Source: Candidatus Zixiibacteriota bacterium (lineage in GTDB: Bacteria; Zixibacteria; MSB-5A5; GN15; FEB-12). From it: DNA of 64,000 bases. How positions within the stretch are numbered: position 1 is the stretch's first letter; each line of letters begins with the position of its first letter. Positions 1 through 64,000 of the stretch are shown here, piece after piece. The notes under the pieces are model-generated. The model saw only the letters and a list, made by a program, of their open reading frames with translations, did not search any database and was not told where the DNA came from. The stretch is from contig JBFMGC010000012.1 in NCBI GenBank assembly GCA_040752815.1, forward strand, positions 1 through 64,000, written 5' to 3'. The translations under genes and the position numbers were made by a program.

Positions 1-2
1 TG

Positions 3-1145
3 TATGACAACCCGGGAGTAGATACGGATTCGGACGGATACTTCGGTGAATTTCGTGTTTGTGAGGGCGAGACGACCTGGTACAAAGGGGACGGTGTTCC
101 AGACTTTCGCGGCAACACCCCGCCGCCGATACCGTTCACACGCTTCGAGACCGAGCCGGGGAGGATTGTCATCCGGTGGAACGGGTACTTTTCAGAGACA
201 ACCAAAGACCGCTTCTCCGGGCTGGTTGACTTCGAGGGGTATCGCGTTTACACCGGTCTTGACAATCGCAGGACGAGCCTGGCAATTCTATCGAGCTATG
301 ACAAAGAAGATTTCTTCCGGTTCAAGTATCATGAGCTTGGGTCGGGCCAGAATCGCTGGATCAATGACGACCCGCCGTACAGCTTAGACTCGCTGCGTAT
401 CATCCACAACGATTCTGAGTTCGATCCGCTGCGCTATCCCCGCGAGCGGCCACGATTTGAGGGCGACAGCGCGTTCTATTTCGCACCGGTCGATGCCAAC
501 TTAGCTGATCTCAGTTCTATTACCGGCATCCACAAGGCGTATCCTGACGCTGTCAATCCCGGCACTGATTCGACGCTCTGGACCGATGATGACATCACCA
601 TGGAACACGGCCGCCGCCTGCCGAAATTCTACGAGTACGAGTACATCATCGATAATCTTCTGCCGACTGTCCCTTACTTTGTCAGCGTGACGGTCTTTGA
701 TTTCGGCTACGCCGGGGGCAGAGGCAATCTACCTCCGGATGAGACGAATCCTCTGAACAACATTACCGAGGTCTACGCCCAAACATCATCTAATATAGTG
801 GAAGAGCAGAACCTCGATGTCATCGTCTATCCGAACCCGTACCGTGTCGACGCCCATTATCACGAGTTAGGCTACGAGAATCGCAAGAGGACGATCATTC
901 CTGACCGCGCCCGCCTCATCCACTTCAGCAATCTGCCGCGCGTCTGCAAGATCAGCATTTTCACGCTTGACGGTGACTTAGTGGGCTCGATCGATCACGA
1001 CTTCCCTGACGGCGGTCCCGAATCGATGCACGACTGGTGGAATCTGGTAAGCCGCTCCGGCCTTGCGGTGGAATCCGGCCTTTACTACTGGGTGGTCGAA
1101 TCACCGACGCGAACGCAGATCGGGAAGTTCGTGATTCTGAAGTAG
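3..1145 (+). CDS. C-terminal part of a large secreted protein with FlgD-like C-terminal domain (5' truncated)
   Basis: The reading frame is open from base 3, so the gene begins outside the window; about 380 codons are visible. The first part has a fibronectin-type look (a stretch reading IVIRWNGY and DFEGYRVYTG, typical of proteins that wrap extracted values in Fn3-like folds). The last 110 residues start at VYPNPYR and continue with RLIHFSNLP, ISIFTLDGDLV, a WNL motif, SGLYYWVVES and GKFVILK. This is the pattern of the FlgD/Por-secretion-like Ig domain found at the C-terminus of many FCB-group exported proteins. It is probably an extracellular or surface-attached structural protein. An internal ATG at 600 is in the same frame and is not the start. 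The function of the missing N-terminal part is unknown. Confidence 0.85.
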   Translation, partial: YDNPGVDTDSDGYFGEFRVCEGETTWYKGDGVPDFRGNTPPPIPFTRFETEPGRIVIRWNGYFSETTKDRFSGLVDFEGYRVYTGLDNRRTSLAILSSYDKEDFFRFKYHELGSGQNRWINDDPPYSLDSLRIIHNDSEFDPLRYPRERPRFEGDSAFYFAPVDANLADLSSITGIHKAYPDAVNPGTDSTLWTDDDITMEHGRRLPKFYEYEYIIDNLLPTVPYFVSVTVFDFGYAGGRGNLPPDETNPLNNITEVYAQTSSNIVEEQNLDVIVYPNPYRVDAHYHELGYENRKRTIIPDRARLIHFSNLPRVCKISIFTLDGDLVGSIDHDFPDGGPESMHDWWNLVSRSGLAVESGLYYWVVESPTRTQIGKFVILK

Positions 1146-1540
1146 GGCGGGTCCGCTTCGAACCCGCCATGGTCGGCGGAATCACCGGTCGCGCGCTTAC
1201 GCGGGCGACCCGCCGCAGATGGCAGAATCGCTGATTGCTCGCTGACGCGAACAATCCATGGATTCTGCCCTACCGTTCCCTAGGTCACCCTAAGCCTGTC
1301 GAACAGTAATTCCGTATGTCGTGGACATTCTCATCAACTATACCTGTGCGCGGCAGAGACGTGTGCACGGCAGACCTCCCGGTCTGCCCGGTCAAGACGC
1401 CTGAGTGAAGACACGACGGGGGCAGACGAGGACGTCTGCCGCCCACCCAGACGGAGAGGTCCGCCGCCCACGCAGACGAGGATCCGCCTGCGGCGGACCG
1501 CCCCCGAGAACATCCCACCCATTTGGTGGGTACAAATCAC
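1146..1540. repeat. Non-coding spacer made of short palindromes
   Basis: No credible gene. The spacer is packed with inverted repeats: GGCGGGT/ACCCGCC at 1146-1168 directly after the stop codon, GGCAGACC-TCCC-GGTCTGCC at 1369-1388, and GGTCCGCCGC/GCGGCGGACC at 1458-1499. The stretch around 1423-1447 (GACGAGGACGTC followed by a CCACCC end) reappears inverted at about 15769-15793 in another spacer. None is followed by a T-run, so they are not typical terminators. They look like extragenic palindromic repeats. Confidence 0.6.
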
Positions 1541-1548
1541 TCTCTTGC

Positions 1549-1578
1549 TTGACAACTCTCCAAATCGGCGCGTATAAT
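1549..1578 (+). promoter_or_regulatory. Sigma-70 promoter of the btuB riboswitch transcript
   Basis: TTGACA at 1549-1554 and TATAAT at 1573-1578 are both perfect consensus hexamers with an 18-bp spacer. The predicted start near 1585 lies immediately upstream of the cobalamin riboswitch. Confidence 0.85.
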
Positions 1579-1589
1579 ATCAGAAATCG

Positions 1590-1760
1590 TTTCGGTGCTG
1601 CCCGCAGTGGGCGGATAATAGGGAAGACGGTGCAAGTCCGTCGCAGCCCCGCTACTGTAACGGCTACTCCGGTGGCAATCGGCCACTCGTCCCGGTGGAC
1701 GGGGAAGGCGCCGCGTGGAGGATCGAAGCCCAAGCCAGGAAACCTGCCGAAACATCACAT
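1590..1760 (+). promoter_or_regulatory. Cobalamin (AdoCbl) riboswitch
   Basis: The leader contains the hallmark B12-box elements in order: GGGAAGACGGTGCAAGTCCG near 1621-1640, GCAGCCCCGCTACTGTAA near 1643-1660, and the distal AAGCCAGGAAACCTGCC near 1732-1748. It sits between a consensus promoter and a TonB-dependent receptor of the BtuB type, the classic arrangement in which cobalamin binding shuts off receptor expression. Sequence between 1760 and the start codon at 1833 is short, so control is likely at translation initiation or by a nearby hairpin; I did not identify a clear intrinsic terminator here. Confidence 0.93.
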
Positions 1761-1832
1761 CGTTGCATCGCCGGCAGCGCGGGCTGTCAGGAAAGGTGTC
1801 TCGCGCCGAGCCGGCTTCACAAGGAGGCTGCT

Positions 1833-3755
1833 ATGCGGCGCATTTTCATTGCGGGCATCCTGCTGGCCGCGGGGGCGACGGGACCCCGGGCGCAGGAACG
1901 CTCGGGCGGGGAGTTCAACCCCTATCATCTTGACGATTCCATTGTGGTATCCGCCAACCGTCTGGCCACACCGGTAAGGCAGATCGCCAGTTCTATCACG
2001 GTTATTACTGCCGACGACATCCGGCGTTCCCAGGCCGGTAATGTCACCGAGATACTGCGATCTGTCCCCGGCCTGAATGTTGTGCAGGCGGGCGGCCCGG
2101 GACAGCAGACCGCGATTTTCATGCGCGGCACCAACTCGGAACACGTGCAGATGCTCATCGACGGGGTCAAGATCAACGACCCGTCGTCGCCAAGCAACGC
2201 CGTCAATCTCGCGACACTCGCTCTCGACAACATAGACCGGATCGAAATCCTGCGCGGGCCGCAGAGCGTGCTGTACGGGTCGGACGCCATGGGCGGGGTG
2301 ATTCAGATCTTCACTCGCACAGGTTTGGGGCGACCGCAGGTGGGCCTGTCGGTGGAAGGTGGTTCGCTGAACAGCCATGCCGAGAGATTATGGGTGCACG
2401 CCGGAACTGAGAGACATGACTACTCAATGGAACTGTCCCGGCGTAGCACGGATGGTGTTTCCGCCACGTCGGGAAACGGCGATCTGGAAGATGACGGTTT
2501 CGACAATACCACAGTCACAGCAGCTCTGGCGTACCGTCCGTCGACAAAAACCCAATTACGGTTGGTAGGGCGTATGGCCGACAGCGACACCGACCTCGAT
2601 CAGAGCTACGGCGCGCTCGACGATCCCAACTACACCATGAACTCAAAGGAACGATTCCTCTCTGCCTGTTTCGGCCACGATATCCAGGCAGGGCGCTGGA
2701 CCCAGCGGTTCGGAACCTACCTGACCGATTACGAGCGGTCGACTGTCGATCGGGTCGACGGCAAACATCCGGGCGACACGAATGACACGCGTTACGACGG
2801 GCGACGCACTAAGTTCGACTGGCAATCAACAGTCATGTGGGGTGAGTCGCAGCGGTTCTCGCTGGGGCTGGAGACGGAAGAAGATCGGCTTGATCAGGCG
2901 CTCTTTTTCGGCAGCCTGTGGGGGGACTATGAAAGTCGAATCGAAGGCGCAGCCGCGCGAACATCTGCCGTTTACGGTCAGGGCGAGTTCAACCTTGGCC
3001 AGCGCTTGTTCGCTAACGCAGGTTGGCGTTACGATGACCACGACACTTTTGGAACTAAGGCAACCTATCGTCTGGCAGGAGCATTCCTAATCGATGCGCT
3101 GGGGATGAAATGTCGGGCGGCTTACAGCACCGGCTTCAAAGCGCCCGCGCTATTTCAGATTTATGACCCGACCACCGGCAACCGGGCGTTGCGTCCTGAG
3201 CGCACCCGAGGAGGCGAATTCGGCCTGGAGGTACGCCTGTTGGACAATCGACTCGCCCTCGGTGCGACCTACTTCCACACGAGCTTTGACAATCTCATTC
3301 AGTTTGGGGCCGTGACAGGACGGATGGCAAACGTGGCCAAGGCCCGCACTCGGGGTGTCGAATCCTTTGCTGAAGTTGACTTTGGTTCGACCAGGATTCG
3401 GTGTGACTACACGTATACCAATGCCCGTGATCGCCAATCAAATCTGGCGCTAGTTCGCCGACCCGGAAACAAAGCCGCCGTGCAGGTGGATCAGCTACTC
3501 ACGCAGTCTCTTGAGTTCCACGCGGAGGGCATCTACACTGGTAAGCGGGAGGACACAGATTACGCGCCCTGGCCGCCCGTACGAGTCATTTTGCACGGAT
3601 ATACTACGGTCAACCTGGCCGGGCAGTATCGCTTCAAACCAGGGATTGGGGTTTTTGGTCGAATCAGCAATGTATTCGACGCCAATTACGAAGAGGTTTT
3701 GTACTTTAGTCCGGTTCCGCGGACCATCTCGGTTGGAATCGACCTGGTACTCTGA
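1833..3755 (+). CDS. btuB: TonB-dependent vitamin B12 receptor, BtuB-type
   Basis: Outer-membrane receptor of 640 residues that would import cobalamin or another corrinoid using TonB/ExbBD energy. A signal peptide occupies about residues 1-20 (MRRIFIAGILLAAG, cleavage near RAQ). A TonB box DDSIVVSA lies at 34-41, close to the BtuB box. The plug domain follows (about 45-160; ITADDIRRSQ, FMRGTNSEHVQMLIDG, RIEILRGPQSVLYG), then a beta-barrel to the end. The frame is open further upstream, but the ATG at 1833 has AAGGAGG eight bases before it and starts the signal peptide, and the upstream part overlaps the riboswitch. The riboswitch directly upstream is the main argument for corrinoid rather than siderophore as substrate. 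Confidence 0.93.
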   Translation: MRRIFIAGILLAAGATGPRAQERSGGEFNPYHLDDSIVVSANRLATPVRQIASSITVITADDIRRSQAGNVTEILRSVPGLNVVQAGGPGQQTAIFMRGTNSEHVQMLIDGVKINDPSSPSNAVNLATLALDNIDRIEILRGPQSVLYGSDAMGGVIQIFTRTGLGRPQVGLSVEGGSLNSHAERLWVHAGTERHDYSMELSRRSTDGVSATSGNGDLEDDGFDNTTVTAALAYRPSTKTQLRLVGRMADSDTDLDQSYGALDDPNYTMNSKERFLSACFGHDIQAGRWTQRFGTYLTDYERSTVDRVDGKHPGDTNDTRYDGRRTKFDWQSTVMWGESQRFSLGLETEEDRLDQALFFGSLWGDYESRIEGAAARTSAVYGQGEFNLGQRLFANAGWRYDDHDTFGTKATYRLAGAFLIDALGMKCRAAYSTGFKAPALFQIYDPTTGNRALRPERTRGGEFGLEVRLLDNRLALGATYFHTSFDNLIQFGAVTGRMANVAKARTRGVESFAEVDFGSTRIRCDYTYTNARDRQSNLALVRRPGNKAAVQVDQLLTQSLEFHAEGIYTGKREDTDYAPWPPVRVILHGYTTVNLAGQYRFKPGIGVFGRISNVFDANYEEVLYFSPVPRTISVGIDLVL

Positions 3756-3792
3756 ACCTCCCAGGCTTTATTGCTGGTCACTCAAACCGGTT

Positions 3793-3816
3793 CCGGGGCG
3801 ACTTTGATCGCCCCGG
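3793..3816 (+). terminator. Perfect 9-bp hairpin after btuB (possible terminator)
   Basis: CCGGGGCGA at 3793-3801 pairs with TCGCCCCGG at 3808-3816 around a 6-base loop, 38 bases after the btuB stop. There is no T-tract after it, so it may be an mRNA 3'-end stabiliser rather than an intrinsic terminator. Confidence 0.45.
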
Positions 3817-3862
3817 CGGCTGGCGGTGCTGTCGAATCGGTCGTACACCACATTTTTTTGTC

Positions 3863-3890
3863 TTGCCTTTGCGGGGGATACGTGTATAAT
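3863..3890 (+). promoter_or_regulatory. Promoter of the STAS-like gene, with hairpin leader
   Basis: TTGCCT at 3863-3868 and a perfect TATAAT at 3885-3890, 16 bp apart. The leader to the ATG at 4042 is about 150 bases and holds a perfect 8-bp hairpin, CGAGGTTC at 3962-3969 with GAACCTCG at 3982-3989, followed by an A-rich stretch. I recognise no riboswitch class in it. Confidence 0.6.
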
Positions 3891-4041
3891 AACATGGGTG
3901 CTGACAGCCCTGGGTTGAGGCTTTTTCTCACAATTCAGACAGCGACCATTTGACAAAACAACGAGGTTCAGCGTCAGGAAGGAACCTCGCCACAAGAACA
4001 AAAAAACTAGCTGGCCATTCGAAGGCCGACAAGAGGAAGCC

Positions 4042-4461
4042 ATGACCAGTTGGAGCATGGAATACAGCATAGATGTAGACGAAGAAAACGCCGTCGTCTA
4101 CGTTAAGGTCTACGGACAGTGGCAGGCCGATACGGCCCGCCAGTATCATGAAGATTTCAAGCGGGAAGCGGCGCCGCTGCTTGGCCGTCCTTGGGCCAAG
4201 ATTGTCGATTTGACGAACTGGAAGACCTCGCGGAACGAGGTCACCACGGTTATCGGCAGGCACATGGCCTGGTCGAGAGAAAACGGCGTGGCCTTGTCGA
4301 TCTACATCATCAACAACGTAAGCACATTCCGACAGCTGAACGAGATGTTCGTCAAGGGCGGAACGAAGAAGGTCTCACAGACCTTCCGTACTTGGGAGGA
4401 GGGGGAACAGTATCTTCAGAACAACTGGTTAGGTAAGAAGCGCAAAGAGGCGCAGAGCTAA
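4042..4461 (+). CDS. Small STAS/SpoIIAA-like protein
   Basis: A 139-residue soluble protein with no signal peptide. The order of predicted elements fits a SpoIIAA/STAS-like alpha-beta fold: an N-terminal strand pair (YSIDVDEENAVVYVKVYGQW), a helix, a strand ending in KIVDLTNW where STAS proteins often keep a D, and later strands and helices (LSIYIINN, then TFRTWEEGEQYL). The family assignment is by pattern only. AAGAGGAAG precedes the ATG. It has its own promoter, sits between btuB and a convergent peptidase gene, and is probably monocistronic. A regulatory or stress-related role would be a guess. Confidence 0.75.
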   Translation: MTSWSMEYSIDVDEENAVVYVKVYGQWQADTARQYHEDFKREAAPLLGRPWAKIVDLTNWKTSRNEVTTVIGRHMAWSRENGVALSIYIINNVSTFRQLNEMFVKGGTKKVSQTFRTWEEGEQYLQNNWLGKKRKEAQS

Positions 4462-4518
4462 TCCCGATTCGTCCTGGCAGAGTTGGCGTGCTGCCGGGTC
4501 TGACCGCACACTCCCTTT

Positions 4519-6534
4519 TCACCTTTTCAGGTATGCGTCAAACCATCTCCTTATCCATTCCAGTCTTGCCGCTCGGCGATCCGGCCGCCCGTGCCGCGAA
4601 AGACCGTGCGGTTCCTCCGGGAATCTGACCATTTCGACAGTCTTGCCAAGAACTTTCAGCATGGTGTACATCTGCTCCGCCTGCTCGATGTTGCAGCGCA
4701 AATCCTGTTCGTTGTGGAGAATCAGCACCGGTGTCTTCACATGACGGAAGTAGGTTATAGGCGAGCACTTTTCGTAGTTTTCGGGATTGGTCCACGGACG
4801 GCCTGCGAATTCCCTTTCGAGCTCGTAGCCGATGTCTGAGGACCCGAAGAACGACTTTAGTTCCACCACGGACCGTTGGGTCACGGCCGCTTTGAACCGA
4901 TGGGTGTGGCCGATAATCCAGTTGGTCATATACCCGCCGTAGGATCCGCCTGTAAGTCCAAGACGTTTGGGATCCACGAAACTCTGGCGTTCCAGCCAGT
5001 CGGCTGCGGCCATGCAGTCTTTGTAGTCGAGATCGCCCCAGCCGCCGGCGATCGCGTCGGCCCACATCTCGCCCCGGCCCGAGCCCCCTCTTGGATTGGT
5101 GTACAGGACAACATATCCTGAAGCTGCGAGGTACTGCATCTCGTGAAAGAATGTGTAGCCGTACTCGGTGCGGGGGCCGCCGTGAATCTCGAGGATCGCG
5201 GGATAGCGGCGGCTGCGCTTGAATCCGGGCGGAAGTACGAGCCAGCCCTGTACCTCGGTACCGTCGAACGATTTAAACCAGACTTCGCGCATCGCGCTGG
5301 GCTGGATATCCGACCGCAGGAACGGATTCATATCGGTTAGCCGTCGCGCCTGTTTCTCGGCGCCGTATTTCAGCGGGCAGACCACTATGTCTCCGGGGTT
5401 CTTCAGGTCAGCATGCAAGGCCGCGGCGACACGCGCCCTCCCCGCTATAGAGAAACCTTTGATGTGGCAGTCACCCCGGTAAATCCGAGTCGGTTTTCCG
5501 CCGCGCGCCGGAACCGAGAAGAGATTGTTGGCGCCGGTGTCGGAACTGTGGAAGTACAGTTGTTTGGAATCAGCAGACCAGTAAAGCGGGTTCTCTCCGT
5601 GGAGATCGCCGGTATCATGAATGGTTTGATCAATCGCCATCCGGTCGAACATCGGCATCAAATCGTGCGCCGCCGGTCTGCCGTTCACACCGACCATCCA
5701 CACGTGGAGATTAGTGACTCCCCAGGCATCGTCCGGGTTGTCGTGGCCGATATAAGCGATCCTGCGACCGTCGGGTGAGAAGCGAGGCGAACTAATTGGT
5801 CCCGGCGGAGTAGGAACCCGCCGTTCCCTGCCGCCTCCTAGAGGAATCATGAAGAGATCATCACGGAGCATGTCAAGGTCAGGATTCTTCGACCGGTTTG
5901 ACACGAAGGCCACCCAACGGCCATCGCGTGACACGTTGGGAGAGTGATTGTCACGAGCGCCTGAGGTCAGCTTTCTTGGTTTAGCGTCGGCTACCCCCAG
6001 GACGTACACCTGATATCGATCCTTAGGAAGAAACCCCTCACCGTCGAGGCGGTAATACAGGCGGGTGATGTGTCTGAAGACCGGAGCTTCGGCCTTCTTC
6101 TTTTCATCCTCGATGAAATGCGAGTCTTTGTAGCGAAGGGCGAACACCAGGTGGCGGCCGTCAGGGGTCCATTGCAGCGATCCCACCGATCCCTCTATTT
6201 CGAGCAACCGTTTCTCAGCCCCGCCCGCCGACGGCATCACGTAGATGCCGGTTTTCTTGTCGCGGGTCGATACGAAGGCGATACGGCTGCCGTCGTGTGA
6301 CCACACCGGCTGGCCGTCGCTATGGTCGCCGTGGGTGAACTGGGTCGACGTGCCCGAGGCGATGTCGAGCATAAATATATTCTGGAAGTACTTGTTGGAC
6401 TTCTCGTCGATGCGTTCTACGCAGTATGCGATTCTCTTTTCGTCGGGCGACAGTGCCAGCCCGGTGACAAGTCTCAGGCGAAACAGATCCTGCACTGACA
6501 TCTTGTGGCGGGAGGTCTTGGTCTTGCGTTCCAC
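4519..6534 (-). CDS. S9-family peptidase (acylaminoacyl/prolyl-oligopeptidase type)
   Basis: Serine peptidase of about 671 residues that cleaves short peptides. The N-terminal 400 residues form a beta-propeller with repeated PD40-type strands (ALSPDEKRIAYC, RFSPDGRRIAYIG, YWSADSKQLYF). The C-terminal alpha/beta-hydrolase carries the triad: nucleophile in GGSYGG (Ser about 531), Asp in NEQDL (about 611), His in EEPHG (about 643). No clear signal peptide is seen, so it is probably cytoplasmic. Start choice: the frame is open to 6603, but a GTG at 6534 has GGAAAGGA nine bases upstream; an ATG at 6501 just before the conserved SVQDLFRLR is the alternative. Convergent with the STAS-like gene. Confidence 0.9.
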   Translation of the reverse strand: MERKTKTSRHKMSVQDLFRLRLVTGLALSPDEKRIAYCVERIDEKSNKYFQNIFMLDIASGTSTQFTHGDHSDGQPVWSHDGSRIAFVSTRDKKTGIYVMPSAGGAEKRLLEIEGSVGSLQWTPDGRHLVFALRYKDSHFIEDEKKKAEAPVFRHITRLYYRLDGEGFLPKDRYQVYVLGVADAKPRKLTSGARDNHSPNVSRDGRWVAFVSNRSKNPDLDMLRDDLFMIPLGGGRERRVPTPPGPISSPRFSPDGRRIAYIGHDNPDDAWGVTNLHVWMVGVNGRPAAHDLMPMFDRMAIDQTIHDTGDLHGENPLYWSADSKQLYFHSSDTGANNLFSVPARGGKPTRIYRGDCHIKGFSIAGRARVAAALHADLKNPGDIVVCPLKYGAEKQARRLTDMNPFLRSDIQPSAMREVWFKSFDGTEVQGWLVLPPGFKRSRRYPAILEIHGGPRTEYGYTFFHEMQYLAASGYVVLYTNPRGGSGRGEMWADAIAGGWGDLDYKDCMAAADWLERQSFVDPKRLGLTGGSYGGYMTNWIIGHTHRFKAAVTQRSVVELKSFFGSSDIGYELEREFAGRPWTNPENYEKCSPITYFRHVKTPVLILHNEQDLRCNIEQAEQMYTMLKVLGKTVEMVRFPEEPHGLSRHGRPDRRAARLEWIRRWFDAYLKR

Positions 6535-6630
6535 GAAATTCAGTCCTTTCCGAAAAGGGAGAATGTTAGGCCGCATGGTAGGGCAAATGTCGGGGCCGGG
6601 CAAGCGAAAGGTGAAAGTGTAGACACGACC

Positions 6631-8148
6631 TCAGGTGGCGTGGCTGTCCCGGCGAATTTGGTTCTTAATCCGCGCGCGATCCGAAGGCGCAAGCACAAAC
6701 CACCCACCCACACTCGCTGCCAGCGATACTGTCAATACATTTATGATAAACGCTCCCCACGAGAAGGGTGGAACAATTGTGCGAATAAGCACCGCCACCG
6801 GCAGTGTGGCGAACATCGCCAGGAATCCTGAGCGAACGCCGGACATGAGAATATGGATCACTGACAGGCCCAGCGCGCGGCTGATCAGTATCGGGTACAT
6901 AGTCAGGTATAGTACGAGTTGGGGCAGGGCCGCAGCGCAGGCCATACCGATCAGTCCGTATTTGGGAATCAGCAAGAGAGAGAATGCAATTTTGGTCACG
7001 CTCTCCACAACCAGAACTTGTAGTATGAGCCCGTGACGATCAATTCCAAAAAGCACGGCGTTGCCAATGATCTGGGGAACAAAGAACGCCGAGCCGATCG
7101 CCAGAATTCGCATGACTTCGGAGGAGGCCTCGAACTCGGGCGGCAGCCAGAGCATCACGAACGGGCGGGCGTAGACCACCACTCCGACGGTCATGAAGAA
7201 TGACAGATACGATGTATACGCGAGACCTTTGAGGTAGATTCGGCGAATACCATCCAGGTCGCCGTGGCTTTCGAGCTCCGAAACTCTTGTGGTCAGGGGC
7301 GAAGCGATCACGTTAACAGCGTTGCGGAGATAAAGCATCAGTTGCGCCCCCGGGGCATAAACTCCGGCCGCGGCGGCGGACGACAGAAGTCCGAGCAGGA
7401 CTGCATCAGTGTTGAATATCACCAGCCAGGCGAGCGTGATGCCGAACGTGACCCTGGAGTAATCCAGCAATTCGCGGGTGGTAGTCCTGTCTGAGGTCGA
7501 CCGGAAAATCCTGACTTGAGGGTAGAGGCGCTTAAGCCAGATGATGGCGGCGATCTGTTTGAGTGTGCTCATGCCAAGTATGGCGACAGCCAGAGGGACC
7601 AGGCCGTACCCCGATGCCAGAAGTGCCACCATTATCAGCGTGCGCAACAGATCTTCGAGCATGTGCAGCAGGTTCGATATGTCGAAGCGCTGGAAGCCGC
7701 CGAGCGACCCTGCAAACGGGAGTAGATAGAAACGCATCCCCATGTAAACGCCGATAATCACCAGGGCCGTCTTACCCTCTGACAGCAGCGACGGATCACC
7801 GATTCTGAAGAAGTCGAACAAAAAGGTTGCCGCGAGCCACGAGCCAACTATGATTAGCGAACCGGCGAACAGATAAAGCCGGAAGGTGGCACCAAGGACT
7901 TTGTTGATTTGCCCGAACTGGCCCGTGCCGAGATATTTCGATATGAACCGAAGCAGCGCTTTCTCAAGACCGAAATCGAGCAGGACGAAGTAGTTGATAG
8001 TCTGAAAGACCAGCACCCAGACGCCGTAACGGGCATCGCCGAGGGTCGCTGTGATATATGGAACGAACAGGAAGCTGATGACAATGCGGAGCGCGTACCC
8101 CACCCACGAGGTCCAGATATTTCTTGAGAGCTGGCGATGGTCGGGCAC
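6631..8148 (-). CDS. Polysaccharide/oligosaccharide flippase (Wzx-like, MOP superfamily)
   Basis: Integral membrane protein of about 505 residues with 12-14 hydrophobic segments spread over its length (for example SWVGYALRIVISFLFVPYI, then FVLLDFGLEKALLRF and VVAYARP-like loops). The early GDARYGVWVL and LLDFGLEKAL motifs are typical of the RfbX/Wzx group, which flips undecaprenyl-linked sugars across the inner membrane. No glycosyltransferases are adjacent, so the substrate cannot be inferred. The frame is open to a TTG at 8196 without a ribosome site; the GTG at 8148 has AAGGA ten bases upstream and begins just before the first membrane segment, so I prefer it. Divergent from the lipoprotein gene. 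Confidence 0.88.
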   Translation of the reverse strand: MPDHRQLSRNIWTSWVGYALRIVISFLFVPYITATLGDARYGVWVLVFQTINYFVLLDFGLEKALLRFISKYLGTGQFGQINKVLGATFRLYLFAGSLIIVGSWLAATFLFDFFRIGDPSLLSEGKTALVIIGVYMGMRFYLLPFAGSLGGFQRFDISNLLHMLEDLLRTLIMVALLASGYGLVPLAVAILGMSTLKQIAAIIWLKRLYPQVRIFRSTSDRTTTRELLDYSRVTFGITLAWLVIFNTDAVLLGLLSSAAAAGVYAPGAQLMLYLRNAVNVIASPLTTRVSELESHGDLDGIRRIYLKGLAYTSYLSFFMTVGVVVYARPFVMLWLPPEFEASSEVMRILAIGSAFFVPQIIGNAVLFGIDRHGLILQVLVVESVTKIAFSLLLIPKYGLIGMACAAALPQLVLYLTMYPILISRALGLSVIHILMSGVRSGFLAMFATLPVAVLIRTIVPPFSWGAFIINVLTVSLAASVGGWFVLAPSDRARIKNQIRRDSHAT

Positions 8149-8233
8149 TGTCTGTCTGTCCTTGTTCCAGAATCGATTCAAGGATAACCGGGTCAAACGT
8201 CTACTGCAACCGGATAGTGAGTGAAACGGCTCT

Positions 8234-9421
8234 ATGTCACGTTGCGCTTATGTTCTGCTGACGTTGCTGCTGTTCGCCGCACTCTGGGCCGGCTGCGGCA
8301 GTCCGTGGATCTCGCTGGTCGAAAGAGAGACGACACTTGGACCTCGCCCGTCGCATTACGGCATCAGCCTGCCGTACCCGGTGGCGGCCAAAACCTGGGC
8401 GGGGGACACGTCCGCGATTACCGGTGCGGAGCGTATCATTCCGGTTCTGCTGTCGATTGACCATAAGGGTAGGGTGATAGGTGTAGCGGCCGAGTCGCCG
8501 GCCGATCAACCGGTCGCGGATTTTTATGCGCTGTACCTGAGCGGTTTCCGATTCGAACCGGGTCGGAACAACGATACTGTGTCGGCGATGACCTTGAGGG
8601 TCGCAGTGCAGATTGGCGACGTGGGTCCCAAGCCAATAGTGCACTTTCCGGTCGGCGTTCGCCCCGAGGTAGACAAAAGTGAGCACTATTGGGCTGCTTT
8701 CGAGACGTTGGGAATCCAGCCCGCCCGCCTGAGGAGCTTTCCGTCGTATAATTTTGAGATCGATCCGTTGTCCGACTGGTTTCAATACGAGTACAAGTTC
8801 TTCCGTGTCGATCTGGATACCCTGGGCGAGGTCACTGCTGTCGAGCTTGTGAGGTCCACCTCCCCGGCATTCACCGAGCAGATACGAGCAGCGATAGACT
8901 GGGGCGAATACGAGCCGATGCGCGTGAAGAGCCGCGCGGTTCCGTCCACGAATTACCTTGTAGTGGCGCTGCTGCCCAACGCCGCTTACCCGACCAAAGC
9001 CGTCTCGTTCGAGTCTGCCGAATCGTTGCCAATTTGGGACCGATTGAGAATCCGACTCCTGCCGGATACGATCGGCGAGCTAATGCCCCCCGTACCCAAG
9101 CGCGACTGGTCGGGAGCTATCGCGGATTCTGTTCATCGCATGAGTTTAGCAGAAACGGTTGTATTTGCTCTCGAGGTCGATACGTTGGGAACAGGGGTGA
9201 TAGAGCGGATCGGGAACTCTAACTGGAAAATCCGGAGTTTACTCAATCGACTCTCTCACGACCGGCGGTTCTTCCCAGCTCTTGACTTCGCCGGACAGAC
9301 GAGACCCTGGACAGATCTTGCCCGGATGGTATATCCCTCGGCCGACAGTGTCCGCGTCTGGTTCAGGTGGGGCGAACCAGGTCCGCGCGCAATCACCTAC
9401 CGCGACCGCCCGATTCCGTAG
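8234..9421 (+). CDS. Lipoprotein with three TonB-C-like modules
   Basis: A 395-residue predicted lipoprotein: a hydrophobic signal ends in LWAGC, giving Cys21 as the acylated residue. The rest has no family I can name with certainty, but three segments repeat the layout of the TonB C-terminal domain (strand with an acidic-turn, 'G-x-V', helix, then a 'F-x-P' strand): VLLSIDHKGRVIGV...FRFEPG (about 72-125), FRVDLDTLGEVTAV...YEPMRV (about 192-240), and FALEVDTLGTGVIE...RFFPAL (about 310-355). The final strand region ends VRVWFRW. It would sit in the periplasm, anchored to a membrane. Only about 37 bases separate it from the divergent flippase gene, so the two may share a control region. Confidence 0.8.
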   Translation: MSRCAYVLLTLLLFAALWAGCGSPWISLVERETTLGPRPSHYGISLPYPVAAKTWAGDTSAITGAERIIPVLLSIDHKGRVIGVAAESPADQPVADFYALYLSGFRFEPGRNNDTVSAMTLRVAVQIGDVGPKPIVHFPVGVRPEVDKSEHYWAAFETLGIQPARLRSFPSYNFEIDPLSDWFQYEYKFFRVDLDTLGEVTAVELVRSTSPAFTEQIRAAIDWGEYEPMRVKSRAVPSTNYLVVALLPNAAYPTKAVSFESAESLPIWDRLRIRLLPDTIGELMPPVPKRDWSGAIADSVHRMSLAETVVFALEVDTLGTGVIERIGNSNWKIRSLLNRLSHDRRFFPALDFAGQTRPWTDLARMVYPSADSVRVWFRWGEPGPRAITYRDRPIP

Positions 9422-9666
9422 ACAACCACCATCTGCGGATGGCCTTCCTTCCGGGGCGCAGATACTGCGCTCACTCAGTTCAAATGTACGAAGCCCGCTT
9501 GTAGGCCGTGATTCCAGGCCCTGTCCAACAGCGACTTACCACGGGATTTCTTATCCGGCACCGGGGTTGTCCATCTTTATTGCGGTCATCGGCGGAAGTG
9601 CCTGTTATGGGCGGTCTTAGGAAGAAATTCGTATGCCGCCGGTAGTATAAAAGAAAGGAGGCGGCC

Positions 9667-9888
9667 ATGGTGGTCGCGACTCGACTTATGAACCTGATCT
9701 CCGGTGTTTTGATTCTGGCCAGTGGCGCCTATATCGAGTTGGGTTTCGAAGCAGTACTCTCCGATATCAGTCGGCTGGTAATTGCCTCGGCGGCCCTCAT
9801 GTACTTCATCTGGCGGCTCTGGCGGTTTCTTGGTTCGGAGGTCACTCCACGGAAAGTAGGTACATCGTATCGTCGCGATGGAAATTAG
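9667..9888 (+). CDS. Small two-helix membrane protein of unknown function
   Basis: 73 residues. A very good ribosome site (GAAAGGAGGCGGCC) precedes the ATG, which argues that it is translated. Two hydrophobic segments are visible (about residues 7-25 and 34-54), followed by a basic tail (TPRKVGTSYRRDGN). I do not recognise a family. It lies just upstream of the promoter of the TPR-TonB operon and is probably transcribed separately. The 245 bases before it hold no gene that I can support. Confidence 0.7.
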   Translation: MVVATRLMNLISGVLILASGAYIELGFEAVLSDISRLVIASAALMYFIWRLWRFLGSEVTPRKVGTSYRRDGN

Positions 9889-9891
9889 GGC

Positions 9892-9919
9892 TTGACAATA
9901 GAGGACAATACCATAATTT
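9892..9919 (+). promoter_or_regulatory. Promoter of the TPR-ExbB-ExbD-TonB operon
   Basis: TTGACA at 9892-9897 and TAATTT at 9914-9919 with a 16-bp spacer, about 40 bases before the TTG start of the TPR gene. Confidence 0.65.
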
Positions 9920-9955
9920 AGTCGTCTTGTGTAAGACGGGAATGAAGAGAAGGCA

Positions 9956-11851
9956 TTGAGACAGAACATCTTAGCAGCAGCATTGTGGTTGGCGGCGGCC
10001 TCGATAGTGCTCCCCACGGGGGCCTCGGCTGAGACTCTCGACCAGAATGCGCAGGCGGCCCTCGACGCCGGTGATACGGCGGCCGCTGTTGCTCATATCG
10101 AAAAAGCTATCCAGACCGATCCGACCTACCATTACAACTACCATGTGCTCGGCTTGATCTCGTGTCGCCGAGGTGATTTCCGAAAGGCCCTCGGATACTT
10201 TCAATCGGCGGTGGAGAAAAAGAAGAAGCACTACGAATCGCTTTTCTATCTCGGACAGTGCCAGCTCCAGGTTGAAGACCTCGATGGCGCCCAGAAGTCT
10301 TTCGCGGAAGGCTTGAAAAAAGCCCGCGAAATGAAAGACCGTTTCGAGTACGGTATGGGCCTGGTGTTCATGGCGCGCAAGGAATACCAGGAGGCGGATC
10401 GCTCACTGCGGCGCGCGGTGGCCGCCGATTCCACTCGGGCGGAGTACCACATCGCTCTGGGTGATGTCAACTTTTACCAGGGTGTACCGGCGCTGGCGGT
10501 AAGCGAGTACGAAATCGCCCATGCTCTGGATACGGCCGGAACCGAGGTATACTTCCACTGGGCTGAGGCCTGTCTCGAGAACAAAGATTACACCTGTGCA
10601 ATAGATAAGCTCCGTATCGTGTTGTCGCGCGACTCGACATTCGCGCCCGCTTGGAACCGGGCCGGCGGTATCTACTTCAAAGCGGGGTTATCGTCACGCG
10701 TTCGCGAAGACCGCCTCCAGCGCTTTGCCGACGCGATAGGGTCGTACGAGCGCTATATCCAGTTGGCCAATGTCCAGCCCGATTCTACCACCGTGCGGGC
10801 GTTTTTCGAAACAGCTATGGCGTATGCCAACATCTTCCGCTATGAAGAGGCGCTGCCGTACTTTGAGAAGGTCCTGGCCATTCCCTACGAGCCGCGTGAT
10901 ATCTACTTCCACTACGGCAAGGCACTCTGGGGGGTCAAGCAGTATGACCGCGCTGCTGAGCTGATGGAGAAACACGAGGCATGGGCGGCGTCACAAGACG
11001 ACAATGCCTCGCGTGTCGACCAGGCGGAACTCTACAAGATTCTTGGGGATTGCTACTTCTACAGCCAGCCCAAGCGGTACTCGGAAGCGGTCGGATACTA
11101 CCGCAAATCGCTTGACGCCGACGCTAACCAGCCGCGCGTACTGCAGAACCTGGCGGTAGCGCTGCATACGCTCGAACGCTACGGCGAGGCGATGCATTAC
11201 TACGAGCTCCGCAAAGCCGCCGGTGTCGACAGCGCCTCGGCCACCATTCTCAAGAACGCGTCGCTCTGTGCCTTGCGCATCGCCGGAGATGAGTCCGGGG
11301 CTATGGACGACGAGGGTTTGCTTGAAGAGGACCAGGCTGCCGCTGGCAGTGTCGTCGATACGTTCACGAACCCGTCGCTCAACTACTATCAGGTGGCGGT
11401 AGATTACATGAAGCAGTATCTGAATTTCATGCCCAACGATACCTCCACTTACGAGCGCCTGGCCAACACTTACCTGTACCAGCTTCAGGACTGCGCCAAC
11501 GGTGTGGCCGCCTGCGAGCGGGTGCTGGCGCTGGACCCGAACAATTGTCAGGCCAAAAAGTCGATCGGTTTCGCTTATTTCACCGGCAGTATCTGCGGGA
11601 AGGATCTGAGCAAGACCCTCAAATACATGCTGCAGGCGCAGGAGTGTCTCTCCGCCAAGGGGCCGTGCACGGATGTCGCGCTCATGACCTGGATCGCCCA
11701 GGCGTACCACCTTCGGGCGGTGGCCGGCACCGCCGACGCGAACAGCGATTACAAGAACGCCTTTGAATGGTACGGCCGCGTCTTGAAGTGTGACCCTAAC
11801 AACGCTGAGGCCAGGAAGGGCGCCGACGATACCCAATTCGAATTCAATTGA
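9956..11851 (+). CDS. Periplasmic tetratricopeptide-repeat protein
   Basis: 631 residues. The start is a TTG with AGAGAAGG five bases before it; a signal peptide covers about residues 1-25 (LAAALWLAAASIVLPTGASAE). Almost the whole mature protein is TPR units: recognisable repeats include HYNYHVLGLISCRRGDFRKA, YESLFYLGQCQLQVEDLDGA, YHIALGDVNFYQGVPALA, FHWAEACLENKDYTCAID, and LQNLAVALHTLERYGEAMH, with a last set before the C-terminus. TPR arrays bind other proteins. As the first gene of a cluster with ExbB, two ExbD and TonB, it probably scaffolds or positions that energy-transducing complex or its clients in the periplasm. Only 28 bases separate it from the next gene. Confidence 0.9.
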   Translation: MRQNILAAALWLAAASIVLPTGASAETLDQNAQAALDAGDTAAAVAHIEKAIQTDPTYHYNYHVLGLISCRRGDFRKALGYFQSAVEKKKKHYESLFYLGQCQLQVEDLDGAQKSFAEGLKKAREMKDRFEYGMGLVFMARKEYQEADRSLRRAVAADSTRAEYHIALGDVNFYQGVPALAVSEYEIAHALDTAGTEVYFHWAEACLENKDYTCAIDKLRIVLSRDSTFAPAWNRAGGIYFKAGLSSRVREDRLQRFADAIGSYERYIQLANVQPDSTTVRAFFETAMAYANIFRYEEALPYFEKVLAIPYEPRDIYFHYGKALWGVKQYDRAAELMEKHEAWAASQDDNASRVDQAELYKILGDCYFYSQPKRYSEAVGYYRKSLDADANQPRVLQNLAVALHTLERYGEAMHYYELRKAAGVDSASATILKNASLCALRIAGDESGAMDDEGLLEEDQAAAGSVVDTFTNPSLNYYQVAVDYMKQYLNFMPNDTSTYERLANTYLYQLQDCANGVAACERVLALDPNNCQAKKSIGFAYFTGSICGKDLSKTLKYMLQAQECLSAKGPCTDVALMTWIAQAYHLRAVAGTADANSDYKNAFEWYGRVLKCDPNNAEARKGADDTQFEFN

Positions 11852-11879
11852 TTACAACGCGAAGATGTTAGGTGTTTGA

Positions 11880-12749
11880 ATGGCAGATGGGGAAAAAATA
11901 AGCCCTGGAGGATCGAGGATAACCGATCAGGAGCGATATCGCTATATCGGATTCGAGGTATTCCCCGGCACTCCGAAAGACCTGTTCTCAAACGACGCCG
12001 AGAAGGTCAGGCTCGTGGACGCCGTGCGCAAACGGCGCGAATCCAGAGATACGCTCCGCGATGACTGCAAACTGCTCGAAGAGCGTGTCGGCTCCGGTGA
12101 GCGCCTGGTTCTGGCGATCGCCTCGGTCATCATGCTACTGGCCCTTTTTCTCCCCTGGTACTCGGCCTACACCGTGGTAGCGGATACACCCGCCGCCGGT
12201 GTGTCGACATCCCAGGGCGGTGCGTCTCAGACTTCCGGTACGACCGGCGGTGTGACAGCCACCCGCCCCGGCCAGCGGGCCAACGAGGAAATCATCACCG
12301 GTCACGCCGCTCGTGCTAAGACGCACAAAGTGTTCACGCGGCTTTCCGGCCTCGGGATGTTCGGTTCGCTCGGCTCAGTCGGCGGGGCGGTGTTTTCGTC
12401 AGGGTTCATCCTGATGCTCTCGGGACTACTGATGCTCGTTTTCACGTTGTCGTGTCTGGCCATCCCCATCATGAATCTCTACAGCCTCTTTGGGCTGAAG
12501 GGAAAGCCGGATGACATCGCCGTCATGTTGAAGAAAAACCTGCGCCTTAACTGGATCCCCCTCCTGCTGCTCCTGGTTGTTGTCATATTGTCCTTTTTCG
12601 GTTCGAGCTACGGTTTCGATGCCGAGAGGACATTCGCCAGCCTGGGCGGAAGCTATGGCATAGGCGCGGTGTTCAACACCCTGTCGTGGGGGATATTCGT
12701 GGCGCTGGCTGCCTCGATAGTCGTGGCGGTCAAAGGAATTGAAATCTAA
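11880..12749 (+). CDS. Four-helix membrane protein of the TonB cluster, unknown function
   Basis: 289 residues. A soluble, charged N-terminus (about 75 residues) is followed by a membrane segment (LVLAIASVIMLLALFLPWY), a roughly 60-residue Ser/Thr/Gly-rich loop, and three further hydrophobic segments (around 170-205, 222-246 and 264-287). I do not recognise the family. It is embedded between the TPR gene (28-base gap) and exbB (about 29-base gap to the chosen start), so it is probably an accessory inner-membrane part of the same machine. The ribosome site (TTAGGTG) is modest. Confidence 0.8.
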   Translation: MADGEKISPGGSRITDQERYRYIGFEVFPGTPKDLFSNDAEKVRLVDAVRKRRESRDTLRDDCKLLEERVGSGERLVLAIASVIMLLALFLPWYSAYTVVADTPAAGVSTSQGGASQTSGTTGGVTATRPGQRANEEIITGHAARAKTHKVFTRLSGLGMFGSLGSVGGAVFSSGFILMLSGLLMLVFTLSCLAIPIMNLYSLFGLKGKPDDIAVMLKKNLRLNWIPLLLLLVVVILSFFGSSYGFDAERTFASLGGSYGIGAVFNTLSWGIFVALAASIVVAVKGIEI

Positions 12750-12778
12750 TTGCACTATTGTTCGGAGGATTTGAAGAA

Positions 12779-13540
12779 GTGGTTAAACAGACGCTATTCG
12801 TCACACTGAACGCCGTCGTGGCGTTCGCCATCGGCTTTGGGCTTTTTTATGGCGTATTCAGAACGTCGGAGTCGCCGATCATCCACTCGATCTACCAGGG
12901 CGGACCCCTGGTTGTCGTGCTGATCATGATTCTGATCATGCTCCTCGTGTTCGTGATCGAGCGGTACTTTTCCCTTTACGCTGTGGCCAAGGGGAAAAGT
13001 TCCGTCCAGGTGTTCTTCAAGAAGCTGATCACGCTCCTGCAGAACAACGATTACGACGGCGCCCTGGCGGCCTGTGACAAACAGCGCGGCACGACCGCCA
13101 ACGTACTTCGAGCCGGTATCGAGCGGTATCGCGAAGTCAAAGACAATAACGGCATCGACGCCGAAAAGAAGATCACGTTAACTCAGACAGCCATCGAAGA
13201 GGCCAACGCCCTCGAAGGTCCGCTACTGGAACGCAACCTGATCGCTCTCTCTACAATCGCGTCTATCGCCACCATGGTCGGCCTGCTCGGCACCACGATC
13301 GGCATGATCCGCGCTTTTGCGGCGACCGGTAATGTCGAGGGCGGTGTGATTGACGCCACCCAGTTGGCAGTCGGTATTTCCGAGGCGCTGGTCAATACGG
13401 CCGGCGGACTGATCTCAGGTATTCTCGGAATCTTCTTCTATAATTTCTTTGTTAACAAAGTAGACGCGTTTAACTACACGACCGACGAGGCCACGTTCGA
13501 GGTGATCCAGTTGCTCAAGGCGAAAGAGGCCAAGTCCTAA
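12779..13540 (+). CDS. exbB: MotA/TolQ/ExbB proton channel protein
   Basis: About 253 residues. ExbB-type subunit that forms the pentameric proton channel energising TonB. Membrane segments: NAVVAFAIGFGLFYGVF near the N-terminus, GGPLVVVLIMILIMLLVFV before the conserved ER of the cytoplasmic domain, then the two family-defining segments containing TMVGLLGTTIGMIRAF and GISEALVNTAGGLISGILG. The cytoplasmic loop between them carries ALAACDKQRG and the NALEGPLLERNL helix. The frame is open from a TTG at 12758, but that overlaps the GGAGGA at 12764-12769; the GTG at 12779 sits nine bases after it and is the better start. Confidence 0.93.
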   Translation: MVKQTLFVTLNAVVAFAIGFGLFYGVFRTSESPIIHSIYQGGPLVVVLIMILIMLLVFVIERYFSLYAVAKGKSSVQVFFKKLITLLQNNDYDGALAACDKQRGTTANVLRAGIERYREVKDNNGIDAEKKITLTQTAIEEANALEGPLLERNLIALSTIASIATMVGLLGTTIGMIRAFAATGNVEGGVIDATQLAVGISEALVNTAGGLISGILGIFFYNFFVNKVDAFNYTTDEATFEVIQLLKAKEAKS

Positions 13541-13557
13541 CGGAAGTGCAGGCAACC

Positions 13558-14028
13558 ATGGCTATTAAGAAAAAACGCCGGATTTCCATCCGGATTGACA
13601 TGACGCCGATGGTGGATATCGCCTTTCTCTTGCTGATATTCTACATGGCGACCACCACGTTCAAACCACCGGAAGCGCGCGCGGTCGATCTGCCGGAGTC
13701 GCACTCCCAGATCGAGCTTCCCGACAAAGACATCATCAACCTGACCGTCACCAAGGACGACTCGGTCTATGTCGATTTCGTCAAGGAAGTTGAGGTGGAA
13801 ATCGAGGGTCAGTTGATAACGACCAAGGGGCGCATCGTGCGCAAAGTCGACATATACAACGTTGCCCCCGAGTTGTTGCGCGCCCGCGGCGAGCAGTTCC
13901 GCGCCCTGGTAGTGGTGAAAGCCGACCACAAGGCGAATTTTGGATTGATGCAGGATATCATGAAACAGATGCAGGAAAACCAACTGAACCGTTTCCTGAT
14001 AATCACTGACCACGAGGTGGAAAGCTGA
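13558..14028 (+). CDS. exbD: ExbD/TolR-family proton-channel partner, first copy
   Basis: 156 residues from the ATG at 13558. A short basic N-terminus (KKKRRISIRI) is followed by DMTPMVDIAFLLLIFYM, the single membrane helix of ExbD, with the proton-carrying Asp at position 20. The periplasmic domain ends with the typical RALVVVKADHKANFGLMQDIM. It is separated from exbB by 17 bases. A GTG at 13546 in the same frame lacks a good ribosome site. Works with ExbB and TonB. Confidence 0.93.
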   Translation: MAIKKKRRISIRIDMTPMVDIAFLLLIFYMATTTFKPPEARAVDLPESHSQIELPDKDIINLTVTKDDSVYVDFVKEVEVEIEGQLITTKGRIVRKVDIYNVAPELLRARGEQFRALVVVKADHKANFGLMQDIMKQMQENQLNRFLIITDHEVES

Positions 14029-14120
14029 TCGTCGCAGGGCGCAAGGTAAGTGTGATCGTTAACCTGACGGTATTCCCTGAGCGCGACATCGCGGTGCCGT
14101 CGAAGGGAGCGTGAGAATAA

Positions 14121-14780
14121 ATGGCAGGCGAAGTCGTCGAAAGAGCAGCAAAGGGTCATAAGAAAGGCCTGCGCCGTCCGAAACGGAGACTGGCAATCCG
14201 TATTGATATGACGCCGATGGTCGATATCGCCTTTCTGCTGCTGATTTTCTATATGGTCACCACGGTGTTCTCGATGCCTCAGGCGATGGAGATCAACCTG
14301 CCCAAGCCGGAGGAGATGGTCGACACGCTGGAGATCAAGGAATCGAATCTTCTGACCATTCGGGTCGATTCCCTCAGCCGGTATTGGTGGCACATCGGCA
14401 CCGCCAAGGAGAGCAACCCTCCAAAGCTGCTGCCGTCGGATCCAAACAAGCCGGACACGGTGCTGTACCGACTGAATTCCGACAGCCTCCGGACGCTGTT
14501 GATTAGCCTCAACCGGGAGAATCCCAAGCTGAACACGCTGGTGCTGATTAACCGAAAGGCCAGGTACGAGGATATGGTCAATATCCTTGACGAAATCGAC
14601 TATCTGGAGCGGGGCTGGAACGCCGGCCTGGCCCAGCAACTGAACAAGAAGGTGAACGAGCTGACTGAGGCGGATGGTAAGTTCTCTTACCGGTACGCCA
14701 TTGGTGAGTGGGTCGAACGAGATGACCGCATTCAGAGTTTTGCCGAGCAGGCGGCTCTGGCCAGCGGTGATCTCAGGTAG
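14121..14780 (+). CDS. exbD: ExbD/TolR-family proton-channel partner, longer second copy
   Basis: 219 residues, about 60 more than the first copy. The membrane helix DMTPMVDIAFLLLIFYM is nearly identical, with the essential Asp at position 35. The periplasmic part is divergent and contains an insert with NPPKLLPSDPNKPDT, and a C-terminal extension after NILDEIDYLERG. Two different ExbD proteins beside one ExbB suggest a heteromeric stator or two alternative complexes. The 92 bases between the two exbD genes hold no gene that I can support. Confidence 0.92.
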   Translation: MAGEVVERAAKGHKKGLRRPKRRLAIRIDMTPMVDIAFLLLIFYMVTTVFSMPQAMEINLPKPEEMVDTLEIKESNLLTIRVDSLSRYWWHIGTAKESNPPKLLPSDPNKPDTVLYRLNSDSLRTLLISLNRENPKLNTLVLINRKARYEDMVNILDEIDYLERGWNAGLAQQLNKKVNELTEADGKFSYRYAIGEWVERDDRIQSFAEQAALASGDLR

Positions 14781-14830
14781 CGCAAACCGGCAGGCGGCCG
14801 ACGCGGTATAAGAAGTAGAGGTGATGGTAT

Positions 14831-15562
14831 ATGGCAAGTAATGAATCGGCCCTGTATTCACCGTACGGAGCCTATGAACTGAAGGCGAAGTACCAGCGCA
14901 ATTTCATGTTTGGGACGCTGGCCACGACTACGTTCATACTGCTCATTCTCGTTGTCGCCTGGCTGATTCAGCAGATGGGCGGCGAGGAAGCAATCAACAC
15001 GGAGCCGGTCAGGATCACGACTGTGGCCGACCTCGGCCCGCCGCCGACCCTGGCCAAGAAACCGCCGCAGGTCCAGGTCAACCAGCCTAACGTAGCGGCA
15101 CCTAAAGTTGGTATCCCGACTCCGGTAGCTGACGACGAGGTCATGGACGAAGATGTCGTGCTGGCCACTCGTGAAGAGATGGCGGACATCGTGGCGCCGG
15201 ATATTGTGTCCGACGGTTCCTCGCAGGATATCGTGGTCGATATCGCCGAGGAAGACTACCTGCCGTCAATGGACGAGTTCGTGCCGGTAGAGGTACCGGC
15301 CGAGATGATCTACGAAGAGATGCCGGAGTATCCGCGCCTGGCCAAGGACGCCGGCCTGGAGGGGAGGGTCTGGATAAAAGCTCTGGTTGGCAAAGACGGT
15401 TCGGTCAAGGATGCGGCGGTTTACAAGTCGTCGGGGACGCCGCTTCTCGACGATGCTGCCCTGAAGTCCGCACCGAAGAACAAATTCAAGCCGGCCATTC
15501 AGAACGGACGTCCAGTAGCGATGTGGGTGACATACAAAGTAGATTTCGTTATTAAGCAATAG
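14831..15562 (+). CDS. tonB: TonB-family energy transducer
   Basis: 243 residues. A cytoplasmic N-terminus of about 25 residues is followed by one membrane helix (FGTLATTTFILLILVVAWL). Then comes a Pro- and acid-rich spacer (PPPTLAKKPPQVQVNQP onward) that would span the periplasm. The C-terminal TonB domain starts near residue 165 with YPRLAKDAGLEG and shows the family elements VGKDGSVKDAAVYKSSG, LLDDAALKSA, NKFKPAIQNGRPVAMWV and a last strand VDFVIKQ. It would deliver proton-motive energy from ExbBD to outer-membrane receptors such as the BtuB-type receptor in this window. It is the last gene of the cluster and is followed by a strong terminator. Confidence 0.94.
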   Translation: MASNESALYSPYGAYELKAKYQRNFMFGTLATTTFILLILVVAWLIQQMGGEEAINTEPVRITTVADLGPPPTLAKKPPQVQVNQPNVAAPKVGIPTPVADDEVMDEDVVLATREEMADIVAPDIVSDGSSQDIVVDIAEEDYLPSMDEFVPVEVPAEMIYEEMPEYPRLAKDAGLEGRVWIKALVGKDGSVKDAAVYKSSGTPLLDDAALKSAPKNKFKPAIQNGRPVAMWVTYKVDFVIKQ

Positions 15563-15588
15563 AACATTCAAGAGGTAAGATCGCCAGG

Positions 15589-15615
15589 CGCCCGGCTTCG
15601 TGCCGGGCGTTTTTC
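15589..15615 (+). terminator. Intrinsic terminator of the TonB operon
   Basis: Perfect 8-bp stem CGCCCGGC (15589-15596) / GCCGGGCG (15602-15609) with a 5-base loop, followed by TTTTTC. It lies 26 bases after the tonB stop. Confidence 0.92.
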
Positions 15616-15812
15616 TTTGTATCCGGCGAATAGGTAATCCACTCTTTGAATGCTCTCTCAGAAGTCTAAAGTCGTTGCAGCAGAGCCTGCCCCGGACTTG
15701 ATCCCGGGTCCTTGTCCGGACCCGATAGAAGAGGGCCCGGACTGAGACCTGCCGCCGCTCCTCCCGGGTGGGTAATGGACGTCCTCGTCCACCACCAATC
15801 GGCGCCAGGTCC

Positions 15813-15890
15813 CACTTCGAGCCCGACCCGCGGAGCGAGTCGGGCTCGAAGCAAGACCCGACGCAACAGATCGAGGTTTTGAGACAGCTT
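15813..15890. repeat. Dispersed intergenic repeat, copy 1
   Basis: This lies in the 15616-16160 spacer, which otherwise holds no gene that I can support. It is about 75-80 percent identical, by eye, to 57029-57107. The core is a palindrome, CGAGCCCGAC / GTCGGGCTCG, around CCGCGGAGCGA, followed by a shared tail (GACGC-ACAGATC...TTG-AAGAC-GCTT pattern). Just upstream, 15769-15793 shares GGGTGGG-N5-GACGTCCTCGTC with the inverted spacer element near 1423-1447. Confidence 0.65.
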
Positions 15891-16165
15891 GTTTGGTTTG
15901 GATTCGTGAAGTTTCGCACTTCGTGCTGCCGGGCCCCGCCGCGGCGGACTACCCGGCCAACAAACACGCCATGTGATCTTTCAATACTCCCGAAACCTTG
16001 GGGCACCAGCATGACGGGATTGAAGCGCTTGCTCGCCGTGGCGAGGTTCCGCCCTGCGGCTCCAACCCCACTCGAAGGGTGAGCCGGTCGGACAGTCTAT
16101 CTTCTTGACGGACCGTAGGTTAGAATTTTAGCTGTTCCCCGCCTCGAAATTTCTCATTTTTCCTC

Positions 16166-16194
16166 TTGACACCTGCACAAATGTGCAGTATTTT
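16166..16194 (+). promoter_or_regulatory. Promoter with an embedded LexA-type (SOS) palindrome
   Basis: TTGACA at 16166-16171 and TATTTT at 16189-16194, exactly 17 bp apart. The spacer contains a perfect 16-bp palindrome CTGCACAAATGTGCAG at 16173-16188. It contains TGC-N-C-N4-G-N-GCA, which I recall as the LexA site reported for Fibrobacter succinogenes. A repressor bound here would block RNA polymerase directly. The downstream unit is a zinc-ribbon protein and a DNA-repair-like helicase, which suits SOS control. I infer the repressor; no lexA gene is in the window. Confidence 0.75.
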
Positions 16195-16234
16195 CCGATC
16201 AAGCCAATATGAACCCTTTAGGCCAGGAGGCCAT

Positions 16235-16495
16235 GTGAAAACCAATATGCTCCTCGATCAATTCCCGACCGCAACCCAGGTCGGCCTGTTTCCCATAGTC
16301 ACCGCGCCGCTGGCAAGCGAGATTGATTTCGACAATCTGCACCCGTTCCCGACTGTCGATCTCTACCAGTTCAGCGACAGCGACAACTACGCTTACCAGA
16401 ATGTCGAAACCTGCCCGGACTGCTCCGGAGGTATGATCCGCCAGGGACGATGCTGCGCCTGCCCATCGTGCGGGTTTGAGAGTTGTCTGGCCTGA
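16235..16495 (+). CDS. Small zinc-ribbon protein, first gene of the SOS-like unit
   Basis: 86 residues from a GTG at 16235, four bases after a perfect AGGAGG. The first 55 residues are non-repetitive and acidic with no recognised domain. The C-terminus is a zinc ribbon: Cys60 and Cys63 (CPDC), then Cys73, Cys74, Cys76 and Cys79 (CCACPSC), and Cys84. The CPDCSG...CPSCGFESC pattern resembles the ribbon that ends B12-dependent ribonucleotide reductases, here detached. An ATG at 16233 is out of frame and is followed at once by TGA. It lies 35 bases upstream of the helicase gene and is almost certainly co-transcribed, so it may be a nucleic-acid or helicase partner. Specific function unknown. Confidence 0.75.
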   Translation: MKTNMLLDQFPTATQVGLFPIVTAPLASEIDFDNLHPFPTVDLYQFSDSDNYAYQNVETCPDCSGGMIRQGRCCACPSCGFESCLA

Positions 16496-16530
16496 GGTGG
16501 AATGGTGGATCCCGGCAGGGAGGAAGACTG

Positions 16531-19227
16531 ATGCAATTGGCCGATTTGAAACGATACGGCATTTCGGAGCGGATAATCGACGCCTGGCGAAAGCGCCAGG
16601 GTGATACGCTCCTGCCGGTGCAGCGTCGGGCGATCCGCCAGGGTCTGCTGGACACTCTTTCGCCGGACACGAAACGCCCCAACATGATCATTGCCGCGCC
16701 GACATCGGCGGGGAAATCTTTTTGTGCGGAACTGGCCGCCGCTCGGGCACTGGCTGAGCAGCGACGAGTGGTAATGGTCTTCCCGCTTCGCTCGCTGGCC
16801 GAGGAAAAGTACCGGTTGTTTCAGCAAACCTACGCGCCGCTTGGGATCAGGTGTCTTATTCTTACCGGCGATCATCCGGAAAACGATGAGCCGTTTCTGC
16901 GTGGGCAATATCACATCGCACTCGCGATTGTCGAGAAATTCGATCTGGCTCTCGCCGGGCGACTCGATCTCCTGCGCAATATCGGCCTGGTGGTGGTGGA
17001 CGAAATTCAGACGATTGCCGAGCCGGGGCGCGGCGCGGTGCTGGAACGGCTGCTCACTCGGATCGTGGCCTCCGAGTACAGGCCGGGAATTGTCGGGCTG
17101 TCGGCGGTGCTGGTGGAGCAGCGAATCGAGCCGCTGGCGGATTGGCTTGGCGCGGTGATTGTCGAAGAGACCGTCCGTCCGCGCGAACTCATCCGCGGAG
17201 TCGCTGCCAACGGCACGCTTACGTACCGGACCTACAATGATGGCCGCGATGGTTCCGAGCCGTTTGTCGGGATGAGCCCTCATGATGATCCCGACCAGAT
17301 AGCCCAGTCGCTGGCCGAGAGGATCAAATCCGACAATGGGCAGACCCTGATCTTTCTCAAATCGCGCACCGATACGGTGAACCTCGCGCTCAAACTCGCG
17401 GCGTCGTTGGGACGGCCGCCGGCTCGGCAGGCGCTCGCGCAACTGACCGACGATGAGCCGTCATTTTTGCTCCGGTCGCTCAGCCAGGCGCTTGGTCACG
17501 GTGTGGCTTTCCACAATTCCGACCTGTCATCGCGTCAGCGGGCGACAGTCGAGCAGGCATTTTGTTCGGGGGAGATATCAGTCCTGTGCGCCACGACCAC
17601 CCTGGCGCTGGGCGTGAACCTGCCTGCCGATTATGTCTATCTCGAAACCGTCAAGTACGCGTCGGGCGCTTACGACTCGCGTCCCGAGTTGGTCCCGATC
17701 AGCCGCGCCGAGTTCGACAACATGACTGGCCGGGCCGGGAGGCTCGGTTTCGGCAGCGAGCAGCCGGGTCGCGCGGTGCTGATGGCCGAATCGGCGTTCG
17801 ACAGTGACGTGCTTTGGAATGCCTATATCGCTCCGACTGCATCGTGCCCGATCCAGTCCGCATGGAGCAGTCTGCCGACCGATGACTGGGTCCTGCACAT
17901 GATTGTCTGTGGCCTGGCGCACAGCGAAGACGATTTGTCGCGAGTGTTCTCGCACACTCTCTATTCCCGGTTAGGTGACACAGGCGGCAAGTCAACGGGA
18001 GCGTCGCCCGACTTTGCGGCCGCGATTGTCCGCCTTATAGATCAGGGATTCGTCGAGAGGGGAGATGACGGCGCGCCGGCCGCCACACCGGTTGCTTCGG
18101 CGGCGGTCACCGCTGGGCTGTCGGTCGCGGTCACGGAACACTTGCGGCGGCTTCTCAATGATCACAACCAGCCGGAGACGCCGTTCGGGTGGCTCTGCCT
18201 GGCGCTCAGCTCGCGCGAGTGGGCGCTCCCGCCGGCGATTCTGTCCAGTTACGAGCAGAGTAACAACGTGCCGGTGCGTATGCTCTATCGCCGGTTCGAT
18301 CATTCGGTCGAGGAAGCGGTGCCGCTCCTGCCGGAGGACTATCGCCATCGCCCTCTGTCGTATCGCGCGGCAGCGACACTCAAGTCGGCGCTGCTGCTCG
18401 ACCAGTGGCGCTGCCTGACACCGGTGCAGAGACTCGAGGAGCGTTTCCACCTGCACCTGGGGCAGATTCAGTACCTGGGGCGGACCGCGGCGCATTTGGT
18501 CTCGGCACTCGGTCGCCTGATCGCCACGAGCGACCGCGAATCGGATCGCCCTCGGCTTCTTTCCGAGCTGGCCTTCTCACTCCGGTTCGGCCTGCCGCCG
18601 GAGTATCAGGAGATTCACCGGCGTCTCGGGGACGCACTGAGGCGGTGCGACTTTCTTGCCCTTCGCGCGGCCGGAATAGAAACTCTCGAAGATCTCGGCC
18701 GACAGTCCGAGCAGCGCTTTGTCGACTTGTTTGGCAGCGACTCTAAGTCAAAGCATATTAGCGACATAATCAATAACCTTAAAGAGGAGGTTGATATGCA
18801 GTCAGCTACTCTTGATCTCCGGTCGCCTTTTTGTCAGCAGCCTCGGATGATCGAAATCGATGGCAGCTACGAGGCTGATCGGTACCTGGTGCGAATCGAC
18901 GGCTTCCCGGTCAGACTGACCGGGAAGTCGTTCAAGTACCTGGCCAAGCTGGCCTGGTCCCGGGTCAATGATTCGTCCGGCTGGATTTACAAGGAGGATA
19001 TCGAGGTTGGTTTCAACCAGGCTCGCTATCTCTACCGCATGAAGAACGAGATTGCGGCGGGGATTAATTCGGGCTGGCCGGTGGTGGAGAACAACCGGCT
19101 GGGTTATTACCGCCTGCAGATCGATCCCGACAAGATCCGGCTGAACGTGGACAACCTGAAGAGCCATCCCGACTACGAACTGCGCAGCCTGTTCGAATCC
19201 GGGAACCGGCCCTGCGCGGTGAATTGA
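16531..19227 (+). CDS. Ski2/Hel308-like superfamily 2 helicase with C-terminal winged helix
   Basis: 898 residues from an ATG with GGGAGGAAG upstream. Helicase motifs: Q-like QRRAI (about 31), motif I APTSAGKS (56-63), motif II DEIQ (157-160), motif III GLSAVL (189-194, SAT changed to SAV), motif V TTTLALGVNLPA (355-366), motif VI MTGRAGR (398-404). The order and the GRAGR box fit the Ski2/Hel308 group of 3'-5' helicases. A helix-hairpin-helix-like stretch (LRAAGIETLEDLG) lies near 725. The C-terminal 100 residues look like a winged-helix DNA-binding module (VRLTGKSFKYLAKLAW, ARYLYRMKNEI, GYYRL). It is likely a DNA-repair or defence helicase. The SOS-type promoter and zinc-ribbon partner support a damage-response role, which is an inference. 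Confidence 0.88.
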   Translation: MQLADLKRYGISERIIDAWRKRQGDTLLPVQRRAIRQGLLDTLSPDTKRPNMIIAAPTSAGKSFCAELAAARALAEQRRVVMVFPLRSLAEEKYRLFQQTYAPLGIRCLILTGDHPENDEPFLRGQYHIALAIVEKFDLALAGRLDLLRNIGLVVVDEIQTIAEPGRGAVLERLLTRIVASEYRPGIVGLSAVLVEQRIEPLADWLGAVIVEETVRPRELIRGVAANGTLTYRTYNDGRDGSEPFVGMSPHDDPDQIAQSLAERIKSDNGQTLIFLKSRTDTVNLALKLAASLGRPPARQALAQLTDDEPSFLLRSLSQALGHGVAFHNSDLSSRQRATVEQAFCSGEISVLCATTTLALGVNLPADYVYLETVKYASGAYDSRPELVPISRAEFDNMTGRAGRLGFGSEQPGRAVLMAESAFDSDVLWNAYIAPTASCPIQSAWSSLPTDDWVLHMIVCGLAHSEDDLSRVFSHTLYSRLGDTGGKSTGASPDFAAAIVRLIDQGFVERGDDGAPAATPVASAAVTAGLSVAVTEHLRRLLNDHNQPETPFGWLCLALSSREWALPPAILSSYEQSNNVPVRMLYRRFDHSVEEAVPLLPEDYRHRPLSYRAAATLKSALLLDQWRCLTPVQRLEERFHLHLGQIQYLGRTAAHLVSALGRLIATSDRESDRPRLLSELAFSLRFGLPPEYQEIHRRLGDALRRCDFLALRAAGIETLEDLGRQSEQRFVDLFGSDSKSKHISDIINNLKEEVDMQSATLDLRSPFCQQPRMIEIDGSYEADRYLVRIDGFPVRLTGKSFKYLAKLAWSRVNDSSGWIYKEDIEVGFNQARYLYRMKNEIAAGINSGWPVVENNRLGYYRLQIDPDKIRLNVDNLKSHPDYELRSLFESGNRPCAVN

Positions 19228-19230
19228 CAG

Positions 19231-20505
19231 CTACGGTCCACCCGTGGCGGCCGAATGTCCGGCCAGCCGGCCGGTGGAGAAGGCCGCCTGAAGATTGTAG
19301 CCGCCGGTGGGGCCATCGATATCGAGCACCTCACCGGCGAAATACAGCCCAGCCACCAGGCGTGACTGCATCGTGCGCGGATCGACCTCGGCGAGATCGA
19401 CACCACCCGCAGTCACGGTGGCTTCAGCGTAGCCTTGGTGTCCGGTCACAGTCAGGCGAAAGTCTTTGAGCAAATGTCTCAGGCGACGCCGCTCCGCGGT
19501 GGTGACCTGGCTGCCGGTAATGTTCCCGGAGACGTCGGCCAGATCAAGACAAACGGGCACCAGGCTGGATGGAAGCAGCTCTTTAAGGATGTTCTGTAAC
19601 TGTTTTGTTCCCAACCCACTAAAACGTTCGAGCAGGTGCGATTCCAGCGCTCGCTCATCGAGCGACGGAAGCAGATCGAATGATATCTCGACTTTTTTGC
19701 CGGCCGACAAGCTGTCGACCGCGTCGAGGCTGACGAGCAGAATTACCGGGCCGGAGAGCCCATAGTGCGTGAACACCAGGTCGCCCAGTAACGCGGCCTG
19801 TGGCCGGTCCTGCGTGATTAATCTGACTGCCACATCGTGCAGACTTAGACCCTGAAGCCGAGGGGCGATGTCTCCTTTAGTTTCTAAAGGCACGAGAGCG
19901 GGGCGAGTCGGCACGATAGTGTGTCCAAGCGCGCGGGCCAGCGAGTAACCGTCGCCGGTCGATCCTGTTTCCGGATAAGACAGTCCCCCGGTGGCGATGA
20001 TGACCGCATCTGCTGGGACCACCTTGTGGCTGCCTACGCGAACACCGGCAATGCGCCGATCTCTCACCACGATTTCACTGACAGCGGAATTCTTGTCGAT
20101 TGCGGCCCCGGAGGCGACGGTCCACTCGGCGAGGGCCTCCGCAAACTCCGGCGCGCGATTGCCGGTCGGGAAGTACTTGCCGCCCGGTTCGAGCTCAGCC
20201 GGTATGCCGAGACTCTCCGCGAACGCTACGAGGTCGGAACTGAAGAAGCGCATAAACGCCTGGCGGAGAAATTGACGCTGGTGCCCATACGCCTTGAGAA
20301 ACAGCTCTAGCGGCGCGGAATTTGTCAGGTTGCAGCGCCCTTTTCCGGTGATGCCGAGTTTCGTGCCGGTGCGGCCCGTCTTCTCCAGCACTGTCACCCT
20401 GGCGCCCTGTGACGCGGCAATACCGGCGGCCATGAGGCCGGCAGCACCGCCGCCGACTACTACCACTTTCCGAGGAGGCCGCGGTGGTGAATCAGCATGA
20501 GTCAT
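19231..20505 (-). CDS. BaiN/HI0933-family FAD-dependent oxidoreductase
   Basis: 424 residues. The N-terminal Rossmann dinucleotide motif VVVGGGAAGLMAAG (about 15-28) is followed by the family signature LEKTGRTGTKLGITGKGRCN near 40-60, which identifies the HI0933/YhiN/BaiN group. FAD contacts reappear at the C-terminus (LYFAGEVLDIDGPTGGYN). The physiological substrate of most members is unknown; one relative reduces bile-acid intermediates. The frame is open to 20622, but the ATG at 20505 with GAGG upstream starts just before the FAD motif. It converges on the helicase gene with 3 bases between stops. Confidence 0.92.
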   Translation of the reverse strand: MTHADSPPRPPRKVVVVGGGAAGLMAAGIAASQGARVTVLEKTGRTGTKLGITGKGRCNLTNSAPLELFLKAYGHQRQFLRQAFMRFFSSDLVAFAESLGIPAELEPGGKYFPTGNRAPEFAEALAEWTVASGAAIDKNSAVSEIVVRDRRIAGVRVGSHKVVPADAVIIATGGLSYPETGSTGDGYSLARALGHTIVPTRPALVPLETKGDIAPRLQGLSLHDVAVRLITQDRPQAALLGDLVFTHYGLSGPVILLVSLDAVDSLSAGKKVEISFDLLPSLDERALESHLLERFSGLGTKQLQNILKELLPSSLVPVCLDLADVSGNITGSQVTTAERRRLRHLLKDFRLTVTGHQGYAEATVTAGGVDLAEVDPRTMQSRLVAGLYFAGEVLDIDGPTGGYNLQAAFSTGRLAGHSAATGGP

Positions 20506-20686
20506 CGCGCCTCGAATATACCCATTCCAATAGAACGCCGAAGAATTTTCTTGGCAAGGCGACCGGCGATTTACTACCTTTGGGGCAGTCGGGCAGAAGT
20601 TGTAGCGTGTCAAGCCAGGCATTGGCCCCGGCGGATCCTCTATACGCTGTCCACCGCATTAACTGTTTTGCAGGAGTACACTCACT

Positions 20687-20911
20687 ATGGCAGAGCGCGA
20701 AACCGGCACCGTGAAGTGGTTTAGCGCTGAGAAGGGGTACGGTTTTATCGTCCGCGATAAAGGTGACGACATCTTCGTTCATCACTCGCAGATTGCACAG
20801 ACCGGCTACCGCCGACTTCAGGAAGGACAGAAAGTCGAGTTCTCAGTAGTGCAGGCAGACAAAGGCCTTCAGGCCCAGGAAGTCAGGGTAGTGGAAGAAA
20901 CTGCTTCCTGA
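20687..20911 (+). CDS. Cold-shock domain protein
   Basis: 74 residues forming one OB-fold cold-shock domain. RNP1 (KGYGFIV) and RNP2 (DIFVHH) are intact, preceded by [11 protein letters not shown]. It binds single-stranded RNA/DNA and acts as an RNA chaperone. AGGAG lies ten bases before the ATG. It is divergent from the flavoprotein gene with about 180 bases between. I see no definite CspA-type cold-box there. Confidence 0.95.
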
Positions 20912-21105
20912 GATTGTTTTCAGACATTTCGGGGGAAGGTCCAATAATGTTATCAGCAGGGCAGGCGAACCAGTCAGCCCGGCGCGGAACGGTTTGTCCG
21001 GGCTACGCTTGCCGACCGAAAGGGCATGAGGCCGAACCGAATCTGGTTTACGGCGTATGCATAATGCCCTTTATTGTCCGATAATTGGATTGATGGCCTG
21101 GTCTT

Positions 21106-23565
21106 ATGATTGTTAAGAGCAAACACCGACTGCAGATGGTCGCCAGCGACCGCGAGGAGACCCATCCGATTCTTCCGCTCATGACGGAAGTGCTGTTTCC
21201 GGGCTTGATGATTACCATCCACGTCGGGCGACCTGAAAATCTCGCGCTCTTGGAACACGTAACCGCCGCGCGCACGCCGTTCGTGGCCGCTTACACCCAG
21301 TCCGGGTTTGATACCCCAGCCGCTCGACCCATCCACCAGGTGGGCGTGCTGGCCGAGGCGCGGGACATTCACGAGGGCACCGGAGGCACGAAAGTCGTCA
21401 CGCTGGAGGGGATTCGTCGGGTGGCGATTAGTTCCATCACGAGCCAGGAGCCGTTTCTTCAGGGACACGTGCTCGGTCTCGACACCCCGGCCTTCGTCCC
21501 GAAGGCTATTCGAGAGCGGGTCAACGAGGTTATCTCCATTGTCAACGAGATTACTCATCTCGACCCGACCTACTCACCCGAGTTGTCAAATGTTCTCAAG
21601 CGAAACGTGGAGGACCCGTCGCTCCTGGCCGATCACATTGCCGCCAGTTTTCACTTCTCGCTTTCAGCCAAACAGGAACTGCTGGAATGCCATTTCCTGG
21701 ACGAACGTTACGATTTGTTGCTCCAGCAGCTAAACAGCGAGCTCAACCGGGCGGCGACCGTGCTCAGTATCCAGGACAAGGTCAAGAGGCGGATCGAGTC
21801 GGACCAGGAGAAGTACTTCCTTCGTCAGCAGCTCCATGAGATTCGGCGGCAGCTCGGCGAGGATTTCAGTGAGGAACGCGAGGTCGCTCGGTGGAAGCGG
21901 CTGGTGAAAAGCATGCCCAAGTTGCCGCATGAGGTGCTGGACCGTTCGCGAATTGAAATCGAGCGCCTCGGGCAGATTTCGCCGGCCTCCGCCGAATACG
22001 GCGCAACCAAGAACTACCTCGACTGGCTTTTGAACCTGCCCTGGGCCAAGGTTACCCCGGAGAATTATCAGATCAGCGAGGTTCAGAAGATCGTCGACAC
22101 CGAGTACTTCGGCCCGGATTCCCTTAAAGAAAGAATTCTTCAAAGGCTCTCGGTGCGAAAGCTGATGGGAGGAAAGGACGAGGGCCCGACCCTGTGCCTG
22201 GTCGGCGCTCCCGGTACGGGGAAAGCCTCGCTGGCCAAGGCCATCGCTCGCGCTATCGGCAAGGAGTTCATCCGTATATCAGTCGGCGGGATCACGACTG
22301 TGGCCGACATCAAAGGCACCCCGCGCACGTATCTAGGCGCACAGCCGGGTCAGATCGTGCGAACGCTCAGACAGGCGGGAAGTCTCGATTCCGTAGTACT
22401 GCTCGAGGATATCGATTACTTCAACATCGACAACAATTCGTCGGTGAATATGGCCCTGTTGGAAGTGATCGATGCCCGCTACAACTCGCACTTCCTCGAT
22501 CAGTATATCGGTGTGCCGATCGACCTGAGCCGCATCTTCTTCGTGTGCTCGGTGCGCTCCTACGAAGAAATCCCCGAACAGTTTGTACCCAGGCTCGAAA
22601 TCATCGAGCTGCCCGGATACATCGAGCGTGAAAAGATCGCTATCGCCCAACGATACATCATACCGAGTATGCTCGAACGGCACGGGTTGAAGAAATCCGA
22701 GGTGCGCATTTCCGATCGCACCCTGGCGAAAATCATCGGGAATTACACCATGGAAGCCGGACTGCTCGGCCTCTCGCAGCAGCTCGAACGGATTTGCCGT
22801 AAGATCGCACTCCAAAAGGCCGAGAACCACAAGCACAGTTGGACGGTCACGGAGAAGACTCTCGACTCTTATCTGGGCACGCCTCAGTACATTCCGGAAA
22901 AAGCCGAATCAGTGCCGGAGATCGGCAATGCGGCCGGCCTGGCCTGGACCGGCGCCGGCGGCGAGCTGATGTTTATCGAGGGGCTGAAGATGAAAGGGGA
23001 CGGGCAGATTATCACGACCGGCTCACTGGGCGAGGTCATGCGGGAGTCGATTCAGGCCGCCCATTCGTACGTCCGCTCCAAGGCCGACGTGCTCGGGATC
23101 GACTTTAACGACTTTAACGAGTTTGATATCCATATTCACTTCCCGTCCGGGGCGATTCCCAAGGACGGTCCCTCCGCCGGGATAACAGTCTGTTTGGTGA
23201 TCGCCTCGGTTATGTCGGAGCGGCCGATCCGCAACGATATCGCCATGACCGGCGAGGTCACCCTGCGCGGCAAGGTACTGCCGGTCGGCGGGACCAAAGA
23301 GAAGATCTCGGCCGCATTCCGCGCGGGGATATACTACGTGGTCCTGCCCAAGGAGAACGAGAAGGACCTCAAGGACATACCGCGCGAGATAATCCGCCTG
23401 ACCAAGTTCTATTTCATCGAGAGCGTTGACGAGCTTTTCGAGCTATGCCTCCTTGATTTCAAGCCGTCCACGCACACACTCGAGAAGATTTTCGCGGAGG
23501 AAATCGCCCGCGCCCGCAAGAAATCGCCGCGCAAGAGGCGACCCGCGGCGCGCCGCGGCCGTTAG
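21106..23565 (+). CDS. lon: Full-length Lon-family protease with degenerate ATPase site
   Basis: 819 residues, the usual length of bacterial LonA. The N-terminal substrate domain ([14 protein letters not shown] start), a coiled coil ([16 protein letters not shown]), AAA+ and protease domains are all present. The protease dyad is intact: Ser690 in KDGPSAG and Lys731 in GGTKEK. The AAA+ site is not: Walker A reads GAPGTGKA (Thr to Ala374), Walker B reads LLED (expected LLDE, residues 434-435), sensor 1 has Arg484 where Asn is expected, and the sensor-2 Arg of EAGVRGL is Leu (EAGLLGL). The arginine finger is kept (Arg496). The C-terminus is a basic tail rich in Arg and Lys. Probably a Lon paralogue with weak or no ATP hydrolysis. 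Confidence 0.93.
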
Positions 23566-23610
23566 TCTGTCCATTTGTGTTTACACTCCGAACGACCAGC
23601 CAATAACTGC

Positions 23611-23640
23611 TTGACACGCCTCGAGGCGCGGGGGTATATT
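23611..23640 (+). promoter_or_regulatory. Promoter and long leader of the BACON/dockerin gene
   Basis: TTGACA at 23611-23616 and TATATT at 23635-23640, 18 bp apart. The leader from about 23648 to the ATG at 23855 is over 200 bases and contains inverted segments (GTGACGGC near 23653 with GCCTGTCAC near 23675; GTGTGA near 23776 with TCACAC near 23803). I cannot assign it to a known riboswitch. Confidence 0.6.
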
Positions 23641-23854
23641 CGCTGCAGACAGGGTGACGGCATGATTGTGTGTCAGCCTGTCACGGGTATACGATACTTG
23701 ACCTCAAGCGGTCTCATGTGAACCATATAGAGCACACACCGGCCCTCAGGCGGCAAGGCGCCGGGCGCTCGCAAGTGTGAAGTGCTCAGGTTCCGACCAG
23801 GTCACACGAAGAAAAACCGGTAACGACATGCTGCGTTTCGCATGGAGGTAAACC

Positions 23855-26215
23855 ATGTTCACGAAGATCGGGGCGGCGCTATTGGTGTGGTCGCTTGCGC
23901 TATCTGCAACGGTTACGGGCCAGGGTCAGGATCCCAAGGATCAGGGTTTGGCCGATACGGTGCGCATAGACATCAGTCTGCGCCCCGACGCCAACACCAA
24001 CCAGCTCAATGTCACCATTGATCTGTACTTGTTCAACGACGTACAAAACCTGTCCAGTGTAGCAATCGGTTTCAAGTGGATAAACGACCAGCTGACCATG
24101 ACCAACGCGGCCTTTACGCCCCTGGGTCAGTCGGCCTTCGACTTTATCCGCTTCCTTTATCGTAACAACAACAAGGACAGCACCAACAAGTACGATCGCT
24201 TCCAGTTCACCGGTACCAGGCTCGCGGGTACCGGCCTCCTGGCAAGCATGACTGCCAAGCACGTGGCCCGGTATGACTGTGTTCTATCAAGCTGGACGGT
24301 GTTCGATTCGCTGGTGGTGGATACGGCGCAGGTGTTCGGCGCCGGGCTCGAGTTCGTTGATTTCAGCAATGTCGAATACCGCCCCCGTTGGGCAGGTCGA
24401 GTCGTGGTTTACGACGCCAACCGCCCGGTTCTCTCCAATCTGCTCCTTTCCGAGGACACTCTGCGCTTTGAGGCCACGCAGGGGCTGGGAAACCCGCCGC
24501 CCCAGGTTGTGGAGGTCACATCCGATCAACTGCCGCTCGCCTTTAATGTAGTCGAAAGCATCCCCTGGCTACTTAAATCTCCGTCGAGCGGCACCACACC
24601 CCAGCCTGTCACTATCTCCATTACGACTACCGGGCTCGTGGCTGACACCTATTTCGACTCTGTTCGCTTCGAATCCGCCGGTGCGTCCAATTCGCCGCAG
24701 TTTCTTTATGTCGAGCTGGTGGTCAACCCACAGCAGCCCGCGATCGGAGTGGATAAGACGATCTTCTTCTTCAACGCGATCGTGGGCGGCGCAAATCCGC
24801 CCAATCAGACCCTGGGCATAACGAACACAGGCCAGTCGACACTCAACTGGTCGGTCACCAACTCGGAGGCCTGGCTTTCGCTTAACCCGCCGTCGGGAGT
24901 AAATGCCGGCACGGTTACCCTGTCGGTCAATACCACCGGTTTGTCCTTCGGCCAGTACAGTGATACCATTGTCGTATCCGATCCGGCAGCGACCAACAGC
25001 CCGGTGAAGGTGCCGGTGCGCCTGTCGATGGCCTCGGACCTGCCCATTTTAGTAATAGACTCGATCCCCAATTACTGGCCGGTAGACTGGGCCGTTGAAG
25101 GTCCCATGTTCATTCGCTCGTTCGGCGTGCGCAACGGTGGTCCCGGCTCCCTGAATTTCTGGGTCGAGACCAGCTCACCCAATATCCTGAATGTCACGCC
25201 GGATACCTCATCGGCCCCCGACTCAGTTTCTCTTCTGTTCTATTTTCCCACTAATCCAGGTCCTGATCCCCTAATCCCCGATCTGATAATCGACACGGTC
25301 TGGGTTTACTCCAATGAGGCGATCAACTCGCCGGTCATGGTGGAATGCTGGCTGCGGTTTCCGGTCGGTCCGGCGGTTATCGGCTTGTCTACCGATGCCA
25401 TCGAGTTTAATGTCTACGAGTGTTATCAGGGATACGGCAACTCGCTCCCTACGAGCGAATTCACAGTGACCAATGACGGCTATGATGAACCGATGGCCAT
25501 CGAGATTGTCTACAACTCCGAACGGTTTCAGATCATCGGGGCTGAGACCAGGCGCAACGCGCCCTACACGTATCAGGTAAATGCGAAACTCCCCGACGTC
25601 CCTACCGGAACGTACACGGATACAATCTGGGTTACCTCGCTCTGGGCGATGAACAAACCGCAGATGGTAGTGGTCACTTTTAATTTCCTCCCGACACCGC
25701 AGCCGCCCACCATCTTCGTTCCCGGTACTCCGCTCAAGATCGCCTACCAGGAAGATTCCGGTCCCCAATTGTACGAGGGACTTCAGATTGCCAATGTCAA
25801 TCCAGGCTGTATGAACTGGGAGATAAGCGAGAATTTGAGCTGGTTGACACCGGTGACAACTCAAGGGGCCGTTCCTGACGAAAGCCCGCTTTTGATAGAT
25901 GCCACCGGCTACACCCTGGGCGAGTACGCGGTCAACATTTCTATCCTGTCTCCGTCCGCTTCTAACAACCCGTTGGTGGTTCCGCTGCTCCTGCAAGTGT
26001 GGAAGCTGCGGGGCGATGTTAACTGGAACGGGGAGATCACCGTTCAGGATGTTGCCTGGATGATCGACTACCTGTTTGAGCTGGAGCACGCCCCGATGCC
26101 GGTTACGATGGTGGGGGACGTAGACTGCGACGGTAACATAAACATCGGAGATATTGCGGCAATAATCGATTACCTCTACGTTGACCTCGTGCCGCTCTGC
26201 AGCAACCCATACTGA
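23855..26215 (+). CDS. Secreted multidomain protein with BACON-like repeats and C-terminal dockerin
   Basis: 786 residues. A signal peptide (about 1-22; ALLVWSLALSATVTG) precedes an N-terminal domain of about 170 residues whose opening VRIDISLRPDANTNQLNVTI resembles a cohesin-like or extracellular beta-sandwich. Three or more BACON-like Ig repeats follow, each with a W-L...SG core (IPWLLKSPSSG, EAWLSLNPPSG, LSWLTPVTTQG) and an 'NTG' strand. Residues about 725-786 are a type I dockerin with two calcium-binding segments (GDVNWNGEITVQD and GDVDCDGNINIGD). A good ribosome site (GGAGG) precedes the ATG. Probably surface-attached or released; the binding target is unknown. Confidence 0.88.
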   Translation: MFTKIGAALLVWSLALSATVTGQGQDPKDQGLADTVRIDISLRPDANTNQLNVTIDLYLFNDVQNLSSVAIGFKWINDQLTMTNAAFTPLGQSAFDFIRFLYRNNNKDSTNKYDRFQFTGTRLAGTGLLASMTAKHVARYDCVLSSWTVFDSLVVDTAQVFGAGLEFVDFSNVEYRPRWAGRVVVYDANRPVLSNLLLSEDTLRFEATQGLGNPPPQVVEVTSDQLPLAFNVVESIPWLLKSPSSGTTPQPVTISITTTGLVADTYFDSVRFESAGASNSPQFLYVELVVNPQQPAIGVDKTIFFFNAIVGGANPPNQTLGITNTGQSTLNWSVTNSEAWLSLNPPSGVNAGTVTLSVNTTGLSFGQYSDTIVVSDPAATNSPVKVPVRLSMASDLPILVIDSIPNYWPVDWAVEGPMFIRSFGVRNGGPGSLNFWVETSSPNILNVTPDTSSAPDSVSLLFYFPTNPGPDPLIPDLIIDTVWVYSNEAINSPVMVECWLRFPVGPAVIGLSTDAIEFNVYECYQGYGNSLPTSEFTVTNDGYDEPMAIEIVYNSERFQIIGAETRRNAPYTYQVNAKLPDVPTGTYTDTIWVTSLWAMNKPQMVVVTFNFLPTPQPPTIFVPGTPLKIAYQEDSGPQLYEGLQIANVNPGCMNWEISENLSWLTPVTTQGAVPDESPLLIDATGYTLGEYAVNISILSPSASNNPLVVPLLLQVWKLRGDVNWNGEITVQDVAWMIDYLFELEHAPMPVTMVGDVDCDGNINIGDIAAIIDYLYVDLVPLCSNPY

Positions 26216-26236
26216 AGAACAGAATTCCACGTTGTT

Positions 26237-26273
26237 CGAGCGTCTCCGCCGGAAGCAGGGACGCTCGTTTTTT
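26237..26273 (+). terminator. Intrinsic terminator after the BACON/dockerin gene
   Basis: CGAGCGTC (26237-26244) pairs with GACGCTCG (26260-26267) around a 15-base loop, followed by TTTTTT. It lies 22 bases after the stop. Confidence 0.85.
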
Positions 26274-26304
26274 GGTCATCCCGGCAACATCCTGGGAACA
26301 ACCC

Positions 26305-26333
26305 TTGACAATCGGCTGCAGATTGCCGATATT
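26305..26333 (+). promoter_or_regulatory. Promoter of the M1 peptidase gene
   Basis: TTGACA at 26305-26310 and GATATT at 26328-26333 with a 17-bp spacer. The spacer and -10 hold an inverted repeat ATCGGC / GCCGAT (26311-26330) that could be an operator. The leader to the TTG start is about 95 bases. Confidence 0.6.
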
Positions 26334-26433
26334 GAAGAGTTAGTAGCCTGTTACACCACGCCTTTGCCCGGGCGGAAAACTTATTGACTGCAACGCCTTC
26401 ACCAGTTGTTCAAGTCGTATCAGGAGGTCTGCT

Positions 26434-28710
26434 TTGAGAATGTCGGCCAGTTTTGTCACACTTCTCGTAATTTCGCTTGTTCTCTTCTCCCCGTGTTCCG
26501 GCCTTGGCGCGCAGGATATCACTACTGTCAATCCCGATGGGTTAACAGCATCCGAACTTCACCGCATTCTCGGCGAGGCCAAGGCTCAGGCGCTTGACCG
26601 ATCCCGCCGCATGCAGCAGGCGGCCGCCAGTCTCCCCCAGGTTCCGCAGACCAACTACGATGTGAAATGGTATGATGTGTCTATCCGGGTAAACGATACG
26701 ACGGAGATCCTCTATGGTAATGTCACGCTGGTTGCTGCTGCTGCGGCGGACGGAGTGACCCAGATCGATGTCGACCTGCACACTGCTATGGCCGTAAACA
26801 GCATCACCGGTTCTTCCGGTCCGTTGGCATTCTCCCGATCGGGCGACTACGTAACGGTGACCCTGGATCAGAGCTATGACACCGGTGAGCAGTTTCAGTT
26901 CGATATCGCTTACAGCGGGCATCCGGTCGAGGGCGGCTTGCAGGCCTTTGCCTTCGATTTTCGCAACGGGTATCGGGTAATCAGTTCGCTCTCCGAGCCC
27001 TACTTTTCTCGCACCTGGTGGCCGTGCAAGGACCGCAACGATGACAAACCGGACTCCATGGGTATTCATATCGAGTCCGATACCGCGCTGTACTGTGCTT
27101 CGAACGGTACGCTCGATTCCATCACGACTGTGCCGGGTAGCAACAGCCGGACGTTTCACTACACGGTTCGATACCCTATTGTGACTTATCTGTTTTCGGT
27201 GGCGATTGCTCCCTACACCGTCTGGCAGCAACCCTATATCTTTACCAATACCGGCGACGAACTCGATACGATGCCGGTGATTCATCACGTGTATCCGGAC
27301 TACTACGCCCTGTCACTCACTACCTGGAACCAGACCCCGACCATGATCGCCACACTGGCCGATGACTTTGGTCCCTATCCGTTTCCAAACGAGAAGTATG
27401 GCCACGCTAATTTCGAGTGGGGCGGCGCTATGGAGCATCAGACGTGCACGTCGATGGGTGGCGGCACATTCGGATTCGGCTGGGGAGTTACGGTGCACGA
27501 ACTGGGCCATCAGTGGTGGGGCGACCTGGTGACGTGCGAATCATGGCATGATATCTGGCTTAACGAGGGGTGGGCGTCGTACTCCGAGGCGGTATATCAG
27601 TTGGGTATAAGCGGCTGGGCCGCTTATCACAGCCACATGAATACGATGGCTTATAAAGGCTCCGGCACGGTGTGGTGCGATGATACTGCCAATGTCTATC
27701 GTATCTTCAACGGCAATCTCAGCTACGACAAAGGCGCCTGGGTGGTTCACATGCTGCGCGGCGTGCTGGGCGAGGAGCTGTTTGCGACCGGGGTGGAGGC
27801 GTATTACAACGTATTCGCTTATTCGTCGGCGACTTCATACGAATTTCAGCAGTGTTGGGAAATCGCCACCGGGGTCGATCTCGACGCCTTCATGCTTCAG
27901 TGGCTCTACGGGCAGTACTGTCCCAACTACAGCTTCTACTACATGGACGAGCCATCGGATTCCGGCGGCTATGACATCTATCTCGTCGTCAAGCAAACCC
28001 AAACCACCTATCCCCAGGTGTTTGAGATGCCGGTGGATTTCTTTTTCGATTATTCCGGACAGCCGGATGATACAATCACTCTAACTATCGACGAACGAAG
28101 CGAGTTCTTCAAGTTTAATGAACCGGCCGATCTCACCCAGATTAAGCTCGATCCGGCCGGATGGGTTCTCAAAAACGTCTCCAACCCGGCCTGGCAGATG
28201 TTCATTATCACGCTCGACGCCGAGTTGTCGGACGGCCTGGTGGATATAGCCTATCTCGACACCATCGAGACACGCGGCGGCACCGGCTCCAACGTAGTTT
28301 CAATCGGGAGTGGAATCCTGCCTCCTGGGCTGACTATCTCCAATGAGGGCGTTATTTCCGGTACACCTACCACGGAGGGGGTTTACAGCTTCCAGGTGGG
28401 TTTTGTCAACCCGGCCACCGGCTATTCCGACCAGAGACGCTTTGATATCGCCATTACGACTCCGCCCTGCTGCAGCGGCCAGGTAGGTGATGTCAACGGG
28501 GAGGGTGGCGACGAACCAACGATCGGCGATATCACGATGCTTATCGACCTGCTGTTTATCACCGGCTCGGTGCCGGACTGTCTCACCGAGGCCGATGTCA
28601 ATCAGTCGGGCGGCCCTGAGCCGACCGTCGGCGACATATCGATCGGCGACGTAACCATTCTCATCGACCACGTCTTTATCTCTGGAGTCGAGCTCCCGAA
28701 CTGTCTGTAG
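26434..28710 (+). CDS. Secreted M1-family zinc aminopeptidase with Ig-like domain and dockerin
   Basis: 758 residues from a TTG six bases after AGGAGG. A signal peptide covers about 1-27. The M1 catalytic core shows the GGAMEH exopeptidase motif near 330 and the zinc site HELGH (about 354-358), 18 residues before the third ligand in NEGW. A C-terminal Ig-like stretch follows (LPPGLTISNEGVISGTPT, the putative-Ig 'He_PIG' pattern), then a type I dockerin with two repeats (GDVNGEGGDEPTIGD, ADVNQSGGPEPTVGD). It would hydrolyse peptides outside the inner membrane. Linking an M1 peptidase to a dockerin is typical of FCB and Planctomycetes-like lineages without cellulosomes, so the dockerin partner is not obvious. 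Confidence 0.92.
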   Translation: MRMSASFVTLLVISLVLFSPCSGLGAQDITTVNPDGLTASELHRILGEAKAQALDRSRRMQQAAASLPQVPQTNYDVKWYDVSIRVNDTTEILYGNVTLVAAAAADGVTQIDVDLHTAMAVNSITGSSGPLAFSRSGDYVTVTLDQSYDTGEQFQFDIAYSGHPVEGGLQAFAFDFRNGYRVISSLSEPYFSRTWWPCKDRNDDKPDSMGIHIESDTALYCASNGTLDSITTVPGSNSRTFHYTVRYPIVTYLFSVAIAPYTVWQQPYIFTNTGDELDTMPVIHHVYPDYYALSLTTWNQTPTMIATLADDFGPYPFPNEKYGHANFEWGGAMEHQTCTSMGGGTFGFGWGVTVHELGHQWWGDLVTCESWHDIWLNEGWASYSEAVYQLGISGWAAYHSHMNTMAYKGSGTVWCDDTANVYRIFNGNLSYDKGAWVVHMLRGVLGEELFATGVEAYYNVFAYSSATSYEFQQCWEIATGVDLDAFMLQWLYGQYCPNYSFYYMDEPSDSGGYDIYLVVKQTQTTYPQVFEMPVDFFFDYSGQPDDTITLTIDERSEFFKFNEPADLTQIKLDPAGWVLKNVSNPAWQMFIITLDAELSDGLVDIAYLDTIETRGGTGSNVVSIGSGILPPGLTISNEGVISGTPTTEGVYSFQVGFVNPATGYSDQRRFDIAITTPPCCSGQVGDVNGEGGDEPTIGDITMLIDLLFITGSVPDCLTEADVNQSGGPEPTVGDISIGDVTILIDHVFISGVELPNCL

Positions 28711-28732
28711 TCATCCCAGACATGGGCTTTCG

Positions 28733-28767
28733 GCGGCCTGTCCCACAGCGGACAGGCCGCTTTCTTT
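28733..28767 (+). terminator. Intrinsic terminator after the M1 peptidase gene
   Basis: A perfect 11-bp stem, GCGGCCTGTCC (28733-28743) with GGACAGGCCGC (28750-28760), loop CACAGC, then TTTCTTT. It overlaps the extended open frame upstream of miaB, which argues against a miaB start before it. Confidence 0.93.
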
Positions 28768-28862
28768 GTCCCGTTCGGCCGGGGCCTGCGCTGCAGGAAA
28801 ACATGTTGATTTTGGCTCCGCCCAGGGCGTTATTGCTGCGTGCTGTGGGTGGGCACCGGGAT

Positions 28863-30212
28863 ATGTACTCGCCGAGGAGCGCCGTGCCTGTGGATCGGAA
28901 GATTAGCAGCTTTCACGTTACAACATTTGGCTGCCAGATGAACCTGGCGGATTCGTCTACCCTTGTCGCTACACTTACGACGAGGGGATATCGACGTGTC
29001 GAAGACGTGGCCGACGCGGATCTGATCATTCTCAACACCTGCTCGGTTCGCGAAAAAGCGGAACAGAGGGTAGTGGGTAGGCTCGGAACGCTGGGAGCAC
29101 TCAAGAAAGACAGACCCTGGGTCAGGATCGCCGTGGTCGGCTGCATGGCACAGCGGCTGGGCGACGAGCTTATCGATCAGCTTCCCCAGGTGGACTACGT
29201 TCTTGGCACGGACCGGGTGTTCGAACTGCCCGATGTGATCGAAGGGCGCGAGGGAACCTCGCCGGTCATGACCGCATTCGGCCACGAAAGCATCGACCAA
29301 ATCGAGCCGGTCCGCGAAAACACGTACTCAGGCTTCGTGACCATATCTCGCGGGTGTGACAATTTCTGCTCTTACTGCATCGTGCCGTTCGTTCGCGGTC
29401 ACGAGCAGGCGCACTCGCCCGAGCACATTCTGCAGGGCGTCCGAAAGATGGCGAACGAGGGCGTCTCGGAGGTGATGCTGCTCGGTCAGAATGTCAACAG
29501 CTACCGTTACAACGGTACCGACTTCCCCGATCTGCTGCGGAGAGTGGCCAGCGAGACCGATATCCCACGCATTAGGTTCATGACCTCACATCCCAAGGAT
29601 CTCTCCGAGAAGCTGGTCGAGGTGCTGGGCGATGAGACAAAACTCATGCCGCACGTCCATCTGCCGCTGCAGTCCGGTTCGGACCGGATTCTGCAGCGAA
29701 TGGGGCGGTATTACTCCCTCGATCATTACCTAAAGATTGTTGATTCTCTCCGAAGCGCTCTCGATTATCTGGCGTTGACTACGGATTTGATTGTCGGCTT
29801 TCCCGGTGAGAGCGAGGCCGAATACGAGATGACCCTTGACGCCGTTCGCCGGATACAGTACGACTCGGCCTTCATGTTCCGATACTCTGTTCGTCCCGGC
29901 ACCGAAGCAGCCAAACTCGTGGACGATGTCCCCGAGGAGACAAAGATCGAACGGCTGAATAAACTGATCGCCCTGCAGCAGTCCATCTCTTACGACCGGA
30001 ATCAGCGCGAGGTCGGCCAGGTGAGGCAGGTGCTCCTGGAAGGACGTTCGCGCCGCTCTGATAAATTCGCGCGTGCCCGCACGGAGGGCAACAAGACGGT
30101 TTTGTTCGAAGCTTCAGATCCGAAAGTCGGGGCGATCGTACCGTTGAGGATAACATCTGCTGATGCTTTTACCCTGCACGGCGAGCCGGTAGAGGAAGGA
30201 AGTCATGGTTGA
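28863..30212 (+). CDS. miaB: tRNA (N6-isopentenyladenosine-37-C2) methylthiotransferase
   Basis: About 449 residues. A radical-SAM enzyme that adds a methylthio group to i6A37 in tRNA. The N-terminal UPF0004 domain has TFGCQMN and LNTCSVRE; two cluster-binding cysteines are visible, and a third in GCMAQ. The radical-SAM motif is RGCDNFCSYC, with the CxxxCxxC ligands. A C-terminal TRAM domain ends the protein. The frame is open back to 28722, but that start lies before the terminator hairpin. The ATG at 28863 has a weak ribosome site; GTG codons at 28884 and 28890 follow a GAGGAG at 28874-28879 and are real alternatives. It overlaps the next gene by 8 bases. Confidence 0.93.
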   Translation: MYSPRSAVPVDRKISSFHVTTFGCQMNLADSSTLVATLTTRGYRRVEDVADADLIILNTCSVREKAEQRVVGRLGTLGALKKDRPWVRIAVVGCMAQRLGDELIDQLPQVDYVLGTDRVFELPDVIEGREGTSPVMTAFGHESIDQIEPVRENTYSGFVTISRGCDNFCSYCIVPFVRGHEQAHSPEHILQGVRKMANEGVSEVMLLGQNVNSYRYNGTDFPDLLRRVASETDIPRIRFMTSHPKDLSEKLVEVLGDETKLMPHVHLPLQSGSDRILQRMGRYYSLDHYLKIVDSLRSALDYLALTTDLIVGFPGESEAEYEMTLDAVRRIQYDSAFMFRYSVRPGTEAAKLVDDVPEETKIERLNKLIALQQSISYDRNQREVGQVRQVLLEGRSRRSDKFARARTEGNKTVLFEASDPKVGAIVPLRITSADAFTLHGEPVEEGSHG

Positions 30213-33132
30213 AGTCGTGACAACTGTTGCCGCGCCGCTTTTGGTCGTGCTTATATTCGGATTCCTCATCTATCGCTTTGGGTTCTTTACCGGCCGCGAC
30301 ATCGGTGGTCGTCTGCCATTTGTTGTGGGCGGAGTCTTGCTGCTGGTAGTGTCGCTCTGGGGGGTGGTGGAGCTGGCGCCCAACTACACGGATTGGTTTA
30401 TCGCCGGCGCGTATCCACTGATCGACCTCGCCCAATCCCTTCTCGGCGCAATCGGCCTGCTTCTCGGTGTGTCCGGCCTCGCTCTGTACGCCGACTACTG
30501 GCAGGAACGGCGCACCGAGGTAGAGGAACGGTTCGGCCGTCTCTCCATACTGGATAATCTCCAGCTCGACAGCCGTCAGCCGTATCATCTGCTCGAGATG
30601 CTCAATATCTCGCTGCGGGAAATACTGGTGCAGTATCCCATGGCGGCGGGGGCGGTCCTTCTGGTCAACCGGGCACAGCGGCAGTTCGTGCTTACGTCTT
30701 CAGCGGGTCTGCATAAGGACGAGATAGCATGCCTCGAGTATTATCCTCTGGGACGCAATGTCGTAAGCCAGGCGGTGGAGCTGGGCGATCCGATGCTGCT
30801 GGCGCAGTTTGAGTTTTTCGATCGCACCGGCGGGCGAATTGACTCCCGTTTCAAGAGTGTGCTGGTGCTGCCGCTTCTCTCCGGCATGGAGCAGGTTGGC
30901 GGCCTGCTTCTCTTTTCCGAGGAACCGCACTTTTTTGTAGCCAGAGACATCCGCTATCTGGCCCCTGTGGCGCAGTGGCTCGCCGAGAAGATCAAATCTG
31001 CGAGACTCGGCCGACTCCTCGCCCAGGCGGAGCGTCTGCGTGAAACCGAGGCTGCCAACGTAAGCGACCTGACCGGCAGAGTTGCTTCCTCGGCGCGCGC
31101 GGCGGCCGGCTCGGATCCCGCGAACGGGTTTTGCCGCTCGCTTGTTGGACTGGCCGATTCGGAATCGGTTCATCTTTGCGGCATCAGGCAGGGCGCGCTT
31201 GTGTTCCATGGCAGCAGCGAACCGCTGTTCGATCTGACTGAAAACCTCCGGGCGTCCATGATCGAGGGGATAGATCGCGCCCGACCCCTTATCATCAATC
31301 AAGAATCGGGCGACGCCGAAGTGAGAAAGCAGGTGGTGCAGTCCAACCTCGTCCTGCCGGTGCCGGGATCGAAGTCCGACGCCCTCCTGCTGGTTAAACC
31401 GGGTCCGGCTTTTACGGTGAACGACAAGTCCCTGAAACTGATCGAGAGCTTCGCTGCGCTGGGCGGCCTGGTCATCCGCATGGAAGAGGATAATCGCCTT
31501 CGGTTGACCCGCCGCAAGGGGTTCGAGGTCGTGGTCGAACTGCTTCGTGCGGAGCTCCCGGGCCGGGATTCTCGGAGCGGTGTGCGCTTCTTTTTGGAAA
31601 CGCTGGGTCGTGTGCTCCCCCGAAAGACCATCTGTCTTGCGTTTTTTGCCGATAGCGCATCGTCCTACCGCGTCCAGACAGTTAGCCCGGGTGAAAACGC
31701 GGAGCTCTTTGATGACATCCTCGTCCACTCCGGCAGAGGCGGAGCAGGCGCGGTGGCCGCTTCGGGTGAAAGTACGTTCATCCACGGGCGAGGCGCCGTG
31801 GCCCGGCATTTCGATACTTATGACGATCAGGTTCGCTCTACCTTCCAGCGCTTCTTCGGTGAGCGGGGCTGGCCTGAGTATGTGGCCTATTGCCCGGTCG
31901 GCGATGGAGAAAGCACGACGGTGGCGATGATCGCCGCGCACGTTATGGATGAGTCGGAACGCGCCGAATGGGAACGCCTGCTGACCCTGGCGGCGGGACT
32001 CTGCACACTTCGGCTCACCACGGCACGTCTGAGCCGCGCCGGCGAGGCTGGCGTAATCTCTGTTACCTGGGCTTCGACAGGTGATGCGCTCAATCGGCTG
32101 AATAACCACCTGGCTGCGGTGATCGGCACGGCTGAGCTTACGGCCCAGGACAGCCAGTTGTCGGAAGATGTTCGCCGACGGCTGCGCGATATAATCACCC
32201 GCGCCGAGGAGGCCGCCGACGTAGCGCGGCGGACACTCACCGCGGGGCCAACAGGCGGGTTTGAGGGGGCTGGAGTAACCGAGACGGTGAGTCGTGTGGT
32301 GGAGCGCGAACTGGCTCAACTTAAGGTGTCGGGAAATGTCCACATGGCCGGCCAGCGGCCACGCGAAATCTTCAGTAACCTCGAGACGGTCCCGCCGATG
32401 GCCCTTCCCGCGAATCGGTTGGCTGAGCTCTTCAGGACGCTTCTGGATCGCTTCTCCGCACTGGCCGATGAGGATGATATCTTCACAATCGCTACCTACT
32501 CGCGCGATAAGTACGTGTACCTCGATGTCTCGCGCCATCGCCGCAACTTCCCGCCGGTTGCTCCCGTGGCCGGGTTCGGACGATATGTCGCCGCCGAAGA
32601 AGCCCTGCGCAGTCGGCCATCGGACATATTCCTAACTCAGGTGCAGGAATCCGGCACCGGGTATGCCGTCGATGACGAACGGCCGGTACCGGCCTACCTG
32701 TCGTTTCGGTTCCCGGTGAGTCCCACTATCCCGGCGCCTTTGTCAGGAAGCCCGACACCCAGGGCAAGACTGCTGGCTATCGACGACCAGCAGGTTATCC
32801 TCGATCTCATTTCGGCGATGGGACAGTCGCTTGGGTACGAGGTCCGGACCGCGTCATCCGGCGAAGAGGGACTTCGCCTGGCCGAGAGGCAGCAATTCGA
32901 CGCTGTCCTGACCGATCTGGCGCTCCCCAAAATGTCTGGGCTGGAGGTTGCCCGCCAGATCAGCCGTCTCCGGCCGGGAGTACCGGTGATTCTGGTGACC
33001 GGTTGGAGCACGGAGCTGAACGCCGACCAGCTCGCCGAGGCGGGCATATCAGACGTACTTTACAAGCCGTTTCGAATGGAGCAGTTGACCTCGGTCGTGC
33101 GAGCGGTGGTTGCCGGCCGCGCGGGGGCATAG
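30205..33132 (+). CDS. Membrane-anchored GAF sensor with pseudo-kinase core and receiver domain
   Basis: 975 residues. Three N-terminal membrane segments (about 7-29, 38-58, 69-95) are followed by GAF-like domains (about 120-280, 290-430, 435-610). Residues about 620-690 are a DHp-like helix pair: the family pattern H-x-x-N-N is preserved as N630-R-L-N633-N634-H-L-AAVIG, so the phospho-acceptor His is Asn. The following 150 residues sit where an HATPase would be but lack its N-box and G-boxes. The C-terminal REC domain (about 853-975) is complete: the IDD pair, phospho-acceptor Asp904 in LTDLALP, Thr in LVTG, Lys in LYKP. It starts inside the end of miaB, so it is translationally coupled. It looks like a non-catalytic sensor that relays to its own receiver or a partner kinase. 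Confidence 0.85.
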   Translation: MVEVVTTVAAPLLVVLIFGFLIYRFGFFTGRDIGGRLPFVVGGVLLLVVSLWGVVELAPNYTDWFIAGAYPLIDLAQSLLGAIGLLLGVSGLALYADYWQERRTEVEERFGRLSILDNLQLDSRQPYHLLEMLNISLREILVQYPMAAGAVLLVNRAQRQFVLTSSAGLHKDEIACLEYYPLGRNVVSQAVELGDPMLLAQFEFFDRTGGRIDSRFKSVLVLPLLSGMEQVGGLLLFSEEPHFFVARDIRYLAPVAQWLAEKIKSARLGRLLAQAERLRETEAANVSDLTGRVASSARAAAGSDPANGFCRSLVGLADSESVHLCGIRQGALVFHGSSEPLFDLTENLRASMIEGIDRARPLIINQESGDAEVRKQVVQSNLVLPVPGSKSDALLLVKPGPAFTVNDKSLKLIESFAALGGLVIRMEEDNRLRLTRRKGFEVVVELLRAELPGRDSRSGVRFFLETLGRVLPRKTICLAFFADSASSYRVQTVSPGENAELFDDILVHSGRGGAGAVAASGESTFIHGRGAVARHFDTYDDQVRSTFQRFFGERGWPEYVAYCPVGDGESTTVAMIAAHVMDESERAEWERLLTLAAGLCTLRLTTARLSRAGEAGVISVTWASTGDALNRLNNHLAAVIGTAELTAQDSQLSEDVRRRLRDIITRAEEAADVARRTLTAGPTGGFEGAGVTETVSRVVERELAQLKVSGNVHMAGQRPREIFSNLETVPPMALPANRLAELFRTLLDRFSALADEDDIFTIATYSRDKYVYLDVSRHRRNFPPVAPVAGFGRYVAAEEALRSRPSDIFLTQVQESGTGYAVDDERPVPAYLSFRFPVSPTIPAPLSGSPTPRARLLAIDDQQVILDLISAMGQSLGYEVRTASSGEEGLRLAERQQFDAVLTDLALPKMSGLEVARQISRLRPGVPVILVTGWSTELNADQLAEAGISDVLYKPFRMEQLTSVVRAVVAGRAGA

Positions 33133-33198
33133 CCTCTCTCTCATTATCCCGACCATTGTGCCGATAATAAAGGGAAGGACAACCAGAGGTACGTGCCC

Positions 33199-34527
33199 AT
33201 GGACAAGATGACAATTCTCTCGCAGGTCCGACAGGGAAGAGATCTTCTATCCCTGCCCCAGGCTCTGGCGGAAATACTCAAGCAGGTGGATAATCCTGAC
33301 TTTGGGTCCGAGCAGCTGGCCCGGATAATTCTTAAGGATCCGCCTCTGACTGCGAAAATCCTGAAAATGGCGAATTCGTCCATGTACCGCCGCTATTCCC
33401 GCGTGTCCAATGTCCACCAGGCGGTGCAGACGCTCGGAGCGGTCACGGTTAAGTGCCTGGCGCTGTCGTCATCGGTTTTTCACCCGGAACAGATCAAGGC
33501 CGATTCCGGCATCGATCCCCAGAGGTACTTCGAAAACGTGCTTACAGTCGCCGCTGCCTGCGAGAAGATTGCCGGGGCGATAGGACACCGCTCCACCGAG
33601 GAGGCATTCATTGCCGGGCTTCTCCACGATATGGGAACGCTCCTATTCCTGCACCATTATCCGAAGGAATATCGTCGCGTGGCGGAGGGTCGGCATCACG
33701 GCGTAGCAGGAGTAGTGGAAACCGAACGCCGGGTGTTCGGCACCGACCACTGCGAGGTCGGGCACCTGCTGGCTACGCGCTGGCGTCTGCCGGAGTACGT
33801 GGCGCTGGCCATTCGCGATCATCATAGCACGCACGCGGCCGAATCGGGAAATCCAATTCCGCGCATTGTTCGCCTGGCGACTCTAATGGTGGACCAGAGT
33901 CTCACCGGACATATACTGGACCTTGAGACCCGCCTTCCGGCTATCACCGAATCGGCTCGGGCGCTGGGGCTGGCCAAAGACAAAGTAGATGCCATCTCGG
34001 TCTCGCTCATGTCCACCACGGTGGCGACCGCAGAGTATCTCGAGGTCGATATCGGCAACGTGGAGAGCATCCTGTCGCGCGCCAACAAAGAAATCTGGCG
34101 CACCTATTTCATGGTCGAAAATCTGTTCAAAGAGCGGCAGGAATTGACCCAGCGCCTTCTGCAGCAAGAGCGTGCCCGCGGGGCCTCGGAGACCAAGACC
34201 ATCGCCATGGCCACCCTGTCGCACTACATCAACAACGCCGCCATGGCCATTTACGGCCGTTCTCAAATGCTGCGACTGCAGCTCAAGAAAGGCGAGAAGG
34301 ACGCGCTGCTGGCTAAACTGCCCGGCGGGCTGGATGTAATGGACGCCGCCGTAAAGAAGATCGTGGCAGTCCTGGCCGAAATGCGGGAGATTTCGCCGAT
34401 TGATGAAACCGAATTCCTTTCGACTTCGCGCGCCATGAACATGGATGACCGTATTCAGCGACGGCTCCGGGAGCTCGATCGGGAAACCGGCCTGGTCCTT
34501 CCCGAAGAAGCCGAAATCAAGGTCTGA
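33199..34527 (+). CDS. HDOD-domain protein with an orphan histidine-kinase-like H-box helix
   Basis: About 442 residues. Residues 1-210 form an HDOD domain (RDLLSLPQALAEILKQV, KDPPLTAKILKMANSS, AFIAGLLHDMGTLLFLHH), a family linked to signalling and stress control. A linker helix follows, then near 330-400 an H-box-like helix pair: LSHYINNAAMAIYGRSQML keeps the H-x-x-N-N core, with His342 at the phospho-acceptor position. No HATPase domain follows; only a charged helix (IQRRLRELDRE) and the C-terminus. The ATG at 33199 has AGAGG nine bases upstream and is preferred over the GTG at 33193. It lies 66 bases after the pseudo-kinase gene, so the two may form one signalling unit. Confidence 0.85.
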   Translation: MDKMTILSQVRQGRDLLSLPQALAEILKQVDNPDFGSEQLARIILKDPPLTAKILKMANSSMYRRYSRVSNVHQAVQTLGAVTVKCLALSSSVFHPEQIKADSGIDPQRYFENVLTVAAACEKIAGAIGHRSTEEAFIAGLLHDMGTLLFLHHYPKEYRRVAEGRHHGVAGVVETERRVFGTDHCEVGHLLATRWRLPEYVALAIRDHHSTHAAESGNPIPRIVRLATLMVDQSLTGHILDLETRLPAITESARALGLAKDKVDAISVSLMSTTVATAEYLEVDIGNVESILSRANKEIWRTYFMVENLFKERQELTQRLLQQERARGASETKTIAMATLSHYINNAAMAIYGRSQMLRLQLKKGEKDALLAKLPGGLDVMDAAVKKIVAVLAEMREISPIDETEFLSTSRAMNMDDRIQRRLRELDRETGLVLPEEAEIKV

Positions 34528-34579
34528 CCCGGCTGCAGATCGAGTTGACCCAAGCGCTCCAATTTCGTACCCTAAGGCC

Positions 34580-35779
34580 ATGCTGAGCTATCTCACCAGC
34601 GGGGAATCCCATGGGCCCTGTCTCACGGCTATTGTCGACGGTCTCCCTGCCGGGATGCCGGTGAAGCTCGAAGAAATCAACCGCCATCTGCAGCGTCGGC
34701 AGAAAGGGCATGGGCGTGGCGGGCGGCAGCGGATCGAGAATGACCAGGCCGGAATCGTCTCGGGCGTCCGCCACGGCCTGACCCTGGGCAGCCCGGTGAC
34801 ACTCGTCATAGAAAACCGTGACTGGGTCAACTGGGCGCCTATCATGGATCCGGTTCAGAAACCGCCCTCTGATCTTACTCCCAAACAGCGGCGACTACTC
34901 GAAGAGACCACCCGCCCTCGCCCGGGGCACGCTGATCTGGCCGGTGGAATCAAACTTGGCCGGCATGATCTTCGCAATGTGCTCGAGCGGGCCTCCGCGC
35001 GTGAGACTGCTGCCCGGGTGGCCGCGGGCTCTCTGGTGCGGCAGTTGCTTGAGCACTTTGGCGTGCGGATCGCCTCCCATGTGGTGCGGATAGGCGAGGT
35101 TGCCCTCGGGGACGATGAGCATCGCCCTGATGTTGATCAAATTGCAAAGCTGTCTGAGAAGTCGGATGTCCGTTGTATTGATGCCGCCGTGTCGACCCGG
35201 ATGAAAGCTGCCATTAAACAGGCGATAAAAGAGCGGGACTCCCTCGGCGGGATCGCCGAAGTTATCGTGAGCGGGTTGCCCGCAGGCCTGGGCGGCTTCG
35301 CTCAGTCACGCGACCGACTCGATGGCCGTCTGGCGGGGGCGCTCATGTCGATCCAATCGGTCAAAGGGGTCGAGATCGGGCTCGGCTTTGCCGCGTCAAG
35401 CAGGCGCGGCTCGACCGCCCACGATGAAATATTCTATGATCCCAACGGTGATCCGGCCCGGAAACGGTTCTTCCGCAAGACCAACCATGCCGGTGGTCTG
35501 GAGGGGGGTATCACCAACGGTGAGGACGTAATCGCGCGCGTGGCGGTCAAACCCATATCCACACTGATGCAACCACTGCAGACGGTTGATGTCGTGACCA
35601 AGCACCCGGCGACAGCCATGGTGGAGCGGACCGATGTCTGTGTCGTTCCGGCGGCGGCGGTGATATGCGAGGCGGTCGCCGCCATGGTGTTTGGCGAGGC
35701 CTTCCTGCATAAGTTCGGCTCCGACAATCTGGTTGAGATCGAACGCAACTATCGCTCCTTCCTCGAGTGCGAATACTGA
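34580..35779 (+). CDS. aroC: Chorismate synthase
   Basis: 399 residues. It converts 5-enolpyruvylshikimate-3-phosphate to chorismate with reduced FMN. Signatures: N-terminal SGESHGP, GRGGRQRIENDQ, ENRDWVNW, RPRPGHADLAG, RESARETAARV-like ERASARETAARV, FAASSRRGSTAHDE, and TNHAGGLEGGITNGED near the C-terminus. The length is normal. AAGG precedes the ATG at 34580; the frame is open further upstream but lacks family sequence there. It is the only aromatic-amino-acid gene in the window, apparently co-oriented with, but functionally unlinked to, the signalling genes upstream. Confidence 0.95.
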   Translation: MLSYLTSGESHGPCLTAIVDGLPAGMPVKLEEINRHLQRRQKGHGRGGRQRIENDQAGIVSGVRHGLTLGSPVTLVIENRDWVNWAPIMDPVQKPPSDLTPKQRRLLEETTRPRPGHADLAGGIKLGRHDLRNVLERASARETAARVAAGSLVRQLLEHFGVRIASHVVRIGEVALGDDEHRPDVDQIAKLSEKSDVRCIDAAVSTRMKAAIKQAIKERDSLGGIAEVIVSGLPAGLGGFAQSRDRLDGRLAGALMSIQSVKGVEIGLGFAASSRRGSTAHDEIFYDPNGDPARKRFFRKTNHAGGLEGGITNGEDVIARVAVKPISTLMQPLQTVDVVTKHPATAMVERTDVCVVPAAAVICEAVAAMVFGEAFLHKFGSDNLVEIERNYRSFLECEY

Positions 35780-35864
35780 ACATGCCCTCGCTGTTGCGGC
35801 TTCATAATTAAGTTGCTCGCCGGACCACGCTCGTATAGACTGCTCCTGGCAAAAGGAGACCTTG

Positions 35865-37358
35865 ATGATATACGATTTCAGTTCCGACAAGCTTGCCGAG
35901 CTAAAAGAGGATGTAGTAGTCTGCTTTAGCACTGAGACCAACAAACCGGCCGGTCCGTACCTCAAGATCATCAACAATGCTGTCGGCGGACTGCTGGCCG
36001 AGGCTATGGATTCCGGAGAGTTTACCGGCAAGGCGGGAGAGATAATCACGTTTACCAGACCAGCCGGCTTTAAGACCCGTCGACTGATTTTGTCCGGTCT
36101 GGGGGAGAGCAGGAAGTTGCGCGCCGATGCTTTTCGCCGCGCGATCGGAGACTTGTCGAGACAAAAGTATGTAACGCAGGCTAAATCGGCGGCGCTGTAT
36201 TTCGGTGACTTCTCTGATCCCGCGTTTTTTCAAGCGGCGATCGAAGGGTATCTCCTGGGGGCCTTCAAGCATCGGGCTTTCAAGACCGGCGAGGCGGCCG
36301 AGGACAAGAGCCGGCTCAAGCGGATCCGATTTTCGGTCGGTCGCTCCGGATGGGTGACTCGCGTGAAGAACGCCGTCGAGCGCGGGACCATTGTGGCCGA
36401 GGGACAGTTGTTGGTAAGGGAGTTGGCCCAGACGCCGGCAGGTGATCTGACTCCGAAAATCTACGCCTCCAAGGCTCAGCAGTTGGCGCGCAAGTACAAG
36501 GTTTCATGCCGGGTGCTCGATGAAAACGCGATCGCCCAGGAGAAAATGGGCGGGTTGCTTGGCGTGGCGAAAGGTTCCGATGAGCCGCCCCGATTTATCA
36601 TTCTTGAATATAAGGGAGCGGGGGCTGGCTCCCGACCGGTGGTGTTGGTCGGCAAGGGGGTTACTTTTGACTCGGGCGGAATCTCGCTCAAGCCGGGCCA
36701 GGACATGCACGAGATGAAGCAGGATATGGCCGGATCCGCCGTGGTGCTGGCTACCATGCTGACCGCCTCGCGGCTCAAACTGCGTCTCAATCTTGTCGCA
36801 CTGATACCCGCCACCGAGAACATGCCGTCGGGTCACGCCACCCGCCCGGGCGATATTCTGAGATCGCGCAAGGGGAAGACTATCGAGATCATCAATACCG
36901 ACGCTGAGGGCCGCCTCATTCTTGCGGATGCCCTCGATTACGCCAATAAATTCAAACCCCAGGCAGTGATCGATATCGCGACTCTCACTGGCGCTGCTTT
37001 GTATATTCTCGGCTATGCGGGAGCGCCGATTCTCGGCAATAACGACAAGTTGCTCGAGCGCCTCTATCGTGCCTCGGAGGCCACCGCCGAGAAAGTCTGG
37101 CGGCTGCCGATCTGGGACGAGCACCGCGACCAGATGAAATCAGGGATCGCCGACCTGGTCAATTCCGGTGGACGCCCCGCAGGGACAATTGCCGCGGCGG
37201 CCTTTCTCGAAAACTTCGTGGGCGATTGGCCCTGGGCGCATATCGATATCGCCTATGTCGATCTGGAGCCGTCGGGCAAACCGTACACGCCAAAAGGGGC
37301 CACCGGTTTTGGTCTGAGGTTGTTGGTGGAAGTCTTGTCGACCTGGAAGAAGCTGTAG
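35865..37358 (+). CDS. pepA: Leucyl aminopeptidase (M17)
   Basis: 497 residues. Cytosolic dinuclear-metal aminopeptidase removing N-terminal residues from peptides. The two metal-binding motifs of the family are visible: VGKGVTFDSGGISLKP (about 265-280) and NTDAEGRLILADAL (about 345-360). The N-terminal macro-like domain precedes them. AGGAG lies six bases before the ATG at 35865; a TTG at 35862 is in frame but too close to the ribosome site. A weak promoter (TTGCTC at 35813, TATAGA at 35834, 15-bp spacing) may drive it. Confidence 0.95.
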   Translation: MIYDFSSDKLAELKEDVVVCFSTETNKPAGPYLKIINNAVGGLLAEAMDSGEFTGKAGEIITFTRPAGFKTRRLILSGLGESRKLRADAFRRAIGDLSRQKYVTQAKSAALYFGDFSDPAFFQAAIEGYLLGAFKHRAFKTGEAAEDKSRLKRIRFSVGRSGWVTRVKNAVERGTIVAEGQLLVRELAQTPAGDLTPKIYASKAQQLARKYKVSCRVLDENAIAQEKMGGLLGVAKGSDEPPRFIILEYKGAGAGSRPVVLVGKGVTFDSGGISLKPGQDMHEMKQDMAGSAVVLATMLTASRLKLRLNLVALIPATENMPSGHATRPGDILRSRKGKTIEIINTDAEGRLILADALDYANKFKPQAVIDIATLTGAALYILGYAGAPILGNNDKLLERLYRASEATAEKVWRLPIWDEHRDQMKSGIADLVNSGGRPAGTIAAAAFLENFVGDWPWAHIDIAYVDLEPSGKPYTPKGATGFGLRLLVEVLSTWKKL

Positions 37359-37391
37359 GCGATACACGCGGCGGTGACGCATCTCCAGTTG

Positions 37392-37411
37392 CCCACCCGC
37401 TTGCGGGTGGG
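37392..37411. repeat. Extragenic hairpin (CCCACCCGC family)
   Basis: CCCACCCGC-TT-GCGGGTGGG is a perfect palindrome in the convergent spacer between pepA and the next, minus-strand gene. A near-copy occurs at 46406-46427 (CCCCGCCCGC-AA-GCGGGTGGGG). No T-run follows either copy. Confidence 0.6.
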
Positions 37412-37528
37412 ATTGAACAACAGCCGCCATCAATTGTCGAAACCGCCCCATAAGCGGGGTCTGGTTTCAACCTACCCGGTTGAGACTTGGCACCACTCGT
37501 GAAACAACAGGAGACTTTGACTGTCCGG

Positions 37529-38557
37529 TTACTTCGACCACGCCGGGGCCTTGTCCTGGCCCGGGCCAGTGAGGCGCTTGGCGCCATTGCCGGTGATATC
37601 GCAAATCCAGATTGAGCCGTCCGCTGTAGAGAAAGTCAGCCACTTGGAATCGGGCGAAAACGAGGGCGCGAATGAGTACAAACTCTGCGCTCCTGGAGGC
37701 GGCGCAAAGACCAGGTACCTCTCAGAAAGATCCGCCGGAAGAAGGTAAATGCCCGGGCTCTCCATTTTATTGCTCACGCAGGCTATCCACTGGCCGTCGG
37801 GAGACCAGGCCGGAGCTACCAGCCCTGAGTTGGCCGCGGATTGCTTGCCGATCTCAGTGAGTGACGCCATGAAGTTGTTGCGCGAAAGCTTGGCCAGTCC
37901 CTGGTGGCGATAGGTGCCTTCCGAACCTTTCACCATGTGTACGAACACGATATCGCCGGCGGCGTTCATCGTGGGTGCGATCAGGAACTCAGTCATGTTC
38001 TGCCAGTCACGGCGAAGGAGTTCCTCGTTGCCTGATTCCGGATTGGTCATAATGCAGATCTGGTAGTTCGGCTCATACGAGGCGACAAAATTGGCGTTCA
38101 TGTCTTTGTAGTAGATGATGGTTTTGCCATCGATGCTCCACTCCGGATCTCGCGCGCCCACCCCTTCCGTGATACGGTACCAGAAGTTGGTATTTCCGGC
38201 CATGGCAGAGTCAACATAAGCGATGAAAATGTCATAGATCTTATGATGCCCGCCCGTCTGATCGGGCTGTTCGACTCTGGCAATTCCCGAACGCGTGAAC
38301 GCGATCCGCTTGCCGTCGGGTGCCCAACTGAGGCGGCCGTCGCCGTTGCCGACCTGGCTTATCATCATCTGATGGCCGCCGGTGGCATCCATGATGTATA
38401 CATGTTTTTCTCTCAGGAACGCGATCCGCCCCGTGGGGCTTGCGATCGCCCCTGCTTTAGCTGCGGGCAGCTTATCGGCGGCAGTCGCCGGCAGGGCAAG
38501 AAGACCGATTAAGATGACAGGGATGAAACGGGCGATCCGGTTTTGTGGTTTGATCAC
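37529..38557 (-). CDS. TolB-like/PD40 beta-propeller protein, secreted
   Basis: About 342 residues. A signal peptide is visible (VILIGLLALPATAAD). The mature part is a set of PD40/WD40-like blades with the SPDG or APDG signature: GRLSWAPDGKRIAFTR, PEWSIDGKTIIYY, APAWSPDGQWIACVS, APSFSPDSKWLTFS, and a last blade ending at the C-terminus. These propellers are common in periplasmic TolB-like scaffolds and in S9 peptidases; there is no catalytic domain here. The first codon of the open frame is a TTG touching GGAGA; the GTG at 38557 lies six bases after GGAGA and is the likely start. Function unknown beyond protein binding. Confidence 0.85.
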   Translation of the reverse strand: MIKPQNRIARFIPVILIGLLALPATAADKLPAAKAGAIASPTGRIAFLREKHVYIMDATGGHQMMISQVGNGDGRLSWAPDGKRIAFTRSGIARVEQPDQTGGHHKIYDIFIAYVDSAMAGNTNFWYRITEGVGARDPEWSIDGKTIIYYKDMNANFVASYEPNYQICIMTNPESGNEELLRRDWQNMTEFLIAPTMNAAGDIVFVHMVKGSEGTYRHQGLAKLSRNNFMASLTEIGKQSAANSGLVAPAWSPDGQWIACVSNKMESPGIYLLPADLSERYLVFAPPPGAQSLYSFAPSFSPDSKWLTFSTADGSIWICDITGNGAKRLTGPGQDKAPAWSK

Positions 38558-38590
38558 TTGCAATCTCCAATGTAAATAACAACCTGGCCC

Positions 38591-38618
38591 AAGATAAGCA
38601 GACGGGAGCGCCTGTCAA
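38591..38618 (-). promoter_or_regulatory. Promoter of the beta-propeller gene
   Basis: On the minus strand TTGACA (38618-38613) and TATCTT (38596-38591), 16 bp apart. A GC-rich hairpin with one wobble pair (GGGGGCGCC / GGCGCTCCC) overlaps the -35 and spacer and may be the end of the upstream barrel gene. Confidence 0.6.
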
Positions 38619-38645
38619 TAACGGCGCCCCCGAATCTGCATCTGA

Positions 38646-39494
38646 TTACCAGTTGAAGTAGCGCTTGATCTCGATCCTACCCCGGACACCGGAGAGAGCC
38701 AGATCGACCCGACCATTCTCGGTGCCGTCGAGACTCGCGACAATCTCTTCATCGTTGCTATTATACCAGGAGACATTGCCAAAGTTCAGGTACAGATAGC
38801 TGGCGTCGACCGCCAGCCCCAGGTCCCACCAACCGAGGGGATAATCGACCCCCATGCCGAAACTGAATCCCGGGGCGGTGCCTTTGTAGGTAGAGTTGGT
38901 GCCCACTGGCACGGCTGTAGCCAGATTCAGGTTTTCGTACTCCGGCCAGAGATCCCAGCTCGCCGAGTAGTAACCGACCGAACCACCGACTCGAACGGAA
39001 TAAGCATTCTGCTTAGCCGAGGCCACCGGCGGGTTGATCAGGTAGTACTGCAAGCTGGTGGTGAAGCCGAACACCTTCAGTTCGCTTTTCGGATCGGCAG
39101 GCACAACCGTGTTCGTGGACAACTGCAAATAGGTATTGCCGGTCGGCAGGTTATTGCCGAGCTTCAGCCAGTACTCGCCTCCCAGCGACCAGGCGAAGCG
39201 CTTGTGTACCATGAGACCGAAATCGGCGCCGACCGAGAAGCCCTGTCTAATCCACGAGAACTCACCGCTTCCCAGCTTGGCGCTCTCGATAATGGCGAAA
39301 TCGTTGTAGTCGTTGTGCCGATTGATCCTATCCATGCTGACGCTGAATGAAATCCAACTCAGCTTGGTGGTATGCTTGGCTACCGTTTTCTGCAGATATC
39401 GGTTAATAACCTCCTGCTCGGTTTCGGCCACTGCCAGGCTCACTCCCAGAGAAAGCACAACCACCAAAGACAAGAGTGCAAACTTGAGGCGCAT
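38646..39494 (-). CDS. Outer-membrane beta-barrel protein
   Basis: 282 residues. A signal peptide covers about 1-23 (LLSLVVVLSLGVSLAVA). The mature protein alternates polar and aromatic residues in repeated short strands (FSVGADFGLMV, FAWSLGGEYWLKL, YSVRVGGSVGYYS, WDLGLAVDASYLYLNF) and ends with KRYFNW, an aromatic C-terminus typical of BAM substrates. This fits an 8-12-strand porin-like or OmpA-barrel-like protein. AGGAGG sits five bases before the ATG. Substrate unknown. The beta-propeller gene follows on the same strand but has its own promoter. Confidence 0.85.
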   Translation of the reverse strand: MRLKFALLSLVVVLSLGVSLAVAETEQEVINRYLQKTVAKHTTKLSWISFSVSMDRINRHNDYNDFAIIESAKLGSGEFSWIRQGFSVGADFGLMVHKRFAWSLGGEYWLKLGNNLPTGNTYLQLSTNTVVPADPKSELKVFGFTTSLQYYLINPPVASAKQNAYSVRVGGSVGYYSASWDLWPEYENLNLATAVPVGTNSTYKGTAPGFSFGMGVDYPLGWWDLGLAVDASYLYLNFGNVSWYNSNDEEIVASLDGTENGRVDLALSGVRGRIEIKRYFNW

Positions 39495-39601
39495 TTTTCC
39501 TCCTAAGCCGTTTTAGTCCGCGGTCTTTTGCCTGTTATCGGCTGTCCGGGGCGGTTTCTTGATGCCCGGACGCCTGTCGAATTCGAGCGCTGGCGCCAAA
39601 G

Positions 39602-39628
39602 AAAAAGCGGGCGCCCCATAGCACCCGC
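39602..39628 (-). terminator. Intrinsic terminator of the PFOR transcript
   Basis: On the minus strand, GCGGGTG pairs with CGCCCGC (one wobble) around an 8-base loop and is followed by TTTTT. It is about 28 bases after the stop of the PFOR gene. Confidence 0.85.
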
Positions 39629-39655
39629 CTCTGGTTTTCGAACCAATTGTCGGTC

Positions 39656-43273
<3,618 letters not shown>

Positions 43274-43311
43274 TACAAACTCCAATTCAATCGCATTTCA
43301 ACCCAACCAGT

Positions 43312-43878
43312 TTATCGACTATCCTCGTCGTTCATTGACAAGGTGATTTCTTTCTGAGCTTGATACTTCCCTTTCTTGTCCGCGTAAGATACCTCGCAGA
43401 CCCCGGCGGCCTCGAGAAACAGCAACTGGGCGATTCCCTCGCCGGCATACACCCTCACCGGTCGGGGACCCGTGTTGGAAAGCGATACAGTCGCAAATCC
43501 TTCCCATTCCGGTTCGAACGGAGTGACGTTGACCACCACGCCGCAGCGGGCGTAGGTCGATTTGCCGGTGCAGATGGTAACGACGTCGCGAGGAATGCGG
43601 AAATATTCGCGACTCCGCCCCAGGACAAAGGAATTGGCCGGTATCAGGAACGACTCCGCCCGGCAGGTCACAAAACTGTCCGGATTGACGGATTTGGGAT
43701 CCAGCTCGCTGATCTTGCTTAGGTCGGGAATCTTGAACTCGTCGGCCAGAGTGAAATCGTACCCATAAGCCGACACCCCGTAGCTGATACCGCGTCTTAT
43801 CTGGCCCGGCTCAAACGGTTCGATCATCCGATGGCGTGCAGCCATCTCTCGAATCCAGCGGTCTGACTTTACACCCAT
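43312..43878 (-). CDS. dcd: dCTP deaminase
   Basis: 188 residues, close to the E. coli enzyme. It deaminates dCTP to dUTP as the first step to dTTP. Motifs: [13 protein letters not shown] (strand with the conserved YGYD), STYARCGV with the substrate-binding Arg, and [13 protein letters not shown] near the C-terminus. I cannot decide by eye whether it is the monofunctional or the bifunctional dCTP deaminase/dUTPase form. AGAAG five bases before the ATG at 43878 supports this start over the GTG at 43884. It lies between the Rrf2 regulator (86-base gap) and PFOR (38-base gap). Confidence 0.92.
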
Positions 43879-43964
43879 GGGCACTTCTCAGTCGCATCTT
43901 TCTACAATCGTGGGCGGGACGATAACTCAAATCGTCTCAAAAGTAAACCGCTGATGTGGCATTC

Positions 43965-44411
43965 TCAGACCACCAGTGCCCGTGATGGCGGCGCTTCTGT
44001 CCTCTGCCACTTGACCATGTCCGCCAGCGTCAGCTCTTCAAAAACGGAGAGCAGTCTCTTCTCGGCGAGCACCAGGACCTCGCGCAGGGCGCAGTACTCG
44101 CTGGGGTCCTTGATACAAGCCCGCTTGTCTTCGGTGCAGCGCATAAGATGATACGGACCCTGGATCGTTTCGAGGACCTCTTTGAGAGTGATTTCGCTCG
44201 GGTCCTTGGCCAAGGAGAAACCACCCCTAACGCCCCTGTGAGACCTGATTACTCCGTTTTTGGACAACGACTGGAAGATCTTGGCCAGGAACTTCTCCGG
44301 GATGTCTTTGGCCTGGGAGATCTCCGACAACGGCACCACTTTGGCGCGGTCGGTCTCCGCGAGATACAGCACTCCGAAAATACCGTACTCTTCGGCCTTG
44401 GTGAACTGCAT
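43965..44411 (-). CDS. Rrf2-family transcriptional regulator, probably Fe-S-sensing
   Basis: 148 residues from the ATG at 44411 (AAAGG upstream). The N-terminal winged helix begins MQFTKAEEYGI and contains IPEKFLAKIFQSLSKNG and SHRGVRGGFSLAK, the hallmark of the Rrf2/IscR/NsrR family. Three cysteines in the C-terminal half are spaced C-x6-C-x7-C (CTEDKRAC, then IKDPSEYC), similar to the cluster-ligand spacing of IscR and NsrR, so a Fe-S cofactor is likely. It is transcribed away from the adenosyltransferase gene, and its own promoter carries one arm of the shared inverted repeat. Confidence 0.9.
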   Translation of the reverse strand: MQFTKAEEYGIFGVLYLAETDRAKVVPLSEISQAKDIPEKFLAKIFQSLSKNGVIRSHRGVRGGFSLAKDPSEITLKEVLETIQGPYHLMRCTEDKRACIKDPSEYCALREVLVLAEKRLLSVFEELTLADMVKWQRTEAPPSRALVV

Positions 44412-44493
44412 ATCAGCCTTTCTACCCAGGCACCGTCGGCCGTCCAATCTCACGCAGCCGACAGCCGAACGGCGTCGCCTCCGTCTTATTTGC

Positions 44494-44580
44494 AAGATAG
44501 GTTAATAGACAGTTAAGTCAATCGTTTTTGTTTGTTATTTTTTTCTCAAACTTAACTGTTTTTCTGTTATCGTTTATAAC
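44494..44580. promoter_or_regulatory. Divergent promoters with a shared operator-like inverted repeat
   Basis: Rightward promoter: TTAACT at 44552-44557 and TATAAC at 44575-44580, 17 bp apart. Leftward promoter: TTGACT (44521-44516) and TATCTT (44499-44494), 16 bp apart. The 10-bp sequence ACTTAACTGT overlaps the -35 of both, in opposite orientation (44518-44509 and 44550-44559). The region is strongly AT-rich. The symmetrical placement suggests one repressor, most simply the Rrf2 protein, acting on both transcripts. Confidence 0.7.
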
Positions 44581-44662
44581 CTTAGGAGGGCCAATAGTTC
44601 AAAGAAACCCCTTTTTCTTTGGTTCGGCATTGCCTAATTTGGGGTTTGGAAAGGCAGTCAAA

Positions 44663-45208
44663 ATGGCAGGAAAAAGTGAAAAAAAAGGCCTGTTAATAGT
44701 ATATACCGGCAATGGCAAAGGCAAGACCACCGCTGCGCTCGGAATGTGCGTTCGCGCAGTGGGTTACGGGTGGAGAGCTTGCGTGATACAGTTCGTAAAG
44801 GGAAGCTGGAAGTACGGTGAGCTGGAAGGGATAAAGAGGTTAGCCCCTGAAGTTGAGCTGCGAGTTGTCGGCGAGGGCTTTGTGGGTATAATTGACGATG
44901 ACAAGGATATCGAGGTCCACCGTCAGGCCGCCCGCGAAGGGCTCGAACAGGTGAAGGAGATTCTCGTGTCCGGCCGGTTTCCGCTGGTCATACTCGATGA
45001 ACTGAACGTGGCGATGGATCTCGGCCTGGTTTCGGCTGACGCCGTGCGCGACTTATTAGCCTGTCGCAGTGACAAGCAGCATCTCGTGATTACGGGGCGG
45101 GGCGCCCCCGACTGGCTGCTGGAAATAGCCGACCTGGTCACCGAGATGCGGGAGGTGAAGCATCCGTTCCAGAAAGGGGTTCTCGCCCAGAAGGGCATTG
45201 ACTGGTAG
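44663..45208 (+). CDS. cobO: Cob(I)yrinic acid a,c-diamide adenosyltransferase (CobO/BtuR type)
   Basis: 181 residues. ATP-dependent adenosylation of reduced corrinoids, giving adenosylcobalamin. The P-loop GNGKGKTTAALGM lies near residues 16-28; further family motifs are QFVKGSWKYGE, ILDELNVAMDLGLV, LVITGRGAPDWLL and a C-terminal KHPFQKGVLAQKGIDW. The ATG at 44663 has AAAGG eight bases upstream; the frame is open farther but that part is AT-rich leader. With the B12 riboswitch and BtuB elsewhere in the window, it supports corrinoid salvage. The divergent Rrf2 gene probably controls it. Confidence 0.94.
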   Translation: MAGKSEKKGLLIVYTGNGKGKTTAALGMCVRAVGYGWRACVIQFVKGSWKYGELEGIKRLAPEVELRVVGEGFVGIIDDDKDIEVHRQAAREGLEQVKEILVSGRFPLVILDELNVAMDLGLVSADAVRDLLACRSDKQHLVITGRGAPDWLLEIADLVTEMREVKHPFQKGVLAQKGIDW

Positions 45209-45301
45209 CCGATTGGGCGAATACGTTGCGGCGAACAAATCGAATGTGAGGGTGTTGACAACCTTACGATATAATCTTGGCCGAGAGCGAGGATTTGGTT
45301 A

Positions 45302-46255
45302 ATGGCTGAAGAAAGACAGTATGACATTGTAATTGTGGGAGCGGGGCCCGGCGGACTTTGTGCCGGCCTGTATGCGGCGCGGGCACGGCGCAAGGTTGTT
45401 TGCCTGGAGATGGGCATCCCCGGCGGTCAGATCGCCAACACCGCCGAAGTCGAGGACTACATTGGTTTCGAGCACATCTCAGGAGGGGATTTGTCCGTGA
45501 AGTTTGCCGACCACGCTCGCAGTTTCGGGCTGGAAATCGTCACCGAAAAGGCTGAAGAAGTCTACGTCGACGGCGATGACCGCATGGTCCTTTGCTCCTC
45601 AGGGAATACCTACCGCGCCCGTGCGGTCATTCTCTCCACTGGTGGCTCGCCGGTGAAACTGGGTGTGCCCGGCGAACAGGAGTACGCCGGCAAGGGGGTT
45701 TCATATTGCGCGATCTGTGACGGCGCCTTTTTTCGCGACAAGATGATAGCGGTAGTTGGCGGCGGTGACGCGGCGGTCGAGGAAGGCGCCTTTCTGACGA
45801 AGTTCGGCACGAAGGTCTATGTCATCCACCGGCGCGACCAACTGCGGGCGGCAAAGATCATTCAGCAGCGCGCTTTCGCCAATCCTAAAATGGAGTTTAT
45901 CTGGGACACCGTGGTGGAAAGCATCAACGGCAACGGTCGGCAGGTGAGCAGCCTATCGCTGAAGAACATCAAGACGGGGAAGACTTCCACACTCGATATC
46001 GGCGCGGTCTTTCCGTTTGTCGGGTTCCGGCCCAACTCGGGGCTTGTACGCGGCGGGCTGAAAACCGACGCCGGGGGATACATCATAACCGATTATAAAA
46101 TGGAGACATCGGTCCCCGGAATCTTCGCCTGCGGCGACGTGCGCTCGCAACTGGTCCGACAAATCACCAACGCCGTGGGCGACGGCACCACGGCCGCGGT
46201 CGCGGCGGAAAAGTATATCGAACAGTTGGAAGACAAAGTCGCCCACCGGGTGTGA
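45302..46255 (+). CDS. trxB: Thioredoxin reductase
   Basis: 317 residues, normal length. FAD-binding motif GAGPGGLCAGLYAARA near the N-terminus, GGQIANTAEVEDYIGF, the redox-active CxxC in SYCAICDGAFF (about 138-148; the usual CATC reads CAIC), NADPH motif GGGDAAVEEG, and the C-terminal ACGDVRSQLVRQITNAVGDG. It reduces thioredoxin with NADPH. GAGG lies eight bases before the ATG. The 93 bases after the adenosyltransferase contain TTGACA and TATAAT only 9 bp apart, so a separate promoter is not clear and the two may be co-transcribed. Confidence 0.96.
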   Translation: MAEERQYDIVIVGAGPGGLCAGLYAARARRKVVCLEMGIPGGQIANTAEVEDYIGFEHISGGDLSVKFADHARSFGLEIVTEKAEEVYVDGDDRMVLCSSGNTYRARAVILSTGGSPVKLGVPGEQEYAGKGVSYCAICDGAFFRDKMIAVVGGGDAAVEEGAFLTKFGTKVYVIHRRDQLRAAKIIQQRAFANPKMEFIWDTVVESINGNGRQVSSLSLKNIKTGKTSTLDIGAVFPFVGFRPNSGLVRGGLKTDAGGYIITDYKMETSVPGIFACGDVRSQLVRQITNAVGDGTTAAVAAEKYIEQLEDKVAHRV

Positions 46256-46780
46256 AGTCGTTTTCAGTTCTCGCGGCAGGCTCTTGTCTCGGCTGGGTCG
46301 ACCACATCTGTGCAAAGTTCATCCGGGGAGTTTAGGAAGGTCGAAACCAACCCTGCGCCTGGCGGGTTGGTTCGGACATCTTCGCGATCTCGTGGTGTGT
46401 CCCTACCCCGCCCGCAAGCGGGTGGGGCACCGGGGCGTGCTGCCATGCCAGCGACAAGTGGGTGGGCCACCAGGCATACTTGGGCCGATCCGATTTTCAT
46501 TGAATAACCTCTCGTGTCAGGTGTAAGATTAACGTACCTTAACGAAACCTGTGTGGCTGGGTCTCGTCTTAAGGGTTGGTAGAGTATGGTCGGGCGATGC
46601 CAAGTGCATCGACAGCCGGCGACGCGATAGTCACCACAGGATGATTGAAGCAGACACTGGAGATTCTAAAAATTCCGGTATCAGGAAGAAACCGAAACGC
46701 AACCTGGGCGGCTGATCGGCTGTCATATCACTAAGCGACGATTGCTGCCAGGGCAACGGCGTTGAATGAAGGAGTTATAG
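46256..46780. other. Non-coding spacer with hairpins and a possible efflux-operon promoter
   Basis: No gene that I can support. It contains a perfect 9-bp inverted repeat AACCAACCC / GGGTTGGTT (46345-46372), the CCCCGCCCGC hairpin at 46406-46427, and two imperfect direct repeats of GGTGGG-CACC (near 46420 and 46460). A possible promoter, TTGAAT at 46500-46505 and TAAGAT at 46524-46529 (18 bp), would give a leader of about 250 bases, with a CGATGC/GCATCG hairpin near 46598-46614. Confidence 0.55.
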
Positions 46781-48076
46781 ATGAAGCGGGTGACCTCACT
46801 GTTTATCGTTGTATTGGCATCGGCATGTTTTTCCGCAGCGGCCTCAGCGGCCGAGTTGACCCTGGATGATTGCATCGAACTGGCGTTGGAGAAGCGGGCA
46901 TCAATTATAAGAGCGAGGGGCGCGCAGAGCTCTGCCTCGGCCCGCAAGCTGGCCGCGCTGGGGGCATTCCTGCCTGATCTGCGGGCATCGTACGGCTACT
47001 CCAAGGGTAAGGAAACTAACATCGAAAACCCGCTCAGTGACATCACTGAACAGGACAAAGGGCCGAGCAAATCGCTGGATCTTAATAGCTCCTGGACGGT
47101 TTTCGCACCGGGTGACTGGTTTCAGTATGCGGCTGCGTCGGCAGCCAAGGCGAGCTCGCAACTCGATGTGCTGGCCTCCGAACAGGACCTGATTACCGCC
47201 GTGAAAGTTGCCTACTATGCCTACCTTGCGGCGGAACAGAATATCTCGGTTCAGGAGGAAGCCGTCAAAAGAGCCGAAGAGCAGTTGAAACTCATCGAGT
47301 CCCGGTTCGAACTTGGTTCTGCGTCCAAGTCTGACGTGCTCCGTCAAAAAGTGCAGTACGGCAACGATCAGTTGGCGATGCTGCGGGCTACTAATGCCGT
47401 GATCCAATCAAAAGCCGACTTGGCGTACACGATAGGCCTTGATCCCAGGGACGATCACCAGTTCGCCACTGATTTCCGCGTCCGCGAGTATGCAGGTACA
47501 CTTGATGAAGCGATCGCGTTCGGTCTGGAGCACAATCCCCGCCTGTTGTCGTCCGTGAAGACATCGGACGAGGCGCGTCACACACTGTGGGCTGCAAGGT
47601 CCGGTTATCTGCCGACGATGTCGCTCTTCTTCGGTTTTAACCGTTTTGAGGGTACTCAGGCGTACCCGACCAGTTTTGATTACTCCAGCAACGAGCGCAC
47701 GTGGGGTTTCCGGATAAGTTACCCCATTTTCGACGGTTTCTTCCGCGAAAAGCAGGTCACCGATGCCAAGGTGTTCCGCAACAACTCGATGGCCGATCTG
47801 GCCGACTCGCGGAATTCTACAATTGCCTCGGTTAAATCTTCATATCTCGAAATCGCCCAGTTGAAGAAACAGGTCGAGGTTTCCACCGAGAATGTCGCCG
47901 CGGCCGAAGAGGACTTTCGCATTACGCAGGAAAAATACAATCTGGGAGCGGCCACGATACTTGACCTCCTGACGGCGCAGGTGTCGCTGAAGGAGGCCCA
48001 GGTGGCGCTCATCCGGGTGCAATTCGATCTCAACCTGGCGGTGGCCAGGCTCGAGAACGCCATGGGCAAGATGTAA
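46781..48076 (+). CDS. TolC-family outer-membrane efflux protein
   Basis: 431 residues, with a signal peptide (about 1-23; LFIVVLASACFSAAASA) and two outer-membrane-factor repeats. The first repeat starts ELTLDDCIELALEKRASI, the classic opening of the family, and the second is near IASVKSSYLEIAQLKKQ. Long amphipathic helices (AEEQLKLIESRFELGSAS, AAEEDFRITQEKYNLGAAT) form the periplasmic tunnel. It is the exit duct for the MacAB-like transporter encoded directly downstream (about 25 bases to the adaptor). AAGGAG precedes the ATG. Confidence 0.94.
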   Translation: MKRVTSLFIVVLASACFSAAASAAELTLDDCIELALEKRASIIRARGAQSSASARKLAALGAFLPDLRASYGYSKGKETNIENPLSDITEQDKGPSKSLDLNSSWTVFAPGDWFQYAAASAAKASSQLDVLASEQDLITAVKVAYYAYLAAEQNISVQEEAVKRAEEQLKLIESRFELGSASKSDVLRQKVQYGNDQLAMLRATNAVIQSKADLAYTIGLDPRDDHQFATDFRVREYAGTLDEAIAFGLEHNPRLLSSVKTSDEARHTLWAARSGYLPTMSLFFGFNRFEGTQAYPTSFDYSSNERTWGFRISYPIFDGFFREKQVTDAKVFRNNSMADLADSRNSTIASVKSSYLEIAQLKKQVEVSTENVAAAEEDFRITQEKYNLGAATILDLLTAQVSLKEAQVALIRVQFDLNLAVARLENAMGKM

Positions 48077-48101
48077 GCGCAAACAGAGGGTGCGGTTTAT
48101 T

Positions 48102-49433
48102 ATGAAGAAGAAGAAAGTCTGGATCATCATCGGCGTGGTCGTGATAGTCGCCGTGTTCGCGTATATCACGCTTACGTCGGACAGCCGCAAGACGATCAAT
48201 GTCAATGCGGCCACGGTGGCCAAGCAGAACCTGATTGAGAAGGTCTCCGCGTCGGGCCGAATCCAGCCGCAGACCAAGGTTGACATAACGTCCGAGATCA
48301 GCGGCGAAATAATCGCCCTGAGGGTAACCGAGGGTCAGCCGGTGCGCGCGGGCCAGCTTTTGATCGTGATGGACACGATTCAGATCCAGGCCGACGTTCA
48401 CCAGGCACGGTATTCACTCGACGGCGCCCGCGCCAGTCTTGACGGAGCACGAGCGTCATTCAAACAGTCGGAGGAGGAGTACCAACGCCGGCAGAGACTG
48501 TTCGAACAGAAGCTGGCTTCCGAGACGGAACTCAACACGTCCCACTATGCTTATTTGAACGCCAGGGCTACGGTCGAGATGTGGGAGGCGCAGGTCAACG
48601 GCGCGCAGGCCGCCTACGACAAGCAGCTCGATCGCCTTCGCAAGGCCAAGATCGTCTCGCCGATGGACGGCGTAGTCACGTTCCTTGACTGCGAAGTAGG
48701 CGAGATAGCCGCCGGCCAGACCGCGTTCACTCAGGGCAAAACCCTGATGACCATATCGGATATGAGCCTGTTCGAAGTCGAGGTCGAAGTCGATGAAACC
48801 GAGGTCAACAAGATTGATCTGAATCAGTATACCGAGATCGAAGTCGATGCTTTTCCGGATACATCGTTCGTCGGCAAAGTTATCGAAATCGGTAATACGG
48901 CGGTAATGGTCGGCATGGGTACGCAGGACCAGTCGACGAACTTCAAAGTGAAGGTTATCTTCACTGATGCCAACCCGCGGTTGCGTCCGGGAATGTCGGC
49001 AACGGTTGATATTACGGCCAACGAGCGCAAGGGTGTGCTGGCGGTGCCGTTTGCGGCGGTCGTGACCCGCAACTACGATCTGGATTCGCTTGAGGCCGCT
49101 CGGCAGGGTAAACGGTCGGGTGACAGCGGTGTCGGCGAAGTGCAGGCCGCCGAGAACGACAGCCTCCGTAACGTTACCGACACCACGAGCAAAGCGGAGG
49201 GGGACGAGGAGCGTAAGGACATTAAGGGTGTATTCGTGATACGCGAAGGATTGGTGCGGTTCGTTCCCATACAGACCGGTATTGCCGGTCAGAAAGATAT
49301 CGAGATTACTGAGGGTCTGATGGAAAACGACTCGGTGGTCTCGGGTCCGTACAGTGTGCTTCGGACGCTCAAGGACGGCGAATACGTTGAAATCATCAAA
49401 GGCGACGGTGCAAAGCAGGAATCCGGGTCATGA
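48102..49433 (+). CDS. Periplasmic adaptor of a MacA/HlyD-type efflux system
   Basis: About 443 residues. An N-terminal membrane anchor ([17 protein letters not shown]) is followed by the lipoyl-like half [21 protein letters not shown] (shortened here), an alpha-helical hairpin (about 105-185) and the second lipoyl half ([19 protein letters not shown]). Beta-barrel and membrane-proximal domains complete it. It bridges the ABC permease to the TolC-like protein. The ATG at 48102 is chosen because the GTG at 48090 overlaps the likely ribosome site. A low-complexity, charged insert ([23 protein letters not shown], abbreviated) lies near residue 350. It overlaps the next gene by 4 bases (ATGA). 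Confidence 0.92.
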
Positions 49434-50137
49434 CGCTCATAGAAACCGACAATCTGTGGAAGACTTACGTTATGGGTGCGGAGCGGGTTCACGCGCTGCG
49501 CTCGGTGTCGATGACCATCGAGAAAGGCGAGTACGTGGCAATTATGGGGCCGTCAGGCTCGGGCAAATCCACCCTGATGAACCTGATCGGCTGCCTCGAT
49601 ACACCCACCCAGGGGGAATACTGGCTGAACAACAAGCGGGTGCGGGAGATGAACGATAACGAACTGGCTAATATCCGAAACCGGGAAATCGGCTTCGTCT
49701 TTCAGACGTTCAATCTGTTGCCGAGGGCCACCGCACTCCACAACGTTGAGCTCCCGCTAATCTACAACGGTACGCCCAAGGCTGAGCGCGTGCGGATGGC
49801 GCGTACCGCGCTGGAAAAGGTCGAATTAGGCGACCGAGTGATGCATAAGCCGAACGAGCTCTCCGGCGGCCAGCGGCAGCGTGTGGCGGTGGCTCGGGCG
49901 CTGGTGAATAACCCGTCGATCATCCTCGCCGATGAACCTACCGGCAATCTTGACAGCAAGACGTCCGAAGAGATCATGAAGCTTTTTGACACACTACACG
50001 GCCAGGGGAACACGATCATAACCGTGACCCACGAGGCCTCGGTGGCCAGGCACGCTCGTCGGGTGCTGTCGATTCTCGACGGCAAGATCGCCAGCGACGT
50101 TGCCGTCACCGATCAGGAACGTCAGGAAGTGCACTAA
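49430..50137 (+). CDS. MacB/LolD-type ABC transporter ATP-binding protein
   Basis: 235 residues. Walker [10 protein letters not shown] (about 40-48), Q-loop region [11 protein letters not shown], signature [15 protein letters not shown], Walker [12 protein letters not shown], and an H-loop in TVTHEAS. The ENLI-like EGEYWLNN insert and the GNLD ending mark the MacB/LolD/FtsE branch. It powers the three permeases downstream, or some combination of them. The start overlaps the stop of the adaptor gene, so translation is coupled. Confidence 0.95.
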
Positions 50138-50150
50138 GGGCTGAGCGGTT

Positions 50151-51377
50151 ATGGTCATCCTGCGCTCACTCATACGAATTGCCGGGGGCGCACTCCTGGC
50201 AAATAAACTCCGCTCGGGACTCACGTTTGTAGGGATCATCTTTGGCGTGACATCGGTGATGACTATCATGTCATTTCTTGAGGGCGCGGTGGGCGCAATC
50301 GAGGAAGCTTTCGAATCGCTGGGGCCGTCCACCTTTATGGTCGCCAAGATGATGACGGCGTTTTCGGAGGACGAGTTCCTGGAGAAAGTCAAGCGCCGAC
50401 CCATAACACTCCACATGGCCGAGATCATTGAGGAAGACTGCCAACTATGCGACAAAGTATCGCCGCGCCTCTTTGATGAGGCCCGAGTCAGCTACGGCGA
50501 CCAGAAACTGCGGAACATCACTATTATGGGCGGCACTTCGAACTTCATTGACATCGTCGATATCGAAATCGCCCAGGGGAGGTTTCACTCGGCGGAGGAT
50601 GACCGGTACAAGCGCAATGTCACATTTATCGGAGACCTACTTCGGGAGACTTTTTTCGAGGGCGTCGACCCGATCGGCAAGGTTATCCGCATCGGCGCCC
50701 AGAAATACACTGTAATCGGGGTCGCCAAGAAACGCGGCACGTTTTTCGGCGAGAGCCAGGATGACTTTGCGGTCATTCCGCTCTCTACTCATATCCGACA
50801 GTTCGGCGAACCGCATCGCCGGGGGACTTTCCTTACGATCAAAGCCGTTTCCGTGGAAAAGCTTGAGGAGGCGATGGATGAGGTTCGCCTTATCCTGCGG
50901 ACTCACCGGAAAGTGCCGTATGACCAGCCGGACGACTTCGATATGGAGACCGCCGCGAGCATTCTTGAGCGCTTCAATCAGTTTACTCTTATGTTTCGCC
51001 TTGTGTTTATAGGTATCTCCGGGATCTCGCTGGTGATCGGCGGGATCGTGGTTATGAACATCATGATGGTTTCGGTGACCGAGCGAACACGGGAGATCGG
51101 CATCCGCAAATCGATCGGCGCCAAGCAAAGGCACATCCTGCTCCAGTTCCTGTTTGAGTCGGTTATGTTGACCATGTCCGGCGGAGCGGTCGGTGTTGGG
51201 CTGGGCTATATTATCGCAAACATCCTCGCGGGACAGGCGGAGGTCGATATCAGTCCGTCGGCGCTGGCCATCTGGGCGGGGCTGGGCGTGTCAACCGGGA
51301 TCGGCCTCATTTTCGGCATCTACCCGGCCATGAAAGCGGCTCGGCTCGATCCGATTAAGGCCCTGAGCTACGAGTAG
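50151..51377 (+). CDS. MacB-type ABC permease, first copy (divergent)
   Basis: 408 residues of the FtsX/MacB permease family: one N-terminal membrane helix (LRSGLTFVGIIFGVTSVMTIMSF), a periplasmic MacB_PCD domain, and three C-terminal helices (LMFRLVFIGISGISLVIGGIVVMNIM, then LQFLFESVMLTMSGGAVG and IGLIFGIYPAMKA). The MSVTERTREIGIRKSIGAK cytoplasmic loop is typical. It is clearly more divergent from the two following permeases than they are from each other, so it may be the partner in a heteromeric transporter. It follows the ATPase by 13 bases. Confidence 0.93.
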   Translation: MVILRSLIRIAGGALLANKLRSGLTFVGIIFGVTSVMTIMSFLEGAVGAIEEAFESLGPSTFMVAKMMTAFSEDEFLEKVKRRPITLHMAEIIEEDCQLCDKVSPRLFDEARVSYGDQKLRNITIMGGTSNFIDIVDIEIAQGRFHSAEDDRYKRNVTFIGDLLRETFFEGVDPIGKVIRIGAQKYTVIGVAKKRGTFFGESQDDFAVIPLSTHIRQFGEPHRRGTFLTIKAVSVEKLEEAMDEVRLILRTHRKVPYDQPDDFDMETAASILERFNQFTLMFRLVFIGISGISLVIGGIVVMNIMMVSVTERTREIGIRKSIGAKQRHILLQFLFESVMLTMSGGAVGVGLGYIIANILAGQAEVDISPSALAIWAGLGVSTGIGLIFGIYPAMKAARLDPIKALSYE

Positions 51378-51388
51378 AGGGCAATGCA

Positions 51389-52639
51389 GTGCTGCTGTCA
51401 CCGGTCGAGATAAGAGACGCCGTAATGATGGCGTTCGCATCAGTCAAGGCGAACAAATTCCGCTCGTTTCTAACGATTTTGGGGGTTTTGGTCGGAGTTG
51501 GGGCTGTAGTTTCCATGGCCTCGGTGATCGACGGCCTGAACCTCGCCGCCGACGAAGAAATCGATCGCATCGGATCCAACATCATCATGGTGCACAAGTT
51601 CGGACACAATGTCGATTTCGACGATCTGTCCGATGAGGAACGTAACCGCCCGCCTATCACCGAAGGAGAGGCCCGTGCCATACTGGAGAATTGTCCCACG
51701 GTCACTGGTGTCGCACCACACAACTATTACTTTCGGCCGGGCGGAAACGAAGCGAAGTACAAGAATCGCAAGTACACCAGTTTGAACTTCAACGGCACCT
51801 GGCCCGATTTTGTGCGCGTGCGCACGAAAGACATGTCGTCCGGCCGGTTCATCGTGGAAAACGACCTGCAATTCCGCCGCATGGTCTGTGTGATCGGCTC
51901 CGAGGTCGCGGAAGGGCTATTCTCTGATGAGGAGCCGGTCGGCAGAATGATCAGGGTGAACGGCGACGAGTTTGAGGTAGTGGGAGTATTCAAAAAAGTC
52001 GAATCCAATTTCGGCAACTCCTTCGAAAACAAACTGGTGAGCATACCGCTGACCACGTTTTCCAAGCTTGTTCCGTGGGAAAAGGAGTTGTCACTTGACG
52101 TCTCCGCGCGGTCTTATCAGGAGATCGAAAAAGCCAAGGAAGAAATAATCGCCGCGTTGAGGATCTATCGCAAGGTGCCGTTTGATAAGCCGAACAACTT
52201 CGCGCTTCTGACCCAGGACCAGTTCAAGGAGCAGGCCGAGCAGATCACCGATGTGATCTATATTGTAATGATCGTCATCACGTCGGTCGGCCTGATGGTC
52301 GGCGGTATCGGAGTGATGAATATCATGCTCGTGTCGGTTACGGAGCGAACGCGTGAAATCGGCGTGCGCAAAGCGATCGGCGCCAAGAAGTCGAATATCA
52401 TCCTTCAGTTCCTGACCGAGGCGATGTCGCTCTCTGGTTTCGGCGGTGTGATCGGGGTGATAGTGGGCGTGATTCTCGGGTTAGTTCTAAACAACGCGTT
52501 CGGTTTCCCCACGACACTGCCGTTTACCTGGGTCGTGATCGGTTTTGTCGTATCAGTGTCAGTAGGTCTGGCGTCGGGTGTGTATCCGGCTGTCAAGGCG
52601 GCGCGCCTTGATCCGATCGAAGCCTTGCGCTATGAATGA
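51389..52639 (+). CDS. MacB-type ABC permease, second copy
   Basis: 416 residues of the same architecture as its neighbours. It is a close paralogue of the following gene: both begin LLSP-EIRDAV, share KANKFRSFLTILGV and LTEAMSLSG, and have equal length. The start is a GTG, 11 bases after the previous stop. The pair looks like a recent tandem duplication. One copy might pair with the first permease, or the two may make homodimers with different cargo. Confidence 0.92.
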   Translation: MLLSPVEIRDAVMMAFASVKANKFRSFLTILGVLVGVGAVVSMASVIDGLNLAADEEIDRIGSNIIMVHKFGHNVDFDDLSDEERNRPPITEGEARAILENCPTVTGVAPHNYYFRPGGNEAKYKNRKYTSLNFNGTWPDFVRVRTKDMSSGRFIVENDLQFRRMVCVIGSEVAEGLFSDEEPVGRMIRVNGDEFEVVGVFKKVESNFGNSFENKLVSIPLTTFSKLVPWEKELSLDVSARSYQEIEKAKEEIIAALRIYRKVPFDKPNNFALLTQDQFKEQAEQITDVIYIVMIVITSVGLMVGGIGVMNIMLVSVTERTREIGVRKAIGAKKSNIILQFLTEAMSLSGFGGVIGVIVGVILGLVLNNAFGFPTTLPFTWVVIGFVVSVSVGLASGVYPAVKAARLDPIEALRYE

Positions 52640-52678
52640 AGTCCGACGCGACTGTTTGCACATGTTGGTTATTCGGTA

Positions 52679-53929
52679 ATGCTTCTCTCTCCCGCAGAAA
52701 TACGCGACGCCGTCAATATGGCGCTGGCGTCCGTACGGGCCAACAAGTTTCGATCGTTCCTGACAATCCTTGGCGTGATGGTCGGGGTGGGAGCGGTGAT
52801 TTCGATGGCCTCGGTGGTCAACGGTCTGAACCTGGCGGCCGAGGCCGAGATCGACATGATGGGCTCCAATGTCATCATGGTCGAGCGTTTTGGGCCCGGG
52901 GTGGATTACGATGACCTCACCGAGGAGGAGCGCAGCAGGCCGTACCCGACTGAGGAAGAGGCCGAAGTAATTCTGGCCAATTGCCCGTCGGTGGACGGCG
53001 TGGCGCCGCAGAATCACTGGTTTTTTGACGGCGGCAACGATCTCAAGTACAAGAACCGCAAGTTCTCGAATGCTACGTTCAACGGCACCTGGCCTGATTT
53101 GATTAAGGTTCGCGATATAGATATGCGGTCCGGTCGGTTCATCAGCGAGACCGATATCCAATTCCGCACCGAAGTCTGCGTGATCGGCACGGAAATCGAG
53201 AAAGTCCTGTTTGAAGGGGAGAATGCGCTCGGAAAGTTTGTCCGCTTGAAGAACCGCGAGTTCGAGGTGGTCGGTGTCTACGAAGAGGCCGAATCTAATT
53301 TCGGTAACGACTACTGGAATCGGCTGATCAGCATTCCGCTCAGCACCTACGCCAAGTGGCTGCCGTTTGACAAGGCGCTGACCCTTGAGGTGCGGGCGGT
53401 AACGCGCGCGAAGATTCCCCAGGCGATGGAGGAAATCATACAGGCCCTCCGTATACACCGCCGCGTCCCGTTCGGCAACCCCAACAACTTCCATCTCTCC
53501 ACGCAGGAACAGTTCAAAGAGCAGGCGGAACAGATAACGGATGTCATCTATGTCATCATGATCGTGATTACCTCGGTCGGCCTGCTGGTCGGGGGTATCG
53601 GGGTAATGAACATAATGCTCGTCTCCGTCACGGAACGCACCCGCGAAATCGGTGTCCGCAAGGCAATCGGCGCCAAGCGATCCAACATCCTGCTACAGTT
53701 TTTGACCGAGGCGATGTCCCTTTCCGGTCTTGGTGGTGTAGTCGGGGTGGTGGTGGGGGTCGCTCTTGGACTGATCTTGAACAATTCCTTCGGTTTCCCC
53801 GTCACTCTGCCAATATTCTGGATCGTCGTCGGATTTGTGGTGTCGGTGTCGGTCGGACTCGTGTCGGGAGTTTATCCCGCTTTCAAGGCGGCGCGCCTCG
53901 ATCCGATAGAGGCTCTCCGGTACGAGTGA
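52679..53929 (+). CDS. MacB-type ABC permease, third copy (tandem paralogue)
   Basis: 416 residues, the same length as the preceding permease and visibly similar throughout (LLSPAEIRDAVNMALAS, MASVVNGLNLAAEAEID, ITDVIYVIMIVITSVGLLVGG, TERTREIGVRKAIGAKRSN). It is the last gene of the six-gene exporter cluster. About 40 bases separate it from the second copy, and the ribosome site is weak. Its periplasmic domain is where sequence differs most from the paralogue. Confidence 0.92.
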   Translation: MLLSPAEIRDAVNMALASVRANKFRSFLTILGVMVGVGAVISMASVVNGLNLAAEAEIDMMGSNVIMVERFGPGVDYDDLTEEERSRPYPTEEEAEVILANCPSVDGVAPQNHWFFDGGNDLKYKNRKFSNATFNGTWPDLIKVRDIDMRSGRFISETDIQFRTEVCVIGTEIEKVLFEGENALGKFVRLKNREFEVVGVYEEAESNFGNDYWNRLISIPLSTYAKWLPFDKALTLEVRAVTRAKIPQAMEEIIQALRIHRRVPFGNPNNFHLSTQEQFKEQAEQITDVIYVIMIVITSVGLLVGGIGVMNIMLVSVTERTREIGVRKAIGAKRSNILLQFLTEAMSLSGLGGVVGVVVGVALGLILNNSFGFPVTLPIFWIVVGFVVSVSVGLVSGVYPAFKAARLDPIEALRYE

Positions 53930-54128
53930 TTCCGAACCGGGGTAGCGTAGAAAAAATTGCTCGCGCCACGTGCTGTCGGGTGACCCTGCCCGGCGGACCT
54001 GACCCTGCGACGGTCGGCCATCTTGCGGAAGGGCATGACTCCATCCGCGGTCAGTGTTTTTGATTATTGCCCGCGATTCCCGACGCCCTTAGATTGGAAC
54101 GAGCCAACCCGCAAGGGGTTATGAAAGT

Positions 54129-55466
54129 ATGGTAAGAAACCTGACCGTGCGAACTACCGTGGCCGCGATGGCGTTGTTTCTGCTGGTGCCCTCGGTTGTG
54201 GCGCAGTTCGGCTATCCCGAGGGGAAAATTGAAACTTTTGACGATCACCTGCTTGCCGACTACGCTTATTTCAAGACCGATGACCCGGACCTGGTCCGCC
54301 TGGAAATCTACTACCAAATCCACCATCGCGGACTGACATTCTCTCTCAGCGGCGAGAACTACACCGCGCGCTACGAGCTTACGGTCACGGTGACGGGCAA
54401 GGACGGGCGGCAGATTCAGTCGTTCACCCGCGACCGGCAGATTGTCCTGGGCGCCGACGAGGAAGCGCGCACCAGGATTGACTTCCGCACTAGCCAGATC
54501 AATATTGATCTGGCGCCGGGCAAGTACCAGGTCAGTTTCGAGATGAAAGACCAGACCTCCGGACGCCAGAGTCACCGGGAGATGGATGTGGATTTAAACT
54601 CGTTGATCGGCAAGCCGCCGCAAATATCGGAAATCGAATTCGCCCAGGCGTTCCAGCAGGGAAACGGGCAGGAGAGCGTTTTTTCCAAGGGTGACATCCT
54701 GGTCGTGCCGTCGGTGCACCGCACCTTCGGAGCGGTAGCCGGTGACCGAATCGCGTACTACTTCGAGGTGTATCCCGGCGACGAGGACTCCGAGAAGGTG
54801 GTTTTGGAGACCAAGGTACGGCACTATCGCCGAGGAATGGTTTACCGCGACACTCTGCATCTTTCTATAGGCCGCGAGCCGGAACGGCAGCTTCGGGAGA
54901 TATCGCTCGACCGGATGCTTCCGGGCGAGTATGAACTGGTCATATCGTTGCTCGGCCGGCGTAATAAGAAGCTGGCTGCCAGGGATCAGATGTTTCGCAT
55001 CGCCTGGACACAGGATGGGATGATCCGCAACGACTGGAAAGCGGTGGTGCGGCAGCTCGAGCTGTTTGCGGAGGATGTTGATGTCGGCGACATGGAAAAG
55101 CTGGAAACTGTGGAAGAACGGATAAAGGCCTTCGACCAGTTCTGGCTGGAGCGTGACCCCACCGATGGCACGCCCGAAAACGAAGCGAAAACGGCCTTTT
55201 ACTATCGCGTGCGAATTGCCAACGAACGGTTCGGTGTCATGCAGCGCGAGGGCTGGCGGACCGACCGGGGCCGCATATACATCCAGTACGGAGAGCCGGA
55301 TTATCTCGTCAACGAGCCCTTCTCGCCTGACCGTCGTCCCTATCAGGTATGGTACTACACGAGCATCTCGCCCAATAGGCGTTTCTTGTTCATAGATGAA
55401 AACGAGGATGGAGACTACCGCCTGCAGTATCCGTACGACGGGCTCGGCACGACAGTCGGATTCTAA
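54129..55466 (+). CDS. GWxTD-domain exported protein, first copy
   Basis: 445 residues. A signal peptide is visible (AAMALFLLVPSVVAQ). The body is rich in beta-strands with no further named family. Near residue 378 it carries the GWxTD signature as GWRTDRGRIYIQYGEPD, which defines the GWxTD domain, widespread in FCB and Acidobacteria-like genomes; its function is unknown. An upstream stretch includes AVVRQLELFAEDVDVGDMEKLE and VEERIKAFDQFWLERDPT, typical of the conserved linker before the motif. A second GWxTD gene follows 18 bases after. Confidence 0.85.
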   Translation: MVRNLTVRTTVAAMALFLLVPSVVAQFGYPEGKIETFDDHLLADYAYFKTDDPDLVRLEIYYQIHHRGLTFSLSGENYTARYELTVTVTGKDGRQIQSFTRDRQIVLGADEEARTRIDFRTSQINIDLAPGKYQVSFEMKDQTSGRQSHREMDVDLNSLIGKPPQISEIEFAQAFQQGNGQESVFSKGDILVVPSVHRTFGAVAGDRIAYYFEVYPGDEDSEKVVLETKVRHYRRGMVYRDTLHLSIGREPERQLREISLDRMLPGEYELVISLLGRRNKKLAARDQMFRIAWTQDGMIRNDWKAVVRQLELFAEDVDVGDMEKLETVEERIKAFDQFWLERDPTDGTPENEAKTAFYYRVRIANERFGVMQREGWRTDRGRIYIQYGEPDYLVNEPFSPDRRPYQVWYYTSISPNRRFLFIDENEDGDYRLQYPYDGLGTTVGF

Positions 55467-55484
55467 TCAGGCGGTTACACGATT

Positions 55485-56918
55485 ATGCGCGTAACTCTGC
55501 GTAAACCGACAGTATGGATAATGCTGACCACTCTTGTCATTGCGGCCGGAGCCGCTCAGGCTCAGCCCGGCCGACGGCCCCTCACGGTGAGGGGAAGTAC
55601 GGTTGTTTTCAACCGGCCGGAATTTGACTCGTTGGTCCTGCTGGAATTTCCGTTCGTGCTGAATCGCAGCGAATATTCTTTCTACCGGCCTGATAGCCTG
55701 GCGGGTGGGCCGCTCTATGCCCGCATCTTTGCACAAATCAATTTGTATGGTGTCGACGGTCTTCCCCTGGACTCCGCCAATACCTACTTTTCGGCGGCGG
55801 TGAGCGATTCATCCGAAGCCTCTAAGGCTGATTATAGTCTATTCAACAGCTTAGTGCTGGTGGTCCAACCGGGGATCTACTCCGCGCGGCTGAGCGTGAT
55901 CGATGCGGTCAGTAAGCGGGAGGGGGAGCACTTTATTGACCGGATCAACGTCGAGCCGCCGGTGAAAGACCGCCTCTCGCTTGGAGGTAAGTGTCTCGCT
56001 TTTCAGATTTCGTATGTCGGCCAGTCTCCCGCCATGGGCATCGGCGTGCCCAGGAACGGCTACGAGGTTCGGACTAACCCGGTTGCTGCATACTCGACTC
56101 GTGACTCGGTGGCCTTCGTCTATGCCGAGCTGTACAATCTGAGGTATGATTCACTGGCGCCCTCAAGTTTCGAGACCGCTCTGAGCGTAACTGATGCCGC
56201 CGGCAGCACCGTGCTGCCCCCGTCCGGAAAGTCTCGGCGCAAGCCGGGTAGGTCGGCGGTGTTGGCTGAGTCGTTCGAGATTAAGGGCTGGGCTCCCGGT
56301 TCGTACACGCTTCAGGTAAGTGCAGCGGATCGTACCGCCGGGCAGGAGGTCAGCAGCGAGATTCCGTTTGCGATTGTGGCTCCCGCACCCGCGCCGGCGC
56401 AGGGTTCCGGCGGAAACGGGACGGACCCGGTCGGCGCTCTTGATCTTGAGACCGAACTGCGCCTGTTCTACTATGTGCTCTCGCCGGTTGAAAAGAGGGC
56501 ACTCGTGGGACTCACCGACGACGGTAAGCGGGAGTTTGCAAAGCGATTCTGGGAGGAGAGGGACCCGGACCCGACCACTCCTCTGCCTGAAAACCGGCTC
56601 GAAATGTACGAGCGATACGTATACTGCAACAATTTCTTCTCGGTCGAGGAGGGAAAGACCGACGGCTGGTATACTCAGCGGGGGCGGATCTACATGACCT
56701 ACGGCCCACCCGACAAGCTCGACGACTACTCGCACCCAACCAGCGGCCACCCGGTGCAGTTCTGGTGGTACTATGAGCTGAAGGAAGGGAAGGTGTTTGT
56801 CTTTCAGGACGAAGACGGCTTCGGCAACTTCAACCTCGTCCATTCGACTATGGAGGGTGAGATGTTCGACAAAAGGTGGGATGCCGCCCTTAAGGCCGGG
56901 GAGATTCTGGTGGAGTAG
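55485..56918 (+). CDS. GWxTD-domain exported protein, second copy
   Basis: 477 residues with a signal peptide (TTLVIAAGAAQAQ). As in the first copy, beta-rich regions lead to the C-terminal domain, where the signature reads GWYTQRGRIYMTYGPPD (the Asp of GWxTD is Gln). The preceding linker KRALVGLTDDGKREFAKRFWEERDPDP is homologous to the first copy. It probably acts with its neighbour, as part of an extracytoplasmic machine of unknown role. The next genes converge on it from the right. Confidence 0.83.
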   Translation: MRVTLRKPTVWIMLTTLVIAAGAAQAQPGRRPLTVRGSTVVFNRPEFDSLVLLEFPFVLNRSEYSFYRPDSLAGGPLYARIFAQINLYGVDGLPLDSANTYFSAAVSDSSEASKADYSLFNSLVLVVQPGIYSARLSVIDAVSKREGEHFIDRINVEPPVKDRLSLGGKCLAFQISYVGQSPAMGIGVPRNGYEVRTNPVAAYSTRDSVAFVYAELYNLRYDSLAPSSFETALSVTDAAGSTVLPPSGKSRRKPGRSAVLAESFEIKGWAPGSYTLQVSAADRTAGQEVSSEIPFAIVAPAPAPAQGSGGNGTDPVGALDLETELRLFYYVLSPVEKRALVGLTDDGKREFAKRFWEERDPDPTTPLPENRLEMYERYVYCNNFFSVEEGKTDGWYTQRGRIYMTYGPPDKLDDYSHPTSGHPVQFWWYYELKEGKVFVFQDEDGFGNFNLVHSTMEGEMFDKRWDAALKAGEILVE

Positions 56919-57028
56919 GGAGTTGTGGCTTGCATTCGGCGGTGCCGAACCGGCTCTGTCGCGTTATGTACGTCAGTCGCGGAGGGTCGCCCGACCGTGC
57001 AATAATCAAGAAGAGTCGCTGCAGGCCA

Positions 57029-57107
57029 CACTCCGAACCCGACCCGCTGAGCGAGTCGGGCCCGGAGCAGGTTCTGACGCATCAGATCTAACTTGTAAGA
57101 CGGCTTT
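57029..57107. repeat. Dispersed intergenic repeat, copy 2
   Basis: It lies in the 215-base convergent spacer between the second GWxTD gene and the DUF1573 genes. It matches 15813-15890 over about 75 bases: CACT-CGA-CCCGACCCGC-GAGCGAGTCGGG, then G-AGCA, CTGACGCA and CAGATC, and a TTGTAAGACGGCTT end. The palindromic core can form a stable hairpin in either strand. Each copy also yields a short minus-strand open frame reading LLRARLA-RVG, which I attribute to the repeat. Confidence 0.65.
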
Positions 57108-57133
57108 TGGGTACCGTCGGGAGCGAGGGACAA

Positions 57134-57886
57134 TCAGTGCGAGCTGCTCGCAGGCTGGGAGGTCTCGCCGGTCTTCGCGGCGTTCGGCTCCTTAACCGAC
57201 CGCTTCACGGGCACTGTGAACCGAATCCCCTTGTCCTTCTCGACCTCGATCGTGAAGGATTTCTCGAACGAACGCTCGAGCACCTGCGGCTTGAGCTTTA
57301 TCTCGCCGCTGGCGGTTTCACCGGGGCCGATCTTTTTCGGAAGCGTGATCTCCGCGAACTGGGGCAGATCCGCCACGAGTTTGAGCGCCAACTCCTCGTC
57401 GGCAGCATTCGTGATCGTGAACTTCATCTTATCCCGCACCTTGTCGCCGAACTGGGAGATATCCAGCTTATAGGGCTTGATGATGATCGGGTAGGTCGAG
57501 TCCGGGCGCTGAATGACATCGGCTGAAATCGACACCGTCTTATCCGGCGGGCCTTCGTTGGTAGTGATACGCGGCCGCTTGGTAACCTTCTGGTTGTAAG
57601 TCCGGGTACTAAAGATGATTTCAAGCGCAGTGCTGTCACCGACAGCAAGCTCCGATTTTTCCAACGGAGCCTTGGTGCAGCCTCAACCCGGGTTCACTTT
57701 CTCGATTTTCAGCGTGTCTGCGCCCCGATTGTAGACCCAGAAGACGTGGGTAATCTCGGAGTTTTGCGGGACATATCCAAAGTCGAACTCGGTCTCGGAC
57801 AGCTCCATCAGCGGCGCCGCCATAACCGGCGCGCTGACGAGTGCAGCCAGTCCCAAAATCAAAACCGTCAGTAGAGGTTTGGTCAT
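57134..57886 (-). CDS. DUF1573 exported protein with in-frame TGA at a conserved Cys: candidate selenoprotein
   Basis: If TGA at 57685-57683 is read through, one continuous 250-residue frame results. The first 67 residues hold a signal peptide (LTVLILGLAALVSAPVMAA) and the start of a DUF1573 domain (TEFDFGYVPQNSEITHVF). It ends KVNPG just before the TGA, then continues GCTKAPLEKSELAVGDS in the same frame. In the DUF1573 family the expected motif is CGCT, and the upstream neighbour reads KTGCGCL, so the TGA replaces the first Cys of Cys-Gly-Cys. After the TGA the domain continues (ALEIIFSTRTYNQKV, VISADVIQ) to a Ser-rich C-terminus. A hairpin follows the TGA. The alternative is a nonsense mutation or a sequencing error. 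It is 30 bases downstream of the other DUF1573 gene. The start is the ATG at 57886. Confidence 0.75.
57642..57685 (-). promoter_or_regulatory. Putative bacterial SECIS element after the in-frame TGA
   Basis: On the minus strand the TGA is followed, after 9 bases, by AAGGCTCCG, a 10-base loop TTGGAAAAAT, and CGGAGCTT: eight pairs with one bulged G. The stem can be extended outward by four more pairs across a single C-C mismatch. The apical loop starts 18 bases after the TGA and contains GG, compatible with the known bacterial SECIS range (about 16-37 bases), although the first loop base is T. A second hairpin, GCTGTC-GGT-GACAGC, starts slightly farther on and could compete. Confidence 0.5.
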
Positions 57887-57916
57887 CGCTTGATCCACTC
57901 AATATGGGTTAAGAAT

Positions 57917-58651
57917 CTACTTCGCGCTATTCTCTGTTGTCGTAAACACCGGACGGAAACTGAAGTCTCCGCAAACCACGGGTATTGTTACCCGAAACGG
58001 CGCCTCCTGGTTCCCGGCCAACTCCATAGTAAAGGAGCTTTCAAACGGTGGAGGTGGCCCGTCGGAACTACGGCTGACATAACCGGTCGCCGGGGTCCCG
58101 GGATCGATGGTCTCAGGCAACACCACGCTAATGCCGGGGCCTGTCTCGATTAGACTGACCTTCAGTTCTGACCCGCGCTTGTTCACCATCTGCACGACTT
58201 GCCTGGTACTCGCTTCCTGATTCCGGGCCAGCACCAGTACCGTCGGTGTCCAAACAAGAGATGCATTCGGCGAAGACGGCGTTACTACGTTTCCTTTCAA
58301 CGGTACTTCTACCGGGAAAGGGCTTAGTTCGACATACAGGTAAGCCGACACCTCCTGGGGTCCGAGCGATCCTCTTGTTTGCCAATAGAGTACAACCCCC
58401 ATGCTGTCTCCGGGCAGGATGATAGTTTCGGCCGCGGTGCTGGTCAGGCAGCCGCAGCCGGTCTTTATCTCCGTCACCCTGGCTGTATCCCTTTCGCCTC
58501 CTTGAAGCCAAACCCGGTGAACCACCGTTGCGTTAGGCGGCAGCAGGCCGAAGTCGAATTCGGTATTGTCCACTCGAAAGCCCGAATCCGCAGCGACAGT
58601 CGGTACAGCCAAACCGACAAGTATGAGAACAAGACCGATTGTGAGCCGCAT
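57917..58651 (-). CDS. DUF1573 exported protein with intact Cys-Gly-Cys
   Basis: 244 residues. A signal peptide (GLVLILVGLAVPTVAAD) precedes a DUF1573 domain beginning TEFDFGLLPPNATVVHRVW. The motif that is interrupted in the neighbour is intact here (TGCGCLTST). DUF1573 is an Ig-like fold common in Bacteroidetes-type exported proteins, function unknown; the two vicinal cysteines may form a disulphide or metal site. It is the first gene of a two-gene minus-strand unit with the candidate selenoprotein, and has its own promoter. Confidence 0.87.
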   Translation of the reverse strand: MRLTIGLVLILVGLAVPTVAADSGFRVDNTEFDFGLLPPNATVVHRVWLQGGERDTARVTEIKTGCGCLTSTAAETIILPGDSMGVVLYWQTRGSLGPQEVSAYLYVELSPFPVEVPLKGNVVTPSSPNASLVWTPTVLVLARNQEASTRQVVQMVNKRGSELKVSLIETGPGISVVLPETIDPGTPATGYVSRSSDGPPPPFESSFTMELAGNQEAPFRVTIPVVCGDFSFRPVFTTTENSAK

Positions 58652-58670
58652 GGTTTTACTCTAACCGTCT

Positions 58671-58699
58671 AACTTATTGTATGCGCCCAGGTTGGTCAA
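58671..58699 (-). promoter_or_regulatory. Promoter of the DUF1573 pair
   Basis: On the minus strand TTGACC (58699-58694) and TAAGTT (58676-58671), 17 bp apart, about 20 bases from the ATG at 58651. Confidence 0.55.
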
Positions 58700-58720
58700 G
58701 GCGTTTTGCCCTGTTTTAGC

Positions 58721-58749
58721 TTGTTTTCAGCCACTGACCGGTCTAAAAT
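58721..58749 (+). promoter_or_regulatory. Promoter of the ABC-2 transporter operon
   Basis: TTGTTT at 58721-58726 and TAAAAT at 58744-58749, 17 bp apart, 27 bases before the ATG at 58777. Divergent from the DUF1573 promoter. Confidence 0.6.
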
Positions 58750-58776
58750 GGGCTGTTTGGACCGGGTGGTCGATTT

Positions 58777-59709
58777 ATGCGTGTGATTGAAGTTCAGAAC
58801 CTAACCAAGGTCTATACCACGCACCTTAAAAAGGGCAACGTGGTGGCGCTTGATCAGGTCTCGCTCGGTGTCGACCAGGGAGAGATATTCGGCCTGCTTG
58901 GACCCAATGGGGCCGGGAAGACCACACTGGTAAAGGCCCTACTCGGAATCACCCGGCCGACTGCGGGCGATATTCTCATCAATGGGCTTCGCCCGGACGA
59001 CCCCGCCTCTCGCTCCAAGGTGGGTTTCCTGCAGGAGAACCCGCGCTTCCCCGAACACCTGACCGGCTGCGGTCTCTTGCGGCTGGCCGGGCAACTTGCC
59101 GGCATGTCTGAAAGTACCATCGCAGATCGTAGCCTCCTGCTTCTGGAGCTGGTCGGCATGGGGAAGTGGGCCGACACCAAAACCAGCAAGTACTCCAAAG
59201 GGATGACCCAGCGCATCGGCCTCGCCCAGGCTCTGATAGCCGATCCCGATATTGTCATTCTCGATGAACCTACCGACGGAATCGACCCTATCGGCAAGGT
59301 GGAAACACGAGATGTTCTCAAGCGGATTCGCGATCAGGGCAAAACCGTCTTCCTCAATTCCCATCTGCTGGGCGAGGTCGAGCTGGTGGCTGACCGGGTG
59401 GCGATACTCTCGCGCGGCAGACTGGTCAAAGTGGCGACCGTCAACGAACTGACTGTCAGAGATAACGTCTACGAAATAGAGGCGGATATCGGCAATATTC
59501 AGATCGACGTCCCCGAGAATATTGGTAAGATCGTTCTGATAAAGACCACTGGCCTAACCATTGAGTTGGTGCGGCCTGAGAATATCAACTTCGTGGTTGA
59601 TCAGCTTCGCCTTCATCGCATAAACATCTGGTCGGTGCAGCCGGCAAGGCTTACACTCGAGCGCTCGTTTGTCGACGCGGTCAGCGAGTACCCGGGAGAA
59701 TCGGCATGA
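58777..59709 (+). CDS. ABC-2-type transporter ATP-binding protein
   Basis: 310 residues. Walker A GPNGAGKTT (about 46-54), signature in the ABC-2 form YSKGMTQRIGLAQAL, Walker B IVILDEPTDGIDP, and H-loop NSHLLGEVE. The C-terminal 80 residues form the extra domain found in NosF/CcmA-like members. It energises the permease encoded next (4-base ATGA overlap). Substrate not evident; a multicopper or Nos system is not in view. Confidence 0.93.
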   Translation: MRVIEVQNLTKVYTTHLKKGNVVALDQVSLGVDQGEIFGLLGPNGAGKTTLVKALLGITRPTAGDILINGLRPDDPASRSKVGFLQENPRFPEHLTGCGLLRLAGQLAGMSESTIADRSLLLLELVGMGKWADTKTSKYSKGMTQRIGLAQALIADPDIVILDEPTDGIDPIGKVETRDVLKRIRDQGKTVFLNSHLLGEVELVADRVAILSRGRLVKVATVNELTVRDNVYEIEADIGNIQIDVPENIGKIVLIKTTGLTIELVRPENINFVVDQLRLHRINIWSVQPARLTLERSFVDAVSEYPGESA

Positions 59710-60503
59710 GTACCCTTGTCCGCGACACCCTGGCCGAACTCGTCAGCCGGAGAATACTCATTCTCTTCGGCGTGATTACGGTCGTGATGCTTATAGGCGT
59801 GTGGGCTTCGTGGGAAGTCAGAGAGAGCTTGACGTTGCCCTCTGGTGAGGCTCCCCCGGAACCGGCAGGGGGGACACTCGTTCAAACTCGGACAACGGCG
59901 GCGATTGCGTTCGTGATGTCGATCTACCTGTTTTTCGTCGTTATTGCGTCGTGCGGCCTGATTCCTCGGGCGCTCGAAAAGGGTCGGGCCGAGTTCTACC
60001 TGTCGAAACCATTTTCGCGACACCGGTTTCTGATCGGCAAACTACTTTCGATCTGGGTCGTCTACGGGCTTCTGGCTGTACTCTGCGGGAGTCTCGTGTA
60101 CGTAATCTCGATACTAATTCACGGTGGTTTCGATATCCGCGTGCTGCTGCTTTTTGGCGTGTCGCTGTTGGAATTCACGGTCTGGCTGAGCGTACTCGGA
60201 CTGATCGGAGTCCTGACGGGGTCGGGGTCGTGGGCGATGATGCTTGCATTCTGCCTGTGGGTTGCCCAGAACCTGCTTTCGTTGCACGAGCAGTTTGGCC
60301 AGATTGTCGCCAACAAAGCGATAGCTTACACGGTCGACGCATTCTACTATGTATTGCCCAAGACTGGCCAGATGGGTGAGATTGGTGCCAACCTTGCTTC
60401 CGGCCGTCCGATAGAAAGCTGGCTGCCGCTCTGGAGCTCACTGCTCTTTGCTACTGTTGTGGGATATGCGTCGATCCGAGTGTTCGAACGTCGTGATTAC
60501 TGA
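59706..60503 (+). CDS. ABC-2-type transporter permease
   Basis: 265 residues with six hydrophobic segments (IRILFGVITVVMLIGVWA near the N-terminus, TAAIAFVMSIYLFFVVIASCGL, VYGLLAVLCGSLVYVISIL, LFGVSLLEFTVWLSVLGLIGVL, AMMLAFCLWVAQNLL, and a last one). It fits the NosY/ABC-2 permease group and is translationally coupled to the ATPase. The substrate is unknown. Confidence 0.85.
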   Translation: MSTLVRDTLAELVSRRILILFGVITVVMLIGVWASWEVRESLTLPSGEAPPEPAGGTLVQTRTTAAIAFVMSIYLFFVVIASCGLIPRALEKGRAEFYLSKPFSRHRFLIGKLLSIWVVYGLLAVLCGSLVYVISILIHGGFDIRVLLLFGVSLLEFTVWLSVLGLIGVLTGSGSWAMMLAFCLWVAQNLLSLHEQFGQIVANKAIAYTVDAFYYVLPKTGQMGEIGANLASGRPIESWLPLWSSLLFATVVGYASIRVFERRDY

Positions 60504-60526
60504 CGCATTAGATGGGATGTTGTGCC

Positions 60527-61051
60527 ATGCCTGACCGAGATCTTATACATGAACTCCTGGAGCCGCTGCGGACCGCGCTCCAGATGGAAACCGAGGGGCG
60601 GCAGTTATTTCTCGAGGCGGCGCGGCGCGCGTCGGGGCGACACGCCCGCCAGACTTTCGAGTTTCTCGCCGCTGAGGAAGAAAGACATATTGAGCGCATC
60701 CGCGAGTTCTATGCGTCCATAGAGGACAAGGGAAGCGCCGCGGCCGCCGAAATTCCGCCCTCCGATCCGGGCAAGCGGTTGCTCGAATTTAATGATCAGC
60801 TGGCGAACCTCCGCGACGAGATCAAACCGACTTTGTCTGATATCGAGGCCTTTCGCTTCGCTATCAGGTTCGAAAACGGCGCCGAGGAATTCTACCGCAA
60901 GCAGATCGAAACGACCCCCAGCGACAAGGCCCGTGACTTCTATCGCTGGCTGGTGGGCGAGGAGGAAATCCACGCCCAGGTGCTTGGCTCCTGTCTCGAA
61001 TTTGCCGAGGATCCTGCCGCTTGGTTTCGCCGCCACGGGCGTTCCAAATAA
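60527..61051 (+). CDS. Ferritin-like/rubrerythrin-type diiron protein
   Basis: 174 residues (179 if the ATG at 60512 is used; neither has a strong ribosome site). A four-helix bundle carries the E-ExxH-E-ExxH diiron set: METEGRQLFLEAARR, then EEERHIERI, then FENGAEEFYRK, then EEEIHAQVLG. There is no rubredoxin domain. This group usually acts in peroxide or iron handling under low oxygen, which suits an anaerobic lifestyle. It follows the ABC-2 permease by about 24 bases and could be the third gene of that transcript. Confidence 0.85.
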   Translation: MPDRDLIHELLEPLRTALQMETEGRQLFLEAARRASGRHARQTFEFLAAEEERHIERIREFYASIEDKGSAAAAEIPPSDPGKRLLEFNDQLANLRDEIKPTLSDIEAFRFAIRFENGAEEFYRKQIETTPSDKARDFYRWLVGEEEIHAQVLGSCLEFAEDPAAWFRRHGRSK

Positions 61052-61134
61052 ATCGTCCGCTTAATGGCTTTACTCACGGGAGGCGGCCGCGTATATTCGG
61101 CCCTGATTTGTCACAAAGTCTAAGGAGCTTTGAC

Positions 61135-62502
61135 ATGACGCCTGTCGAATATCTTCAACAAACCGAAGCCAAACGGCTGGACGAACTCTTCCAGTTACTC
61201 AAGTTCCCGTCGGTCTCCGCGAAAAGCGAACACAAGCCGGACATGATCGCCTGCGCCGACTGGCTGGCGGGGCATCTGCGCGATATCGGATTCAACTCCG
61301 AGGCCTGTCCCACCGGCGGACACCCCCTGGTTTACGCAGACTACATGGTGGGTCCGAAGGCGCCGACCGTGCTATACTACGGGCACTACGACGTTCAGCC
61401 CCCGGAGCCATTCGATCTGTGGAAATCACCGCCGTTCGAACCGGTGATTCGCGACGGTTATGTCTGGGCACGGGGCTCGGCTGACAACAAAGGCCAGTTG
61501 TTCATTCATGTCAAAGGTCTTGAGGCGGTCCTCAAGGCTACCAGAAGTCTGCCTATCAATGTGAAGCTGCTGTTCGAGGGTGAGGAAGAGGTTCACTCGG
61601 CGCACTTGCCGGCATGGATACGCAAGAACCGCAAGAAACTTAAAGCCGATATCGCCGTGGTCTCGGACACCGCCATGTTCAGCCCCACGCTGCCGGCCGT
61701 AACTTTCGGTCTTCGCGGTATCGCCGCCGCCGAGCTGTTTGTCTACGGCCCGGCGCGCGATGTTCACTCCGGCTCTTTCGGCGGCGCGATCGCCAATCCG
61801 GCCAATATCCTGTGTGAACTGGCCGCCAAACTCCACGACAAAAACAGCCGGGTGACCATTCCCGGCTTCTACGACGGCGTTAAACCGCTTTCCGCGTGGG
61901 AGCGGGCACAGTTCAAGAAGCTGCCGTTCAGCCAGACAAAGTATCTCAAATCGCTCGGAATCCCGGCGCTCCACGGAGAGAAGGGGTTTACAACTTACGA
62001 GCGGTCGTGGTCACGCCCGACTCTCGACATAAACGGGATAACCAGCGGCTACCAGGGCGAGGGCGCAAAGACGATTATCCCGTCGTATGCCTCCTGCAAG
62101 ATCACCATGCGGCTCGTGCCGGGACAGGATCCGATGGATATCTGCAACAAGCTGGAGAAATACATTATGAGGATCGCCCCCAGGTCGGTCAAAGTCAAAG
62201 TCCACAAGCACGGCGGGGCGAGAGCCGTAGTTGTTCCCCACGAGGGGCCCTGGCTCGATGCCGCGGCGCGGGCGATCAAGGCCGGATTCGGCAAAGCGCC
62301 GGTGTTCATGAAGGAAGGCGGCTCGATTCCCATTGTAGGCGATTTCAAAAATATCCTCGGTCTCGATACGCTGCTGATCGGCTTTTGCCAGAACGACGAC
62401 AACATCCATTCGCCCAATGAGCGCTTCAAACTGCGCGATTTCCAACGGGGCTGCCTGACCGCGGCCGCGCTTCCGTTTGAACTCGCGGGGGTGAAAGCGT
62501 AA
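61135..62502 (+). CDS. M20-family metallopeptidase (dipeptidase/CNDP-like)
   Basis: 455 residues from an ATG seven bases after TAAGGAG. Metal-site motifs: YYGHYDVQPPEP (His84, Asp86), GSADNKGQ (Asp117) and FEGEEEVHS (about 148-154). The DVQPPEPFDLWKSPPFEP stretch is typical of the carnosinase/dipeptidase M20 branch. A dimerisation domain interrupts the catalytic domain (about 185-300). The frame is open to 61021, but that part precedes the ribosome site. It is cytoplasmic and would hydrolyse dipeptides. The stop overlaps the next start by one base (TAATG). Confidence 0.93.
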   Translation: MTPVEYLQQTEAKRLDELFQLLKFPSVSAKSEHKPDMIACADWLAGHLRDIGFNSEACPTGGHPLVYADYMVGPKAPTVLYYGHYDVQPPEPFDLWKSPPFEPVIRDGYVWARGSADNKGQLFIHVKGLEAVLKATRSLPINVKLLFEGEEEVHSAHLPAWIRKNRKKLKADIAVVSDTAMFSPTLPAVTFGLRGIAAAELFVYGPARDVHSGSFGGAIANPANILCELAAKLHDKNSRVTIPGFYDGVKPLSAWERAQFKKLPFSQTKYLKSLGIPALHGEKGFTTYERSWSRPTLDINGITSGYQGEGAKTIIPSYASCKITMRLVPGQDPMDICNKLEKYIMRIAPRSVKVKVHKHGGARAVVVPHEGPWLDAAARAIKAGFGKAPVFMKEGGSIPIVGDFKNILGLDTLLIGFCQNDDNIHSPNERFKLRDFQRGCLTAAALPFELAGVKA

Positions 62503-63299
62503 TGGATCTCGCTCTGAAGGGGAAGCGGGCGCTCGTGACCGGCGCCTCAGCCGGACTGGGGGCCGCCACCGCGACCGCCTTAGTTGCGGAAGGGGCGCAG
62601 GTGGTGATCAACGGCCGTGACCAGGGACGGCTTGAAGTCGCGGCGCGGAAAATCGAAGCGGCCGCGGGGGTTAAACCTGGCCTGGCTGTGGGTGACATTT
62701 CAAAGTCCGCCGACCGGGTGAAGGTTATCAATGCGGCGCGCGAGCAGTTGGCCGACGGGATGATCGATATTCTCGCGTCCAACACCGGTGGTCCGCCGGC
62801 CGGCATGTTTCTCGATCACAGTGGCGATACCTGGCGCGAGGCGGGACATCTGTTGCTGGAATCGGCGGTCGGCCTCACGCGGGCAATACTGCCCGGAATG
62901 ATCGAGCGCCACTGGGGCAGACTGATTTACATCACATCGGTGGCAGTGCTTCAGCCTATCGATGATCTGATCCTGTCCAACAGCTATCGCTCGGCGGTGA
63001 CCGGTTTCTGCAAGACGATATCCAATACCTATGCCAAAGACGGCATCACGGCCAATACTGTGTGCCCCGGATACACCGCTACCGAACGGCTGCTGTCACT
63101 CGCGGAGACTCGTGCCAGGGCTGCCGGTGTGACCCCCAAAGAAGCAATGCAGGGGTTTGTCGGTTCCGTGCCGGCTGGCCGACTGGGTAAGCCGGAGGAG
63201 CTGGCAGCGCTGATCGCATTTCTGGCGTCGGATCGCGCCGCATATATCACCGGATGTTCGATCCCGGTCGATGGCGGCTGGCATCGCGGCCTTTTGTAG
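62502..63299 (+). CDS. SDR-family oxidoreductase without the usual Tyr-Lys pair
   Basis: 265 residues. A classical Rossmann cofactor site TGASAGLGAATA and the NNTGG-equivalent SNTGGPP are present, as is the catalytic Ser in ITSVA. At the YxxxK position the sequence reads SNSYR, so neither the expected Tyr nor Lys is in place. I recall a 'BKR-like' SDR subgroup with these losses. It ends with the usual GCSIPVDGGW. Likely NAD(P)-dependent and cytoplasmic, but the reaction is not predictable. Coupled to the peptidase gene. Confidence 0.88.
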   Translation: MDLALKGKRALVTGASAGLGAATATALVAEGAQVVINGRDQGRLEVAARKIEAAAGVKPGLAVGDISKSADRVKVINAAREQLADGMIDILASNTGGPPAGMFLDHSGDTWREAGHLLLESAVGLTRAILPGMIERHWGRLIYITSVAVLQPIDDLILSNSYRSAVTGFCKTISNTYAKDGITANTVCPGYTATERLLSLAETRARAAGVTPKEAMQGFVGSVPAGRLGKPEELAALIAFLASDRAAYITGCSIPVDGGWHRGLL

Positions 63300-63330
63300 G
63301 TCGGGATGCTGGCCATCCCGACCTCTTCTC
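63298..63330 (+). terminator. Hairpin between the SDR and EamA genes (possible terminator)
   Basis: AGGTCGGGATG (63298-63308) pairs perfectly over 11 bp with CATCCCGACCT (63314-63324), loop CTGGC, followed by a short pyrimidine run CTTCTC. It begins inside the SDR stop codon. Confidence 0.65.
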
Positions 63331-63353
63331 GCAGCGGAGTACGGTAGAACATC

Positions 63354-64000
63354 ATGGCTTTGAGTTCCCCTGCCGAACTTCCGTCAACTCGTCCCGAAAC
63401 CTGGAGACTGATTAGTGCAGTTGTCGTACTGCAAGCAGTGGCGGGCATCTGCTATCCTATCGCCAAGTACGGGCTGGGCATTATCGAGCCGTTTACGTTT
63501 GCGTTCTATCGGTATTTGCTTTCAACAGTGGTGTTGCTCGCTTTGGTTCGCCTAAGGCCGGGCAGCGCGCCCGTTGACAGACGCGATTGGTGGCGGATTA
63601 TCCTGCTGGGCATTTTGGTGATTCCACTAAACCAAACGCTGTTTTTGTGGGGGCAGTCGCTCACCGGCGCAGGACACGGGGCCTTTCTGTTTTCGACCAC
63701 ACCAGTGTGCGTGTTTTTGCTGGCGGTGGTGCATTTGGGGGAGAAGGCGACCTGGCGACGGGCGCTCGGCATTTTGATGGCCGCGGTCGGAGTGATGACA
63801 ATCATGTGGTCTGGTCTGGCTAAATTCGGAAGTGAGTACCTTGCAGGAGATCTGATAATCTTCATCTCGGTGATCGCCTGGGGATACTACACAGTCTTGG
63901 GAAAAGAGTTAGTTCGCAAGTACGGCGCGCTGCGAGTGACCGCGTATGCCCTGGCCTCCGGCTCGGTTGTCTATTTCCCGTTCGGACTTTATTTCGCTTT
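63354..64000 (+). CDS. EamA/DMT-family transporter (3' truncated)
   Basis: About 215 residues are visible; the frame is open to the end of the window. Seven hydrophobic segments appear, with the EamA features AVAGICYPIAKYG, FAFYRYLLSTVVLLAL, GHGAFLFSTTPVCVFLLAVV, and the repeat of the domain starting GDLIIFISVIAWGYY. DMT-type exporters usually export amino acids, metabolites or drugs; the substrate here is unknown. It lies after a hairpin, so it is probably a separate transcript; the ribosome site is weak. Confidence 0.88.
   Translation, partial: MALSSPAELPSTRPETWRLISAVVVLQAVAGICYPIAKYGLGIIEPFTFAFYRYLLSTVVLLALVRLRPGSAPVDRRDWWRIILLGILVIPLNQTLFLWGQSLTGAGHGAFLFSTTPVCVFLLAVVHLGEKATWRRALGILMAAVGVMTIMWSGLAKFGSEYLAGDLIIFISVIAWGYYTVLGKELVRKYGALRVTAYALASGSVVYFPFGLYFA

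Follow-up and report, generated by a model that had tools for sequence, protein, structure and literature searches.

Is the in-frame TGA at codon 68 of a DUF1573 gene from a Candidatus Zixiibacteriota genome read as selenocysteine (Sec), and which RNA signal would direct such a reading? The gene occupies 57137..57886 on the minus strand of the window, a term that here denotes the whole stretch of 64,000 nucleotides that was analysed; its frame runs from an ATG at 57886 to a natural stop, likewise TGA, at 57134..57136 (minus strand), and encodes 250 amino acids. The in-frame TGA (57683..57685, minus strand) is situated between KVNPG and GCTKAP, and the frame that follows is free of stops up to the natural C-terminus, both as claimed in a sequence-only reading of this locus. 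The interval put forward there, 57642-57886, contains the real site and covers only the 5' part of the gene.

The read-through protein scores 87.7 bits with the DUF1573 family model (PF07610; curated cut-off 26.1), the domain comprising residues 28-124, and a second Ig-like domain is present in addition. Cys70, encoded by TGC at 57677..57679 on the minus strand, would act as the resolving cysteine of a Sec-Gly-Cys motif. The signal-peptide-like N-terminus of this putatively exported protein, MTKPLLTVLILGLAALVSAPVMAA (57815..57886, minus strand), was read from the sequence and appears as a helix at residues 3-16 in the AlphaFold model. A Cys-type DUF1573 paralogue is located 30 bp upstream of the selenoprotein gene (57917..58651, minus strand) and carries TGCGCL at the aligned site, as had also been claimed. 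A further Cys-type paralogue, with 48% identity to the selenoprotein, is found elsewhere in the same genome (G000:C31:24663-25373). The conserved neighbours of the selenoprotein gene are the Cys-type paralogue on its upstream side and convergent GWxTD-domain genes on its downstream side; two of the latter stand in tandem at 54129-56918 of the window, and 44 of the 53 Sec loci have GWxTD-related genes downstream. No redox gene was found among the conserved neighbours of the Sec DUF1573 gene.

The reading favoured here, to which a probability of about 0.8 is assigned, is that of an exported Ig-like DUF1573 selenoprotein in which the second of two hairpins after the UGA serves as the SelB site, the first serves as a spacer, and the Sec-containing motif forms a periplasmic redox centre.

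Selenocysteine machinery and conservation of the TGA

The sequence-only reading had proposed looking for selA, selB, selC and selD in the genome, which measures 3.19 Mb and is estimated to be 100% complete, and all of them are present: a tRNA-Sec with anticodon TCA (66.9 bits), selA (415 bits) with selB directly after it on the same contig, and selD (379.6 bits), which has one in-frame TGA of its own. This selD (L128, G000:C14:36723-37646, minus strand) is itself a selenoprotein gene, characterized by a CAG-Sec-ASKL motif and a canonical SECIS element whose loop lies 20 nt after the TGA. Several relatives possess, as a separate observation, a second selD-like gene without a TGA in a long open frame of approximately 560-750 amino acids (L163-L171), perhaps encoding a fusion protein.

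Among 99 related genomes, 78 gave a tRNA-Sec match above the cut-off and 86 a selB match. The other 21 gave no tRNA-Sec match, 19 of them negative again in a laxer search, and most of the relatives concerned have selB or a fragmented assembly. In two of them, G061 and G097, neither selB nor tRNA-Sec was matched, yet they carry the gene with the TGA or the hairpin pattern belonging to it, so that contigs may be missing or Sec decoding may have been lost; the selD of G061 also contains a TGA, which suggests missing contigs rather than a loss of Sec decoding in that genome.

A DUF1573 homologue was found in 98 of the 99 relatives, most of which have one bearing a single in-frame TGA, and nearly every close orthologue contains exactly one. 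Wherever loci were read base by base, the in-frame TGA was always the Sec68 codon, and the same TGA is found in orthologues of several families. The related loci were recovered with an alignment query, a single-protein query of the genome contigs having given no match, and no DUF1573 relatives were found in viral contigs. In the 80 aligned loci, for which nearly all titled records belong to Candidatus Zixiibacteriota, TGA stands at the site in 53 copies and another codon in 81, nearly all of the latter being TGC or TGT, so the TGA/Cys alternation that the sequence-only reading had suggested seeking among homologues is indeed present. When the gene is compared with that of its closest named relative, base changes fall mainly at third codon positions both before and after the TGA, with 38, 24 and 89 differences at positions 1, 2 and 3, respectively, downstream of it. 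Considering the Sec machinery in the genome, the retention of TGA in relatives and the TGC or TGT codons of the Cys paralogues, the identification of a true selenoprotein gene with Sec inserted at residue 68 is strongly supported at the sequence level. The candidate raised by the earlier reading is thus upheld by the complete machinery, the Sec/Cys alternation and a SECIS limited to Sec copies. At the sequence level, DUF1573 is shown to be a selenoprotein conserved across an entire uncultured phylum, one that ordinary gene callers would cut at residue 67.

Two hairpins downstream of the UGA

The coding region after the UGA contains two adjoining hairpins. Hairpin 1 (57647..57672, minus strand) has an 8-bp stem, extends from nt 11 to 36 after the TGA and is variable but compensated; its loop in the window lies 18-20 nt after the UGA. 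Hairpin 2 (57632..57646, minus strand) follows at nt 37-51 with the sequence GCUGUC-GGU-GACAGC, representing a near-invariant GCUGUC-GGY-GACAGY pattern of Sec copies with a 6-bp stem and a GGY triloop located 42 nt after the UGA. The sequence-only reading had described a SECIS-like hairpin about 18 nt after the TGA, which proved real and compensated (57672-57647); the likeliest SelB element, however, is the invariant hairpin next to it, which went unmentioned.

The conservation of hairpin 2 extends to the nucleotide level. The sequence GCTGTCGGYGACAGY, at the codons for AVGDS, is common to Sec copies with silent positions included and is absent as such from Cys copies, and exceptions among 59 unique Sec sequences are few and small, affecting the outer pair or a loop base. 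In a set of 54 sequences, hairpin 2 is 99.7% paired, five of its six pairs being invariant. Its exact pattern was found in 82 of the 99 relatives, with about one match per genome, mostly at the DUF1573 gene where coordinates can be compared, and the reversed pattern occurs almost never. In the same number of sequences (54), hairpin 1 is 81% paired and shows 29 doubly changed cells, compared with 12.9 for shuffles (0 of 500), with covariation that includes a silent Ala wobble base paired with the second base of a later codon. Synonymous-codon randomisation indicates strong selection on both hairpins in Sec copies and none in Cys copies, the mean z being -4.0 versus -0.3 for hairpin 2 and -2.7 versus -0.1 for hairpin 1. 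RNAalifold applied to the alignment reported hairpin 2 and not hairpin 1, because the register of the latter shifts or breaks in some copies; hairpin 1 was therefore assessed by pair counts and the synonymous-codon null instead.

In terms of energy, hairpin 1 amounts to about -11.4 to -11.8 kcal/mol, hairpin 2 alone to -6.8 kcal/mol and the tandem of both to -18.8 kcal/mol; when 72 nt of the window RNA are folded, the pair probability of hairpin 2 is approximately 0.84. For the first 51 nt of the window RNA, the minimum-energy fold is a rival in which part of hairpin 2 pairs elsewhere (-20.6 versus -18.8 kcal/mol). Its long-range lower stem, joining nt 2-9 to nt 43-51, was set aside: Cys copies form it nearly as often as Sec copies (77% versus 87%), so that it is not Sec-specific, and it would presumably be melted by the ribosome.

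The published bacterial SECIS (bSECIS) model specifies a distance of 16-37 nt from the UGA to the apical loop and a minimum free energy of at most -7.5 kcal/mol (PMC13188914). The elements described here agree with it in placing within the coding region, directly downstream of the UGA, a hairpin whose small apical loop has a G and then a second G or a U. They differ in that the conserved GGY loop is positioned at 42 nt, outside the range, and is separated from the UGA by another, compensated hairpin. Hairpin 1, at 18-20 nt, falls inside the range and in the window can satisfy the model by itself (-11.8 kcal/mol). It is consequently conceivable, though unlikely, that hairpin 1 is the SelB-binding SECIS and that hairpin 2 plays an accessory part, for example by slowing the ribosome or stabilising the structure. 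The loop of hairpin 1 begins with GG when an inner U-A pair is included, and the hairpin is both compensated and Sec-specific. Against this assignment, the loop is not conserved, G being found at loop positions 21-22 in 49 of 59 Sec copies and 71 of 91 Cys copies; many copies have a disrupted stem; and it is hairpin 2 that is invariant and carries a G[G/U]N triloop, as does the selD SECIS of the same genomes.

In 12 selD genes from these genomes, the SECIS consists of a 7-bp stem with compensated changes and a GUU or GGU triloop positioned 20 nt after the UGA. The DUF1573 hairpin 2 shares with it a stem of 6-7 bp, a G[G/U]U triloop and the same SelB, while the selD element has no intervening hairpin and a stem that varies with compensation rather than being invariant. 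Since the shape of the selD SECIS matches hairpin 2 and not hairpin 1 with its unconserved loop, hairpin 2 is taken to be the SelB site. SelB carrying Sec-tRNA-Sec would bind its 6-bp stem and GGY triloop, and hairpin 1 would fold out the 24-26 nt between the UGA and hairpin 2, bringing the effective distance of the SelB site to approximately 18 nt from the UGA, near the 20 nt of selD. A tandem-hairpin SECIS of this kind, in which SelB recognises the GGY hairpin 42 nt after the UGA across the phylum, hairpin 1 is a spacer and the signal also fixes Val82 of the protein, is regarded as probable. If true, it would extend the range of spacings accepted for SECIS elements, and the two genes would offer a natural test of how far SelB can reach from the UGA, with the same SelB and the same triloop at 20 versus 42 nt.

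Exchange between selenocysteine and cysteine

As hairpin 2 sits in coding sequence, it would fix the peptide AVGDS, including Val82, whose GTC codon (57641..57643, minus strand) falls within the hairpin 2 stem and which is Val in all Sec copies read. At residue 82, each of the 53 Sec copies has Val, and 69 of the 81 Cys copies have Pro; nearly all Cys paralogues have Pro, Ser or Ala. In a phylogeny for which residues 68 and 82 were masked, there are at least 8-12 changes between Sec and Cys. Of 8 supported independent Sec/Cys pairs, 7-8 have hairpin 2 on the Sec side and 6-7 have Val82 there; no pair shows the opposite arrangement for either feature. The hairpin is also a clear example of an RNA signal that determines residues of the protein, for which several independent reversions from Sec to Cys serve as controls.

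In one locus, a Cys (TGC) copy adjoining its Sec sister (L121:1824-2435 with L121:749-1366) keeps an intact hairpin 2 and has apparently undergone a recent Sec-to-Cys change; the corresponding Cys copy of L122 is without hairpin 2. SECIS remnants in Cys copies have been reported earlier for other families (PMC1794560). Tandem duplication recurs, with one copy Sec and the others Cys, which argues that the two DUF1573 forms are probably not interchangeable.

The Sec/Cys alternation also bears on readings of the TGA that involve no Sec at all. Under standard annotation the gene would end at the TGA, leaving a pseudogene or a 67-residue protein; a 176-aa ORF that starts with TTG lies downstream, and on this view the remaining frame would be decaying or separately translated. 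This true-stop reading is refuted in practice by the same TGA across families, the purifying pattern after it, the Sec-specific hairpins, the alternation with Cys and the Sec machinery. A variant code in which TGA specifies Trp or Gly would likewise produce an in-frame TGA with a conserved downstream frame, and is highly improbable given that Cys codons are the sole alternative to TGA at this site in close homologues, that tRNA-Sec, selA, selB and selD are present, and that TGA is an ordinary stop here, ending 17 of 37 large ORFs in the window as well as the selenoprotein gene itself. The machinery, the TGA/Cys alternation, the third-position changes and the use of TGA as a normal stop similarly render a sequencing slip very unlikely.

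Protein fold, proposed role and known systems

The AlphaFold model of the DUF1573 selenoprotein comprises two all-beta Ig-like domains (pLDDT 92.7), and an Ig-like Pfam match, PF22544, was obtained. The top Foldseek matches are HYDIN/ASH domains, with 2qsv as the best bacterial match; neither CsgC nor nDsbD is among the 50 best matches, and a sequence search found no solved structure. The nearest functional precedents, nDsbD and CsgC, are periplasmic Ig-like folds with a close redox thiol pair, and a full-length DsbD is encoded in the genome, on which grounds a role in periplasmic selenol/thiol-disulfide exchange is proposed for the DUF1573 protein. CsgC, an Ig fold with CxC, has a redox potential of -139 mV, compared with -167 mV for a CGC tripeptide (PMC3173608). 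The DUF1573 protein differs from these precedents in belonging to the HYDIN/ASH Ig subtype, in having two domains and in bearing Sec in place of the first Cys, and its function is a predicted one. In the proposed mechanism, Sec68-Gly-Cys70 would form a periplasmic redox centre of the selenenylsulfide/thiol type, exchange with disulfides of partner proteins and probably be kept reduced by the DsbD pathway. The presence of Sec offers a handle on DUF1573 by pointing to the UGC/CGC pair as the redox centre.

The DUF1573 selenoprotein family itself is already known and is not new. The sequence-only reading had suggested that no DUF1573 selenoprotein had been described, which was mistaken, as DUF1573 (PF07610) is listed as a selenoprotein family with the motif UGC in two reviews (PMC9312934, PMC13188914). 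These reviews credit it to Zhang and Gladyshev 2007, from a deltaproteobacterial symbiont of Olavius algarvensis. So far as the review entries describe it, the listed selenoprotein is alike in Pfam family and Sec-Gly-Cys motif, and the protein described here differs in belonging to the phylum Zixiibacteriota, which the 2026 review does not name (PMC13188914). The SECIS layout is given in neither DUF1573 table row (PMC9312934, PMC13188914), and the two-hairpin layout appears to be new.

Elsewhere in the window, a cobalamin riboswitch (RF00174, 121 bits) is located at 1576-1765 on the plus strand.
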